Assembly: GCA_027082175.1 (NCBI GenBank)
Contig: JALWIX010000043.1
Location: 1-56,136, forward strand
Reading direction: 5' to 3'
Source of the DNA: Campylobacterales bacterium
GTDB taxonomy: Bacteria > Campylobacterota > Campylobacteria > Campylobacterales > Nitratiruptoraceae
Length of the DNA: 56,136 bases
Shown: in pieces, positions 1-56,136 of the stretch
Position numbering within the stretch: the first letter of the stretch is position 1
Layout of the letters: each line of letters begins with the position of its first letter
Notes under the pieces: model-generated
Seen by the model: only the letters and a program-made list of their open reading frames with translations
What the model was told of the DNA's origin: nothing
Databases searched by the model: none
Translations under genes and position numbers: made by a program

Positions 1-2
1 AA

Positions 3-101
3 AGCAAGGAAGATATACTAAGAGTAGAGGGCAACCCGCAAATGAACTTAAAGTTTTATGAGCTAAAGGAAGAGATTAAAAGAGGTGGATGTGGAGCATA
101 A
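3..101 (+). CDS. C-terminal end of an unrecognised protein (cut by window edge)
   Basis: An open frame enters from the left edge and stops with TAA at 99-101. It encodes about 32 residues that end in the peptide KRGGCGA. The visible part is charged and has no membrane segment. The Gly-Gly-Cys-Gly tail could be a metal or thiol site, but I do not recognise the family from so little sequence. The start and most of the gene lie outside the window. Confidence 0.55.
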   Translation, partial: SKEDILRVEGNPQMNLKFYELKEEIKRGGCGA

Positions 102-130
102 AATTTAGAAGTTTATTTGTTAGGAATATT

Positions 131-184
131 TTACTAATTGTAATTAGTAAAAATTTAGTATAATTCTAATTATAATTAGTAAAA
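131..184. promoter_or_regulatory. Promoter with paired palindromes and a helically phased direct repeat
   Basis: A perfect dyad TTACTAATT-GT-AATTAGTAA covers 131-150, and a perfect palindrome CTAATTATAATTAG covers 166-179. The 12-base word TAATTAGTAAAA occurs at 141-152 and again at 173-184, 32 bases apart, close to three helical turns. A -10 hexamer TATAAT (159-164) lies between the copies, with a possible -35 TTGTAA at 138-143. The second copy runs into the ribosome binding site of the ATPase gene. The layout suggests an operator bound by a dimeric repressor. The sequence is very AT-rich, so chance contributes. Confidence 0.45.
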
Positions 185-193
185 GGATAAAAT

Positions 194-1438
194 TTGAAAC
201 AGGCAATTATTTTTCACAACAAACATTGGGAAAAAAAATATAAAAATCTTTTTTATAGAGATGTTGTAGATTCTTTGATACAAAAAATAAACCTAAAACA
301 TATTCAAGTTCTAACGGGTATTAGAAGAAGTGGGAAAAGTAGTATATTTAAAATTTTGATCAATTATTTAATTGATAATGGTGTTGATCCTTTAACAATT
401 TTATATATCAATTTGGATGATCCATATTTTAGCGAAGTTTGCCAAGATTCTACAAAATTATACGATTTAATTACTATTAGCGAAACTATCACAAATAAAA
501 AAGTAAAATATCTCTTTTTAGATGAGATTCAAAATGTAAATCATTGGGAAAAATTTGTAAAAGTAGTTTATGATAACAATACTTTTAAAAAAATTTTTAT
601 AACAGGAAGCAATTCAAAACTTTTAGAGGGAGAATTTGCCACACTTATTAGTGGAAGATTTTTAAAAGAGATAATATATCCTTTAAGTTTTAACGAGGTT
701 TTGAGGTTAAATAGTATTAACTCTTATTTAGAGCTTCTTAGTAACAAATCAAAAGTTTTATCTTTAATAGAAGAGATGATTGAGTATGGGGGGTTTTTTG
801 AAGTTTTAAAAGAAAAAGAGTTAAAAAGAGATATTCTTTTAAACTATTTAGAGAGTATTATTTATAAAGACTGTATTTTAAATCATAAAATTAAAGATAG
901 TAAATTTTTTAAAAGTTTTGTGCAATTTGTTATATCGAATACTTCCAATTTATACTCTTACAATTCTTTAGCTAAAACATTTGGCTCTAACGAAAATACA
1001 ATTAAGCATTATTTATCTATTTTACAAGAAGCCTTTTTATTGTATGAATTAAATAATTTTAGCTTTTCATTAAAGAAACAGATTAAATCTAAAAAGAAAA
1101 GCTACCTAATAGATAACGGACTTTTAGCCCAGATTGCTTTTAGATTTAGCCAAGATAAAGGTAAGCTTTTTGAAAACTTGGTTTTTAGTGAATTAAAAAA
1201 GAAAAATTTTGAAATATATTTTTATAATGAAAATTATGAATGTGATTTTTTAGTAAAAAAAGATGATTCATTTTTAGCTATTCAAGTAGCTTTTAAATTG
1301 AATGAATTTAATTTTGAAAGAGAAGTTAGGGGTTTGACTAATTTAACTTTTGATGCAGAAAAATATATTATTACTTTTAATCAAGAAAAATCTTTTAAAG
1401 ATATTAAAATTGTTCCTTTTTATGAGTTTTTTAAATAG
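194..1438 (+). CDS. AAA ATPase with C-terminal DUF4143 domain
   Basis: This 414-residue protein belongs to the common prokaryotic AAA_14/DUF4143 ATPase family, whose cellular role is poorly known. A Walker A motif, GIRRSGKSS, lies near residue 42 and a Walker B-like LFLDEIQNV near residue 107. A sensor-type ITGSNSKLL follows, then the helical DUF4143 region. The end carries a nuclease-like fold trace, ECDFLV followed by AIQVAF. Active PD-(D/E)xK enzymes have E-x-K in the second element, so this copy is probably not a nuclease. The start is TTG at 194, with AAAAGG about seven bases upstream. It stands alone behind a palindromic promoter, which is typical of scattered, mobile single genes. Confidence 0.85.
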   Translation: MKQAIIFHNKHWEKKYKNLFYRDVVDSLIQKINLKHIQVLTGIRRSGKSSIFKILINYLIDNGVDPLTILYINLDDPYFSEVCQDSTKLYDLITISETITNKKVKYLFLDEIQNVNHWEKFVKVVYDNNTFKKIFITGSNSKLLEGEFATLISGRFLKEIIYPLSFNEVLRLNSINSYLELLSNKSKVLSLIEEMIEYGGFFEVLKEKELKRDILLNYLESIIYKDCILNHKIKDSKFFKSFVQFVISNTSNLYSYNSLAKTFGSNENTIKHYLSILQEAFLLYELNNFSFSLKKQIKSKKKSYLIDNGLLAQIAFRFSQDKGKLFENLVFSELKKKNFEIYFYNENYECDFLVKKDDSFLAIQVAFKLNEFNFEREVRGLTNLTFDAEKYIITFNQEKSFKDIKIVPFYEFFK

Positions 1439-1475
1439 GTATTAAAATGTTAAAAGTTTTAGTTAAAGTTTTAAT

Positions 1476-1883
1476 ATGAAAGATTTTAAATTTTTATATG
1501 TTAAAAGCTTTTACGATTATACAAAAAGATATCGCTCAATTTATGATTTAGTATTTTTAGATAACAGCGTGTTAGCATTTGTAAGCTGGGATGGATATGT
1601 TGTTGTTTTTAATATAAAAACAAAAAAGTCCTAAAAACATAAAACTGATAATCGCATCTACTATAAATCTTTTTCAGCAAAAGCAAAAGAGAGAATTTTT
1701 GATATATTTGAAACGGATAGATACATCATAGCTGTTGGAAAAAATGCGTATGTATATAATAAGAAGCTTGGTTTATTAAAAAAACTTATTTTGAATGAAA
1801 GAGTAAGGGCTTATAATGTAAGTAAAGAGGGAGTTTTTTATTATGCGATTTATGATGAGGTTTTTAGTTATAAGATAAGATGA
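1476..1883 (+). pseudogene. Small beta-propeller-like protein interrupted by an in-frame TAA
   Basis: From ATG 1476 the frame reads 52 codons, meets TAA at 1632-1634, and continues in the same frame for 82 more codons to TGA at 1881-1883. Both halves have the same style: alternating aromatic and hydrophobic residues with short repeats such as LAFVSWDGYVVVF, YIIAVGKNAYVY and VFYYAIYDEVFSYK. These resemble blades of a WD40 or Kelch-like propeller. No good ribosome binding site precedes either half. The stop is directly followed by AAA, so a single CAA-to-TAA change would explain it. I do not recognise a family. It could be a gene remnant or a recent nonsense mutation. Confidence 0.5.
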
Positions 1884-2023
1884 ACCGGTTTGAAATAAGA
1901 AAAAAACGATCTTTTTTTTATTTTAAGTTCAATATAGGAGTATTGCCATTTTAAATAAAAAAATATTTAATACATATATTTTAAATCACAAGAGTCATCT
2001 TTCGAGATACGAGAATACAAGGG

Positions 2024-2029
2024 TATAAT
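2024..2029 (+). promoter_or_regulatory. Probable -10 element before the 2062 gene
   Basis: A TATAAT hexamer sits 32 bases upstream of the ATG at 2062, after a gap with no other gene signal. No convincing -35 is visible, which is normal for the vegetative promoters of this phylum. Confidence 0.4.
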
Positions 2030-2061
2030 TTATGAAAAAATACGTAAAAAGAGATTGAGCG

Positions 2062-3477
2062 ATGCTTAAAGGTTTGTTGACTCACTGTGGAGAACTTACA
2101 AATAGCGCGGACAACTTTTTTGCCAAACCGCCAAAGGAGATAGGAGAGATTTTTTCTGCGCATACTACCGCCGGTATTTTAGAAGACCCAACAGCAATAT
2201 ATTATAAATTTGCAAAATTTGAACACTTTAGCACATATATTGGTAGATTAGGCGTTGCGGTATTTACTTGGAATGGAAAAGATATAAAAAAAGAGATTTT
2301 CTTTTATAAGGATGAGAATTTTTTAAAAAAAATAGAGAAATATAAACAGATACCATGTTTTGTAGAAGAGGCGACAAATCGTTACTATATATGTCAAAAA
2401 AAGAGGTTGCAAAAAACGATAATTGACGGCAAAGAGATTGTTTTTAAAATAGATAGTTTAGTTATGAAGCTCTCTAAAAAACATATTTCTATAACTGACG
2501 AAAACAAAGAGTTGGTAAATGACGATAACTTTTTACTCTTTTCTTATGAGCAGGAGCATCTAGAGATTCTTTTTGGCGATTTAAACATCGTAAAAATTCC
2601 CTTTTCCAAAATAGAGGTAAAACATATCGTTTCCGTGCTAAAAGTTTTTTTGAGATATTATGAGAGAAACGAAAAAAATAGCAAAAATCTGCTTGAGTTT
2701 TTTCAAAAGAGAAAAAAAGCGATAGAGGCTGTGGAGCGATACAACAAAGAGCAAGAGATTAAAGGTAAAAAAAGATTTTTTATGGTTTACCTCTATATGA
2801 CTTTAATGTTTGCCATTTCGTTTTTTGTGTTGCGTTATTTTTACTTTGAACTTGATACATACCAATTTTTAGAGAGGTATTTTGGTATCAATTTTTTGGC
2901 GGGAATGATTGTAGCCGCTATACTTGGCTTTATACTTAAACTTTTTTATGTAGAAAAAGATATTTATATAGAGATACCTTATAGATTGGAACATTTAGCT
3001 ACAGCTACTACGCTCTTTTTTATAATCAATATCGTTATTTTTTTGATTTATACAAATATATTTTATAAAAAGGTGATCATTTATCCGCTATCAAACTCAA
3101 CAATAGTTTTAAATCATAAGTATGAGGATATAAAAGAGGGGATATCGATATCATTAAAAGATGAGCAATTTAGCATAGGAAATAGATATTTTTATAAAAA
3201 AGGGATTTATACGGTAAATCTTAATGAAGATAAAAGATGCACTATGTATAAAAAAGTTTCTCTTTTAAACTTTTTGGATGATAAATTTGTGATAGATGAG
3301 ATAGGTATCGATAACAACTTTGAGCCGTATTTTAAAAAGCCTACAATATCTTTTGATGAGGTCACTTTTATAACTTCCAATTTAGAGGCTAGGATAGTTA
3401 GAAAAAAGGATTTAAATAGACTAACAAAAAAGATAAAGGGCAATATCTATATCGTAGAACCTGTTAAATGTCCTTAG
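2062..3477 (+). CDS. Unrecognised three-helix membrane protein
   Basis: This is a 471-residue protein that I cannot assign to a family. Residues 1-235 are soluble and contain four cysteines (9, 99, 111 and others) and a basic, helical stretch around 200-235. Three hydrophobic segments follow at about 239-259, 276-295 and 314-334. Residues 335-471 form a mixed beta-rich region. There is no signal peptide, so the N-terminal half is probably cytoplasmic, and with three membrane passes the C-terminal part would be periplasmic. The start ATG has a weak GAGATTGAG ahead of it. The gene has its own -10 and no partner on the same strand, so context does not suggest a job. Confidence 0.7.
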   Translation: MLKGLLTHCGELTNSADNFFAKPPKEIGEIFSAHTTAGILEDPTAIYYKFAKFEHFSTYIGRLGVAVFTWNGKDIKKEIFFYKDENFLKKIEKYKQIPCFVEEATNRYYICQKKRLQKTIIDGKEIVFKIDSLVMKLSKKHISITDENKELVNDDNFLLFSYEQEHLEILFGDLNIVKIPFSKIEVKHIVSVLKVFLRYYERNEKNSKNLLEFFQKRKKAIEAVERYNKEQEIKGKKRFFMVYLYMTLMFAISFFVLRYFYFELDTYQFLERYFGINFLAGMIVAAILGFILKLFYVEKDIYIEIPYRLEHLATATTLFFIINIVIFLIYTNIFYKKVIIYPLSNSTIVLNHKYEDIKEGISISLKDEQFSIGNRYFYKKGIYTVNLNEDKRCTMYKKVSLLNFLDDKFVIDEIGIDNNFEPYFKKPTISFDEVTFITSNLEARIVRKKDLNRLTKKIKGNIYIVEPVKCP

Positions 3478-3816
3478 CTGAGATTTTGTTAATTTAAAGC
3501 TATTTTGCTATTTTTAAAATTTTAATGAAATAGATAGTTTTTGCAAAAGGAAGAACTTTTACTTGAGTACTTTTTTTATATTTTGTTAAGCTTAGTGTCA
3601 TTTTCATATAATTTTTCTATATTAAGATAACAATTGTTGTGGTCTAAATAGCAAAATCGGCTATAGAGGCTATAGATTTGAAAAACTTAAAAAAAATATA
3701 TATTATTTATTTGAAAAATTTATTAATTATGCTATTATATACCTAGATAAGTTTTATATAAAGATATAATCAATATAGTTAAAGGTTATATTTAAACTTT
3801 AAAGCAGGATTAGTTT
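3478..3816 (+). promoter_or_regulatory. 339-base gap holding the TonB-receptor operon promoter and leader
   Basis: A plausible promoter is TTGTTA (3583-3588), 18 bases, then TATAAT (3607-3612), giving an untranslated leader of about 200 bases before ATG 3817. A second, weaker -10, TATTAT, lies at 3733-3738. The palindrome AACAATTGTT (3629-3638) just past the first start point could be an operator. A direct repeat, GGCTATAGA, occurs twice around 3659-3677. I see no recognisable riboswitch and no convincing small gene. Confidence 0.4.
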
Positions 3817-5700
3817 ATGAAAGTCGGTTCTGGTTTTCTTGGAATGGTTTTAGTTTTGTCATCTTGGTTAAATGCCGAGAATAACTACCAAAATATTGAC
3901 TATCTTTTAGAGAAGTATAAGTTAGAATCCGATCTTTCAAAGATAACAAAAAGCGAATCAAACGGGTTTGTTGATATTTTTACTCGCGACGATATAGAAA
4001 GAATGCAAGCTAAAACTCTTTTTGATATTCTAAAATTATTTACAATTCCGTTTATATCGAGGACAAATATTAATTCTACTATGTTTATAAAACCTTCCCA
4101 AAAAAGTATGCCGATGATGGGAGTGCGCATATTTATAAACGACCATGATATAAGCGCTTCTGTATATCAGAGCGGCGCTTTGATCTGTGGAAGTATTACG
4201 CTTGATAATATCGATCATATTGAAGTTTATAGAAGCAGTGCTTCAGTTGAATTTGGCAACGAAACCTCTTCGGTAATAATAAAACTATACACTAAAGAGC
4301 CTTCAAGAGAAGAAGGAGGAAAAATACGTATTAGCGGCGACGATAAAGGAAGTAGTTATTTAAGCGTTTATCAAGGGAAAACAATAGATAAAGATAGAGA
4401 ATATTTTTTTTATGCAAATACCAATAAAATAAATAGAGAAGAGTATTATAACAAAGGATATCCTTTAAAAAGTGATAGTTCAAACTCAAATATATACGCC
4501 AACTATGATTACAACAGATGGACTTTCGAATATGGACGTTTTCAAAGCGAAAGCGATCCTTTTTTAGGGCTTGGCACACAGGCTACCCCAAGCGGCGGAG
4601 ATATCGATACAACTTATAATTACCTGCACATCACAAAAATTTTAGAAAATGACTTAAGAATACAATCAAGTGTAGATATTATCGATTCTAGTCAGTATTT
4701 TCAAGATAAAAACGGCATTTATGCGGGGAATTACGGTTTTGTACAAAACTATCTGTTAAACACTACGGATAAAATAGTTTCGTTGATTTTTGATAAAACA
4801 TTTAAATATAACAAAAATTCGCTTTATATAGGCGGGTTTTACAAACATAAACATGCGGAAGTCGAAGGGAATTTTGATACAAAAAGTTTAAGTTTTAAAA
4901 CTCATTATAACTTATACTCTATTTACTTGGAAGACAAGTATAATTTTTCCCCGACTATGATGGGTATAGTCTCTCTAAAAGGAGACTACTATAGATATAG
5001 CTCTTCAGAAATAGAAGATAAAAATAAATATATTTTTAGACTAGGAGCTATTAAAAATATCAATAAATTTCAAATAAAAGCTTTTTTTACGAAAACATAT
5101 TATGCGGCTCCTCTCATATCTTTATATAGCGACGATAAAAATGTTCCGTATAAAACCAATTCATCGTTAAAATTCTCTCAACCTACGCTTCACTCTTTTG
5201 GTATTCGTTATAAAGAAAAGAAAAATATAGCGAATTTTAGAATATCTTATATCAAGTTAACCTATCCTATCGCTTATGATCCCGCATTAGGATTTATTAA
5301 CAAAGACAAAACGTTTTACGTGCAATATGAAGCGTCTTATACTCATAAGTTCGATATTAAAAATCGCATAACTTTAGACGTTTACCACGGAAGAAGAAAA
5401 GATATGATGGAATACTCGCCTCCCTACGGCGGACATATAGTGCTCCATAACAGTTATAAAAAGTTTGATTTTTTTAATATGTTGGAGTATAGAGCCTCTT
5501 ATAGCGATTACAACGTAAACGTTGACGCCTCGTACGATTGGACGTTGGGAGTAAGATATCATTATTCTAAAGATCTTCTTTTTGGGATTAAAGGCGAAAA
5601 TATTTTAAACAAAGGGTACCGACAAATTTACAAAGGGTTAAATTTTCCAATAAGCATAAATGATAGAAAGATTTGGTTTAATATGGAGTATCAGTTTTGA
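3817..5700 (+). CDS. TonB-dependent outer-membrane receptor
   Basis: This 627-residue protein has a signal peptide of about 21 residues ending LNA. A plug domain follows (about 45-160; FTRDDIERMQAKTLFDILK, then IEVYRSSASVEFGNE). After that comes a 22-strand-type barrel rich in alternating aromatic residues, ending ENILNKGYR and WFNMEYQF with a terminal Phe, as outer-membrane barrels do. It is short for a siderophore receptor, and no clear TonB box is visible after the signal peptide. It overlaps the next gene by four bases, so receptor, periplasmic protein and GGDEF-EAL enzyme are probably co-translated. That context favours a signal-sensing or signal-coupled receptor over a simple uptake pore, but the ligand is unknown. 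Confidence 0.85.
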   Translation: MKVGSGFLGMVLVLSSWLNAENNYQNIDYLLEKYKLESDLSKITKSESNGFVDIFTRDDIERMQAKTLFDILKLFTIPFISRTNINSTMFIKPSQKSMPMMGVRIFINDHDISASVYQSGALICGSITLDNIDHIEVYRSSASVEFGNETSSVIIKLYTKEPSREEGGKIRISGDDKGSSYLSVYQGKTIDKDREYFFYANTNKINREEYYNKGYPLKSDSSNSNIYANYDYNRWTFEYGRFQSESDPFLGLGTQATPSGGDIDTTYNYLHITKILENDLRIQSSVDIIDSSQYFQDKNGIYAGNYGFVQNYLLNTTDKIVSLIFDKTFKYNKNSLYIGGFYKHKHAEVEGNFDTKSLSFKTHYNLYSIYLEDKYNFSPTMMGIVSLKGDYYRYSSSEIEDKNKYIFRLGAIKNINKFQIKAFFTKTYYAAPLISLYSDDKNVPYKTNSSLKFSQPTLHSFGIRYKEKKNIANFRISYIKLTYPIAYDPALGFINKDKTFYVQYEASYTHKFDIKNRITLDVYHGRRKDMMEYSPPYGGHIVLHNSYKKFDFFNMLEYRASYSDYNVNVDASYDWTLGVRYHYSKDLLFGIKGENILNKGYRQIYKGLNFPISINDRKIWFNMEYQF

Positions 5701-6122
5701 AAAAGTTTATAGTTTTAACGCTTTTTATTTCGTCGTTGCTGGGTTCGGCCGTAGAGATTGAAAAGGGTATATATAAAACTATATTAAAAGCTTTGTTTCC
5801 TACCAAAAAAGTCATAAAAGTTTGGAGCGACGATCCATCAAAAAAAGACCTTTTTGAGTCTATACCGGGCATTAAGGTCGTAAACGAGAAAAAAATAGCT
5901 GATATATTGATGCTTTTTAATACTTTAAATGTTCAAAGAAATAGTAACCAAATGATTTTCGCAAACGGATATTTGATATTGCAAAGAAACAAAGGAGTGG
6001 TTGTAGGAGGGTTTTATTGGCAAAAAGGAAGACCTAATCTTATTTTTATAAAAAATAGACTTGAAAAAGTAGGTATTGTTTTGCCAACAAATCTTCAAAA
6101 ATACATCGAAGATATAAAATGA
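5697..6122 (+). CDS. YfiR/DUF4154-like periplasmic protein
   Basis: This 141-residue protein starts at TTG 5697 inside the receptor stop (TTGA overlap). Residues 1-17 form a signal peptide. The middle (KIADILMLFNTLN) and the end (GGFYWQKGRPNLIFIKNRL, then GIVLPTNLQKYIED) match my memory of the DUF4154/YfiR family, whose members hold down a membrane diguanylate cyclase from the periplasm. The family is usually 170-190 residues with cysteines; this copy is shorter and has none. The next gene is a membrane GGDEF-EAL protein with a periplasmic domain, exactly the partner expected for a YfiR-like regulator. The family call is from motif memory, not a search. Confidence 0.65.
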   Translation: MKKFIVLTLFISSLLGSAVEIEKGIYKTILKALFPTKKVIKVWSDDPSKKDLFESIPGIKVVNEKKIADILMLFNTLNVQRNSNQMIFANGYLILQRNKGVVVGGFYWQKGRPNLIFIKNRLEKVGIVLPTNLQKYIEDIK

Positions 6123-7996
6123 GGATTCTTAGTCTATTTTATATCATATTTATTGCAACATTGCTGGCATTTATCGCTTTTTTGTATATAAGTATAGAAG
6201 AATTTGAAAAAAAAATTATAAAAAATATACAAAACGTTATATTAACAAACACCTCGTATTTTGCCGACAATATAATTTCTACGATAAAAAAAGAGGTAGG
6301 AAACAAAAATCTGTATGAAGCATTAAAAAATAATCCCCAATTAAGATCGAAACTAGAATCTAAGATACAGATGGTAGTCACTACTTCTTTTAGATATATT
6401 TATATGTTGTATAGAGATAAAAACGGCCGTTATAGATATCTATTGGACGGTAGCCTTAGTGATAAAGGCTTTTTTGATAGCAAATTGGATGTTAACGTAA
6501 AAGAGTGGGATAAAGTATATGTAACTAAAAAGACAAACGTCTTTTTTCAAAGCGGTATCGATAACCTATGGATTACTACACTAAAGCCTTATATTGTAAA
6601 CGATGAAATACAGGGAGTCTTAGCTATAGACTTTTCTACTCAACTTTTAGATAATTTTTCAAAAATTCTAAATCCTATCAAAGAGATGTTTTTGTATATC
6701 TTTTTAGCGATTATATTTCTTTTTAGCATTGTTTTATATCAAATAGTCATACATCTAAAAACTAAAAAAGAGATAATAATCGATCCTCTAACCCGCACAT
6801 ACAACAGAATTTTTTTAAGAGATAAAATAGAAAAGTTAGATGTTTATGATTATGATTTGGCTATGCTCGATCTAGATCATTTTAAAAAGATTAATGATAC
6901 TTTTGGACATAAAGCCGGTGATTTGATCTTGGAAAATTTTGCGATGTTAGTAAAAAGAAATCTAAGAGATAAAGACTTTATTATACGTTTTGGCGGAGAA
7001 GAGTTTTTAATATTGCTCTATAAAGGAAAAAATAAAAATATCAATTCAAAAAAAATCTTGGAAAGAATAAAAAAAGCAGTGGAAGAATATGACTTTATAT
7101 ATGAAGGCAAAACACTAAAAATCACCGTATCCATAGGTTTAGTCAAAGATTTGTATAAATATGCAAACATAAAAGAAGCTATTAAAATAGCTGATAAAAG
7201 ACTATATGACGCAAAATATTCGGGAAGAAATATCATTATCGATTATGATATTTCATACGACGCTTTACCAAAAAACAATCAAATTGATATAGAAAAAGTG
7301 AAATTGGCTATAGATAACAATAGAGTTATTTGTCACTTTCAGCCGATTGTTAATCTTGATACAAAAAAAGTGATAAAGTACGAGGCTTTAGTGCGAATCA
7401 TTGACGAAAACGGCAATCTCATATATCCAAATTCCTTCTTGGATAGTATCGAAGGAACAAATATTTATAGAGATATGACAAAGAAACTTCTTGAGATTGT
7501 TTTAAATAAAATAAGAACTAAAAATGTTTCTATTAGCATAAATCTCAATCTCTCTGATCTAATCGATAATTCAATATATAAAATACTTTATGATGAACTA
7601 TCGCAAAACAAAATATATGCAAAATTTTTAACCATTGAGTTATTAGAATATGAAAAAGCGTTAAACAAACAGCTACTTTCAAAACGAATAGATGAAATAA
7701 AGTCGTTTGGAGTAAAAATCGCATTAGATGATTTTGGTTCTGGATACTCGAATTTTAGTATTTTTGAAGTTTTTCCTATAGATATCATTAAAATTGACGG
7801 CTCTTTAATAAAAAATATAGATGTTTCAAATACGTCTTACGGTATTGTTGAGGCTATAGTAAAGTTGGCTATAAATCTTAAAATGGATATAATAGGAGAG
7901 TTTATCCATAACGAAGTTGTCTTTTCTCGTTTAAAAGAACTCAAACTTAAATATGGACAAGGATACTATTTAGGAAAACCTCTTGAAACGATATAG
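6119..7996 (+). CDS. Membrane GGDEF-EAL c-di-GMP enzyme
   Basis: This 625-residue protein makes and/or degrades cyclic di-GMP. Transmembrane helix 1 (about 5-28), a periplasmic sensor region (about 30-190) and helix 2 (about 194-217) are followed by a GGDEF domain (about 225-380) and an EAL domain (about 395-625). The cyclase motif is GGEEF with an RDKD inhibitory site five residues upstream. The EAL half keeps EAL, NLNLS, ELLEYE, DDFGSGYS, KIDG, EFIHNE and GQGYYLGKP, so both halves look active. It overlaps the preceding YfiR-like gene by ATGA. I infer that a receptor and periplasmic regulator set its activity. It stops just before the tRNA promoter. Confidence 0.92.
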   Translation: MRILSLFYIIFIATLLAFIAFLYISIEEFEKKIIKNIQNVILTNTSYFADNIISTIKKEVGNKNLYEALKNNPQLRSKLESKIQMVVTTSFRYIYMLYRDKNGRYRYLLDGSLSDKGFFDSKLDVNVKEWDKVYVTKKTNVFFQSGIDNLWITTLKPYIVNDEIQGVLAIDFSTQLLDNFSKILNPIKEMFLYIFLAIIFLFSIVLYQIVIHLKTKKEIIIDPLTRTYNRIFLRDKIEKLDVYDYDLAMLDLDHFKKINDTFGHKAGDLILENFAMLVKRNLRDKDFIIRFGGEEFLILLYKGKNKNINSKKILERIKKAVEEYDFIYEGKTLKITVSIGLVKDLYKYANIKEAIKIADKRLYDAKYSGRNIIIDYDISYDALPKNNQIDIEKVKLAIDNNRVICHFQPIVNLDTKKVIKYEALVRIIDENGNLIYPNSFLDSIEGTNIYRDMTKKLLEIVLNKIRTKNVSISINLNLSDLIDNSIYKILYDELSQNKIYAKFLTIELLEYEKALNKQLLSKRIDEIKSFGVKIALDDFGSGYSNFSIFEVFPIDIIKIDGSLIKNIDVSNTSYGIVEAIVKLAINLKMDIIGEFIHNEVVFSRLKELKLKYGQGYYLGKPLETI

Positions 7997-8086
7997 TTGA
8001 TTATATCTTTCATTATAAATTGTTAGTGATTAATACCTTTTTGAAAATCATAATGAGTGCCATATCTATTGGACTTATACAAAAAC

Positions 8087-8115
8087 TTGACATAGAAAAA
8101 AAAATGTATTATAAT
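8087..8115 (+). promoter_or_regulatory. Consensus promoter for the tRNA pair
   Basis: TTGACA at 8087-8092 and TATAAT at 8110-8115 are separated by 17 bases. Both are perfect sigma-70 hexamers, a rarity in this window, and fit a strong stable-RNA promoter. The first tRNA begins 35 bases downstream. Confidence 0.85.
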
Positions 8116-8149
8116 TTCAGCCGAATTTGAGGAGTTGCCTCTCAAATCT

Positions 8150-8224
8150 TGGGGTGTCGCCAAGCGGTAAGGCAGCGGGTTTTGGTCCCGCCATTCGGGG
8201 GTTCGAATCCTCCCACCCCAGCCA
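8150..8224 (+). tRNA. tRNA-Gln (TTG anticodon)
   Basis: The acceptor stem TGGGGTG (8150-8156) pairs with CACCCCA (8214-8220), followed by discriminator G and an encoded CCA. The anticodon stem GCGGG/CCCGC encloses the loop TTTTGGT with anticodon TTG. The T arm carries the standard GTTCGAATC loop. Confidence 0.95.
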
Positions 8225-8237
8225 CTTTCTTTAATAA

Positions 8238-8314
<77 letters not shown>

Positions 8315-8451
8315 ATTCACTCCCTAAAATCAAGCGTCTAAAAGAGTTTTGACAATCCCAAAAGATAAATTTTAGCTTATGATGTGCGTCTAATTTACAG
8401 CTTTGTTATCTAGTAGCAAGAGTTAGACAAGATTTGGTTGGTATGTATTGA

Positions 8452-9648
8452 TTAAGAAATAGTGTCTTGGACGCTCCCGTTTTCTACGATTTTTACTCTA
8501 TTTTTCCCTTCTTTTTTAGCTTTGTAAAGAGCTTTATCCACTTTTTCAAAAAGAACGTCGAAATCTTTTTCGGTATTTATCATAGCGCATCCAACTCCAA
8601 AACTACAGGTTATATTTTCGTTTATACCAAAGTCGCTTTCAATGATTTTGATTCTTAAAAAATTAGCTATTTTTTCAGCAATATCAATATTGTCAACCCC
8701 ATCTAATAATATTAAAAACTCTTCGCCTCCCCATCTAATGATTTTATCGTATCTTCTTAGATTATTTTTGACTATTTTAGCTATTTTTTCCAAAACATGA
8801 TCGCCGATTTTATGTCCATACGTATCATTGATCTTTTTAAAATTATCTATATCAAAAAATATAATACATATTTTTTTATGAAAAAATTGTTCTAAGACCG
8901 CTTTTAGGTATTTTCTGTTGTAAACATTTGTCAAATTATCTATAAAAATTTCATTTTGAAATTCCGTAATATCTTGAAAAGTGATGATTATATAATCTTG
9001 AACTTTTTTAACGATTTTTTCAAAAAACTTTACGTTGCCGTTAGAGAGTTCAATAATCTCTTTTTCATTATCTAATGAAAAAGGTTTTTCAAATTTTTTC
9101 ATTAGCTCCTCTAAAGTTGTAAGAGCGCCAAATATATTGAAAAATTTTTGATTATAAAGTTTAATGTGGTCATTTTCTAAAAGCACTATTGCGTCTTCAT
9201 ACTGTTCAAAAAGCATTTTTAACAGTTCAAAATATGCTTGTTGTTCTTTTTTATGGTGTATCATCTTTGCTAAATGATTAAGTTTTTCTATGAGTTTATG
9301 TTTGTTTAATGGTTTTATCATATATCCTTCGGCTCCCAACTCAAGTGCTTCTTTTAAATACTCGCTATCACTAAACGCGGTGATAAATATAACAAAGGCT
9401 TCGGAGTCGATTTTTTTTATCTCCTCCACCATTTTTAAACCGTTCATTTTAGGCATTCGAATATCCGTTATGACTATATCTGGATCGTGTTTTTTAAACA
9501 GCTCCAACCCTTCTTCTCCGTCTTTGGCTACAAAAACTTTTTTAAAATATCTTTTCATCATCTCATAAAAAATTTCTCTTACCGCCGATTCGTCTTCAAC
9601 ATATAGAAGCGATAATTCTTTTAAAAATCTACTAGGTTTAATTTTCAT
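8452..9648 (-). CDS. Response regulator with GGDEF output domain
   Basis: This 398-residue protein has a receiver domain (about 12-130) with the acidic pair in YVEDES, the phosphorylated Asp in IVITDIRMPK, and the conserved Thr (ITAFSD) and Lys (MIKPLN). A linker (about 135-230) precedes a GGDEF domain (about 235-390) with an intact GGEEF active site and an RRYD inhibitory site five residues before it. It is therefore a phosphorylation-controlled diguanylate cyclase, as in PleD and WspR. ATG 9648 lies behind AAGGACTGAG and overlaps the end of the upstream kinase gene by 11 bases, so the kinase is almost certainly its cognate partner. Confidence 0.93.
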   Translation of the reverse strand: MKIKPSRFLKELSLLYVEDESAVREIFYEMMKRYFKKVFVAKDGEEGLELFKKHDPDIVITDIRMPKMNGLKMVEEIKKIDSEAFVIFITAFSDSEYLKEALELGAEGYMIKPLNKHKLIEKLNHLAKMIHHKKEQQAYFELLKMLFEQYEDAIVLLENDHIKLYNQKFFNIFGALTTLEELMKKFEKPFSLDNEKEIIELSNGNVKFFEKIVKKVQDYIIITFQDITEFQNEIFIDNLTNVYNRKYLKAVLEQFFHKKICIIFFDIDNFKKINDTYGHKIGDHVLEKIAKIVKNNLRRYDKIIRWGGEEFLILLDGVDNIDIAEKIANFLRIKIIESDFGINENITCSFGVGCAMINTEKDFDVLFEKVDKALYKAKKEGKNRVKIVENGSVQDTIS

Positions 9649-11662
9649 TCTCAGTCCTTAACTCTATAATAAACTCAGCGCCGTTTTTGCTATTTTTTAC
9701 CTTTATTTTTCCGCCTATTCTTTCGATGATATTTTTTGACATGTACAGTCCTATCCCTGTTCCTTTATCATCTTCTTTTGTTGTAAAATATGGCTCAAAA
9801 ATCCTATCGATAATATTTTTATCGATACCTCCTCCATTATCACGTACTATTATTTGTACCAAATCTTTCTTTTTAGTAAGTTTTATCTCTATAACTCCAT
9901 TGAGTTTTGGATCTTTTTTTCTTCTTTCTTCGATTGCGTCGCGAGCATTTGAGATAAGATTTAGTATAACTTGCATAAATTCGTTTTTGAAGCCTTTTAT
10001 TTTGACTTCATCGAGATTGGTTACTATCTTAATACCTCTATTTTCCAGTTGCGCTTTTTGTAAATCTATAGTTTTTTCTATAGCCTCTTTTAAATTAAAG
10101 ATAGTCTGCTCTTTATCTTTTTTAAAAAAGTTTCTAAAATCGTCTATAGTTTTGCTCATAAAGTTTATGGTTTCCATACTTTTTTCGACAAACTTCTCTA
10201 TCTCTTCTTGCGTTAGTTCTCCGTTTTCAGCTTTATCTTCTAATAGTTGTATATTTAAAGCCAGTGCGTTTAGCGGCTGTCTCCATTGATGAGCTATAGC
10301 TCCTATCATTTCGCCCATTATCGCAAGTTTTGATTGTTGTAGAAGCGCTTTGTCTTTTTCTCTAATCTCTTTAACTTTCTCTTCAACGATTTTTTGTAGA
10401 TTTTTATTGAGTTCTCTTAACTCTTTTGTCTTTTTCTTTACCTCTTCTTCAAGTTTAATAGTAAAAGATTCCAACTCTTTTTTTGAGTCTATAAGACTGT
10501 TTAGCATTATCTGTATAGCTTTTGCCAACTCTTCTATCTCATCACCGGTTTTGATGTCTATTTTATAACGTTTGTTTCCTTTGGTTTTTGTTATCTCTTT
10601 AGCTATTTCGGTTAACTCTTTTATAGGTTTTGTGAACCATAATACCAAGATTATGGTTACTATTGTGATGATTATTGTAATGGTAAAAATATAAAGTAAA
10701 ACTTTTTTTATATACTTGTCCGATCTTTTATTGAAACTCTCTGTTCCGATGCTTTTTAAAATAATCAAAAATCTACCGTTATCTAAAAAGATTTTTTTAG
10801 CTATATAGATTTTATTGTTTTTAAAATGTTTTATATATCTTTTATCGGATAGATATAGCTGTTTTATAAAGGGATAATCATAGACGATTTTATAATCTCT
10901 CCCAAATTCAAAACCGAACTCTTTTTGAGGTTCATTTTCGTTAAAAATATAATACCCTTCTTGATTTGCAAGAAATGTTTTTATGGTTTTGCTTTTTCTA
11001 AGTTTAGGAAAGTTGAATATTTTTGATACGTCGACGTTTATTATAATCATACCAAGTTGATTTTTATTTTCTTCTATTATTTTTCCGACTCTAATAGTTG
11101 GGATGATTGGAAATTCTATATTTCGAAACTCTTTGTTAAGATCAATTTTTGAGATAAAGATATTGTCGTTGCAAATCATTTGCCGGTAATAATCCCTGTG
11201 AGATTTGTTTTGGAGCCGCTCTTGCGGGATCATATCGACTTTATTGTTTTTTTTAATAAGTTTTATAATCTCTTGCCCATTTATATCTAAGATTCTTATT
11301 TGAAAAAAGCCGACGTTTTGAATCATAATAAGCTTTAAAGTGTTTATAACATCTTTTTGATATTGCAAAAACGTTTTGTTGTTTTTTTCGTCGTATTTGT
11401 ATTTATTGTTATAAGCTCTTAAAAAACCCAATATCAACGGATTCGAAGATAAAATAACAATATTGTTTTTAAGCGACTCTATTTTATTATGAATATGATT
11501 TTCATATTCTTGAAGGTCTTTAAAAAGCATATCCGCGCTGTTTTCTATAAATATCTCTTTTGCGTCTTGATATGATAAGTAAGCTAGAGTTACTACCCCA
11601 AAGAAAGAAACAAGCATCACTATTATCGATATCTTAAACGCTAAACTTTTTTTACCTATCAT
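9638..11662 (-). CDS. Membrane sensor histidine kinase
   Basis: This is a 674-residue kinase if it starts at ATG 11662 (AAGG about seven bases upstream); a TTG at 11677 is the alternative. Transmembrane helix 1 is near the N terminus, followed by a long periplasmic region of about 280 residues resembling a double-Cache domain (DINGQEIIKL, ANQEGYYIFNENE). Helix 2 and a HAMP domain (FTKPIKELTEIAKEI) lead to a coiled coil. The histidine box is AIAHQWRQPLNAL, and the ATPase boxes are NLISNARDAI, DNGGGI and GTGIGLYMSK. It overlaps the repeat-protein gene upstream and the REC-GGDEF gene downstream, giving one three-step pathway from periplasm to c-di-GMP. The ligand is unknown. Confidence 0.93.
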   Translation of the reverse strand: MIGKKSLAFKISIIVMLVSFFGVVTLAYLSYQDAKEIFIENSADMLFKDLQEYENHIHNKIESLKNNIVILSSNPLILGFLRAYNNKYKYDEKNNKTFLQYQKDVINTLKLIMIQNVGFFQIRILDINGQEIIKLIKKNNKVDMIPQERLQNKSHRDYYRQMICNDNIFISKIDLNKEFRNIEFPIIPTIRVGKIIEENKNQLGMIIINVDVSKIFNFPKLRKSKTIKTFLANQEGYYIFNENEPQKEFGFEFGRDYKIVYDYPFIKQLYLSDKRYIKHFKNNKIYIAKKIFLDNGRFLIILKSIGTESFNKRSDKYIKKVLLYIFTITIIITIVTIILVLWFTKPIKELTEIAKEITKTKGNKRYKIDIKTGDEIEELAKAIQIMLNSLIDSKKELESFTIKLEEEVKKKTKELRELNKNLQKIVEEKVKEIREKDKALLQQSKLAIMGEMIGAIAHQWRQPLNALALNIQLLEDKAENGELTQEEIEKFVEKSMETINFMSKTIDDFRNFFKKDKEQTIFNLKEAIEKTIDLQKAQLENRGIKIVTNLDEVKIKGFKNEFMQVILNLISNARDAIEERRKKDPKLNGVIEIKLTKKKDLVQIIVRDNGGGIDKNIIDRIFEPYFTTKEDDKGTGIGLYMSKNIIERIGGKIKVKNSKNGAEFIIELRTENEN

Positions 11663-13442
11663 AATTTGCCTTATCAAATAGGAGATTTACCATCTTGTAA
11701 ATTTTTTGAACGTTCTTATATACGTCCGTAGTCGTTTTATCGGTATAGGTTTTGGGAGGTTGAACTATCTCTTCCTCTTCAGCTTTTATGTGTATTAAAA
11801 TTTCGTTAATAGAAGCATTTATTATTCTAAGAGCGTTATAAACTGTGTTTTGAGTTATATCTTTCTCTTTGGGAATTATAATATTGCTTACCCTCATATT
11901 CAATCTTTTTTGCATCTTTTTAATCTGTTCAAATAGAGAAAGTTCAAGCGCAAAAAGGTCTTTTGTAAATTTGTTTTTTATGTTTTTATCTTCTTCAAAT
12001 TTGATTAGTTCCTTTTTTATATGCAGTTTTTTTAACATATATACGACTTTGTTTTCAATTTTTTTTGATAATTTATAAGTTTCATTTGGAGTATACTCGC
12101 CCGCGGTAAGCAGATCGAAGTTATTTGCTATCATCCAAAGATTGTGATATACGTTTGATGGAGTTTTGTCGTTAGGTATATGTTTGTCAAGTTTATATAT
12201 ATATTCGTCAACATTTTTATATCCGCTCTTTTTTAAAAGTATTGTTACTATTCCATCTAATCTTAACACAATCTCGTAAACCTCGTTGGGAGTTATAGGT
12301 CTAATAGGCGATCTTGGGATTTGAGAAGGGTAAAACCCCATCTGCTCTTTTAATCTTATAGCTTTTTCAGTAGCCTCTATAGCTTTTTGATACGCATGGA
12401 TCGGTCTTAAACCTTCTATAAATGGGGCGTTTTTTGGCTTTTGAACAATACCTCTTATATTTTTCAAAAGAGTTATCTTTTTTAAAATCTCTTCGGTGAC
12501 AGCAAAAACGTGATTGGGTGTTTTGTTTAGAGATTTTTGGGAGTATTGTATCAGTTCCTGATCGAAATCGAAAGTTGGCATAAGTAGAGTGGCGTATTTT
12601 AGATTTACTACGACATCGCTTGGGGTTTTGGCTACATCTATCTTTTTTTCTTTAAAATATCTTTCAAATCCTAGTCTATATTTTATTCTTTGAAGTTCGG
12701 CCAAATTATATTGTATTGAATCGTAAACTTCCGTAGGAGTTATGACTTTTTGAGGAACTTCTGGAACATCAGTCGGTTCAATCCAGAGGTGCTTTTCCGC
12801 CTCTCTAACTTTTTTTAAAAATATATATGAGTGTTTTAGTGCGTGGTTTGGATAAAGTCCATCTATATATTTTGGTTTACGCTCTTTTTTATATATATTT
12901 TGCGTTTGGCGCAAAAATTTTACGTTATCAAGTAATTTTAAAGATAACGCGTATACGTCGGTAGGCGTGTAACCGTGAATCCCTAAAAGTTCGTCAAATG
13001 CCAGCGAGATAGACCATAACAGTCTGTATACGTCGTTTGGAGTTTTCCCGGTGTATCTTTTTAGTTTTAAATTTTGCAAGAATTTTTCATTTTTTATAAA
13101 CGGGATTAGTTCCGCCTCAAGCCTTTTTACAATCTCGTAAACATCGGTAGGGGTAATATCTCTAATAGGATATGGAGGGATATATATCTCTCCGTATCCT
13201 TTCATCTGTCGATAAAGATTTATTTTAGAAAGAATTTCCAAAGCTTTTTAGATTACGTGTCTAGGAAATTTATGCTTTTGAGGGGGTACAGTGGGAAAAG
13301 GTTTGTTTATTCCGTTTGATTTTCTAAGATACTCAACGCTTTTTTTTACGAGCATAGCGTATGAAAAAACGTCGCTGGGGGTTTTTATCTTATATGCGAA
13401 AATATAACTTGTTAAAAATATTAGTATAAAGAGAAGTCTCAT
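11652..13442 (-). pseudogene. Secreted TPxDVY-repeat protein, reading frame split by one TAA
   Basis: From ATG 13442 (AAAAGGG eight bases upstream) the frame encodes a signal peptide (MRLLFILIFLTSYIFA) and one repeat. It stops at TAA 13250-13248, then continues in the same frame for 531 codons to 11652. The whole product would be about 598 residues with sixteen motifs of the form (I/K/Y)TP(T/N/S)(D/E)VY. Most lie 38 residues apart, each followed by an amphipathic helix, and they fall into a four-type cycle. The spacing across the stop is also exactly 38 codons. In a paralogous repeat, CAA AAA GCT stands where this gene has TAA AAA GCT, so a C-to-T nonsense change is likely. A TTG at 13241 could start the second part, but that product would lack a signal peptide. 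It overlaps the kinase gene, and a periplasmic sensing or scaffold role is inferred. No known family is recognised. Confidence 0.75.
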
Positions 13443-13580
13443 TGTTCGCCCTTTTTGTAAAAACATATTTTAACAATTTTTTAACACTTTTGCTTAAAGT
13501 ATGTTTAAAAGTTTGAAAAAGTTTTTAAAATGACATTGTTTTGCTTTAATGATATAATTTCAAAAAAAATTGGAGTAAAA

Positions 13581-14606
13581 ATGCCGATTCAAAGAGTTAA
13601 AGAGGCTATTGAAGAGATAAAAAAAGGAAATATGGTTGTTATGATTGACGACGAAGATAGGGAAAATGAAGGGGATTTGGTATACGCCGCGACTTTCAGC
13701 ACTCCTGAAAAAGTAAACTTTATGGCTTCGGAGGCTAGAGGGCTTATCTGCGTTGCCATTTCGAAAAAGATAGCGAAAAATTTAGATTTAGAACCGATGG
13801 TTAAAGATAACAGCTCTCAACATGAAACCGCTTTTACGGTTTCTGTTGACGCTAAAGAAGCTACTACGGGAATATCCGCTTATGAAAGAGATTTAACTAT
13901 AAAACTTTTAGCCTCGCCTCTAAGCGCACCGGAGGATTTCGTAAAACCGGGACACATTTTTCCTTTGGTTGCAAAAGAGGGAGGCGTTTTGGTTAGAACC
14001 GGTCATACGGAAGGTTCGGTAGATATTTGTCGTCTTGCGGGTCTTAGAGAAGCCGCCGTAATATGCGAGATAATGAATGAAGACGGCACTATGGCTAGAA
14101 GAGATGATTTGGAAAAGTTTGCTAAAAAGCATAATTTAAAAATTGTTTATATCTCCGACATAGTTGAATATAGGTTAAGAAACGAATCTTTAGTTGAAAA
14201 GATTGACGAAAAGATAATAGACTTTTTTGACATTAAGGCAAAGAGGGTTGATTTTAAAGATCATTTAAACAATACGCATACGGTAATTCAGTTCTATAGC
14301 CCTCACGAGACCTGCAACGTAAAATTTCATAACGTCTCTTTAGACGTCGATCTTCTTTTAAATCAAAAAAGATATAAGTCGCTAGTAAAATCGGTAGAGT
14401 ATCTCAAAAAAAATAGCGGAGCTTTAGTATTTGTCAACAATTCCGATAAGACCATAGATCAAACGAAAGAGTTCGGTATAGGAGCTCAGATATTGAAAAA
14501 CATAGGCGTTAAAAACATTAAACTTCTAACCACTCAAAAAGGTAAAGAGTTTGTAGGACTCAGCGGATTTGGATTAAATATTGTTGAAGAGATTGAGATA
14601 TCGTAA
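13581..14606 (+). CDS. ribB: 3,4-dihydroxy-2-butanone-4-phosphate synthase (RibBA with decayed RibA half)
   Basis: This 341-residue enzyme converts ribulose 5-phosphate to the four-carbon precursor of riboflavin. ATG 13581 has GGAG seven bases upstream. Residues 1-205 are a complete RibB domain: DDEDRENEGD binds metal, with ARGLICVA, GISAYERD and HTEGSVDICRLAG following. Residues 206-341 are related to GTP cyclohydrolase II (FGIGAQILKNIGVKNIKLLT), but the zinc-binding cysteine cluster and the catalytic core segment are missing. Only the first activity is expected, a state I recall for other Campylobacterota. The gene is divergent from the repeat-protein operon. Confidence 0.9.
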   Translation: MPIQRVKEAIEEIKKGNMVVMIDDEDRENEGDLVYAATFSTPEKVNFMASEARGLICVAISKKIAKNLDLEPMVKDNSSQHETAFTVSVDAKEATTGISAYERDLTIKLLASPLSAPEDFVKPGHIFPLVAKEGGVLVRTGHTEGSVDICRLAGLREAAVICEIMNEDGTMARRDDLEKFAKKHNLKIVYISDIVEYRLRNESLVEKIDEKIIDFFDIKAKRVDFKDHLNNTHTVIQFYSPHETCNVKFHNVSLDVDLLLNQKRYKSLVKSVEYLKKNSGALVFVNNSDKTIDQTKEFGIGAQILKNIGVKNIKLLTTQKGKEFVGLSGFGLNIVEEIEIS

Positions 14607-14713
14607 GATAAAACTTTAAAGAGTATTATTTTTAGGCATTAGTTTTTTTTGCTTAATCAAAGATAACCATATTTTAGTAAAATTGTCGAGAGATATTATA
14701 AAAAGTTGTAATA

Positions 14714-15019
14714 ATGATAAAGAGAGTATTATCCATACTGCTGCTTTGTTCGATGTGTTTCAACGTTTCTCACGCTATTATTTTTAGCGTAATGGATCAT
14801 TGCGAGCATACCGAAGTAAAAGAGTTTATTTTAGAGACTCAAGAAAGCGACGATTGCGGGGATGCTTGCGATTTTCACCATATACTCCATCAAAGCGTAA
14901 TTCCAAACGTTTTTCATCCGGTAATTGAGCGGTTAAAATACTCTAAAAAGATATCTTTCTATCAAAAAATATACAAATCTCCTCTTTTGAAAACCTCATA
15001 CGAACCTCCAAAAGTTTAA
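14714..15019 (+). CDS. Small secreted Cys/His-rich protein heading the metal-efflux operon (CzcI/CrdA-like)
   Basis: This 101-residue protein has a signal peptide of about 21 residues (LLCSMCFNVSHA). The mature part carries clustered potential metal ligands: DHCEH, then DCGDACDFHHILH. Small periplasmic proteins of this kind open other metal-efflux operons (CzcI in Cupriavidus, CrdA before crdB-czcB-czcA in Helicobacter) and are thought to bind metal or modulate the pump. Assignment rests on position, size and ligand content; I cannot claim homology. The ribosome binding site is weak. A TATTAT -10 lies at 14694-14699, and a hairpin separates the gene from the next. Confidence 0.6.
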   Translation: MIKRVLSILLLCSMCFNVSHAIIFSVMDHCEHTEVKEFILETQESDDCGDACDFHHILHQSVIPNVFHPVIERLKYSKKISFYQKIYKSPLLKTSYEPPKV

Positions 15020-15062
15020 CCCCTTTTAGATAAACGTTTTCTCTAAAAATTTAAAAAGGGGT
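15019..15062 (+). promoter_or_regulatory. Hairpin that would cover the ribosome binding site of the next gene
   Basis: ACCCCTTTT (15019-15027) is perfectly complementary to AAAAGGGGT (15054-15062), with a 26-base loop. The right arm contains the purine-rich ribosome binding site for ATG 15067. The hairpin starts at the stop codon of the preceding small gene. It could be a translational switch, or a way of reducing expression of the pump relative to the small protein. Confidence 0.5.
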
Positions 15063-15066
15063 ATCT

Positions 15067-16239
15067 ATGAGACTATTGTTGATTTTTTTGATTCCCATAT
15101 TTATATGGGCCGAATCGGCTATCGATTTTAATACCTTTAAACAGATTGTATTAAAAGAGTCTTTCGTTTTGAAAGAGTCACAGTTAAACATGAAAATTTA
15201 TAAAAAAGAGAAAGATATCTTTTTGCGCTATAAAAACCCTATCCTTGAGATCGAAAAAAGTAGATACGACTCTGAGATTAACATTAAAAACGGGTATAGA
15301 GGAGCTATAAATCAACCTGTTAGGCTTTTTGGAGTTAAAGAGGATATGGAAGTTTATTCAAACTCGAAAATCTATCTTTCCGAGGCAGTATATAAAAAAA
15401 AGAGAGCTCTTTTTTTAAAAGAGTTAGAGAAGGCTTATATCAACTATGTATATAAGAAAAGACTCTATGAACTTATCAAAGAGGAGTTGGAGATTGCCAA
15501 AAAGGTAGTTTCGGTAACAAAAGAGAGACATACAAACGGAACCGTAACTAAAGCTAGGTATTTGCAAGCTTCTTTAGAAGCTGCTCAGATAGAAAATTCG
15601 GTTTTTTTGTATGAGAATGAGCTCTTTTTAGCATATCAAAAGCTTTTACAGATTGCCGGAATTAAAAAAAAGTTCATTTTAAAAGATTTTTTTCTTTACG
15701 ACTTTGATTCTTCAAAAACAAAAAACTTGCAAAGTCCAGATATAAAGATCGCTTTGCTAAAAAAGAGATTTTACCTAGCAGAAGCCAAAATGAAGAGTCG
15801 ATTGTTAAAGGAGATCGAACTTTTTGCGGAGTACGAGAAGGAGTCTGAACAAAAAATTGCTAGATTTGGAATCTCTTTTGAGTTGCCTCTTTTTAACATA
15901 AGAAAAGAGGAGGAACAGATATCTCGTATAAAATCCTTGCAGTCTTCTTTTGAGATGGAATATGTAAAAAATAGCCAAACTACTCAGATAAACGCGTTAA
16001 AAGAGACGCTGGCAAATCTAAAAAAGCTCTTTTCAAGACAAAAAGAGCTCTTAAAAAAAGAGAGCCAATTATTGGAGCTTTTTAAGGAGGGTTATGCGGT
16101 ATCTAAAGGCTCTTTGATAGAACTTTTAGACGCTAAAAACAGGCTTTTGAGAACTAAAAAAGAGATGCTGTCTCTTTTGAAAAAATGTAACGATTACACG
16201 ATAGAGTTAAATTATCTACAAGGATACTACAATGAATAA
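15067..16239 (+). CDS. TolC-like outer-membrane factor of the metal-efflux pump (CzcC/CrdB type)
   Basis: This 390-residue protein has a 15-residue signal peptide ending IWA. Long alternating helices with two similar halves follow (for example KKRLYELIKEELEIAKKVV and SRQKELLKKESQLLELFKEGY), as in the coiled-coil barrel of the TolC family. It is slightly shorter than typical CzcC. It forms the outer-membrane exit duct of the tripartite pump with the next two genes. Its stop overlaps the start of the membrane fusion gene by eight bases. Its own ribosome binding site lies in a hairpin arm. Confidence 0.88.
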   Translation: MRLLLIFLIPIFIWAESAIDFNTFKQIVLKESFVLKESQLNMKIYKKEKDIFLRYKNPILEIEKSRYDSEINIKNGYRGAINQPVRLFGVKEDMEVYSNSKIYLSEAVYKKKRALFLKELEKAYINYVYKKRLYELIKEELEIAKKVVSVTKERHTNGTVTKARYLQASLEAAQIENSVFLYENELFLAYQKLLQIAGIKKKFILKDFFLYDFDSSKTKNLQSPDIKIALLKKRFYLAEAKMKSRLLKEIELFAEYEKESEQKIARFGISFELPLFNIRKEEEQISRIKSLQSSFEMEYVKNSQTTQINALKETLANLKKLFSRQKELLKKESQLLELFKEGYAVSKGSLIELLDAKNRLLRTKKEMLSLLKKCNDYTIELNYLQGYYNE

Positions 16240-17365
16240 AATAGTAGCGATAATATTTATATGCGTATCTCTTTTTGCTTATGAGATTGAAATAAGTAAA
16301 GCGGAGTATAAACTGTTTGGAGAGATTGTTGAGGTAAACGCAAAAGTAGTGCAGTTATCCAATCAAAAGCAAAATATAGTCTCGAGACTGGGCGGACATT
16401 TAGAGAAATATTTTGTAAAACCGGGACAAAAGGTTTATGACGGAGATAAGATCGCTTTAGTTAAATCTTTAGAGCTTGCAAAATTAACCGCTGAGTTCAT
16501 CTACCTATCAAAACAACTAAATTCTGCTAAAAAAAGTTTGGAATCTATAAAAAAACTTTATAAAAAGGGGTTGGCTTCAAAAAAGGAGTTAAATGACGAG
16601 AGTATAAAGGTAGACGAGATTTTGGCAAAGCTATCCGCCGTAGAGTCTCAGCTTATATCTTTGGATATCGAGCCTAAAAAGCTTAAAAAACCTACCGATT
16701 CGTTAGTTATAAGAGCTCACGCGCAAGGAGTGGTAAGTAAACTTTTGACTCCAGCCCATTCAAATCTACAAGCGATGACCACTATAGCTGAGATAGTTAA
16801 AGAAAACGGGTTTTACGCTATTGCGTACGTAAGTTTGAAAGACGCTTTCAATATGGATTCCAATACACGGGGAGAGTTGATAATTGGCGGCAAAACTTAT
16901 CTATGCAGTTTTGAGCAGTTATTACCGAAAGTTGACGAAGAGACTCAAAGAGCTAGAGCTCTTTTTTGGATAGAGAGTCAAAAAGAGAAACTTTTTTTGA
17001 ATGCTTTCGGCGTTATGAGATTGAGTATGAAACCGTTTAAAAGATATGTGACGATCAAGAAGAGCTCTTTAACGATGTTTAAGGGAGAATGGGTGATCTT
17101 TGTTCCACAAGAGGAAGATCACAAAGATAAAGAATCTATTAACGACGTCCATCATCATAAAGAAGAGGGGCATAAAGAACATCTACGCGAAGAACATAAT
17201 GATAGTGGAGTAAAATATCTGCCTTTGGCGATCAAAGTGGTAGATAGTTTTGAAGATAATGTTGCGGTATTGGGAGTAGAGCCAGGAACAGAGTATGTAT
17301 CCAAGGGTGTCTATTTCGTAAAATCTTTACTGCTAAGATCAGAACTTGACGGCCACGGTCATTAA
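16232..17365 (+). CDS. Membrane fusion protein of the metal-efflux pump (CzcB type) with His-rich loop
   Basis: This 377-residue periplasmic adaptor has a signal peptide (residues 1-16). A lipoyl-like half (GGHLEKYFVKPGQKVYDGDK) is followed by a coiled-coil hairpin (about 85-150), the second lipoyl half (VIRAHAQGVVSKL) and beta-barrel domains. Near the C terminus (about 300-330) there is a His/Glu/Asp-rich insertion containing VHHHKEEGHKEH, and the protein ends GHGH, so it can probably bind metal directly. Such His-rich stretches suit zinc, nickel, cobalt or cadmium better than copper. ATG 16232 lies within the end of the outer-membrane factor gene. Confidence 0.9.
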   Translation: MNKIVAIIFICVSLFAYEIEISKAEYKLFGEIVEVNAKVVQLSNQKQNIVSRLGGHLEKYFVKPGQKVYDGDKIALVKSLELAKLTAEFIYLSKQLNSAKKSLESIKKLYKKGLASKKELNDESIKVDEILAKLSAVESQLISLDIEPKKLKKPTDSLVIRAHAQGVVSKLLTPAHSNLQAMTTIAEIVKENGFYAIAYVSLKDAFNMDSNTRGELIIGGKTYLCSFEQLLPKVDEETQRARALFWIESQKEKLFLNAFGVMRLSMKPFKRYVTIKKSSLTMFKGEWVIFVPQEEDHKDKESINDVHHHKEEGHKEHLREEHNDSGVKYLPLAIKVVDSFEDNVAVLGVEPGTEYVSKGVYFVKSLLLRSELDGHGH

Positions 17366-17374
17366 GGAGTGATT

Positions 17375-20300
17375 ATGGAAAAATTTTTTATGCTGCTTAT
17401 TAGATACAGATTTCTTGTGGTCGCTCTTTTTTTTGCTTTAGCGGCATTTGGATACAGAGCCTATAAAGAGATCCCCATAGACGCTTTCCCGGATATTACC
17501 CCAAAACAGGTAGTTATTTATACAGAGAGTCCGGGAAATTCAGCACAGGATATAGAAAAACTTATAACTTATCCTATAGAGTCGGCTATGGCCGGACTAC
17601 CGGGAGTAAAATCTATATTGTCAAATTCGCTTTTTGGTCTTTCTTATGTGGCTATATTTTTTGAAGATAGGCACGATATCTATTTTTTAAGACAGCTAGT
17701 AGCTGAGAGATTAAGAAACGTAGATATACCAAAAGGGTGGGGCAGGCCCGTTATAGGTCCTAATACTACCGGGTTGGGGCAAGTTTTTTGGTATGTGATA
17801 GAGGATAAAAGTAAAAAATTTAGTTTAAGCGAACTAAGAGAACTACACGATTATACGGTAGTTCCTCTTTTAAAATCCGTTGACGGAGTAGAAGAGGTTA
17901 TAGGTTGGGGAGGTTTTGTCAAACAGTACGATGTGTTGATAGACCCAAAACGTCTTCAATCTTTAGATATAACTTATGACGAGATTGTAAGCGCTTTACA
18001 AAGAAGCAACCGATCCGTCGGAGGTCAATATCTTGAAATGAACCAAGAACAATATCTTATAAGAGGAATGGGGCTATATGAAAGTGTTGAAGATATTAAA
18101 AAGAGTGTTGTTAAAGCTAAAGAAGCGAGAGCGGTAACAATAGAGGATGTTGCCGAAGTGGTTATAGCTAAGGCACCTAGATTTGGAGCGGTTTCTCTAA
18201 ACGGCGGTGAAGTAATGTTTGGAATGGTTCTTCAAAGAAGTCAAACAAATGCGGCTAAAGTGGTAGAACGCATAAAAGAGAAGATTCCGCTTATCAACTC
18301 AACATTACCAGAAGGAGTGACCCTTAAAACTATTTATGATAGAACGCAAATCACTCATAAAGCCGTAAATACTATGACTTCTGCTCTTCTTAGCGGCGCG
18401 CTGCTAGTTGCGATAATTTTGTTTCTTTTTCTATTTGAGATTCGAAGCGCAATTGTTGTAATAATATCTCTTCCTCTTTCTCTTTTAATAGCTTTTTTGC
18501 TTATGGATAGATTTGGAATTAGCGCAAATCTTATGAGTTTAAGCGGTTTAGCTATTGCTATAGGTATGATTGTAGATGCCACTATAGTAGTGGTTGAGAA
18601 CTGCTTTAGGATGCTTAACGAGCAAAATGACGCAACAAAATCTCAAATAATCTCAAAAGCCGTCGCTGAAGTAGTAAAACCTGTATTTTTTGCGATCCTA
18701 GTTATAGTGGCGATTTTTATACCACTTTTAAGTTTAGACGGTTTAGCGGGAAAATTGTACTCTCCAATGGCTATAAATATCGTTTTTGTTACGATTGCTT
18801 CCTTAGTTGTTGCTCTTTTTTTTATACCTGTTTTAACCTTTTTTCTTTTAAAACCTATAAAAAACTCCATTAGTCCTTTAATGGCGGCTATAAAAATGAT
18901 TTATGTTCCGATTTTAGATTTTTCTTTAAAAAACGCTAAATTCGTTGTGTCAGCTGCCGCAGTGCTTTTTGTCTTATCTGTTTGGTTTTTGTCGAAACAA
19001 GGAAGAGAATTTATGCCTAAATTAAATGAAGAGTCTATAATGTATAGAGTTATTGCCATACCTGGAACCTCTCTAAGCCAAAGTATAAGTTCTGCAAAAG
19101 AGATAGAGAAATATATTTTAAAAAAGTATGGGCAAAATGTCGATTCTGTGTTAAGTATGATAGGAAGAAGCGAAAAAGGCGAAACGGCTCAAGCTAATTA
19201 TATGGAGATTTTGGTTGTTTTAAAGGAGGGAGATTTTGATATAAAAAGATTGTCAAAAGTTATAACAGATGATCTTCACGACACTTTTTCTTACCTTCAG
19301 TTTATACCTACTCAACCTATCGCTATGAGAATTGAGGAGCTTTTAGAGGGAGTAAAAGCGGAACTTGCCATAAAAATCTTTGGTGAAGATCAAAAAATCT
19401 TAAATAGTTTAGCCACAAAAGTTTCTTCTATTATAAATAATATAAGGGGTATAGAGAGAGTTGAGGTGGAATCTCAACTAGGACAAGCCCAAATAGAGAT
19501 TAAACCAAACTATCTTGCTCTTTCCAGATACGCCTTAGAAGTAGATGAGATAATGAAAGTTATAAAATACGGCATTGGAGAAGAGCCGGTAACTGAAAAG
19601 ATAGAAGGAGTTAAAAGATTTGGAATTGTTCCTAAACTAAAAGATGCTAAAGAGAGTATAGATAGCATAAAATCGTTACAACTTCGATCAAAAAGCGGCA
19701 AAATAGTATCTTTGAATGAAGTTTGCGATATAAGAGTCGTTCAAGGTCCCTCTTTTATCAAGAGGGAGAATCTTAGTAGATATCTTGTGATTTCAATAGA
19801 GTTAAAAGGGAGAGATACCGCTTCTTTCGTAAAAGAGGCGGACAATGCTATAAAAAATAGCGTACAATTGCCTGCAGGATACTACATAAAATGGGCGGGA
19901 GATTTTAAAAATATGCAAGAGGCTACCAATAAGTTGATGATAATTATTCCCGTAACATTTTTGATCATCTTTTTGATTCTTTATACGGCTTTTAATTCAT
20001 TATCAAAGGCCGTTTTAATAATGCTTGGCGTTCCGTTAGGGTTAATAGGCGGTATAGCGGCTCTTGTTTTAAGCGGCGAATATTTGACTATTTCTGCGAT
20101 CATAGGATTTATCACCATATTTGCTATAGCCATACTCAATGGAATAGTGCTTGTTAGTTTTATCGAGGAGTTAAGAGGCAAGTATCCCCACGTAAAGATG
20201 GATACTCTACTTAAAGACGCAACGCTTCTTCGTCTAAGACCTGTCTTGATGACAGCATTTACAACTTTGTTTGGTATTTTACCGCTTCTTTTTGTCAGCG

Positions 20301-20425
20301 GAGTAGGAAGCGAGATTCAATATCCGCTTGCCGTTGTGGTAGTAGGCGGAATAATAAGTTCGACATTTTTGACATTAGTGGCGCTTCCAGCTCTTTATCT
20401 ACTCTTTTATAAAAGACAATATTAA
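17375..20425 (+). CDS. Heavy-metal RND efflux transporter (CzcA/CusA family)
   Basis: This 1016-residue inner-membrane pump uses the proton gradient to expel metal through the two preceding proteins. AAGGAG at 17364-17369 fixes ATG 17375. The protein has twelve membrane helices, two large periplasmic loops, PGVKSILSNSLFGLSYV and the NTTGLGQVFWYVIE segment usual for heavy-metal RND pumps. Helix 4 reads AIAIGMIVDATIVVVEN: the first aspartate of the zinc/cobalt-type DFG motif is absent, the second Asp and the Glu remain, which is CusA-like. By my alignment from memory, however, the CusA copper-binding methionine triad is absent. Metal choice is therefore ambiguous, and the His-rich partner leans toward divalent cations. 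Confidence 0.92.
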   Translation: MEKFFMLLIRYRFLVVALFFALAAFGYRAYKEIPIDAFPDITPKQVVIYTESPGNSAQDIEKLITYPIESAMAGLPGVKSILSNSLFGLSYVAIFFEDRHDIYFLRQLVAERLRNVDIPKGWGRPVIGPNTTGLGQVFWYVIEDKSKKFSLSELRELHDYTVVPLLKSVDGVEEVIGWGGFVKQYDVLIDPKRLQSLDITYDEIVSALQRSNRSVGGQYLEMNQEQYLIRGMGLYESVEDIKKSVVKAKEARAVTIEDVAEVVIAKAPRFGAVSLNGGEVMFGMVLQRSQTNAAKVVERIKEKIPLINSTLPEGVTLKTIYDRTQITHKAVNTMTSALLSGALLVAIILFLFLFEIRSAIVVIISLPLSLLIAFLLMDRFGISANLMSLSGLAIAIGMIVDATIVVVENCFRMLNEQNDATKSQIISKAVAEVVKPVFFAILVIVAIFIPLLSLDGLAGKLYSPMAINIVFVTIASLVVALFFIPVLTFFLLKPIKNSISPLMAAIKMIYVPILDFSLKNAKFVVSAAAVLFVLSVWFLSKQGREFMPKLNEESIMYRVIAIPGTSLSQSISSAKEIEKYILKKYGQNVDSVLSMIGRSEKGETAQANYMEILVVLKEGDFDIKRLSKVITDDLHDTFSYLQFIPTQPIAMRIEELLEGVKAELAIKIFGEDQKILNSLATKVSSIINNIRGIERVEVESQLGQAQIEIKPNYLALSRYALEVDEIMKVIKYGIGEEPVTEKIEGVKRFGIVPKLKDAKESIDSIKSLQLRSKSGKIVSLNEVCDIRVVQGPSFIKRENLSRYLVISIELKGRDTASFVKEADNAIKNSVQLPAGYYIKWAGDFKNMQEATNKLMIIIPVTFLIIFLILYTAFNSLSKAVLIMLGVPLGLIGGIAALVLSGEYLTISAIIGFITIFAIAILNGIVLVSFIEELRGKYPHVKMDTLLKDATLLRLRPVLMTAFTTLFGILPLLFVSGVGSEIQYPLAVVVVGGIISSTFLTLVALPALYLLFYKRQY

Positions 20426-20450
20426 CTCTCGGCTTGATTGCCGGGAGTTA
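20423..20450. terminator. Bidirectional hairpin terminator
   Basis: TAACTCTCGGC (20423-20433) and GCCGGGAGTTA (20440-20450) pair over 11 bases with one G-T step and a six-base loop, TTGATT. It includes the stop codon of the pump gene and faces the convergent minus-strand gene. The T tract is weak. Confidence 0.7.
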
Positions 20451-20462
20451 TATATCATAAGC

Positions 20463-20837
20463 TCATAAGCCGAAAAACTCTTTTACAAAATGCAACTCTT
20501 CTTGATTTTTTAATACTATCTTTTTAACGACTTTTTTATCGTCGTCCAATACGTAGACGGTTTTGCCTTCAAGTTTAATATGCGTTTTTCCCCATTTTTT
20601 GAGTAATTCGTCAAAAGCTACGAAAACTTTTGAGTTAGCTACGTCTAAATCTTTGCCCGTTCTTTTGTCTATAATATCTAAACCTCCAAACTCTTTTCTA
20701 ATCTCATACGGAAAAGTTTCTAAAATTTCGCTATATACTCTTTTACTCTTTTTTTCGGGCATATTGGTAACAAGTGCTACTACGCTCAAAAAAAGAAAAA
20801 CTATTGCAAAACCCCAAAGAAGTCTTTTACTAAACAT
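20463..20837 (-). CDS. Small membrane-anchored protein of unknown function
   Basis: This 124-residue protein has one N-terminal membrane anchor (about 7-24, WGFAIVFLFLSVVALV) followed by a charged, probably periplasmic domain rich in Lys, Asp and Val (KLEGKTVYVLDDDKKVVKKI). I do not recognise the family. ATG 20837 has AAAGGAT upstream and overlaps the end of the siroheme dehydrogenase gene by eight bases, so it is translated with that gene. A link to tetrapyrrole or respiratory enzyme assembly is only a guess from position. Confidence 0.65.
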   Translation of the reverse strand: MFSKRLLWGFAIVFLFLSVVALVTNMPEKKSKRVYSEILETFPYEIRKEFGGLDIIDKRTGKDLDVANSKVFVAFDELLKKWGKTHIKLEGKTVYVLDDDKKVVKKIVLKNQEELHFVKEFFGL

Positions 20838-21411
20838 TTCGATCCTTTTTAAAATAGTTTTCTATATACTCTTTTGCCTTACTATCTAAAAGTTTTTGTC
20901 TCTCTTTGCCTTTAGGTAGTTTTTTCCTTAAATTTTTTAATTCTTTTATAAAATTTTCGATATCTTTTGGAATCGTTTTTTCAATCGCTCTTCTTAAATA
21001 TTTTGCCAATGAGGGAGAAGCGCCGGAAGTAGAAAAAGCGATTGTCAAATCTCCTCTTTTGATGTATGAAGGAAATATAAAGTCGCAATACTCCACGCTA
21101 TCAACGCTATTGCATAGAATCTTTTTATCTTGACACTCCTGATATACTTTTTTTTGAAGTTCCAAATCGTCAGCAGCTACAATAACTATATAAAAACCGT
21201 CTATATCTCCGCTTTTATACTCTCTACTTATATATTTAAGAGAGTTATGATCTATAAAATCTTTTACTCTTTGATCTATTCTAGGTGATATTATAGTTAT
21301 ATCTTTTGTAAAATCTAAAAGATGACAAATCTTATCTCCGGCGATTTTACCTCCGCCTATTACAACAATTTTTTTATTAGTTAAGTTTACAAACGCAGGA
21401 AAATAACTCAT
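20830..21411 (-). CDS. Precorrin-2 dehydrogenase / sirohydrochlorin ferrochelatase-type protein (Met8/SirC)
   Basis: This 193-residue enzyme is the NAD-dependent step from precorrin-2 toward sirohydrochlorin and siroheme. AAGGAG six bases before ATG 21411 sets the start; a longer frame upstream is not needed. The Rossmann motif VVIGGGKIAGDK lies near residue 15, and the family segment FIFPSYIKRGDLTIAFSTSG follows near residue 115, with SPSLAKYLRR after it. It lacks the methyltransferase half of CysG. The divergent neighbour acts on siroheme, so this gene probably feeds that step. An FNR-type box and two palindromes lie in the shared upstream region. Confidence 0.88.
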   Translation of the reverse strand: MSYFPAFVNLTNKKIVVIGGGKIAGDKICHLLDFTKDITIISPRIDQRVKDFIDHNSLKYISREYKSGDIDGFYIVIVAADDLELQKKVYQECQDKKILCNSVDSVEYCDFIFPSYIKRGDLTIAFSTSGASPSLAKYLRRAIEKTIPKDIENFIKELKNLRKKLPKGKERQKLLDSKAKEYIENYFKKDRNV

Positions 21412-21428
21412 AAATCTCCTTAAACAAT

Positions 21429-21452
21429 TTACTAGTCTAGTAATGATATCAT
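21429..21452. promoter_or_regulatory. Two abutting palindromes in the divergent siroheme promoter region
   Basis: TTACTAG-T-CTAGTAA (21429-21443) is a perfect 15-base dyad. It is followed, sharing one base, by the perfect 10-base palindrome ATGATATCAT (21443-21452). They lie 18 bases from the start of the siroheme dehydrogenase gene, inside its expected leader or promoter. They are candidate operator sites. Confidence 0.45.
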
Positions 21453-21471
21453 AAACTAACGTATAAGAGAT

Positions 21472-21485
21472 TTGATGACTATCAA
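21472..21485. promoter_or_regulatory. FNR/Crp-type box at -41.5
   Basis: TTGAT-GACT-ATCAA is a perfect match to the FNR-family consensus TTGAT-N4-ATCAA. A TACAAT -10 at 21508-21513 predicts transcription from about 21520, which places the box centre at -41.5, the classic class II activator position for the downstream siroheme decarboxylase gene. Control by a Crp/Fnr-family regulator under low oxygen or nitrosative conditions is inferred. Confidence 0.75.
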
Positions 21486-21541
21486 GGAAAAAGAGAGAAA
21501 ATATCAATACAATTTATTTAAATCATAAGATAGAGGTTCAC

Positions 21542-22531
21542 ATGGAAAAAGAGTTTTTAAATATAATCCAAAAAGAGTTTCCTATTTGCGAAAGACCTTT
21601 TAAAGATTTGGCCGAGAAATTGGGAGCCGAAGAGAAAGAGGTTTTAAATCTGTATAAGAGGTTGAAAGATGAGAAAATAATTCGTCAAACATCCGCGATT
21701 TTTGATACCAAATCATTAGGTTACAGCTCGTCTCTAGTGGCTTTTAAAACAGACGATATAGAAAGAGTTGCCGAGTTTGTAAATACGCATCCAGGTGTTA
21801 GTCACAACTATGAAAGAGACAACCCTTTTAATCTTTGGTTTACTCTCGCCGTTCCTCCAGATAGTGAACTTGGACTTGAAAATACGATAAAAATAATGGC
21901 CCAAAAAACCGGAGTTAAAGAGTATATTATACTCCCAACCAAAAAGATGTTCAAAATTTCCGTACAATTGGACGTAAAAGGCGAAAAAGCTAAAAAAGAG
22001 AAAATTAAGAAAAAAGAGAAGATTAAAATAGAGCTAGAACCTATCCATTTCGAGCTTATAAAAACTTTGCAAGAAGATATAGAGCCTATACAAAAGCCTT
22101 TTGAAAATATAGTGGATAGTTTAAATATAGACTACGATTTTTTAAAAAGAGAAGCTAAAAAATTACAAGATGCCGGCATTATGAGACGTTTCGCCTCAAT
22201 TTTATATCACAGAAAAGCAGGATTTAAGGCAAACGCTATGGTTGTATGGAAAATTCCGGAAAACAGAGCCGAAGAGATCGGTCAAAAAGTTGCCGAGTAT
22301 AGCGCCGTTAGTCACTGTTATCTTAGACCGGTTTATCCAAACTGGCCGTATCCTCTTTTTTCTATGATCCACGGCAAGAGCAAAGATGAAGTGGAAGAGG
22401 TGGTTAACGAAATCGCAAAAGAGATAGAGGCTACGGAGTATAAATATCTATATTCTACTAGAGAGTTTAAAAAGGTGAGGATTAAATATTTTTCACCAAA
22501 ATTTAAAGAGTGGGAGAAAACTTATGGATAG
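21542..22531 (+). CDS. Fused siroheme decarboxylase (AhbA-AhbB / NirDL-type)
   Basis: This 329-residue protein is made of two Lrp/AsnC-like halves (about 1-150 and 165-329). Each has a winged-helix start and then a decarboxylase core: GVSHNYERDNPFNLWFT in the first, AVSHCYLRPVYPNWPYPLF in the second. These blocks mark siroheme decarboxylase subunits, which turn siroheme into 12,18-didecarboxysiroheme for haem d1 (cd1 nitrite reductase) or the alternative haem route. The window's hemA and hemC serve common early steps, so haem d1 is the likelier goal. In many bacteria the two halves are separate proteins. An FNR-type box precedes the gene, and it overlaps the next gene by eight bases. Confidence 0.88.
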   Translation: MEKEFLNIIQKEFPICERPFKDLAEKLGAEEKEVLNLYKRLKDEKIIRQTSAIFDTKSLGYSSSLVAFKTDDIERVAEFVNTHPGVSHNYERDNPFNLWFTLAVPPDSELGLENTIKIMAQKTGVKEYIILPTKKMFKISVQLDVKGEKAKKEKIKKKEKIKIELEPIHFELIKTLQEDIEPIQKPFENIVDSLNIDYDFLKREAKKLQDAGIMRRFASILYHRKAGFKANAMVVWKIPENRAEEIGQKVAEYSAVSHCYLRPVYPNWPYPLFSMIHGKSKDEVEEVVNEIAKEIEATEYKYLYSTREFKKVRIKYFSPKFKEWEKTYG

Positions 22532-22886
22532 TATAGCTAATTTTTTCAAAGAGGAGATAATATATATCTTTATCTCTTTATTTATTTTAGGGATAACCGT
22601 ATTTGTGACTACAAGACCGTTTATGTCGAAAAAAGCAAAATTAGCGATCCCTTTTATGTTTCTTTTTTTAACTTTAGCGCTTATTGCTCACTATAATCTA
22701 AGAATGGAACATATAAAAGAGGTAAGAGAAGCATTTGAGGAAGGAAAAGATATAATGTGTCTAGATAAAACAAATAAAATAGGTCACGTAATGGTAAAAA
22801 AAGGCGAGTGGAGATTAAAAGGGGATACTTTTGTAAATCCTGAATTTGCGAGAGTCTATAATATCAGACAATGTATAGTCGAATAG
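22524..22886 (+). CDS. Small two-helix membrane protein linked to siroheme decarboxylase
   Basis: This 120-residue protein has hydrophobic segments at about 12-30 and 39-58 (AIPFMFLFLTLALIAHY). A short hydrophilic tail follows with two cysteines (IMCLDK and IRQCIVE), plus GHVMVKKGEWRL. I do not recognise the family. Its start overlaps the siroheme decarboxylase stop by eight bases, so the two are translationally coupled, and the FNR-type box presumably controls both. A role in haem d1 or respiratory-enzyme maturation is an inference from context only. Confidence 0.65.
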   Translation: MDSIANFFKEEIIYIFISLFILGITVFVTTRPFMSKKAKLAIPFMFLFLTLALIAHYNLRMEHIKEVREAFEEGKDIMCLDKTNKIGHVMVKKGEWRLKGDTFVNPEFARVYNIRQCIVE

Positions 22887-22895
22887 ACTATTTTT
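22875..22895 (+). terminator. Rho-independent terminator
   Basis: ATAGTC-GAATA-GACTAT followed by TTTTC forms a six-pair hairpin with a T run. It incorporates the stop codon of the small membrane protein gene. Confidence 0.6.
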
Positions 22896-22902
22896 CAAAT
22901 AG

Positions 22903-22960
22903 AGCCGATTAATGTTCCGTATCCAGCGACTAGAAGCGGGTTATTGGAACTTATTCGGCT
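22903..22960. terminator. Long hairpin between convergent genes
   Basis: AGCCGATTAATGTTCC (22903-22918) pairs with GGAACTTATTCGGCT (22946-22960) except for one mismatch and one bulge, with a 27-base loop. It lies between two converging genes and can fold in either transcript, so it is probably a bidirectional terminator or transcript-end stabiliser. Confidence 0.5.
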
Positions 22961-22981
22961 ATGATTAAATTTTAAAATGTA

Positions 22982-24910
22982 TTAATGTAGTTTTTCTTTT
23001 TTTTCTTCTAACTCGATATATTTTTCCATTAATTCTTCATACTCGCTTTCCAATAGGCTAAGTTCTTCGGCAAGAGTGTTTATACCTTTTTCCTCGTAAC
23101 AATTTGGATCAGCCAAACACTCATTTATATTTGCTATTTTCTCCTCAAGTTCCTCAATCTTTAAAGGAAGTTCTTCTAAAAGTTTTTGCTCTTTGTAAGA
23201 TAGTTTTGCTTTTCTTTTTCTCTCTCTTGGAGGTTTTGTTTTTTGCAGCTCTTTTTCAAAATTTTCCAGACTCTTTAGCTCTTTTTCAATTGTCAGATAT
23301 TCGCTATAGCTTTGGTATGACTCTTCAATATATCCGTTACCGTGAAAAATAAACAGTTTGGAAGCGAGTTTGTCAACAAAGTATCTATCGTGACTTACGA
23401 AAATGACTGAGCCGCTAAAATTTTGCAAATACTCTTCTAGAATATTTATAGTAGGGATATCTAGATCGTTTGTGGGTTCGTCAAGTATGAGACAATCGAC
23501 CTTTTTTGTAAAGAGTAGCGCCAAAGCGACTCTATTTTTTTCGCCTCCGCTTAGGACGCCGATCTTCTTATCTAAAAACTCTTTTGGAAATAAAAAGTTT
23601 TTTAGATATCCGTAAACATGCATATTTTTTTCCTGTACTTCTACTCTGTCTCCTCCGTTTGGGCAAAATGTTTCAATCAGATTTTTATCGTCGTCTAGCA
23701 TTCTTCTTTGCTGATCAAAATATCCTATTTTGAATTCACCTCTTTTGATAACTCCGCTATCGGGATTTAATTCTCCTAAAAGAATCTTTAAAAGAGTGGA
23801 TTTTCCGCTACCGTTTTTACCCACGATAGCAATTCTGTCTTTTTGTAAAATTCTTGTCGAGAAATCTTTTATCAATAATTTATCGCCTAGAGATTTTGTT
23901 ATATTTTCTAGTTCAAAAAGCATTTTCTTTTTATTTATGCCTTCTTCTCTGTTGAAATGTTTCTTTTCGCGCTCCAACTCAAGCTTTATCTTTTTGATTA
24001 ATGATGGATTTTTCTTTGCTTGTTCGCGAAGTTCTAAAACTCTTTTTTTCCTTCCCTCATTTCTTTTTATCCTAGCTCTAACTCCTCTGTTTAACCACTC
24101 CTCCTCTTGTTTAAGAAGTCTAAGAAGGTTTTCATGCTGTTTTTGCAAAGATTTTAAAAGTTCCTCTTTTTGTCTGAGATAGTCGTTATATCCTCCTTTA
24201 AAACTTCTTAATTTACACTCGTCGACTTCTACCACTCTAGTAGCGATATTGTCGATAAAATATCTATCATGCGAAATGAAAAGGAGAGTGAATTTTTCTT
24301 TCATCAATATCTCTTCCAAAAACTCAACCATATAAACGTCAAGATGGTTTGTGGGTTCATCCAAAAGCAAAAGTTCCGGTTTTTTCAAAAGAAGTCCCGC
24401 TAAAGCCACTCTTCTTTGTTCGCCTCCGCTAAGAAGATTGACCGGTTTTGATTCATATTTTTTTAGATCGAACTCTAACAGAACTCTTTCGATTTTATCG
24501 TCAAGATTCCAAGCGTTATGAAAATCTAAAAAGTTGGCAAGCTCGTTTAATCTATTTAAAAGAGTTTGGTTTTCGGGATTTTGTGAAATTTCTTCAGAGA
24601 TTTTTTCGTACTCTTTTTTAGCCTCTTTTAACTCTTTAAGCTGATTTTCGATCTCTTCTTTAACTGTGACGTTCTCTTTAAAAGAGGGTTTTTGCGATAA
24701 CATCTGAATATTTATGTTTTGTCTAACTCTTCTTTCACCCTCATCCGGCTCTAAAATTCCCGCCACAATTTTCATCAAAGTCGATTTTCCACTACCGTTT
24801 TTTCCAACGATAGCGACTCTTTCTCCTTCGTCTATATAAAAATCTACTCCGCATAAAATCTTTTGAGCCTCAAACTGTTTAGAAATCTCTTTTAAATCGA
24901 CCAACGCCAT
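22982..24910 (-). CDS. uup: ABC-F family ATPase (Uup type)
   Basis: This 642-residue soluble protein has two ABC ATPase domains (about 1-245 and 315-530). Walker A motifs are GKNGSGKSTLMK and GKNGSGKSTLLK, signatures are NLLSGGEQRR and LSGGEKNRVA, and Walker B regions lead to DEPTNHLD and DEPTNDLD. A charged linker joins the domains, and a C-terminal coiled coil (about 550-642, LPLKIEELEEKIANI) identifies Uup among ABC-F proteins, which act on ribosomes or branched DNA rather than in transport. GAGG precedes ATG 24910. The gene is transcribed alone and ends at a convergent hairpin. Confidence 0.88.
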   Translation of the reverse strand: MALVDLKEISKQFEAQKILCGVDFYIDEGERVAIVGKNGSGKSTLMKIVAGILEPDEGERRVRQNINIQMLSQKPSFKENVTVKEEIENQLKELKEAKKEYEKISEEISQNPENQTLLNRLNELANFLDFHNAWNLDDKIERVLLEFDLKKYESKPVNLLSGGEQRRVALAGLLLKKPELLLLDEPTNHLDVYMVEFLEEILMKEKFTLLFISHDRYFIDNIATRVVEVDECKLRSFKGGYNDYLRQKEELLKSLQKQHENLLRLLKQEEEWLNRGVRARIKRNEGRKKRVLELREQAKKNPSLIKKIKLELEREKKHFNREEGINKKKMLFELENITKSLGDKLLIKDFSTRILQKDRIAIVGKNGSGKSTLLKILLGELNPDSGVIKRGEFKIGYFDQQRRMLDDDKNLIETFCPNGGDRVEVQEKNMHVYGYLKNFLFPKEFLDKKIGVLSGGEKNRVALALLFTKKVDCLILDEPTNDLDIPTINILEEYLQNFSGSVIFVSHDRYFVDKLASKLFIFHGNGYIEESYQSYSEYLTIEKELKSLENFEKELQKTKPPRERKRKAKLSYKEQKLLEELPLKIEELEEKIANINECLADPNCYEEKGINTLAEELSLLESEYEELMEKYIELEEKKEKLH

Positions 24911-25100
24911 TTATAACCTCTTAGTATATTTTTTATAATCAATATTTATAAATCGACTTAAAAATTAAAAATAGTTTAAAAGAATATGCAATTTTAACCT
25001 ATCTTTGATACAATAGCAATGAATATAAAACATAGGGAAACTACGTTAATATATAATTGTATGAGTTCTCAGGTTTTAATAATATTTTATAAGGAAATTT

Positions 25101-26381
25101 ATGATTTTAGCGATATCTATTATATATTTTATATATGTTTTGGTTAAGATTTACGTATCAATAATGCAAGCCGGGTTTGTTTTGAAAGCAAAAGATGGTA
25201 AGGCCGTGTTGATGCTTCCTTCAAAATTTATTAAGGCTGCAAGATATAGCGCTAAAAAAGAGAAAATCGCTATTGTTGAAACAGTTGTTGAATACATAAT
25301 GTTCATATTTTGGATAGGTTTCGGACTAGAGTGGCTAGATAAGTCTATACATATAGATAATATTGTCTTAAAATCGGTCGTTTTTGTGGATATATTTATA
25401 GCCGTAAACTATATTGTGGGTATCCCTTTTGAATATTATCAAAAATTTGTTTTGGATGAAGAGTTCGGTTTTAACAAATCTACTATTTCTTTGTTTATTA
25501 AAGACCATATTAAAGGCGCTTTTTTGTTTTTAATATTTGGTTCTGCAGTGATAGCTGGCATTAGCTATATTATGCTTAATTTTGAGCTGTGGTGGGTTTG
25601 GGGATTTTTGTTTGTTTTTGCAATCATTATACTTATCAACGCAATCTATCCGACTATCATAGCGCCTATGTTCAACAAATTTTCTCCTTTAGAAGATAAA
25701 GAGCTTGAAAGCGAGATTAACGAGCTTCTAAAAAGGAGCGGATTTGACTCTAAGGGTGTTTATGTTGTTGATGCAAGTAAAAGAGACAATAGACTAAACG
25801 CATATTTTGGCGGACTTGGAAAATCTAAAAGAGTGGTGCTTTTTGATACTTTGGTAAAAAAACTTTCTCGTGACGAGCTTTTAGCGGTTTTAGGTCACGA
25901 ACTTGGTCATTTCGTAAATAGAGATATATTGAAAAATATCTTTATGATGGGCGTTATGATGTTTAGTATGTTTTATATTTTTGCCAACCTTCCTCAAGAA
26001 CTATTTACCGAAATAGGCATAAGTAATCAACCCTATACGGTAATATCTCTGTTTTTATTGCTTAGCCCTGTATTTACCTTTTTCTTTATGCCTATTATTA
26101 GTTTTGTGTCAAGAAAAAACGAATATGCCGCGGATAAGTACGGTTCGGATATGGTTTCAAGAAGCTCTTTGAGAAACGCTCTTTTAAAATTAGTGGAAGA
26201 AAACAGCCATTTTCCTCTTTCACATCCTCTGTATATCTTTTTTTACTACTCACATCCGCCCATTTTGGAGAGATTAAAAGCTTTAGGTTTTAACGAAGAG
26301 ACTGAACTTGACAAAGAGGCTTTAAGAGATAATTGCTCAGTGGAGGAGATTGAAAATATCAATAACGAACAAAAATATTAG
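25101..26381 (+). CDS. M48 family zinc metalloprotease (Ste24/CAAX protease-like)
   Basis: This 426-residue integral membrane protease has several N-terminal helices. The active site VLGHELGHF (HExxH) lies near residue 265, with the third zinc ligand in SRKNEYAADKYG near residue 335. The length and layout match Ste24-like enzymes rather than the shorter HtpX. In bacteria without prenylated proteins its substrates are unknown; membrane protein quality control is usual speculation. ATG 25101 follows AAGGA, and a -10 TATAAT lies at 25052-25057. It is followed 17 bases later by prmC. Confidence 0.9.
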   Translation: MILAISIIYFIYVLVKIYVSIMQAGFVLKAKDGKAVLMLPSKFIKAARYSAKKEKIAIVETVVEYIMFIFWIGFGLEWLDKSIHIDNIVLKSVVFVDIFIAVNYIVGIPFEYYQKFVLDEEFGFNKSTISLFIKDHIKGAFLFLIFGSAVIAGISYIMLNFELWWVWGFLFVFAIIILINAIYPTIIAPMFNKFSPLEDKELESEINELLKRSGFDSKGVYVVDASKRDNRLNAYFGGLGKSKRVVLFDTLVKKLSRDELLAVLGHELGHFVNRDILKNIFMMGVMMFSMFYIFANLPQELFTEIGISNQPYTVISLFLLLSPVFTFFFMPIISFVSRKNEYAADKYGSDMVSRSSLRNALLKLVEENSHFPLSHPLYIFFYYSHPPILERLKALGFNEETELDKEALRDNCSVEEIENINNEQKY

Positions 26382-26398
26382 ATAATTGAAGGTGAGTT

Positions 26399-27223
26399 TT
26401 GATTATAAAAGAGGCTTTGAGGCTAGCCGCTAAAAAACTGTCAGATGTGGCTCGTCGCCCTTTGTTTGAGGCTGAGATATTGCTATCAAATATTTTGAAA
26501 CAGGATAGAGTTTATCTTCATATTCATAATGAAGAAGTTTTAGAGGAGAAATTGTTAAAAATTTTTTTTAAAGATATAGAAAGAAGGGCGCAAAACTTTC
26601 CTATAGAATATATAACAAAAAAGGTATCTTTTTACAGTGAAGAGTTTTATATAGAAGAGGGGGTGTTGATCCCAAGACCCGAAACCGAGCTCTTGATAGA
26701 TAAAGTTTTGGAAAATGTAGATTTAGATGAAAAAGTTACCGTAGCTGAAATAGGCATAGGAAGCGGAGTGATATCGATCATTTTGGCAAAGAAGCTAAAA
26801 AATGCAAGATTTATTGCGACTGATATCTCAAAAAAAGCTATGGAAGTATCGAAGATAAATTTAAAAAAACACTCCGTTGAAGAAAAAGTAGAGCTTAAAG
26901 AATGCTCTTTACTTGACTGCGTAGAGGAAAAAGTGGATATTATAGTTTCAAATCCGCCATATATAGCAAAAGATTTTAAACTAGACAAAAATGTAACGTT
27001 TGAGCCTGAAGAAGCGCTTTTTGGCGGAAAGAGTGGGGATGAGCTTATAAAAAAGATAATCGATATCGCATTGCTAAAAGAGGCAAATCTTCTTATATGC
27101 GAGATGGGTTATGATCAAAAAGAGAGTATAAAAAGATACTGTGAAAAAAAAGGTTTAAGACCAGAGTTTTATAAGGATTTGGCAGGTTTGGATAGAGGTT
27201 TTGTGTTAAAAATAGATAATTGA
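26399..27223 (+). CDS. prmC: Peptide chain release factor N5-glutamine methyltransferase
   Basis: This 274-residue enzyme methylates the glutamine of the GGQ motif in release factors. The N-terminal helical domain is followed by PRPETELLIDKVLE, the SAM-binding region AEIGIGSGVISIILAKKL and the catalytic motif SNPPYIA. ATEPEEAL-type sequence is here FEPEEALFGG, and the end GLDRGFVLKI is family-typical. TTG 26399 has AAGGTGA upstream. It lies 17 bases after the protease gene, probably in the same transcript, and is followed by a long hairpin. Confidence 0.93.
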   Translation: MIIKEALRLAAKKLSDVARRPLFEAEILLSNILKQDRVYLHIHNEEVLEEKLLKIFFKDIERRAQNFPIEYITKKVSFYSEEFYIEEGVLIPRPETELLIDKVLENVDLDEKVTVAEIGIGSGVISIILAKKLKNARFIATDISKKAMEVSKINLKKHSVEEKVELKECSLLDCVEEKVDIIVSNPPYIAKDFKLDKNVTFEPEEALFGGKSGDELIKKIIDIALLKEANLLICEMGYDQKESIKRYCEKKGLRPEFYKDLAGLDRGFVLKIDN

Positions 27224-27248
27224 GACCTCTTAACAATTGATATTAAAA

Positions 27249-27325
27249 GTGTGGGGGTCGGCGTGGGTGTGAGTGTAAGTAATGAGAAAATGCCACTTTA
27301 CTCACACTCATACCCACATTCACAC
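27249..27325. repeat. Long imperfect GT-rich hairpin between prmC and the DUF4149 gene
   Basis: GTGGGTGTGAGTGTAAGTAA (27263-27282) and TTACTCACACTCATACCCAC (27298-27317) match at 18 of 20 positions, with a 15-base loop. An outer stem, GTGTG/CACAC (27249-27253, 27321-27325), extends it past an internal bulge. There is no T run. The left arm is internally repetitive (GTGGGTGTGAGTGT). This may be a processed or structural intergenic element. Confidence 0.6.
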
Positions 27326-27381
27326 CATTTAGTGAAATATGTAATATTTTATAGCATTCAATTTAATTTAAAGGAGATTTT

Positions 27382-27864
27382 TTGAAGATTTTACGATGGA
27401 TAGATATTTTTTATATTGTTTTGCTAGGTATAACTTTAGGAGCGGTATTAACTCTCGGCGCATTTGTGGCGCCAACTATTTTTCACAGTGAAGAGTATCT
27501 TGGCAAGGAGCTTTTGAGTCATTATCAAGAGGGTCTTATAATGACTGGGATATTTCTAAAAACAAACAATCTTTTAAATATTACGGCTTTTATAATAATT
27601 TTAAGAGAAAGCTACAGTTTTAAAATGTTTCAAAGAGATAAAGTCGTACTTGCTTCGGCAATGACGGCAGTTTTTGCAATATTTATGTTTACGCTTTATT
27701 ATACGCCCGATATTTTGGCTTATCAAGCGGCCGGAGAAGAGATGACAAAGAGTGAAATTTTTGCTAATATTCACAAAGGAAGCGAAATAGACTTTATGCT
27801 TTTAGCTTTTTCACTTGCCGTTTTGATTGCAAGAAGATTGTATCTAAAATTTGGAAAAGAATAA
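27382..27864 (+). CDS. DUF4149-like four-helix membrane protein
   Basis: This 160-residue protein has four predicted membrane helices (about 8-30, 54-72, 85-105 and 133-150). The opening IDIFYIVLLGITLGAVLTLGAFVAP resembles the DUF4149/TMEM205 family in placing Gly and Ala along helix 1, followed by APTIF. The function of the family is unknown. TTG 27382 has AAGGAG six bases upstream. The MlaF-like ATPase follows after 45 bases, but no functional link is known. Confidence 0.7.
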   Translation: MKILRWIDIFYIVLLGITLGAVLTLGAFVAPTIFHSEEYLGKELLSHYQEGLIMTGIFLKTNNLLNITAFIIILRESYSFKMFQRDKVVLASAMTAVFAIFMFTLYYTPDILAYQAAGEEMTKSEIFANIHKGSEIDFMLLAFSLAVLIARRLYLKFGKE

Positions 27865-27909
27865 ATATAGAGGTTATTGGACTATTAGTGTACTTACATA
27901 AGGAAAAAT

Positions 27910-28674
27910 ATGGATATAGCGATATCTATTAGGGGCTTAAAGAAAAAATTTGGACAAAAAGAGGTTTTAAGAGGTATTGATTTAGATATTATTAGACACA
28001 AAACCACAATTATTTTAGGACTTTCTGGAAGTGGAAAATCTACTATCATTAAACATATCGTTGGGCTTTTGAGGCCTGATAGCGGAGAGATTTTAGTTGA
28101 TGGGGTAGATGTGGCTAAAGCTGATGAAAAGACTATTTTTATGATTAGAAAAAAGGTTGGTTTTCTTTTTCAAAGCGGAGCTCTTTTTGACAGTATGAAC
28201 GTTTTTGAAAATGTTGCTTTTCCGCTAAGAGAACATACTAAATTAGCAAAAAAAGAGATAATTAAAAAAGTCGAAAAATCTTTAGAAATGGTAGGACTTA
28301 AACCAAAAGAAGTAATGACGCTCTATCCGGATGAGTTAAGCGGCGGAATGAGAAAAAGGGTGGGACTTGCTAGAACCATTATAATGGAGCCTGAAATAAT
28401 ACTTTTTGACGAACCGACAACAGGATTAGACCCTATTACTTGCGATCTTATCTCAAGAATGATATTGCATCTACAAAGCGAACTAAACGTTACTTCGGTG
28501 CTTATCAGCCACGATATAAAAGAGAGTTTTAAAGTAGGCGACTATTTTGCGTTTTTATATCAGGGTAAAATTATAGACTTTGGCGACAAGGAAAAATTTT
28601 TAAATACGAATAACGAATATGTTAAACAGTTTTTAAATGGCGAGAGTGAAGGGCCTATAAAGATTATTGGTTAA
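27910..28674 (+). CDS. ABC transporter ATPase of the MlaF/Mkl type
   Basis: This 254-residue ATPase has Walker A LGLSGSGKSTIIKHI, a Q-loop in VGFLFQSGALFDSM, signature DELSGGMRKRVGLARTI, Walker B IILFDEPTTGLDP and switch histidine ISHDI. The ALFDSMNVFENVAFPL block and GMRKR are typical of MlaF, the ATPase of the intermembrane phospholipid transport complex. The permease and substrate-binding genes that usually follow are absent here; the next gene is convergent ftsZ. They may be elsewhere in the genome. Confidence 0.85.
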   Translation: MDIAISIRGLKKKFGQKEVLRGIDLDIIRHKTTIILGLSGSGKSTIIKHIVGLLRPDSGEILVDGVDVAKADEKTIFMIRKKVGFLFQSGALFDSMNVFENVAFPLREHTKLAKKEIIKKVEKSLEMVGLKPKEVMTLYPDELSGGMRKRVGLARTIIMEPEIILFDEPTTGLDPITCDLISRMILHLQSELNVTSVLISHDIKESFKVGDYFAFLYQGKIIDFGDKEKFLNTNNEYVKQFLNGESEGPIKIIG

Positions 28675-28688
28675 AATTTGTAGTCGTT

Positions 28689-28728
28689 AAGTCTATAGTC
28701 TTTAGTTTTAACTATCGACTATAGACTT
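28689..28728. terminator. Bidirectional terminator hairpin
   Basis: AAGTCTATAGTC (28689-28700) pairs perfectly over 12 bases with GACTATAGACTT (28717-28728), with a 16-base loop. It lies in the 61-base gap between the convergent MlaF-like gene and ftsZ. Confidence 0.7.
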
Positions 28729-28735
28729 TAGACAG

Positions 28736-29860
28736 TTAGTCCATCTGGTTTCTCAAAAATGTAGGTATATCTAAAAGCTCTTCGTTAGATTCATAACCGC
28801 CGCTAACTTTTCTTCTTGTAGTCATTTCTGTTTGTCTTGGAGTGATAAGCTTTAGTTCTTCTTTTTCCTTCTCTTTTTCATCTTCTTGATGGTCAAAGCC
28901 CGTAGCTACCAACGTGATTTTAACTCTATCAGGTTCCATAGACTCGTCTGTGGTAGTACCAAAAATAACATGCGCGTCTTCATCCGCGCTTTCATATACG
29001 ATATCCATAGCTTCACCTATATCAACTAAAGGATAATCAGGATGTATAGTAAAGTGTACCAAAACCCCCATAGCTCCATTGATAGACATATTGTCAAGAA
29101 GTGGAGACTCAATAGCGCTCTTAATTGCTTCGTACGCCGAATTGCTTCCTTGGGCTTCCCCAACGCCCATTAGAGCTAGACCTCTGTGACTCATAACAGT
29201 TTTGACGTCGGCAAAATCTAGGTTAATATCGTTTTGACCATAAGAGAGGATAACGCCGCTTATTCCGCTTACGGCTCTTGATAGAACGTCGTCGACTATC
29301 TTGAAGCTATCTTTAATACCCAAATTTTTTTCAACTATTGCCAATAGTTTGTCATTTGGGATAACTACTATAGAGTCGCTCTCTTTTTTTAGCTCTTCTA
29401 TCCCCTCATCCGCTAGTCTGGCTCTTTTTCTACCTTCAAACTTAAAAGGTTTGGTAACTACAGAGATGGTTAGAGCGCCTACCTCTTTTGCCGCTTGAGC
29501 TATTATAGGAGCAGCTCCTGTTCCAGTTCCGCCACCCATACCTGAAGCGACAAAAACTATATCGGCGCCTTCTAATTTTTCTTTAATTTCGTCATAGCTC
29601 TCTAACGCGGCCTCTTTCCCTTTTTCAGGTATCATTCCGGCGCCTAGACCTCTTGTGGTTTTTTCGCCAAGCTGTATTTTTACGTGAGCTTTTGAAGTGT
29701 TTAACGCTTGTGCGTCAGTATTTGCGACTAAGAGTTCGATACCTTCTATCCCCTGATTGATCATATGTCCTATCATATTTCCGCCGCCGCCGCCTACTCC
29801 TATCGCTTTTATATTAGCGCCGGTTATTTTTTTGCTCTCTTCTACGATAAAAGGCTCCAT
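28736..29860 (-). CDS. ftsZ: Cell division protein FtsZ
   Basis: This 374-residue tubulin-like GTPase forms the division ring. It shows [11 protein letters not shown] at the start, the tubulin signature [12 protein letters not shown], the T7 loop [11 protein letters not shown], and the C-terminal tail peptide DIPTFLRNQ that binds FtsA and ZipA-type partners. ATG 29860 is preceded by AAGGAGAGG. It lies 17 bases after ftsA in the order ppiD-ftsA-ftsZ, which I recall in other Campylobacterota. Confidence 0.98.
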
Positions 29861-29877
29861 ATCCTCTCCTTATGTTG

Positions 29878-31230
29878 TTAAAATAGTTGTGTAATCCATC
29901 TAAAAAACTTAGAGATTTTTGTTTTTAATCCAACTTTTTCTTCATTTGGAAGTTTTGTTAACTCCTCCATCTCAGAGGACTCATGCTCTTGGGTGATTTC
30001 GGCAATATCTTCCTGAGTCGATTGTAATGTTTTCTCTCCTTGAAACTCTTCGCTTCTATGCCTAAGGGTTTTATTCGAGTCTATCTCATATTGCGTAAAC
30101 TCTCCCGCTCCGTAAAGGACAAGTCCTATAGCGGTTGAATATATCGGGTCTTTTAAATCCTCAAACATTCCTTCAACTGTTTTTGGTTTTCCTATGCGTA
30201 CAGGCATATTGTCAAAAATTGCTACTGCTAGTTCTCTTATGCCCTCAAGTTTAGACATACCGCCCGTTAAAACAACTCCGGCGCCTATCTGTTCTTTAAG
30301 AGAGCTTTTCTCTATCGATTTTGCTAAAATCATCAAAGTCTCTTCCACTCTTGCAAAAATTACATTGTATACTATCTCTAAAGATACTTCGTGAGTGTTG
30401 TTTTCATCGCCGATTACCGGTATTTCTATAATCTCATTTTTTGTGGTTTTAAGACTACCGTATTCAAGTTTTATCTTTTCGGCAACTGAAAGAGGGGTAT
30501 GTAAAGCCATTGAAAGGTCGTTAGTTATATGGTTTGAGCCTACGCCCAAGAAATCGTTAAATCTTATGGAATTGCCAAGATGAATAACAACATTGCTTGT
30601 TGCGGCTCCTATGTCTATAACCGCTACGCCCAACTCTTTTTCATCTTTATTTAATACCGATATGGCAGAAGCATATCCGCTTAAGACAACATTTTTTATA
30701 TCGACTCCCGCAGACCTTACTGCTTTTTTAAGATTGAAGAGGTTGGATTTTTGAGTCGTTATGATATGAACGTCAACTTCGAGTCTGCTTGCGTTCATAC
30801 CTAGAGGGTCTTCGATGTTTTCTTGATCGTCTACCTTAAAGTTATAAGGAAGAACATGTAAAATCTCATATTCGTGAGGAATGTTTGCGTTGTACAGAGC
30901 AGTTTGCATAACTCTGTTAATCTCTTTTATAGTAATCTCTTTATTGGGTATATTGACTATTCCGTTGCTGTTTACACTTTTTGTATATGCTCCCGATATG
31001 GAGACAATTGCTTTGTTAACATTGGTGCCGGCCACTCTTTTTGCATCGTTTAAAGCTGTTTTTATGGACCTTGACGCAAGATCGATATTGGTAATCGTGC
31101 CTTTTTTCAAGCCTTGAGATTTTGAAATTCCCGTTCCAATGACTTTTATTTCATCATTTTCAAGTTTTTGGGCAATTATGGCACATATCTTGCTTGAACC
31201 TATATCTATGGCCAGAATTTGATTTTGCAA
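29878..31230 (-). CDS. ftsA: Cell division protein FtsA
   Basis: This 450-residue actin-fold protein tethers FtsZ to the membrane. It has phosphate-binding AIDIGSSKICAI at the start, VIDIGAATSNVVIH in the second half, GAGVVLTGGMSKLEG, and a C-terminal amphipathic helix (KISKFFRWITQLF) for membrane binding. An acidic, Glu-rich linker of about 40 residues before that helix is longer than usual. The start is TTG 31230, directly after the ppiD stop, with AAAGGACAG upstream. Confidence 0.97.
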   Translation of the reverse strand: MQNQILAIDIGSSKICAIIAQKLENDEIKVIGTGISKSQGLKKGTITNIDLASRSIKTALNDAKRVAGTNVNKAIVSISGAYTKSVNSNGIVNIPNKEITIKEINRVMQTALYNANIPHEYEILHVLPYNFKVDDQENIEDPLGMNASRLEVDVHIITTQKSNLFNLKKAVRSAGVDIKNVVLSGYASAISVLNKDEKELGVAVIDIGAATSNVVIHLGNSIRFNDFLGVGSNHITNDLSMALHTPLSVAEKIKLEYGSLKTTKNEIIEIPVIGDENNTHEVSLEIVYNVIFARVEETLMILAKSIEKSSLKEQIGAGVVLTGGMSKLEGIRELAVAIFDNMPVRIGKPKTVEGMFEDLKDPIYSTAIGLVLYGAGEFTQYEIDSNKTLRHRSEEFQGEKTLQSTQEDIAEITQEHESSEMEELTKLPNEEKVGLKTKISKFFRWITQLF

Positions 31231-32700
31231 TTACTGTCCTTTGTAAAAAATTTCTATCTCATAACTCTTTTGTAAAACGTCTAATAAGTTGCTATTGATA
31301 GTAGCCTCTTTGACTTTTATACTATTATCGGTAATAAAGGCTCTATTTTTATCAATTTTGCTTTTTCGTACAAGCTTCTGGTCCAAAATATTATACACAA
31401 CTGCTTTATTGTTGTCTAAAAGTATATAACCCTCTGCCTTTTGAGTCGTGAATAGTTTATTTAAAAACTCGGCGGCTTCGACCTCTTTCAAAGGCGGCAA
31501 TTTGTCCAAATCGTCCCTTGATATATAACCCGTAACTTTACCGTCAAAATTTTTATACAACTTTTGAGCTGTTTTTTTTAGCTCTTTTGTAGTTTTTTCT
31601 TTTAAAAAATCCCCTAAAACTTCATTTTTTGCTTCTTCAAAACTCTTTGGACGGGAGGATATTTTTTTGTCCAATCTTATGATAGCATATTTTTTTCCAA
31701 TTAGTTTAGGTTTTAAGTATTTTTTTTCGCTTTTTTGAGCAATCTCTTTCATAATGTTACTAGGTATTAAAGAGTTATCTAAAGGAAGCGTTTTTTGTTC
31801 TGTTGCGGAAATTTCTCCTTTTTTGAATTTCAGATACTCTTTTAAAGCTTTTTTCTTGGCTTTTTTTAATCGCAAAGCTTCTTTAACTTCGCTTTTTGAT
31901 TCTTCAAAACTTTTTATTTTTCCGTTTTCATCGGCAAATTTTAGTCTATTTTTTGTATAGTACTCTTTGAGCTCATTTTCACTAATTTCAACGTTATCTG
32001 GCTCTACCCATAAAATAGATATTTCATACATAGGTTCCGTTAAATATTGGTTTTTGTTTTTTTCCCAATATTTTTTGAGTTCCTCTTCAGTATGACTTAA
32101 ATTTATATCTTTTGAAGTTAATACTTTGTATTTGATTTTATCTCCCATAAAAAGGGCGGAACCGAAAGTATCAAATTCCAATGGAGTCAAGACCGGTTTT
32201 AATATATCTTGCAATTTGCTAAGAAGTATCTCTTTTTCAATACTCTTTTCAAACTCTTTTGGCTTTATACCAGCTCTTTTTAGAACTTCTAGATATAGTT
32301 TTTTATCGAAGACTCCGTTGTTTTGAAACTCTTTCATACTTAAAATTTTATCTTTTATCTCATCTTCTAAAACGGTAAGTCCTAAATCTTTCGCTAGATT
32401 TAAAAAGAGCGCCTCTGTAACTAAAGAGTTAAGAGCTTCTTTGTCCAATCCCAACTCTTTCGCCTTTTTTTGATCAAAATTTCCTTGAAACATATTGTTG
32501 TAATAGGCATAGATATTCGAATATCTTTGCTGAAACTCTTTTGTGTCTATTTTGATATCTCCCACTTTTGCTACAGTGCCCGCGCTAGAACCGTATTGAT
32601 AAGCGCCCCAACCTACAAAACCGGCGCCTACAAAAGCAATAGTGCTTATCCATATAGTAATAACAAGCCACTTTTTATGTTTTTGCATCCAACTTATCAT
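31231..32700 (-). CDS. Membrane-anchored periplasmic chaperone/peptidyl-prolyl isomerase (PpiD/SurA-like)
   Basis: This 489-residue protein has a single N-terminal membrane anchor (about 10-33) after MISWMQKHKKWLV. A SurA_N-type chaperone domain follows (VAKVGDIKIDTKEFQQRY), and then a long parvulin-like region (about 230-390). The isomerase part is weakly conserved, so catalysis is uncertain and a chaperone role more likely. It leads the ftsA-ftsZ operon. GAAGGA precedes ATG 32700, and the promoter region is shared with divergent bioA. Confidence 0.85.
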   Translation of the reverse strand: MISWMQKHKKWLVITIWISTIAFVGAGFVGWGAYQYGSSAGTVAKVGDIKIDTKEFQQRYSNIYAYYNNMFQGNFDQKKAKELGLDKEALNSLVTEALFLNLAKDLGLTVLEDEIKDKILSMKEFQNNGVFDKKLYLEVLKRAGIKPKEFEKSIEKEILLSKLQDILKPVLTPLEFDTFGSALFMGDKIKYKVLTSKDINLSHTEEELKKYWEKNKNQYLTEPMYEISILWVEPDNVEISENELKEYYTKNRLKFADENGKIKSFEESKSEVKEALRLKKAKKKALKEYLKFKKGEISATEQKTLPLDNSLIPSNIMKEIAQKSEKKYLKPKLIGKKYAIIRLDKKISSRPKSFEEAKNEVLGDFLKEKTTKELKKTAQKLYKNFDGKVTGYISRDDLDKLPPLKEVEAAEFLNKLFTTQKAEGYILLDNNKAVVYNILDQKLVRKSKIDKNRAFITDNSIKVKEATINSNLLDVLQKSYEIEIFYKGQ

Positions 32701-32828
32701 CTTTATTCCTTCAACCGATAAAATTGTTTAAATTTTAGTGAAATTGCCATTAATTTATGATAAATTCAAGGTTTGATAACTAAAATTTGGTATATTGTTT
32801 AACGAAAAATTTTTTAAAAAGGACAGAT

Positions 32829-34130
32829 ATGACAAATAATGAGTTGATGGATAGAGATTTAAGACATATCTGGCATCCGTGTACACAAATGAAAGACCAC
32901 GAAACTTTGCCCCTGATTCCTATAAGAAAAGGAAAAGGCGTATATCTTTACGATTATGACGGCAACAGATATATAGACGCTATAAGTAGCTGGTGGGTAA
33001 ATCTTTTTGGACACTCAAACGAGAGAATAAACGAAAAGATTAAAGCTCAACTAGACAATCTAGAACACGTAATATTTGCTGGTTTTACGCATGAGCCTAT
33101 TGTAAGGTTAAGCGAAAGATTAGTAAAAATAACCCCTAAGGGTCTAAATAAGTGTTTTTACGCCGATAATGGATCAAGCGCTATTGAAGTGGCTCTAAAA
33201 ATGAGTTTTCATTATCATAAAAATATAGGTGAAATAAAACCTCTATTCGTTTCGCTTAAAAATAGTTATCACGGCGAGACAATAGGAGCGCTTTCTGTAG
33301 GAGACGTGGAACTGTATAAGGATACTTACGAAGAGATACTTATAAAAACCGTCCAAAGCGAAGTTCCTAAAGATATGAGCGAAGAAGCGGCTGTGGAGGC
33401 GGCAAAAAAACTTGAAGAGACTTTTATAAGATATGAAGGAGAGATATCTGCTTTTATAATCGAACCTTTGATTCAGTGTGCCGGATACATGCATATGTAT
33501 AATCCGCTTTTTTTAAAGATGTCTTATGATTTGTGCAAAAAATATAACATCCATTTTATAGCTGATGAGATAGCTGTTGGTTTTGGAAGAACAGGAACGA
33601 TGTTTGCTTGTGAACAAGCGGGAATTACTCCCGATTTTATGTGTCTTTCAAAGGGCTTGACCGGAGGATATCTTCCTTTGTCCGTAGTCTTGACTACAGA
33701 TGAGATATATAGTCGGTTTTATTGTGACTATAACAGATATAAAGCTTTTTTACATTCACATAGTTATACCGGAAATCCTCTTGCTTGCAGCGCGGCAAAT
33801 GCTACGTTGGATATTTTTGAAGAGGATGGAGTTATAGAAAAAAATAGAATCAAAATCGAATATATACAAAACAAACTTCAAAGATTTAAAGAGCTTGAAA
33901 ACGTAAAAGAGATAAGGCAAACAGGTATGGTTGCGGCGGTGGAACTAAAAGGTTATGATCCTATGGAAAGAGTTGGGTTAAAAGTTTATAGATACGGTTT
34001 GAAAAACGAAGTTTTACTTAGACCTTTGGGGAATGTTATATATTTTATGCCTCCTTATGTTATAAGTTTTGATGAGATTGATAAAATGATGGATGTAGCT
34101 TATGAAGGGATAAAAACTCTTTTAAAATAG
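32829..34130 (+). CDS. bioA: Adenosylmethionine-8-amino-7-oxononanoate aminotransferase
   Basis: This 433-residue PLP enzyme makes 7,8-diaminopelargonate in biotin synthesis. ATG 32829 has AAGGACAG upstream. Family blocks are HIWHPCTQM near the start, AISSWWVNLFGHSN, the cofactor region ADNGSSAIEVALKM, LSKGLTGGYLPL carrying the PLP lysine, and HSHSYTGNPLACSAA. No other biotin gene is in the window, and rsmH follows after 18 bases. Confidence 0.96.
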   Translation: MTNNELMDRDLRHIWHPCTQMKDHETLPLIPIRKGKGVYLYDYDGNRYIDAISSWWVNLFGHSNERINEKIKAQLDNLEHVIFAGFTHEPIVRLSERLVKITPKGLNKCFYADNGSSAIEVALKMSFHYHKNIGEIKPLFVSLKNSYHGETIGALSVGDVELYKDTYEEILIKTVQSEVPKDMSEEAAVEAAKKLEETFIRYEGEISAFIIEPLIQCAGYMHMYNPLFLKMSYDLCKKYNIHFIADEIAVGFGRTGTMFACEQAGITPDFMCLSKGLTGGYLPLSVVLTTDEIYSRFYCDYNRYKAFLHSHSYTGNPLACSAANATLDIFEEDGVIEKNRIKIEYIQNKLQRFKELENVKEIRQTGMVAAVELKGYDPMERVGLKVYRYGLKNEVLLRPLGNVIYFMPPYVISFDEIDKMMDVAYEGIKTLLK

Positions 34131-34148
34131 TCAAAAGGATTAAACATA

Positions 34149-35075
34149 TTGGATATTAAAAAAGATATACCTCATATACCGGTTTTATTAAATGAAGTAG
34201 TAGAGGTTTTTAGAGATTTAAAAGATGGATATTTTATAGATTGTACGTTAGGGTATGGGGGACATAGCGAAGCTATACTAAAAAACAGTCCCAAAATCAA
34301 ACTCATAGGAATTGATCAAGATGAAGAGGCGATAGAGTTTTCAAAAAAAAGGCTGATAAAATTTTCCGATAGAGTTAAAATTGTAAAGGGGAGATTTTCA
34401 AAAAAAATCGATGAGTATTTGGATTTGGATGTAAAAGGCGTTTTGGCTGATATCGGCGTTTCGTCTTTACAGCTTGACAAAAAAGAGAGAGGTTTTTCGT
34501 TTGAGAGTGAAGTTTTAGATATGCGTATGGATAAGAGCGCAGCTTTGAGCGCTTATGAAGTTGTAAACTTCTATCCGAAAGAGAGACTCGAATATATCTT
34601 AAAAGAGTATGGCGAGGTGAAAAATTATAAAAAGATAGCTGATATTATTGTCAAAACTAGAAGCAAAAAAGAGATAGCAAGCGCAAAAGAGCTTAGCCAA
34701 CTTCTAGCGAAACATTTTATGAAAACTAAAAAGATACACCCCGCCACTCTTGTTTTTCAGGCAATACGTATTGAAGTCAACGAAGAGTTAAAAGAGCTTG
34801 AGAGATTATTGGATAGATTAGAAGAACATAGACCAAAAGGCGCTAAAATAGCGATCATAACTTTTCACTCTTTAGAAGATAGAATAGTGAAAAACCGATT
34901 TAGAAAATGGGCGAAAAAATGTATCTGTCCTAGTGAAAGCATAAGATGCGAGTGCGGGAAAAATAATGAGCTGGGATATATTTTGACAAAAAAACCGATA
35001 ATCGCAAAAAAAGAGGAGATAGAAAAAAACCCTCGAAGCAGAAGCGCAAAGATGAGAGTGTTTAAATTTAATTAA
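34149..35075 (+). CDS. rsmH: 16S rRNA (cytosine1402-N4)-methyltransferase
   Basis: This 308-residue SAM-dependent enzyme modifies C1402 of 16S rRNA. It starts HIPVLLNEVVEVF and has DCTLGYGGHSEAIL for SAM binding, LADIGVSSLQLD, ERGFSFESEVLDMRMD and the C-terminal ITFHSLEDRIVKN. TTG 34149 has AAAAGGA nine bases upstream. The FtsL-like gene follows after 18 bases, the usual rsmH-ftsL order of division clusters. Confidence 0.97.
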   Translation: MDIKKDIPHIPVLLNEVVEVFRDLKDGYFIDCTLGYGGHSEAILKNSPKIKLIGIDQDEEAIEFSKKRLIKFSDRVKIVKGRFSKKIDEYLDLDVKGVLADIGVSSLQLDKKERGFSFESEVLDMRMDKSAALSAYEVVNFYPKERLEYILKEYGEVKNYKKIADIIVKTRSKKEIASAKELSQLLAKHFMKTKKIHPATLVFQAIRIEVNEELKELERLLDRLEEHRPKGAKIAIITFHSLEDRIVKNRFRKWAKKCICPSESIRCECGKNNELGYILTKKPIIAKKEEIEKNPRSRSAKMRVFKFN

Positions 35076-35093
35076 AAATCAAATAGGAGAACT

Positions 35094-35381
35094 ATGATAG
35101 AACAAATTGAAAAAAAAGAGTTGTTAGAGGAATTAGAAGAGATTCAAAGTAGTTATAAAAATCTGGACTTTAAATTTTTGATTATGGTTATTTTAACTAT
35201 ATTTATTGTATTTTTACTAGCATTTCCAAAAATCTATATAAGAAACCATATCTATTATACCAGTAGAAACATAAACAAACTTTTGGACGAATACCAAATT
35301 CTTAAAGAGGAAAACAGACTGTTAAAACAGAAACTTGAATATATGAGATTTAAAAATCAAGTATTAGATACTATGTTTTAA
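35094..35381 (+). CDS. FtsL-like small bitopic membrane protein
   Basis: This 95-residue protein has one membrane helix (about 27-48) and then a heptad-rich coiled coil (NKLLDEYQILKEENRLLKQK). That architecture is the one shared by FtsL and DivIC/FtsB-type septum proteins. Position directly after rsmH is where ftsL sits in most bacteria, and this is the main reason for the call; the sequence itself is too divergent to be sure. AGGAGAAC precedes ATG 35094. Confidence 0.65.
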   Translation: MIEQIEKKELLEELEEIQSSYKNLDFKFLIMVILTIFIVFLLAFPKIYIRNHIYYTSRNINKLLDEYQILKEENRLLKQKLEYMRFKNQVLDTMF

Positions 35382-35423
35382 TATTTGTAGTGTAGTTTAA
35401 TTAATTTGACCATAAGGAACGGG

Positions 35424-38400
35424 GTGATTAGAAAATTTATCGAGTTTGCTATTGATAGGCCTATTTTAAATCATATCTTTTTAGTTTTTATTTTGATATT
35501 ATCGGTTTTTGCATATAAAAATGTTCCTAAAGAGATTTTTCCTCCTATCGATTTAAACAAGATACTTATAACAGGAAGCTATCCTGGCGCAAGCGCCGAA
35601 AATCTAGACTATATGGCTGTAAAAAATCTAGAAGATAGTCTAAAAAACGTAACGAATCTATCTGAGATAAATTCTATTGTTAAAAATGGAAGATTTACTA
35701 TAGTTTCGGACATTAAAGAGGGCGCAGACGAGATTTTGGTTTTAAACGACGTTAAAGATCAGATTTCCAAAATCAGAAGGGATCTGCCCTCTGATATGGA
35801 TGAGCCTGTAGCTACGGTTTTAAAAAAGAGTTTTCCTCTTGTTTTGATTGCGATCGCTTATGAAGGCGATAGAAGAAAGCTTTTAGATATAGCTGATGAA
35901 TTAAAATCTGAACTATCAAATATAAAAGATTTAAGCGATATAACTATAAGAGGGGATGCCAAAGATGAGTTAGAGATAGTCTTAAATGAAAAGATTATTG
36001 ACGCTTACGGTTTTGATCTTACGCAAGTTGTAAACGTTTTAAAAACTTTATCTTCGATATTTCCAATAGGAACTATTAAAGAGAAAGGCAACCACCTTTT
36101 CGTAACTACTCAAAACGGAAGAAAACTTAAAAAAGAGTGGGAAGACACTATTTTAAACATTGCAGGTAAAAAGATATATCTAAAAGATATCGCATCTGTT
36201 AAGTTTACACTATCAGACCCTACCCAGCTTTCTCATTTTAACGGTAAGCCAAATGTTTCCATAAATATAGAAAAGTCAAAAAACGGAAACGCTATAGAGC
36301 TAGTTAAAGAGATAAAAAATAAGCTTAAAGAGTTTAAAAAAAGATATCCAGAATTTACGTTTCAGGTATATACTGATACTTCCGTTTGGATAAGAAATAG
36401 ATTAAATACCGTTACGTCAAACCTCTTTTTTGGTCTTATTTTGGTTTTTGCTTCTCTATTTTTGACGCTCAATTGGCGTATCTCTTTAGTTGTGGGGATA
36501 GGGATACCCGTTAGTTTTATGATAGGTCTTATTTCATTGGAGATAATGGGATATAGTTTAAATATGCTCTCTTTGTTAGGCGCTTTAATAGCTCTAGGAA
36601 TGTTGGTTGATGAAGCTATAGTGGTTGCGGAAAATATCTATAGACATTTAGAGATGGGTAAAGACCCAAGAAGCGCAACTATTGACGGAACGCTGGAGAT
36701 GTTTCCCGCTGTTTTGACGGCAACCGCCACTACTATTTTTGCTTTTTTGCCTCTTTTAATTATGAGCGGAGAGATGGGTGTGTTTATAAAAATATTGCCC
36801 ATTATGATATCTATTTTGCTCTTTTCATCTCTTTTTGAGGCTTTTTATTTTTTACCTTTGCACGCAAAAGATTTACTTAAAGTTGATAAAAAGAGGAAAG
36901 AAAGCGGAGAGTTTTGGAAAAAGATGGGAGACTTGTATGAAAAAATATTATCTTTTCTTCTTAAAAGAAAGTATCTCTCTTTAATAACTTTGGTTATTTT
37001 GATATTATCCTCTACTTATATAATGCTGAAAAACTCCAAATTTCAGCTTTTTCCCGAGTTTGACACCACTCAGATATATGTTTCTGGAAGGGTAAATGTT
37101 AACAACGATATTTTCGAAACGGAAAAGATTATCGCAAAGATAGAAAAAGAGATATTAAAAAATATTAAACAAAAAGAGGTCTCAAGCGTAACGTCGATAA
37201 TAGGGATGAAACTGGATGCTAAAAATGAAGCGGAAATCGGAGATAATCTTTTTCATATTTTTGTAAATCTCCATGAGCCTAAACCTAAAAATTTTGTTGA
37301 CAAATATATCGTTCCATATTTTTCTTTGGAATATGAACCAGCGGATATGATAAGAGATAGAAGTGCGAAAGAGGTGGCAAGTGATATTAAAAAAGTCGTA
37401 TATAGATTTAAAGATAATGCCGAGATTGAAGAGCTAAACGTTATCGTTCCTCAAGCTGGAATAGTAAAAAGCGATATAGAGATATCTTTAGTCTATAAAA
37501 AGGATAAAGACGTAATTGAGGCTATAGATATTATCGAAAATGAGATGAAAAAAATAAAAGGCGTATTTAATATAACAGACGATGCCTTTGAAGGGGAGAA
37601 GGAGCTTAAACTAATTGTAAATAAATTTGGAGAGTCGTTGGGTATAACGGAAGGATATCTTTATAGCGTTTTAAAGCCTCTTTATCTTAAAGGCGAGTTT
37701 TTAAAAATGTTTAAAGACGAAGAGTTATTAAGGGTTAGATTTGAGGGAGCAAATAAGGATAGATTCGACTCTTTGAAAAATTTGGAGGTAAACCTTCCAA
37801 ATAGCAATAAAAAGGTGTTTTTAAAAGATGTTGCCGATTTTGTATTTAAAAGACATTTTTATACGATCATAAAAGAGAACGGTAATAAAATAAGAACTAT
37901 TTATGCTTCTTTAGATAAGAAGATAATTACTTCCGCCGAATTTTACAAAAAGATGTCGCCTATTTTAAATAAAATAGAAGAAAAAGGCATAAAAATCGAG
38001 ATAAAGGGTGAGGAGAAAGAGAACAAAAAAGTAAAAAAAGAGATAGGCGAGGCGGCTATAATAGCGACTTTTTTGATTTTTTTAGCTTTAGTTTGGATGT
38101 TTGGGTCAATTGTACAATCTTTAATCGTTTTAAGCTCTATTCCTTTATCCATTTTTGGGGTTATGGTAGGACATTATATAATGGGAGTTAATTTAACAAT
38201 GCCCAGTATGATAGGCGTTGTTGGTCTTGCCGGCGTTGTTGTTAACGATGGACTTATTATGTTGGATTTTATTAGAAAATGTAAAAATATAGAATGCGTA
38301 ATTAAAAAAGCTAAATTGAGATTAAGACCGATCCTTTTGACTTCAATAACTACGGTTTTAGGATTGTCGACCCTTATATTTTTTGCGTCGGGACAGAGCC

Positions 38401-38513
38401 TTATACTTCAGCCGATGGCTATAACTTTAGGGTTTGGTATAGCATGGGCTACAATTATCAATCTATATATAGTTCCGCTCTTTTTTAGCTCTATTTATAG
38501 AATAAAAGGATAA
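35424..38513 (+). CDS. RND-family efflux transporter (AcrB superfamily), without adaptor genes
   Basis: This is a 1029-residue twelve-helix pump if it starts at GTG 35424, which follows AAGGAACG and gives the family start MIRKFIEFAIDRPI; TTG 35406 is possible. Helix 4 reads LGALIALGMLVDEAIVVAEN with proton-relay acidic residues, and the second half repeats the fold (GVVGLAGVVVNDGLIMLDF). It belongs with the hydrophobic-compound RND pumps, not the heavy-metal ones. Neither an adaptor nor an outer-membrane partner is adjacent, so it must borrow them or act in another role. The substrate is unknown. Confidence 0.9.
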   Translation: MIRKFIEFAIDRPILNHIFLVFILILSVFAYKNVPKEIFPPIDLNKILITGSYPGASAENLDYMAVKNLEDSLKNVTNLSEINSIVKNGRFTIVSDIKEGADEILVLNDVKDQISKIRRDLPSDMDEPVATVLKKSFPLVLIAIAYEGDRRKLLDIADELKSELSNIKDLSDITIRGDAKDELEIVLNEKIIDAYGFDLTQVVNVLKTLSSIFPIGTIKEKGNHLFVTTQNGRKLKKEWEDTILNIAGKKIYLKDIASVKFTLSDPTQLSHFNGKPNVSINIEKSKNGNAIELVKEIKNKLKEFKKRYPEFTFQVYTDTSVWIRNRLNTVTSNLFFGLILVFASLFLTLNWRISLVVGIGIPVSFMIGLISLEIMGYSLNMLSLLGALIALGMLVDEAIVVAENIYRHLEMGKDPRSATIDGTLEMFPAVLTATATTIFAFLPLLIMSGEMGVFIKILPIMISILLFSSLFEAFYFLPLHAKDLLKVDKKRKESGEFWKKMGDLYEKILSFLLKRKYLSLITLVILILSSTYIMLKNSKFQLFPEFDTTQIYVSGRVNVNNDIFETEKIIAKIEKEILKNIKQKEVSSVTSIIGMKLDAKNEAEIGDNLFHIFVNLHEPKPKNFVDKYIVPYFSLEYEPADMIRDRSAKEVASDIKKVVYRFKDNAEIEELNVIVPQAGIVKSDIEISLVYKKDKDVIEAIDIIENEMKKIKGVFNITDDAFEGEKELKLIVNKFGESLGITEGYLYSVLKPLYLKGEFLKMFKDEELLRVRFEGANKDRFDSLKNLEVNLPNSNKKVFLKDVADFVFKRHFYTIIKENGNKIRTIYASLDKKIITSAEFYKKMSPILNKIEEKGIKIEIKGEEKENKKVKKEIGEAAIIATFLIFLALVWMFGSIVQSLIVLSSIPLSIFGVMVGHYIMGVNLTMPSMIGVVGLAGVVVNDGLIMLDFIRKCKNIECVIKKAKLRLRPILLTSITTVLGLSTLIFFASGQSLILQPMAITLGFGIAWATIINLYIVPLFFSSIYRIKG

Positions 38514-38592
38514 AATTAGTTACAAAAAACGAGTAGAACTAACAAATTCAATATATAAGCATTATATTAAATTATTTTATAATTTTATAAGA

Positions 38593-38598
38593 TATAAT
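38593..38598 (+). promoter_or_regulatory. -10 element of the DUF2018-ispB-hemA-proS group
   Basis: TATAAT lies in a run of AT-rich sequence in the 145-base gap and predicts transcription about 50 bases before ATG 38659. No clear -35 is seen. Confidence 0.5.
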
Positions 38599-38658
38599 AT
38601 GAAGCTCAGTTTTTATAGGTTTCATTATAACAATTTTGATAAAAAATAGGAGGGGAAA

Positions 38659-38940
38659 ATGTTTAACGATGTAGATGATTTTATGATGGGAACGCCAAAA
38701 AGTAAATTTATCGATATTGTTTTTCACGCCAACAAAAATATCGTGGAAAACGAGCTTGAAAGATTGATGGAGTGGATGGCTGCTTTGGAGCTGATTTTGG
38801 AAAAAGAGTGCAATGTCGACGATGTGGAAAAGAGAGTGAAATATTTTATAGCCAACGAAGAGAATAAAAAAGAGTTGGAAAACAAAATTAACTCGCTTTA
38901 TATTGAATCTATGGGAAATATATTAACTCAGTCGGAGTAG
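38659..38940 (+). CDS. DUF2018 family protein (HP0242-like)
   Basis: This is a 93-residue all-helical protein with the segment PKSKFIDIVFHANKNIVENE, as I recall the DUF2018 family to which Helicobacter HP0242 belongs. HP0242 forms an intertwined, knotted homodimer in crystals, and its cellular function is unknown. The following genes (polyprenyl synthase, hemA, proS) are also the neighbours of HP0242, which supports the call. A strong AGGAGGGG lies four bases before ATG 38659. Confidence 0.8.
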   Translation: MFNDVDDFMMGTPKSKFIDIVFHANKNIVENELERLMEWMAALELILEKECNVDDVEKRVKYFIANEENKKELENKINSLYIESMGNILTQSE

Positions 38941-38953
38941 CGTTTTAGATAGA

Positions 38954-39021
38954 GGAATGGGGATTAGAAAAAAGGAATTGGGGAAAGAAACCCTGATTCC
39001 AAATTTTCAATTTCTAATTCC
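38954..39021. repeat. Intergenic imperfect hairpin with GGAATT-type words
   Basis: The core GGAATTGGGG (38974-38983) pairs with CCCTGATTCC (38991-39000) at eight of ten positions. Outer arms, 38954-38973 (purine-rich, starting GGAATGGGG) and 39001-39021 (ending CTAATTCC), extend it imperfectly to about 30 bases per arm. It lies between the DUF2018 gene and the polyprenyl synthase gene, just before AAGGAG. It looks like a member of the same word family as the gaps after proS and hemC. Confidence 0.5.
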
Positions 39022-39041
39022 GTTAGAATTAAGGAGTATTT

Positions 39042-39932
39042 TTGGTAAATCTTGTTGAAAAAAAGATTGAGCAGTATATAGATAATTTAAAAGATGAAAA
39101 AATTAAAGAGCTTTATAAAAAACTCCCTTCTGGAAAAAGGCTTAGGAGTAAATTAATACTCAAAATAGCTAAAAATGAGCAAGCCGTTGATTTAGCCGCG
39201 ATTATCGAGATGATTCATGCAGCTAGTCTTTTGCACGACGATGTTATAGATGATGCGTTAACTAGGAGAGGCGCTCCTTCTATAAATGCGTTATACGGCA
39301 ACAAAACAGCCATAATGTTGGGAGATATTCTTTATTCAAAAGCTTTTTTTGAGCTCACCAAATTTAGCGACGAGATCGCTAAAAACGTTTCAAATGCTGT
39401 TACTCTTTTGAGTATTGGCGAGATGATGGATGTGGAATTGACAAAAGCTTTTAATACCGATTTGGAAATCTATCTTGATATGATCTATAAAAAAACCGCC
39501 TCTTTGATAGAAGCAAGCGCCAAATGCGCCGCAATATTGGCGGGGAAAAATAGCGAAGCATACGCGCTTTACGGCAAAAACTTAGGTCTTGCGTTTCAGA
39601 TAGTCGACGATATATTGGATGTGGTCTCAGATAGCGAGACTCTCGGAAAACCTGCAATGAATGACTTTAGAGAAGGAAAAACCACTCTTCCTTATATCTA
39701 CCTTTACAACTCTTTAGAACAAAAAGATAGAGAAAAGCTCCTTTTTATGTTTAAAAAAGAGGCTAGTGAAGATGAGAAGATGTGGATAAAAGAGATGATG
39801 GATAAAACAGGAGCGATAGATAAGTCAAAAGAGTTTGCTAAAAGGCTCGGTTTAGAAGCGTTAAAAGCTATAGATGAAGAGGATATAGAACTTAAAGAGA
39901 TTATGAAAAATTTGATTGACAGGGAATATTGA
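39042..39932 (+). CDS. ispB: Polyprenyl diphosphate synthase (octaprenyl type)
   Basis: This 296-residue trans-prenyltransferase builds the side chain of menaquinone. The first aspartate motif is LLHDDVIDDALTRRG and the second is FQIVDDILDV. The GKRLRSKLILKIAK block near the start and GKPAMNDFREGKTTLPYI near the end are family-typical. TTG 39042 follows AAGGAG. Chain length cannot be read from sequence with certainty. It is followed by hemA with a three-base overlap or contact. Confidence 0.9.
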   Translation: MVNLVEKKIEQYIDNLKDEKIKELYKKLPSGKRLRSKLILKIAKNEQAVDLAAIIEMIHAASLLHDDVIDDALTRRGAPSINALYGNKTAIMLGDILYSKAFFELTKFSDEIAKNVSNAVTLLSIGEMMDVELTKAFNTDLEIYLDMIYKKTASLIEASAKCAAILAGKNSEAYALYGKNLGLAFQIVDDILDVVSDSETLGKPAMNDFREGKTTLPYIYLYNSLEQKDREKLLFMFKKEASEDEKMWIKEMMDKTGAIDKSKEFAKRLGLEALKAIDEEDIELKEIMKNLIDREY

Positions 39933-41260
39933 TGCAATATTTAGTAGTAAGTTTTTCCCACAAAAATACGGACCTTGAAACTAGAGAAAGATTGGCCTTA
40001 AGTCAGGACGAGGTTAGAGAGAGGGCATATAAAGAGCTTATAGAGTTTCCATTTATCAATGAACTTATAATTCTTTCCACTTGTAATAGAGTTGAAATCA
40101 TAGCAAGCGTTAAAGATACTTTCAAAGCTATTAATGCAATTTTGGAGGTGTTGTCGAAAATATCCGGCATCAGTTTTGACGAGCTAGAAGGAAGAGCCGA
40201 TATATATGAAGATAATGGCGCAATTTATCATATCTTTAGCGTAGCTTCGGCATTGGACAGCCTTGTTATAGGCGAAACTCAGATTTCAGGGCAGCTTAAG
40301 ATGGCTTTTAAAGAGTCTTTTGAAAAAGGTTACTCTTCCCAAAAGTTGGCCCGGGTTATGCATTATGCCTTTAAATGCGCGGCGGAAGTTAGAAACAGTA
40401 CGGATATATCTAAAAATCCCGTCTCTATAGCTAGCGCGGCGGTTGCTCAGGCAAAAGATATTTTAGAGAGTCTGGGGGGATATACCGCTTTAGTTTTGGG
40501 AACGGGAGAGATGGGGCAACTGGCCGCAAAACATCTGATTTCAAATGGTTGCAACGTAATTTTGATAGGTAGAAATTTTGAAAAAGCTAAAAAGATAGCT
40601 AACGATCTTGGAGAAAGCGCTAGTGCGGAATCTGTGGAAAATCTAAAAAGTCTTATAAATCGTCATAAGCTTCTTTTTACAGCAACATCTTCGCAAGAGC
40701 CGGTGATAACAAAAGAGATGGTTGAGATAAAAGAGTTTAAGAGATACTGGTTCGATATGGCCGTTCCAAGGGATATTGAGGAGTTTGATTTTGAAAATAT
40801 TGAAGTGTATGTTGTTGACGATTTAAAAGAGATTGTTAATAAAAGTCTTGCTTTAAGAGAAGCTCAAGCTAAGGAAGCTTATAAAATAGTCGGTAGATAT
40901 ACAAAAGATTTTTTCAAATGGCTTCAGACTTTAGCAATAGAGCCTATTATAAAAGGGATAAGAGAGAAAGCTAAAGAAGCGAGTGTCAATGAAATCAAAA
41001 AAGCTATCAAGAAAGGATATCTTCCAAAAGAGTTGGAAGAGGAAGTTACCAAAATACTTCATAATGCTTTTAACAAATTTTTGCATAAACCGACTAAAAA
41101 TCTGAAAAATATTGCTGATGATCCAAGTGGCGATGTAATAGTTGAATCAATCAAATTTTTCTTTGATTTAAGCGGAGAAGAATATAACCATCTAAACAGA
41201 TATAAATGTGAATATTATATGAATATGGTGGAAGAAAAAGGAGAAAATTGTGAAGTTTAG
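39932..41260 (+). CDS. hemA: Glutamyl-tRNA reductase
   Basis: This 442-residue enzyme catalyses the first committed step of tetrapyrrole synthesis, reducing Glu-tRNA to glutamate-1-semialdehyde. The catalytic cysteine is in LSTCNRVEI. The blocks [28 protein letters not shown] (NADPH site) and [10 protein letters not shown] are all present. ATG 39932, behind AGGGA, is preferred over TTG 39929. It sits between the polyprenyl synthase and proS, and overlaps proS by 11 bases. Confidence 0.96.
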
Positions 41261-42953
41261 CAATGCATTTATTCCTACGACGAAAGAGACGCCCAAAGAT
41301 GCAGTTTTGCCGAGCCATATATATCTTATCAGAGGGGGATTTGTAAACCAAGTTGCAAGCGGGATATATAACTTTTTGCCACTGGGAAAAATAGTTTTAG
41401 ATAAGATAAGGAATATCATAAAAGAGGAGTTGGACAGTTCTGGATGTCAAGAAGTTCAGTTAGGTTTTGTAACACCTTGCGATATATGGGAGAGAAGCGG
41501 AAGGTTTGGAAAATACGGAAAAGAGCTCTTAAGATTTAAGGATAGGCGAGACAACTGTTTTGTTTTAGGACCGACACATGAAGAGATGATGGTCGAGCTT
41601 GTAAAAAACAGAGTGACTAGTTATAAACAGCTTCCTTTAAATCTATATCAAATACATTTAAAATTTAGGGATGAGGCAAGACCTAGATTTGGACTTTTAA
41701 GAGGTAGAGAGTTTTTGATGAAAGACGGATACTCCTTTCATGCGGACGAAGAGGATATGAAAAGAGAGTATCAGTTGATGGAAGATACATACAAAAAAAT
41801 ATTCTCAAAACTAGGACTTGAATTTAGAGTTGTAGAGGCTGATGTTGGGGCTATTGGGGGAAGTGGAAGCAAAGAGTTTATGGTTTTGGCAGATAGCGGG
41901 GAAGACACCATAGTCGTATGCGAATCTTGCGAATACGCCGCAAATATAGAAGCGGCTAAAAGGAAAAAACCGCAACCTCCTACGGAGGCTCCTGAATTTA
42001 GCGGTTTTGCCAAATTTCATACGCCAGATGTAAAGTCTATAGAGGAACTAAGCGGCTTTTTCCATGTCGAGCCTTATTTTCTTTTAAAAGCGGTTGCGAA
42101 AAAGGCGATTTATGATGAGAGTGAAGAGATAGTCCTCTTTTTTCTAAGGGGAAGCGATGAACTTCAAGAAACAAAAGCGCAAAACGCCGTAGGAGCAAAC
42201 GAGCTCAGGGATGTCAGCGAGGAAGAGCTTGAAAAAAACGGGTTGGTTCCTGGATTTATAGGACCTTATGAACTTAAAGTCAAATTTGTTATAGATGAAA
42301 GCCTAAAAGGCGAAAAGAGTCTTATCTGCGGTGCAAACGAAAAAGATTACCATATAATTGGATGCGATTTGACAAAATTGGAAGCTGATTATGCGGATAT
42401 TGTTTCAGTAAAAGAGGGTGATGAGTGTCCTGTGTGTTCTGGGAAACTAACTCTAAAAAAAGGTATAGAAGTAGGGCATATATTTCAACTTGGAACAAGA
42501 TATTCCGAGCCTCTTGAAGCTATGTTTTTGGATGAAAACGGGAGACAAAAGCCTTTTGTAATGGGAACATACGGGATAGGCGTTAGCAGATTGGTAGCGG
42601 CTATCATAGAGCAGTCTCACGATGAAAGAGGATGTATATGGCCTATATCCGTAGCGCCATATCTTGTAGATATAGTTGTTTCAAACGTAAAAGATGAAGA
42701 GCAGTTTGAATTTGCCAAAACTTTATATAACAATCTGTTAAATAAAAATATAGAAGTAATATTGGATGATAGAAACGAGAGATTTGGCTTTAAGATGAAA
42801 GATTTTGAGCTTATCGGTTTTCCGTACGCTATTATCGTAGGAAAAGATTTAAAAGAGGGTAAAGTAGAGTTTGTCGATAGAAAGACTTTAGAAAAAGTAG
42901 ATGTTCCCAAAGAAGAGATATTGGATTTTATTTTAGATAAAATTAAACATTAA
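41250..42953 (+). CDS. proS: Prolyl-tRNA synthetase (bacterial type with editing insertion)
   Basis: This 567-residue class II synthetase has motif 2 blocks [14 protein letters not shown] and [21 protein letters not shown] and motif 3 [17 protein letters not shown]. The long insertion between motifs 2 and 3 (about 225-400, [16 protein letters not shown]) is the INS editing domain of the bacterial form. The anticodon-binding domain closes the protein. GTG 41250 overlaps the end of hemA and has GGAG upstream. Confidence 0.97.
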
Positions 42954-43077
42954 TATTTGATATTAGACATTGAGCATTGGAATAAATGAATTGGGAATCG
43001 GATATATAGTTGAGTGGCTGAGTAGTTGAGTGGGTAAACCAACACTAACCACCCACACTTCTTAAAAAAGGATATTT
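42954..43077. repeat. Intergenic repeat-bearing gap after proS
   Basis: The gap contains ATTAGACATTGA (42962-42973), also found at 45257-45268 after hemC. It also contains GAGTAGTTGAGTGGGTA (43020-43036), found with one change at 54154-54170 after lptB. GAGTGGGT (43028-43035) and ACCCACAC (43051-43058) can pair at seven of eight positions. The period of about nine bases (GTTGAGTGG, CTGAGTA, GTTGAGTGG) shows local tandem duplication. AAAAAAGGA near its end is the binding site for the next gene. Confidence 0.5.
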
Positions 43078-43473
43078 ATGCTCTATTTTTTGCTATATCT
43101 CTTTATCGAGACTTTTGTTTCGGTTGAGATTGCAAGCGCCATAGGTCCTTTTTGGACTTTTGTAGAAATTATATTTTCGGCTATTGTTGGATTTTATATA
43201 TTGATGAATTTTCAATATAAAACCAATGAATATATTATGGCTTTGGCAAAAAGAGAGATTAGTATCGAAGAGTTTGAGTCTTTGAGCCTCTATACTCTTT
43301 TGGGTGCGATTTTACTTATAATTCCAGGGTTTTTTACCGATATTTTAGGTATTTTGCTTCAATTTAACGCATTTGCTAAACTTTTTGCCAGAAAAATACT
43401 CAATCTAAAAAAGAGACCACCTGAAAATAGAGGAGATGATGATGTCATTGATGTTGAGATTATTGAGCGTTAG
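43078..43473 (+). CDS. fxsA: FxsA family membrane protein
   Basis: This 131-residue protein has membrane segments at about 2-20, 26-45 and 70-95. The family hallmark near the third reads IIPGFFTDILGILL, corresponding to the PG-F-TD-G pattern of FxsA. A basic and then acidic tail follows. FxsA of E. coli affects phage exclusion when overexpressed; the normal role is unclear. Its end overlaps the Dsb-like gene by about 30 bases. Confidence 0.85.
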   Translation: MLYFLLYLFIETFVSVEIASAIGPFWTFVEIIFSAIVGFYILMNFQYKTNEYIMALAKREISIEEFESLSLYTLLGAILLIIPGFFTDILGILLQFNAFAKLFARKILNLKKRPPENRGDDDVIDVEIIER

Positions 43474-44287
43474 CGTAGCTGCCGCAGTTTTTAGTTTTGC
43501 CGCAACCGATACGCAGATAAAAAAGTTTGTAAAAAGAGGATTAAGCAAAAATCCGGCAATAAAAGTAGAGAGTGTTGAGATTGTAGATAAACAACTCTTA
43601 GAAAATCCAAAGGGATGGGAAGCATATTTTATAAAGTTCGAATTAAAACTTAAAAGAGGGGGAAAAACGTTAGATATTAGTGAAAACGATATAATATTTG
43701 TAAAAGATAATTTTATAAGTCCAGATTTTATAGATGTTAGGACAAACAGAAGCATAAAGCATTATCTGTCGCCAAAAGTCAAAGACTATTTTTACGACGA
43801 TGAGCATCTACTTTTTGGAAGCAAAAACGCAAAACACAAAATATTGGTTTTTAGTGATCCTAACTGTCCTTTTTGTAAAGATATAGTTCCAGATATTTTA
43901 GAAGCGGCTAAAAAACATCCCGATATCTTTGCTGTATACTACTATCATCTACCTCTTGTGCAGCTTCATCCAGGTTCATTAGCGTTATGCAAAGCTATGA
44001 TAGTGTTGCAAAAAGAGGGAAAAAAGGAATTGTTAAAAAAGATTTACGAAATAGATTTCAATTATGAAGAGAAAGATGAGAAAAAGGTTTTACAAGAACT
44101 CAATAAAAAACTTGGAACTAACTTGACTATTGAAGATATTAACCAAAAATGGGTAAAAGAGCATTTAAAACAAGACATGCAAAGAGCTGAAGAGCTTTTG
44201 GTTAAAGGAACTCCTACGGTCTTCTTAGACGGAAAGAAAGACCCTAGCAAAGAAGAGTATCAAAAATATTTACCAAATAAAGAGTAA
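43442..44287 (+). CDS. Secreted thioredoxin-fold disulfide oxidoreductase (DsbA/DsbC-like)
   Basis: This is a protein of about 281 residues with a signal peptide (SVSVAAAVFSFA). An N-terminal domain (about 20-115) is followed by a thioredoxin-like domain with the active site DPNCPFCKD near residue 140 and the cis-proline loop VKGTPTVFLDG near residue 265. It resembles the periplasmic Dsb proteins of Helicobacter such as HP0231, though that one has a CSYC site by memory. Three consecutive ATGs (43436, 43439, 43442) lie behind AGGAG; spacing favours the third. The start lies within fxsA. An oxidising or isomerising role cannot be decided. Confidence 0.85.
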   Translation: MSLMLRLLSVSVAAAVFSFAATDTQIKKFVKRGLSKNPAIKVESVEIVDKQLLENPKGWEAYFIKFELKLKRGGKTLDISENDIIFVKDNFISPDFIDVRTNRSIKHYLSPKVKDYFYDDEHLLFGSKNAKHKILVFSDPNCPFCKDIVPDILEAAKKHPDIFAVYYYHLPLVQLHPGSLALCKAMIVLQKEGKKELLKKIYEIDFNYEEKDEKKVLQELNKKLGTNLTIEDINQKWVKEHLKQDMQRAEELLVKGTPTVFLDGKKDPSKEEYQKYLPNKE

Positions 44288-44296
44288 AGGCAATAT

Positions 44297-45235
44297 ATGG
44301 AAAGATTGGTTATAGCAACTAGGGGAAGTAAACTTGCACTTTGGCAGTCAAATCATATTAAGTCTATTTTAGAAAAGAGATTTCCACAAATAAGAGTTGA
44401 ATTGCAGGTTTTTAAAACTAAAGGAGATAAGATATTAGATACGCCTCTTGCTTTGATAGGAGGTAAAGGGCTTTTTACAAAAGAGCTTGAAGATGCGATG
44501 TTAAGAGGTGATGCTCATTTGGCGGTTCACAGTCTAAAAGATGTTCCGACAGAACTTCCAAATGGTCTAGTTTTAGGCGCTATCACTAAAAGAGAGGACC
44601 CAAGGGATGCTCTATTGAGCCCAAAATACCCATCTATCGAAGAACTCCCGGCTGAAGCCGTTGTGGGAACTACCAGCCTAAGAAGAAGGATGCAGCTTCT
44701 TCATCTAAGACCAGATCTGAAGATAAAAGATTTAAGAGGAAATGTGGACACTAGAATCAAGAAGTTAAAAGATGGCGAGTTTGACGCTATTATTTTGGCT
44801 TCGGCAGGGCTGAAAAGATTAGGACTAACCAAAGAGGTGAACTATTTTGCTCCTATTGAAGAGGAGAGGATGATACCAGCAATGGGACAGGCAGCTCTTG
44901 GAATAGAGTGTGTTGAGGATGAGAAAATTTTAGAGATCGTAAAGAGTCTTAATGATGAAAAGAGTCAGATAGAGACGACCGTAGAGAGAGATTTTGTAGA
45001 TGTATTGCAAGGTGGATGTCAGGTGCCTATAGGCGTTAAAGCTACCCTAATGGATGATGGAGATATAGTGGCAAGAGCCGTTATAGGCCTACCAAACGGC
45101 AAAGAGCTTTTAAAAGATAAGATTTTTGGAACGAAAGAGAACTATAAAGAGTTAGGAAAGACACTTGCAGAGTCTATGATAGAAGCCGGAGCAAAAGAGC
45201 TGTTAAAAAGAGCCGAAGAGATGGCGTTTAAATAG
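44297..45235 (+). CDS. hemC: Porphobilinogen deaminase (hydroxymethylbilane synthase)
   Basis: This 312-residue enzyme joins four porphobilinogens into hydroxymethylbilane. It starts ATRGSKLALWQSNH, has GGKGLFTKELEDAML and VHSLKDVPTELP, and carries the dipyrromethane cofactor cysteine in LQGGCQVPIGV. With hemA 3 kb upstream it supplies early haem and siroheme precursors. A degenerate repeat gap and an accessory island follow it. Confidence 0.97.
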   Translation: MERLVIATRGSKLALWQSNHIKSILEKRFPQIRVELQVFKTKGDKILDTPLALIGGKGLFTKELEDAMLRGDAHLAVHSLKDVPTELPNGLVLGAITKREDPRDALLSPKYPSIEELPAEAVVGTTSLRRRMQLLHLRPDLKIKDLRGNVDTRIKKLKDGEFDAIILASAGLKRLGLTKEVNYFAPIEEERMIPAMGQAALGIECVEDEKILEIVKSLNDEKSQIETTVERDFVDVLQGGCQVPIGVKATLMDDGDIVARAVIGLPNGKELLKDKIFGTKENYKELGKTLAESMIEAGAKELLKRAEEMAFK

Positions 45236-45238
45236 TTT

Positions 45239-45310
45239 GGAAATTGTAAATTGGACATTAGACATTGAAGATTAGTAAATTAGGAATTGAGAATTATGAA
45301 TTAGAAATGG
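45239..45310. repeat. Degenerate short-period A/T/G words after hemC
   Basis: A run of related words such as ATTGGACATTAGACATTGA, AATTAGGAATTGAGAATT and GAATTAGAAATGGG occupies this gap with a rough period of 7-12 bases. ATTAGACATTGA (45257-45268) is shared exactly with the gap after proS. It marks the left border of the radC-hsdM island. Confidence 0.45.
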
Positions 45311-45389
45311 GTTTTGATTGAGAACAAATGCCAGATGGAACAATTATTAAGAAAAATCCTTTTAAAGATTTAAGAAAATGTAATAGAAG

Positions 45390-45418
45390 TTGATTAAAAC
45401 CTTATGCAAAGGTATAAA
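45390..45418 (+). promoter_or_regulatory. Promoter of the radC-hsdM island
   Basis: TTGATT (45390-45395) and TATAAA (45413-45418) are 17 bases apart, giving transcription just before the radC ATG at 45441. Confidence 0.6.
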
Positions 45419-45440
45419 ATAATGTAATTTTGGATACAAG

Positions 45441-46100
45441 ATGAAAAAAATCAATGAGCTTGAAAAGTTTGAAAAACCAAGGGAAAAACTTTTAGAAAAA
45501 GGAGTAGGGGCTCTAAAAGATTATGAGTTAGTCGCAATCTTACTTGGTAGTGGCGTAAAAGGGAAAGATGTTATAAAACTCTCACGAGAAATTGTAAAAC
45601 TTTTTAGATATGATTTTGACTCAATTGATTTAGAAAAACTTCTTCAAATCCACGGACTTGGCATAGCAAAAGCTTCTCAAATAGTTAGCGCGATAGAGCT
45701 ATCAAAAAGGTATCTTTTAAAACAATATAAAACAATTACTTCAGCTAAAGATGTATATGAGGAGTTAAAAGAGTATTATGATAAAAAGCAAGAGTATTTT
45801 TTGTCTATTTATCTTGATGGAGCAAATAGAATTTGCCAAAAGAGAGTCGTAACTATTGGCACTTTAAATCAAAGTTTAGTTCATCCAAGAGAAGTTTTTG
45901 CTCCAGCGATTGAAAATAGATGCGCAAGCATTATCGTAGCTCATAATCATCCTTCAAATTATTTAACTCCTAGCAGTGAAGACTTATCCGTTACACAAAA
46001 ACTTCAACAAAGCGGAAAGATACTTGGTATTGAACTACTAGATCACATAATCTTTAGCAAAGATGGATTTATAAGTTTGAAAGAAGAAGGGTTTTTATAA
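45441..46100 (+). CDS. radC: RadC-family JAB/MPN domain protein
   Basis: This 219-residue protein has an N-terminal helix-hairpin-helix region (LGSGVKGKDVIKLSREI; IHGLGIAKASQI). The C-terminal metal-binding JAB domain carries IIVAHNHPSNYLTPSSED, matching the usual HxH...D zinc ligands. RadC was once called a repair protein, but its role is unsettled, and copies are common in mobile and restriction islands. It lies 11 bases before hsdM and shares its promoter. Confidence 0.93.
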   Translation: MKKINELEKFEKPREKLLEKGVGALKDYELVAILLGSGVKGKDVIKLSREIVKLFRYDFDSIDLEKLLQIHGLGIAKASQIVSAIELSKRYLLKQYKTITSAKDVYEELKEYYDKKQEYFLSIYLDGANRICQKRVVTIGTLNQSLVHPREVFAPAIENRCASIIVAHNHPSNYLTPSSEDLSVTQKLQQSGKILGIELLDHIIFSKDGFISLKEEGFL

Positions 46101-46111
46101 AAAGGAAAATT

Positions 46112-47644
46112 ATGGCAAAGAAAAAACAAATTATAGAAACTTTTGAGCAAGGGCTATGGAAAGCAGCAGATAAACTAAGAAAAAATATCGATGCTGCAGA
46201 GTATAAACATGTGGTTCTTGGATTGATTTTTTTAAGATACATCTCAGAAGCATTTGAAGAACTTTATGAAAAGTTAAAAAAAGGTGAAGGTGAATACTTA
46301 GGAGCTGATCCGGAAGATAGAGACGAATACATAGCAGAAAATGTATTTTATGTTCCACCAAAGGCTAGATGGGAGTATTTAAAAGCAAATGCTAAAGATG
46401 TAGAGATTGGGAAAATCATAGATAATGCGATGGAGTTAATAGAAAAAGAGAATCCATCTTTAAAAGGGGTATTGCCAAAAGTGTATGCAAGGGGAAATAT
46501 TGATCCTATAACTCTTGGAGGGTTGATTGATCTTTTTAGCAATATCGCTTTTGATGATGCAAAAGAGAAAAGCTCAGATATTTTAGGGCATGTTTTTGAA
46601 TACTTTTTAGGAGAGTTTGCGCTTGCAGAAGGTAAAAAAGGAGGGCAGTTCTATACTCCAAGAAGCGTTGTTGAGTTACTAGTTGAAATGCTTGAGCCTT
46701 ATAAGGGAAGAGTTTTTGATCCTTGTTGTGGAAGTGGAGGAATGTTTGTACAGTCTGAAAAGTTTGTGCAAGAGCATCAAGGAAAGATTAATGATATTTC
46801 AATATATGGACAAGAGAGCAACCAAACAACTTGGCGACTGTGTAAAATGAACCTTGCAATTAGAGGGATTGACTCAACTCAAGTTAAATGGAATCCCGAA
46901 GGCTCATTTTTAAATGATGCTCACAAAGACCTCAAGGCAGATTTTGTAATCGCAAATCCACCATTTAACGATAGCGACTGGAGTGGCGAGCTTTTAAGAA
47001 AAGATGCTAGGTGGAAATATGGAGTTCCGCCTGTTGGCAATGCAAACTACGCATGGATTCAGCACTTTATCTTTCATCTTTCGCCTCACGGAAAAGCAGG
47101 ATTTGTTTTGGCCAAAGGCGCACTAACTACAAAACAAAGCGCTGAATATGAGATTAGAAAAAATATGATCGAAGATGATATAGTAGATTGCATCGTTAAT
47201 CTACCTGCAAAACTTTTTTTAAATACCCAAATACCGGCATCTTTATGGTTTTTAAGAAAAAACAAAACCACAAGAAAAGAAGAAATTCTTTTTATAGATG
47301 CAAGAGATTTAGGAGAGCTTATCAATAGAAGACAAAGAGTTTTAACAGAAGAAAATATAAGAAAAATATCTGATACTTACCATAGATGGCAAAAAGAGGA
47401 TGAAAGTTATGAGGATATTAAAGGATTTTGTAAATCTGTTGGCATTGAGAAAGTAAGAGAGCTTGATTATGTGTTAACTCCTGGCAGATATGTTGGACTT
47501 CCTGAAGAAGAAGATGATTTTGATTTTGAAGATAGGTTTACAAAACTAAAACAGGAATTTTTAGAGCAGTTAGTTGAAGAAGAGAGATTGAATAAGTTGA
47601 TACTTGAGAGTTTGGGAAAGGTGGATATTAAGGGTAAAAAGTGA
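46112..47644 (+). CDS. hsdM: Type I restriction-modification DNA methyltransferase subunit
   Basis: This 510-residue N6-adenine methyltransferase has an N-terminal helical domain (about 1-150) and SAM motif FDPCCGSGGMFVQ near residue 205. The catalytic motif FVIANPPFNDSDW lies near residue 285, and the C-terminal coiled region is also present. It looks full length and intact. Without a specificity subunit HsdS it cannot normally choose a site, and none is encoded here; the next gene holds only the tail of HsdR. It may be inactive, or may use an HsdS from elsewhere. The last four bases overlap the next start (GTGA). Confidence 0.95.
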   Translation: MAKKKQIIETFEQGLWKAADKLRKNIDAAEYKHVVLGLIFLRYISEAFEELYEKLKKGEGEYLGADPEDRDEYIAENVFYVPPKARWEYLKANAKDVEIGKIIDNAMELIEKENPSLKGVLPKVYARGNIDPITLGGLIDLFSNIAFDDAKEKSSDILGHVFEYFLGEFALAEGKKGGQFYTPRSVVELLVEMLEPYKGRVFDPCCGSGGMFVQSEKFVQEHQGKINDISIYGQESNQTTWRLCKMNLAIRGIDSTQVKWNPEGSFLNDAHKDLKADFVIANPPFNDSDWSGELLRKDARWKYGVPPVGNANYAWIQHFIFHLSPHGKAGFVLAKGALTTKQSAEYEIRKNMIEDDIVDCIVNLPAKLFLNTQIPASLWFLRKNKTTRKEEILFIDARDLGELINRRQRVLTEENIRKISDTYHRWQKEDESYEDIKGFCKSVGIEKVRELDYVLTPGRYVGLPEEEDDFDFEDRFTKLKQEFLEQLVEEERLNKLILESLGKVDIKGKK

Positions 47645-48246
47645 AAATGGAAAATCAACTAGTTATTTTTGAAGATAGGGATAAAAAAATTGAGGTTCAA
47701 TTGAAAGAAGAGACAATTTGGTTAAATCTCAATCAAATTGCATATCTTTTTGATGTTCAAAAAGCAGCTATATCAAAGCATATTAAAAATATCTTTGATT
47801 CAAAAGAATTAGAGCCAAACTCAACTGTTTCCAAAATGGAAACAGTTCAAATTGAAGGTAAAAGAGAAGTAAAAAGAAAAATTACTTACTATAACCTTGA
47901 TGTAATCATAGCTGTTGGCTATCGTGTTAATTCCAAAAAAGCGACACAATTTCGTATCTGGGCGACGAATGTCCTAAAAAACTACCTTGTAAAAGGGTAT
48001 GCCGTCAATGAAAAAAAGCTTACGCAAGAAAAATTAAAAGAGCTTGCAACGGTTCTATTTAAAAAGGTAAGAGAAAATACATCAATTGATTGGGCTATAA
48101 GAGAGAGTGCAAGAGCAAAATTAAAAGTAATTATAAAAAGAACATTAAGACAGTTTGGATATCCTCCAGATATGCAAAAGCTTGCAACTCAAACAGTTTT
48201 AAAACAAGCTGAAGCTTTAGCGCATGAGTTGATAGAGAGAAAATAA
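47641..48246 (+). CDS. Chimera of RhuM N-terminal domain and HsdR C-terminal tail
   Basis: This 201-residue open frame has two unrelated parts. Residues 8-127 are a RhuM-type domain (IWLNLNQIAYLFDVQKAAI, TYYNLDVIIAVGYRVNSKKA, QFRIWATNVLKNYLVKGY). Residues about 129-201 match the C-terminal end of type I restriction subunit HsdR (LFKKVRENTSIDWAIRESA, RQFGYPPDMQKLATQTVLKQ). RhuM proteins are usually about 340 residues and HsdR about 800-1000. The simplest reading is an in-frame deletion, with one end in rhuM and the other near the end of hsdR, that also removed hsdS. GTG 47641 overlaps hsdM; ATG 47647 is an alternative. Any function of the fusion is unknown. Confidence 0.85.
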   Translation: MKMENQLVIFEDRDKKIEVQLKEETIWLNLNQIAYLFDVQKAAISKHIKNIFDSKELEPNSTVSKMETVQIEGKREVKRKITYYNLDVIIAVGYRVNSKKATQFRIWATNVLKNYLVKGYAVNEKKLTQEKLKELATVLFKKVRENTSIDWAIRESARAKLKVIIKRTLRQFGYPPDMQKLATQTVLKQAEALAHELIERK

Positions 48247-48279
48247 GCAATATTAAAAAAAGTTAGATTAGGAGAAATT

Positions 48280-50091
48280 ATGAAGATAGATAATGTTATA
48301 GAGTTTTTAAAAGAAGAGGGCGGTTTAAGGGTTATAGAAGATGAGTTAGATGTAAATCTTGAGATTCCGCATATAGCCTATATTGAAGTTAAAAAGGAGA
48401 TTTCTAAACCTCTCCTTTTTACAAATCCGGTAGATAGAGAGCTTGGTATAAAATATGATATGCCCGTTTTAATGAACATATTTGCCAATTTTGAACTGAC
48501 AACTAAGATTTTAGGACGACATCCTGATTTAATTGCAAAAGAGATAGAAGAGCTACTCCATCTAAAACCTCCAAGAAGTTTTGGCGATAAAATCTCACTG
48601 ATAATGAAGCTTTTTAAACTAAAAAACGTTTTTCCTAAAAGATTGGATGGTAGAGGTATTTGTCAAGAAAGAGAGCTTCCTTTAGACCTTGATAGATTGC
48701 CGATTTTAAAAACTTGGCCAAAGGATGGCGGCAAGTTTATAACGATGGGGCAGGTTTATACAAAAAGTCTTGATGGAGATACTCAAAATCTTGGAATGTA
48801 TAGACTACAGCAATACTCAAAAACAAAGCTTGGAATGCACTGGCAGATACATAAAGACGGCGCCCACTTTTTTCATGAGTATAAAAAAGCCGGGAAAAAA
48901 ATGCCCGTTACCGTGGCGATAGGGGGAGATCCTCTCTATATCTGGTGTGGGCAGGCTCCTTTACCTCACGGTATATTTGAGCTTTTGATGTATGGCTTTA
49001 TAAGAGGAGAAAATCCAAGACTTGTAAAATCTTTAACAAACGATATCTATATACCGGAAGATGTGGATATAGTTATAGAAGGGTATGTGGAACCAAATAT
49101 TTTTGAGATTGAGGGTCCTTTTGGAGATCATACCGGATACTATACTCTAAAAGAGCCTTTTCCCGTAATGGAAGTTACAAAGATAACTTCAAAAGAAAAT
49201 CCTGTTTTTCAAGCTACCGTTGTAGGAAAACCGCCTCTTGAAGATAAATATATGGGTTGGGGAACGGAGAGAATATTTTTGCCTCTTCTAAAAACTACCG
49301 CCCCTGATCTTATTGATTATCATATGCCGGAAAACGGAGTTTTCCATAACTTGATATTAGCTAATATGAAAGTTATGTATCCTGGTCACGCTAAGCAGTT
49401 TATGCACGCTTTTTGGGGAGTTGGACAGATGAGTTTTGTTAAACACGCTATATTTATGGGCGAAGACTCTCCTAAGCTTACCGATTATGAAAATGTGGCC
49501 ACATATATTTTAGATAGAATAAGTAAAGAAAATATCTTAATCAGCGAAGGCGTCATAGATCATTTAGACCATGCAAGCGATATTCAGTTTGTTGGCGGCA
49601 AGCTTGGTATCGATGCTACTAAAGAGCCCATAAAAGAGCTTGGGATCGAACTTTTGAAAGATGAAGAGCTTCTAGAGATGATGCAAAATATAGATAAAAA
49701 CGTAAAAGCTCTTAAACAGTATAAAAAAGAGACGAAAAATCCTATAGTAGTAATAACATACGATAAAAAAAGGAGCGTAAAAGAGTTTTTCAAAGATGTA
49801 AAAGAGCTCAATAAATATCTAAAGATTTTAGTAGTTGTTGATGAGAAAAATAACGATTTGGAAAATCCTTATATGTTGATTTGGAGAGTTGTAAACAATA
49901 TAGACGCAAAAAGAGATATAGTTTTGGAGCCATTTATCATGGTGGACGCTACAAACAAAAATGAGCTTGACGGCTTCAAAAGGGAATGGCCCGATGATGT
50001 GTTGTGCGATAAAGATGTGATAGAGGATTTACAAAAAAGAGGTTTGATCGAGACGAATGAAGAGTTTATAAAAAGATTCGGTTTATTATAA
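48280..50091 (+). CDS. UbiD-family decarboxylase for menaquinone (futalosine pathway)
   Basis: This is a 603-residue prenylated-flavin-type decarboxylase. Family blocks include QVYTKSLDGDTQNLGMYRLQ, MHWQIHKDG, VTVAIGGDPLYIW and GPFGDHTGYYT, with the C-terminal LGIDATKEP region. At about 600 residues it matches the menaquinone biosynthesis decarboxylase group (SCO4490 family) rather than the 490-residue UbiD of ubiquinone synthesis. It fits a Campylobacterota cell making menaquinone by the futalosine route, with the polyprenyl synthase upstream supplying the side chain. AGGAGAA precedes ATG 48280. Confidence 0.9.
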   Translation: MKIDNVIEFLKEEGGLRVIEDELDVNLEIPHIAYIEVKKEISKPLLFTNPVDRELGIKYDMPVLMNIFANFELTTKILGRHPDLIAKEIEELLHLKPPRSFGDKISLIMKLFKLKNVFPKRLDGRGICQERELPLDLDRLPILKTWPKDGGKFITMGQVYTKSLDGDTQNLGMYRLQQYSKTKLGMHWQIHKDGAHFFHEYKKAGKKMPVTVAIGGDPLYIWCGQAPLPHGIFELLMYGFIRGENPRLVKSLTNDIYIPEDVDIVIEGYVEPNIFEIEGPFGDHTGYYTLKEPFPVMEVTKITSKENPVFQATVVGKPPLEDKYMGWGTERIFLPLLKTTAPDLIDYHMPENGVFHNLILANMKVMYPGHAKQFMHAFWGVGQMSFVKHAIFMGEDSPKLTDYENVATYILDRISKENILISEGVIDHLDHASDIQFVGGKLGIDATKEPIKELGIELLKDEELLEMMQNIDKNVKALKQYKKETKNPIVVITYDKKRSVKEFFKDVKELNKYLKILVVVDEKNNDLENPYMLIWRVVNNIDAKRDIVLEPFIMVDATNKNELDGFKREWPDDVLCDKDVIEDLQKRGLIETNEEFIKRFGLL

Positions 50092-50550
50092 GTGTATATA
50101 GACTATTTCGATTCATTTATAGGGTCTCTTAAGATTTCGGCAGATAATAGATTTTTATATAAAATAGAATTAGTAGAAAAAAAGGAGCAGATAAAACCAA
50201 ATGAAATTACGGAGATTACAAAACTTTGGTTTAATAACTATTTTAAAAAACAACAGCCTCAATGGCTTCCTCATTTGAAACCTTTTAAAACGTCATATAC
50301 TCAAAAAGTTATAGATACAGTTTTAAATATCCCTTTTGGCAAATGTTTAAGCTACTCTGAAGTAGCGAAAATGGTAAAATCACCATATAGTTATAGAGCT
50401 GTAGCTATGACGATGAAAAGAAATCCCTATATGATCATCGTTCCTTGCCACAGAGTAGTCGCTAAAGAGACGATAGGGGGATATAACGGCGGGATTGAAA
50501 TAAAAAGAAAACTTTTGGAGTTTGAAAAGTGCGAATCGATAAATTTATGA
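50092..50550 (+). CDS. ogt: Methylated-DNA--protein-cysteine methyltransferase
   Basis: This 152-residue suicide repair protein removes O6-alkyl groups from guanine. The acceptor motif is IIVPCHRVVAK, followed by GGYNGGIEIKRKLLEFE. PFGKCLSYSEVAKMV is the DNA-binding helix-turn-helix region, and the arginine finger lies in YRAVAMTMKRNP. GTG 50092 directly follows the decarboxylase stop, and its end overlaps the S4 gene by 22 bases. Confidence 0.94.
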   Translation: MYIDYFDSFIGSLKISADNRFLYKIELVEKKEQIKPNEITEITKLWFNNYFKKQQPQWLPHLKPFKTSYTQKVIDTVLNIPFGKCLSYSEVAKMVKSPYSYRAVAMTMKRNPYMIIVPCHRVVAKETIGGYNGGIEIKRKLLEFEKCESINL

Positions 50551-50774
50551 ACGCGGTCAATATCGTTAAAAGAAGGGCTGTGGCTCAAGATATGATCACA
50601 AACAATGTGGTTTTTTTAAACGGTGTGTTGGTAAAACCGAGTAAAGAGGTAAAGATTGGTGATAAAATAACGATAAAATATCTAAAGGGAGAAAAAAGTT
50701 ATATAATTTTAAAAATACCGGAAACCAAAACTATTCCAAAAAGCAAAATGGATGAATATATAAAAGAGGTGTAG
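50529..50774 (+). CDS. S4 domain RNA-binding protein
   Basis: This 81-residue protein is essentially one S4 domain: MRIDKFMNAVNIVKRRAVA, then NNVVFLNGVLVKPSKEVKIGD. It resembles HslR-like small S4 proteins that bind stalled ribosomal particles or RNA, though exact function is not certain. GTG 50529 lies inside the ogt end, and the stop is followed at once by the antiporter ATG. Confidence 0.85.
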   Translation: MRIDKFMNAVNIVKRRAVAQDMITNNVVFLNGVLVKPSKEVKIGDKITIKYLKGEKSYIILKIPETKTIPKSKMDEYIKEV

Positions 50775-51965
50775 ATGCAGCCGCACGATTTTTTTCTGAT
50801 AATTTTAATAGTGCTTTTTAGCGCAAGACTTTTTGGAGAGATTTTTAGGAAACTCTCTTTGCCTCCGGTTTTAGGCGAACTGCTTGCCGGGCTTATTTTG
50901 GGACCATCTTTTTTGGGATTTGTCGAGTTAAGTGATGTATTAAAACTTTTAGCCGAAATAGGAATCATTCTACTTCTTTTTGAAGTAGGATTGGAAACAG
51001 ACCTAAAAAGGTTAATGAAAGCGGGCTGGTTGTCTATAATTGTTGCGATTTCCGGATTTGTTTTGCCTTTTATTTTTGGGACGGTCGTTTCTTACTATTT
51101 TTTCGGTTTTGATATAGTGGTTTCGATGTTTATTGGAGGAACGATAACAGCAACTAGCATCGGAATAACCGTAAGAGTTTTGCAGGATTTAAATAAGCGA
51201 GATTCTCTAGAAGGAGAAATAGTCGTAGGAGCGGCGGTTTTAGACGATATTTTAGGCGTTATACTTTTAGCTTTACTTTATGAATTTTCTAATGCGGGCG
51301 AAGTGAGTTTAACCAACGCCTCAAAAGTTTTTATATTTATTATCGGCTTTTTCTTAGTTGCTCCTGTGGCGGCCAAAGTTATAGCATATCTCATAAAAAA
51401 GTATCATGATACAAACAAGATTCCCGGACTACTTCCAACTTCAGTTTTTATGTTGGTTCTCTTTTTCGCTTGGCTAGCACATAAAGTAGGGGCGCCAGAG
51501 ATTATAGGCGGCTTTGCTGCAGGCCTTGCTTTGTCTAGAAGATTTTTCCTACCTTTTGGGATGGCTTTGGCCAATGATGTAAAATTTTCTCAAAAACTTG
51601 AAGATGAGATAAAGCCTTTAGTTTATGTCTTTACTCCTTTTTTCTTTGTCGCTGTAGGTCTTTCTATGAATTTAAAAGAGATAGCATGGGATGAGCCTTA
51701 TATTTGGCTACTTTTTGGGACTATTTTTATATTGGCTGTTATAGGCAAAATTATAGGAGCTATGTTTATCCCGTTAGAGATAAAAAAGAGACTTATAGTC
51801 GGTGTTTCTATGGTTCCAAGAGGAGAAGTTGGTTTGATCTTTGCTGAAATGGGAAGAGTAACTAATATCTTAGATAACGTAACTTACGCCGCTTTGGTTT
51901 TGGTTATTATAGCTACAACCATATTGCCTCCTTTTGTTATAAAATATCTATATAAGGACGATTGA
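50775..51965 (+). CDS. Monovalent cation/proton antiporter (CPA2, KefB/NapA-like)
   Basis: This 396-residue protein has about twelve membrane helices. It shows LPPVLGELLAGLILGPS near the start, LLLFEVGLETDL, AAVLDDILGVILLA (the paired aspartates of the CPA2 ion site), GGFAAGLALSRRF and MVPRGEVGLIFAEMGR. It lacks the C-terminal TrkA-type nucleotide-binding domain of Kef proteins. It may exchange sodium or potassium for protons; the ion cannot be settled from sequence. It abuts trpD by ATTGATG overlap. Confidence 0.9.
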   Translation: MQPHDFFLIILIVLFSARLFGEIFRKLSLPPVLGELLAGLILGPSFLGFVELSDVLKLLAEIGIILLLFEVGLETDLKRLMKAGWLSIIVAISGFVLPFIFGTVVSYYFFGFDIVVSMFIGGTITATSIGITVRVLQDLNKRDSLEGEIVVGAAVLDDILGVILLALLYEFSNAGEVSLTNASKVFIFIIGFFLVAPVAAKVIAYLIKKYHDTNKIPGLLPTSVFMLVLFFAWLAHKVGAPEIIGGFAAGLALSRRFFLPFGMALANDVKFSQKLEDEIKPLVYVFTPFFFVAVGLSMNLKEIAWDEPYIWLLFGTIFILAVIGKIIGAMFIPLEIKKRLIVGVSMVPRGEVGLIFAEMGRVTNILDNVTYAALVLVIIATTILPPFVIKYLYKDD

Positions 51966-52954
51966 TGAATTATAAAGAGGCTTATGAGAGATTTACCGAA
52001 CTTTTTGAAAACAGAATGGATGAAAAAGATGCAAGAGAGTTTTTAATCTCTTTATATGAAAAGGGCGAATCTCCAGAAGAGATTGCCGCCGCCGCTAGGG
52101 TTATGAGAGAACACTCTATCAAACTTCCGGTAAGCGAAGATTTGAGAGAAAAACTAATAGATGTGGTAGGTACCGGAGGCGATAAGAGCGGAAGTTTCAA
52201 CGTATCAAGTACTGTAGCTATTTTGCTTGCGTCTCTTGGAAGTTTTGTGGCAAAACATGGAAACAGAAGCATTACTAGTAAAAGCGGAAGCGCGGATATG
52301 CTTGAAGCTTTGGGCATAAACCTTAACCTATCTCCACAAAACCAGGTCAAAATGCTTGAAAAGACCGGTTTTTGTTTTATTTTTGCCATAAACCATCATC
52401 CGGCTATGAAGTTTATCATGCCCATAAGAAAGACTCTTCCTCATAGAACGATCTTTAATATATTGGGACCTTTAACAAATCCCGCCGGAGCCAAAAAATA
52501 TCTTTTAGGGGTTTTTGATAGAAGTTTTATACCTAAAATAGCCAAGGCTTTAAGTTTGATCGATACAAAAAAGGCGATCATTGTAAGTAGTAAGGACGGT
52601 ATGGATGAGATAAGCGTAAGTGACATAACATATGCCGCTAAAGTAGAAATGAGCGATATAGAAGAGTTTATAATCGATCCTAGAAAAGTAGGCGTCTCTT
52701 TTTCGCCATTTGAAGCGATTTTAGGCGGAGACGCTAAAGAGAATGCCAAAATTACCAAGGATATTTTAAGTGGAGAACTCAAGGGCGCAAAGCTTGATAT
52801 CGTTTTGTTAAATGCAGCTGCAGCGTTGGTAGCCGATGAGAAAACAGATAGTTTAGAAGAGGGTATAGAGATGGCAAAAGAGGCTATTGAAAGCAAAAAG
52901 GCAATTAAAAAATTAAAAGAGATTGTGGAAGTGTCGAATGAGTTAGGCAGGTAA
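51965..52954 (+). CDS. trpD: Anthranilate phosphoribosyltransferase
   Basis: This 329-residue tryptophan enzyme joins anthranilate to PRPP. The PRPP-binding loop is VVGTGGDKSGSFNVSS, followed by AKHGNRSITSKSGSADMLEALG, HPAMKFIMPIRKTL and the NILGPLTNPA block. ATG 51965 lies behind AAGGA and uses the A of the upstream TGA stop. The other trp genes are not in the window; scattered trp genes are common in the phylum. Confidence 0.96.
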   Translation: MNYKEAYERFTELFENRMDEKDAREFLISLYEKGESPEEIAAAARVMREHSIKLPVSEDLREKLIDVVGTGGDKSGSFNVSSTVAILLASLGSFVAKHGNRSITSKSGSADMLEALGINLNLSPQNQVKMLEKTGFCFIFAINHHPAMKFIMPIRKTLPHRTIFNILGPLTNPAGAKKYLLGVFDRSFIPKIAKALSLIDTKKAIIVSSKDGMDEISVSDITYAAKVEMSDIEEFIIDPRKVGVSFSPFEAILGGDAKENAKITKDILSGELKGAKLDIVLLNAAAALVADEKTDSLEEGIEMAKEAIESKKAIKKLKEIVEVSNELGR

Positions 52955-52993
52955 GGCTGGCAAGGCGGTAAGAGGATAGAAGGGAAATAATCT

Positions 52994-53407
52994 ATGGAGA
53001 AAACTTTTATTTTAGCCGAAAATGAGCTAAATATACTTTTGGAATTTTTGGATGAGAAGTTAAAAAAATACAAAATTGTGTTATTAAAAGGTAATCTAGG
53101 TAGCGGAAAAACAACTTTAGTTAGAGAATTTGCAAAAAAAAGAGGAGTTGAGGAAGCTACTTCACCTACCTTTTCCATTCAGCAAGTTTATGAGAGCGAT
53201 ATTTACCATTACGATCTTTATCAAACCTCTTTTGAGAAGTTTTTAGAACTAGGACTGTTTGATGAATTTGAAAAAGAAGGAGTCCATTTTATAGAGTGGG
53301 CAGATGAAAATTTAGAAAAGTTACTGAAGATGGCCGGATTTAAATATATTGTTATCGAGATAAAGACAAAAGATGACAAAAGAGTTTACAAGGTATTGGA
53401 TGCATAA
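52994..53407 (+). CDS. tsaE: tRNA threonylcarbamoyladenosine ATPase subunit
   Basis: This 137-residue protein drives the TsaBDE complex that makes t6A in tRNAs. It has Walker A LKGNLGSGKTTLVREFAK, then the family blocks ATSPTFSIQQVYE, YHYDLYQ and FIEWADEN. It is the usual length. The lptB start lies within its last codons. Confidence 0.95.
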   Translation: MEKTFILAENELNILLEFLDEKLKKYKIVLLKGNLGSGKTTLVREFAKKRGVEEATSPTFSIQQVYESDIYHYDLYQTSFEKFLELGLFDEFEKEGVHFIEWADENLEKLLKMAGFKYIVIEIKTKDDKRVYKVLDA

Positions 53408-54122
53408 GTTAAGAGCCGAAAATCTTAAAAAAAGAATCAAAAATACGACTATCGTCGAAGATATTACTTTGGAAGTTAACTCTAAAGAGGTCGTTGGACT
53501 TTTGGGTCCAAACGGAGCCGGTAAAACTACCACGTTTTACATGATATGCGGTTTGGTTGAAGCTACGGAAGGGAAGGTCTTTTTCGACGATAAAGAGATT
53601 TCGCGTCTTCCTTTGCATAAGCGAGCCAACATAGGTTTAGGATATCTACCTCAAGAATCGAGTATCTTTAAAGATTTAAGCGTAGAAGATAATCTTATGC
53701 TTGCGGCAGAGGCTGGAAAACTTGATAAGAAAAAGCGTAGAAAAAAGGTCGAAGAACTTTTGGAGTTGTTTAACATAGAGCCTATTAGAAATAGAAAAGG
53801 CATAAGCCTAAGCGGTGGGGAGAGAAGACGGTGCGAGATAGCCAGGGCTTTGGTTAATGAACCGAAATTTTTACTTTTGGACGAGCCTTTTGCCGGTGTG
53901 GACCCTATCGCAGTCGTTGATATCCAAAATATTATAAAGCAGCTTGTTCAGATAAATATAGGAGTTTTGATAACCGATCATAACGTTAGGGAGACTTTAA
54001 GCGTATGTGACAGAGCCTACGTTATTAGAGACGGTAGGCTTTTGGCTCAGGGCGCTAGTGTGGAGATAGCAAAAAATCCAGAAGTTAGAAAACACTATCT
54101 TGGAGAGAATTTTAAATTTTAG
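53400..54122 (+). CDS. lptB: Lipopolysaccharide export ATPase LptB
   Basis: This 240-residue ABC ATPase powers LPS extraction from the inner membrane. Walker A is LGPNGAGKTTTFYMICG, the Q-loop segment is LGYLPQESSIFKDLSVEDN, the signature SLSGGERRRCEIARAL, and Walker B LLLDEPFAGVDPIAV. GVLITDHNVRETLSVCDRAYVI is diagnostic for LptB. ATG 53400 overlaps the tsaE stop by eight bases. A hairpin with a T-rich tail follows. Confidence 0.96.
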   Translation: MHKLRAENLKKRIKNTTIVEDITLEVNSKEVVGLLGPNGAGKTTTFYMICGLVEATEGKVFFDDKEISRLPLHKRANIGLGYLPQESSIFKDLSVEDNLMLAAEAGKLDKKKRRKKVEELLELFNIEPIRNRKGISLSGGERRRCEIARALVNEPKFLLLDEPFAGVDPIAVVDIQNIIKQLVQINIGVLITDHNVRETLSVCDRAYVIRDGRLLAQGASVEIAKNPEVRKHYLGENFKF

Positions 54123-54153
54123 AAATTGGTAATTTGAAATTTTCTAAATAGTC

Positions 54154-54230
54154 GAGTAGTTGAGAGGGTAGTGTTAGTTGGCGTTTGCGTCCATAGCGCC
54201 GCAAATACCGAATCAACACTCTTTTATTAT
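54154..54230 (+). terminator. Hairpin terminator after lptB with a dispersed repeat word
   Basis: AGTGTTAGTTGGCGTTTGCG (54170-54189) pairs imperfectly with 54200-54220 (the outer AGTGTT and inner TTTGCG are perfect), followed by CTTTTATTATT. The left side starts with GAGTAGTTGAGAGGGTA (54154-54170), shared at 16 of 17 bases with the gap after proS. Confidence 0.55.
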
Positions 54231-54256
54231 TAACGAATTATAATAGAGGAAGAATT

Positions 54257-55015
54257 TTGGATTTTTATAGTCTGAAAAAAATTCTTGATAATGAAGTGGA
54301 AAAAAGAGATAATTTTTTTGAAGTTAGTTATGAAAATCCAGACCCTATTTTGATCGCAAGAAGATATCAGGATGAAAAAATTGCTCTAATCTGCTCTCTG
54401 TTTGCTTACGGAAAAGCCTCTTTGATTGTTAGGTTTTTGGATAGTCTCGATTTTTCTTTACTGCAAGAGAGTGAAGAGAAGATAAAAAAAGAGACAAAAC
54501 ATTTATATTATCGTTTTCAAAGTTCATTAGACGTAGCAAATATTTTTATAACATTAAAAAGAGTTTCTCAAATAGACTCTTTAGAGGATACCTTTTATAA
54601 GGGATATAAAAAAGAAAGTAGAGTAATAGACGGTTTAAGAGAAGTAATAACGCTTTTAAAAAGGGTAAATTCTTACGATTCTAAGGGTTATGCTTTTCTA
54701 ATCGGCAATCCTCCAGATACAAAAAAATTATCAACGCTATCTCCCTATAAAAGATGGAATATGTTTTTAAGATGGATGGTAAGAAAAGATTGTATTGATA
54801 TGGGAATTTGGAAAAAGATAGATAAAAAAGACCTTATCGTACCTCTTGATACGCATACTTTTAAGGTATCAAAAAAAATCGGGCTTTTACAAAGAAAAAC
54901 TTGCGATTTAAAAGCCGCTCTAGAACTTACGGAAAATCTTAAAAAGTTTGATCCTCTTGATCCTGTAAAGTATGATTTTGCGATTTATAGAATAGGTCAA
55001 GAAAACAGTGTTTAA
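54257..55015 (+). CDS. TIGR02757/DUF2400 family protein
   Basis: This 252-residue protein of unknown biochemical role starts with NPDPILIARRY and DEKIALICSLFAYGK. Its conserved middle and end are KRWNMFLRWMVRKD, VPLDTHTFKVSKKIGLL and FDPLDPVKYDFAIYRIG. These are family-typical, and the end resembles helix-hairpin-helix DNA glycosylase folds, which hints at nucleic acid binding. TTG 54257 has AGAGGAAG upstream. It stands between the lptB terminator and atpB. Confidence 0.8.
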   Translation: MDFYSLKKILDNEVEKRDNFFEVSYENPDPILIARRYQDEKIALICSLFAYGKASLIVRFLDSLDFSLLQESEEKIKKETKHLYYRFQSSLDVANIFITLKRVSQIDSLEDTFYKGYKKESRVIDGLREVITLLKRVNSYDSKGYAFLIGNPPDTKKLSTLSPYKRWNMFLRWMVRKDCIDMGIWKKIDKKDLIVPLDTHTFKVSKKIGLLQRKTCDLKAALELTENLKKFDPLDPVKYDFAIYRIGQENSV

Positions 55016-55117
55016 ATTTGAAATATCTTGGTTTCTTATGTTTAAATTTTAAAAAATTAATACACTATTAATCAAAAAAAAGATAAAATTTATCAAAATA
55101 TTTTGTTAGGAGAAGAT

Positions 55118-55801
55118 ATGGAAGAGAGACTCTTTACGTTTTTTGGCGTAATTTCGCACGATCATACATTCATCTTTGTAGTTCATACGCTACTAGCCGC
55201 AGCGATAGTTTTGTTGTTGGCAAAGGCCTCAACAAAATCTTTAAGAGTTGTTCCTCAGGGATTGCAAAATGTAATGGAGACCTATCTTGATGGCGTTATC
55301 TCAATGGGAAGAGATGTAGTAGGCGAAACTTATGCAAGAAAATATCTGCCGCTTATAGCGACTTTGGGGCTTTTTATATTTGTTTCCAATATCATAGGTA
55401 TTATTCCAGGTTTTGAATCTCCAACAGGAAACATAAACTTTACTTTGACGCTCGCTTTGATAGTTTTTATCTACTATAATTACGAAGGTATCAAAAAGAA
55501 CGGTTTTGTTCACTATTTCGCCCACTTTGCAGGTCCTGTAAAATGGTTGGCTCCTTTGATGTTTCCTATCGAGATAGTTTCTCATTTATCTAGAATTATC
55601 TCATTGTCTTTCAGGCTTTTTGGTAATATAAAAGGTGACGATCTTTTCTTGTTAGTATTATTGATGCTTGCTCCTTGGATAGTTCCTTTGCCTGCTTTTG
55701 CGATACTTCTTTTTATGGCATTTTTGCAAACTTTTATATTTATGATTTTGACTTACGTTTATTTAGCCGGCGCGGTACTTTTGCATGAGGAATCTTTATA
55801 A
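55118..55801 (+). CDS. atpB: ATP synthase F0 subunit a
   Basis: This 227-residue membrane protein forms the proton half-channels. The essential arginine is in [15 protein letters not shown], and the last helices contain [23 protein letters not shown] before ATG 55118 fixes the start. As in Helicobacter and Campylobacter by memory, it stands apart from the other ATP synthase genes, none of which is nearby. Confidence 0.95.
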
Positions 55802-55809
55802 GGGTTAGT

Positions 55810-56073
55810 TTGAAAAAAACTTTACTTGAAAACGTTATAAGTTTTCTTTTGGGTATTTTCTGGGCGCTTTTGATACTAAGCGCCCTTATCCTTTTTAAAA
55901 CTTTCTATCCTTTGGGAATTCTTCCCGCACTTGTTGCTATTATACTTTCATCCGCTTTTTGGTTTATTTTGATAATTCTTTTAGAGATGGCAAATATCCA
56001 GATAGAGAAATTGAAAGAGATAAAAAGACAGACTGAGATTTTAGAAACTATAAAAAAAAGGCTCTATGAATAA
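55810..56073 (+). CDS. Small two-helix membrane protein after atpB
   Basis: This 87-residue protein has membrane helices at about 8-29 and 34-60, followed by a charged helical tail (KLKEIKRQTEILETIKKRL). I do not recognise the family. TTG 55810 is nine bases after the atpB stop with AAGGGTTAG upstream, so it is co-transcribed with atpB. The size and place recall small ATP-synthase-linked proteins such as AtpI, but no AtpI motif is visible. Its end overlaps the next gene by eight bases. Confidence 0.7.
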   Translation: MKKTLLENVISFLLGIFWALLILSALILFKTFYPLGILPALVAIILSSAFWFILIILLEMANIQIEKLKEIKRQTEILETIKKRLYE

Positions 56074-56136
56074 TTTTTACTCATATCTTATTACCGATCC
56101 TCTATATTACGGCACTTCTCCTATAAAAACGAAAAA
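56066..56136 (+). CDS. N-terminal fragment, probably thiamine phosphate synthase-like (cut by window edge)
   Basis: ATG 56066 opens a frame that runs off the right edge after about 24 codons. The opening NFYSYLITDPLYYG resembles the YLITD start of ThiE/TenI-type thiamine phosphate synthases. Too little is visible for certainty. It overlaps the preceding gene by eight bases. Confidence 0.4.
   Translation, partial: MNNFYSYLITDPLYYGTSPIKTK

Follow-up and report, generated by a model that had tools for sequence, protein, structure and literature searches.

The siroheme decarboxylase gene ahbAB of a Campylobacterales bacterium is preceded by a perfect palindromic box of the DNR/Nss (FNR) type, TTGATGACTATCAA, which very probably serves as the operator of a promoter under class II activation, at which a DNR-like Nss regulator, most likely the NssB-type protein encoded on contig C109, would sense nitric oxide (NO) and turn on ahbAB for the supply of haem d1 to the nitrite reductase NirS. 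The box was examined in a window of 56,136 nucleotides, the whole stretch of DNA that was analysed, and in the genome to which it belongs. In the mechanism proposed here, the regulator, a member of the Crp/Fnr family whose gene most likely lies beside norECB, would bind TTGAT-N4-ATCAA upon sensing NO or a related nitrogen oxide; at -41.5 it would replace the -35 element and bring RNA polymerase to the hexamer TACAAT, and ahbAB would be switched on together with the small gene after it. AhbAB would then convert siroheme to 12,18-didecarboxysiroheme, from which NirJ, NirF and related proteins of the nor-nir cluster would make haem d1 for NirS. As read from the sequence, the lone ahbAB gene is very probably switched on together with the respiration of nitrite, nitric oxide and nitrous oxide.

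The box (TTGAT GACT ATCAA) lies at 21472-21485, with its centre at 21478.5, and is assigned to neither strand. Twenty-two bases 3' of it on the forward strand stands the -10 hexamer TACAAT (21508-21513), followed by the predicted transcription start at 21520, a likely ribosome binding site AGAGG (21532-21536) and the ATG of ahbAB at 21542. The predicted start was placed at an assumed distance of 7 nt after the hexamer; it falls 48 bases beyond the first T of the box, and together with the gap of 22 bases it puts the centre of the box at -41.5. A consensus scan of the forward strand found no sigma-70-type -35/-10 pair here, and the layout is that of class II Crp/Fnr promoters, with a site near -41.5 (counted from the predicted start) and about 22 bases before the -10 element. 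The initial annotation had placed a perfect box at -41.5 before the siroheme decarboxylase gene, and its sequence and coordinates proved exact, the start being predicted. Directly 3' of the box, at 21486-21490, there is a GGAAA (or GGA-A) that is strongly conserved among the nearer relatives only and is absent from the other boxes of the genome.

The product of ahbAB (21542-22531, forward strand, 329 aa) is a fused siroheme decarboxylase of the NirDL type, and both its AhbA and its AhbB half score above the curated cut-offs (NCBIfam NF040708 and NF040707). The protein can be aligned from end to end with the solved NirD-like siroheme decarboxylase 4ch7 (E 9e-83), which is likewise a fused two-domain protein, and no difference of kind between the two was seen in the sequence. 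The genome holds a single copy of the gene. Siroheme decarboxylase yields 12,18-didecarboxysiroheme, on which NirJ acts in the synthesis of haem d1 (PMC12505453). Overlapping the stop of ahbAB is orf120 (22524-22886, forward strand), a small protein with a hydrophobic N-terminal part and no Pfam or NCBIfam match. In 43 loci with ahbAB, a few of them duplicates, it is the next gene downstream on that strand, and it is likely to share the ahbAB transcript. Divergent from ahbAB is a gene of the Met8/CysG-N type (20830-21411, reverse strand; TIGR01470 above cut-off) for a precorrin-2 dehydrogenase/ferrochelatase of siroheme supply, an arrangement found in 55 loci. After it comes orf124 (20463-20837, reverse strand), a small protein for which searches of Pfam and NCBIfam gave no family match, and which is kept upstream and divergent in 52 loci. 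Both small proteins are candidates for a part in haem d1 or NirS maturation. Somewhat more speculatively, the two divergent pairs with the box between them might form a siroheme branch-point switch kept across the Campylobacterota, in which one Nss protein would set both the supply of siroheme and its diversion into haem d1, the two small proteins being new haem d1 or NirS maturation factors; we put this forward as a tentative idea.

The strong evidence for the box is comparative and comes from the upstream regions of 68 ahbAB orthologues of the order, that of the window included. A perfect box is present in 27 of them and a box with at most one mismatch in 54, which leaves 14 in which it is missing at that tolerance; in shuffled upstream DNA the corresponding frequencies are 0.075% and 1.3%. 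A hexamer of the form TANNNT stands exactly 22-23 bp downstream in 51 of the 54 boxed orthologues, against a background of 3.5% per position. Among the 31 nearer orthologues there are 17 perfect boxes, 13 with one mismatch and one with two, and TANNNT occurs at a gap of 22 or 23 in 29 of 30. The 37 distant orthologues have 10 perfect boxes, 14 with one mismatch, eight with two and five with none, and in 22 of 24 the hexamer is again found at one of those gaps. These rows share descent and are therefore not independent, but the distant ones have only 53-61% protein identity, and among them the interval between box and hexamer shows little sequence conservation. Clostridial and most other outside homologues have no such box upstream.

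Within the window, TTGATGACTATCAA is the only perfect match, where dinucleotide shuffles give a mean of 0.15; at least one perfect match turned up in 13 of 100 shuffles, which makes the window by itself weak evidence. With 7 found and 5.5 expected, one-mismatch sites are at chance level here and were left out of the argument. Across the genome, perfect sites number 14, and a reversed-pattern control gives 4. The shuffles that do contain a match are what an accidental palindrome in AT-rich DNA would have in its favour, and yet the conservation of the box and its fixed spacing among orthologues in effect rule this origin out, leaving it a negligible probability. It is also improbable, though less extremely so, that the main function of the box, as an activator or a repressor site, is at the divergent Met8-type gene, or that it serves both sides. 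Its palindromic form, its place in an intergenic region shared by the two genes and the wide retention of their divergent arrangement speak for such a role; however, the constant spacing of 22-23 bases is to the -10 element on the ahbAB side, the nearest -10-like hexamer on the other side (TATGAT) is 18 bases off, and orthologues with no Met8-type gene found upstream (e.g., L089, L102 and L108) still carry the box. A site for the divergent gene only was judged unlikely, since the spacing follows ahbAB and the box is kept without that gene.

The initial annotation had held that the gene makes a precursor of haem d1 and that a cd1-type nitrite reductase would be found elsewhere in the genome. 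NirS and haem d1 genes do occur on other contigs, and the first claim is borne out by the AhbA and AhbB/NirDL domains, by these d1 genes and by co-occurrence across genomes. Contig C94 carries in a row nirS, a second protein of the cytochrome d1 family, nirJ, nirF, nirE and clade II nosZ, and on contig C109 norE, norC and norB adjoin a Crp/Fnr gene. As nirS is cut by the end of C94 and lacks its start, the order norECB-nirS was read from the relatives G077, G103 and G090, in which norE, norC, norB and nirS are consecutive on one strand with a TTGAY-N4-RTCAA box before norE. In another relative, G064, ahbAB and its divergent partners lie directly beside the nos-nir cluster, whereas the genome of the window has this module elsewhere. 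Among 299 genomes of the order, AhbAB is encoded in 106 and strong hits to the cytochrome d1 family in 110, with both in 102; PF02239 covers relatives of NirS, NirF and NirN, so that the co-occurrence is with the d1 family and not with NirS alone. The names NirS, NirF, NnrS-like and NorB-like rest on PF02239 or on reading of the sequence, no NCBIfam name being assigned at the threshold used, and for the radical SAM gene of the cluster the best-scoring model is NirJ, although its strict cut-off is not reached. Against a role of AhbAB in the alternative (Ahb) route to haem b, which was considered unlikely, stand its nearly one-to-one occurrence with the cytochrome d1 family and the top score of the radical SAM gene with the NirJ model.

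The initial annotation had also proposed scanning the genome for the same box before nir, nor and nos genes, and several of the targets in such a scan are indeed denitrification or NO genes. Of the 14 perfect sites, eight stand 56-100 bp in front of genes or operons; these targets were drawn from perfect-pattern matches and the surrounding stretches, and several of their names come from reading the sequence. They are ahbAB; the gene after nosZ (nos-accessory); a small gene with a norB-like oxidase gene behind it; a 114-aa gene that precedes one of the NnrS-like type; a hemerythrin-like gene, likewise upstream of an NnrS-like gene; and the genes for an Mrp/ApbC-type ATPase, an aldehyde dehydrogenase and a cytochrome c. 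In each of the eight cases a -10-like hexamer, matching at no fewer than 4 of 6 positions, follows at a gap of 21 or 22, whereas hexamers of the form TANNNT occur at that gap in two of 12 readings of the other six perfect sites. Seven of the eight genes recur with their boxes in the relative G077, the aldehyde dehydrogenase site being judged by position only. Before napA and norE the site takes the form TTGAC-N4-GTCAA, with TAAAAT at a gap of 22; no good site was found before nosZ itself, and nirS is reached by a box solely through the norE site, as read from relatives. TTGAT-N4-ATCAA, or more loosely TTGA-N6-TCAA, is common to nor, nir and nos genes.

Some features of these sites may be recorded for their own sake. 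The napA (L023 13353-13366) and norE (L026 3163-3176) sites are TTGAC-N4-GTCAA, whereas those of the nos-accessory, norB-like, NnrS-like and ahbAB genes are TTGAT-N4-ATCAA, which may mean that each of two Nss proteins has its own class of site. In L024 (576-2869), a 192-aa gene with a perfect box 75 bp upstream precedes a 542-aa norB/cox1-like gene, which could encode a second NO reductase apart from norECB. The boxed Mrp/ApbC-type ATPase gene, of an Fe-S carrier family by reading, has its site at L029 4040-4053, 62 bp upstream and kept in G077, and suggests that Fe-S repair may be part of the regulon.

A Crp/Fnr regulator, which the initial annotation had called for, was sought in the genome, and three proteins above the PF13545 cut-off were found, on contigs C109, C41 and C24. 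The first two have a DNR-type recognition helix, PETFSR in the C109 protein and PETLSR in the C41 protein, while the third reads RHVVNR there; the best solved match of the C109 protein is DNR, and PETFSR is common to both. None of the three has a cysteine in its first 95 residues: the C109 protein has none at all, the C24 protein one (residue 98) and the C41 protein five, all at or after residue 96. The N-terminal Fe-S cysteines of FNR are accordingly found in none of them, none approaches the cut-off of the Fnr subfamily model, and the Campylobacterota encode no FNR orthologue according to a review (PMC6682613). The genome contains, then, a DNR-like regulator with an E-x-x-S-R helix and without Fe-S cysteines. 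The third protein (L025 4060-4731), with its unlike helix, adjoins fumarate reductase-like genes.

The identity of the motif with the FNR consensus of E. coli would speak for an oxygen-sensing Fe-S FNR, but the missing cysteines and the lack of a model match, together with the absence of a known orthologue in the phylum, largely refute this reading, and we reject it as very improbable. The site is better called a DNR/Nss box than an FNR box, and since the regulators lack the FNR cysteines and the likely activator is a DNR-like Nss protein of the NssB type, NO is a likelier signal than oxygen. The initial annotation had tied an FNR-type box to denitrification responsive to low oxygen or NO; the tie to denitrification is upheld by the boxed targets, the nir, nor and nos genes and the conservation, but the low-oxygen half found no direct support, the FNR cysteines being absent. 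A more serious competitor, possible if less probable, is that the nap-linked, NssA-type C41 regulator chiefly uses the site, with nitrate and not NO as the signal for ahbAB, or that both Nss proteins share it. Its helix is equally suitable, its contig also carries a boxed NnrS-like cluster and napA, and in Wolinella succinogenes nitrate, NO and N2O act through NssA, NssB and NssC to raise the same reductases (PMC6682613). Yet the relatives G018 and G064 retain the ahbAB box, and their Crp/Fnr proteins over the cut-off are one of the C109 type and one other, which is weakly similar at best to the C109 type and was taken as the third type; no NssA-type protein was found there. This pattern, along with Nss-like regulator genes within about 600 bases of ahbAB in seven relatives (G130, G141, G206, G271, G216, G028 and G071), favours the C109 type as activator. 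From its location beside norE, as in Nitrosophilus labii, we infer that the C109 protein is of the NssB type, and it is this protein that would most likely bind the ahbAB box and activate the promoter.

In Pseudomonas, nirS and the d1 genes behind it, among them nirDLGH, form one cluster. Here, unlike there, ahbAB is unlinked and has its own box, and the regulator would be an Nss protein. The long-known DNR regulon of Pseudomonas and beta-proteobacteria, with its consensus CTTGATnnnnATCAAG, resembles the present set in its motif, in its kinds of targets (nir, nor and nos) and in the recognition helix of its regulator (PMC1274295). Within the Campylobacterota, W. succinogenes NssA, NssB and NssC and Campylobacter jejuni NssR belong to the same regulator group as the proteins considered here and respond to nitrate, NO, N2O or nitrosative stress (PMC6682613, PMC8139620); the reported signal of W. 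succinogenes NssB is NO (PMC6682613), the genes reported as responding in that species are nap, nrf and cnos (PMC8139620), and C. jejuni NssR differs in using TTAACnnnnGTTAA (PMC1274295). The closest counterpart is N. labii HRV44. One Crp/Fnr gene lies beside its nap genes and another beside nor, with products that share 44.8% and 50.0% identity with W. succinogenes NssA and NssB, and napA, norE and nosB are each preceded, 48 or 49 bases ahead of the predicted start, by an exact TTGA-N6-TCAA site (PMC11539149). The norE and nosB sites, at 48 bases (PMC11539149), have the geometry of the ahbAB box, and the neighbourhoods match those of the genome of the window in gene order and distances, which makes it probable that the organism is a Nitrosophilus-like member of the Campylobacterota. 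The N. labii paper makes no mention of siroheme; new relative to it are the ahbAB, norB-like, NnrS-like, hemerythrin and Mrp targets. As counterpoints, most denitrification genes of N. labii were expressed constitutively under anaerobic conditions, and a negative effect on nosZ was inferred for its nap-linked Crp/Fnr regulator (PMC11539149).

The ahbAB site and its wide conservation are a well-supported extension of the known Nss/Crp-Fnr regulon. The first step from siroheme to haem d1, although encoded away from nirS, keeps the operator and the spacing of the denitrification genes, and the published regulon is thereby extended to cofactor supply, over several families of the Campylobacterota. 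The control of denitrification in this phylum is little known, and the result provides a short, testable list of genes that may be co-regulated.
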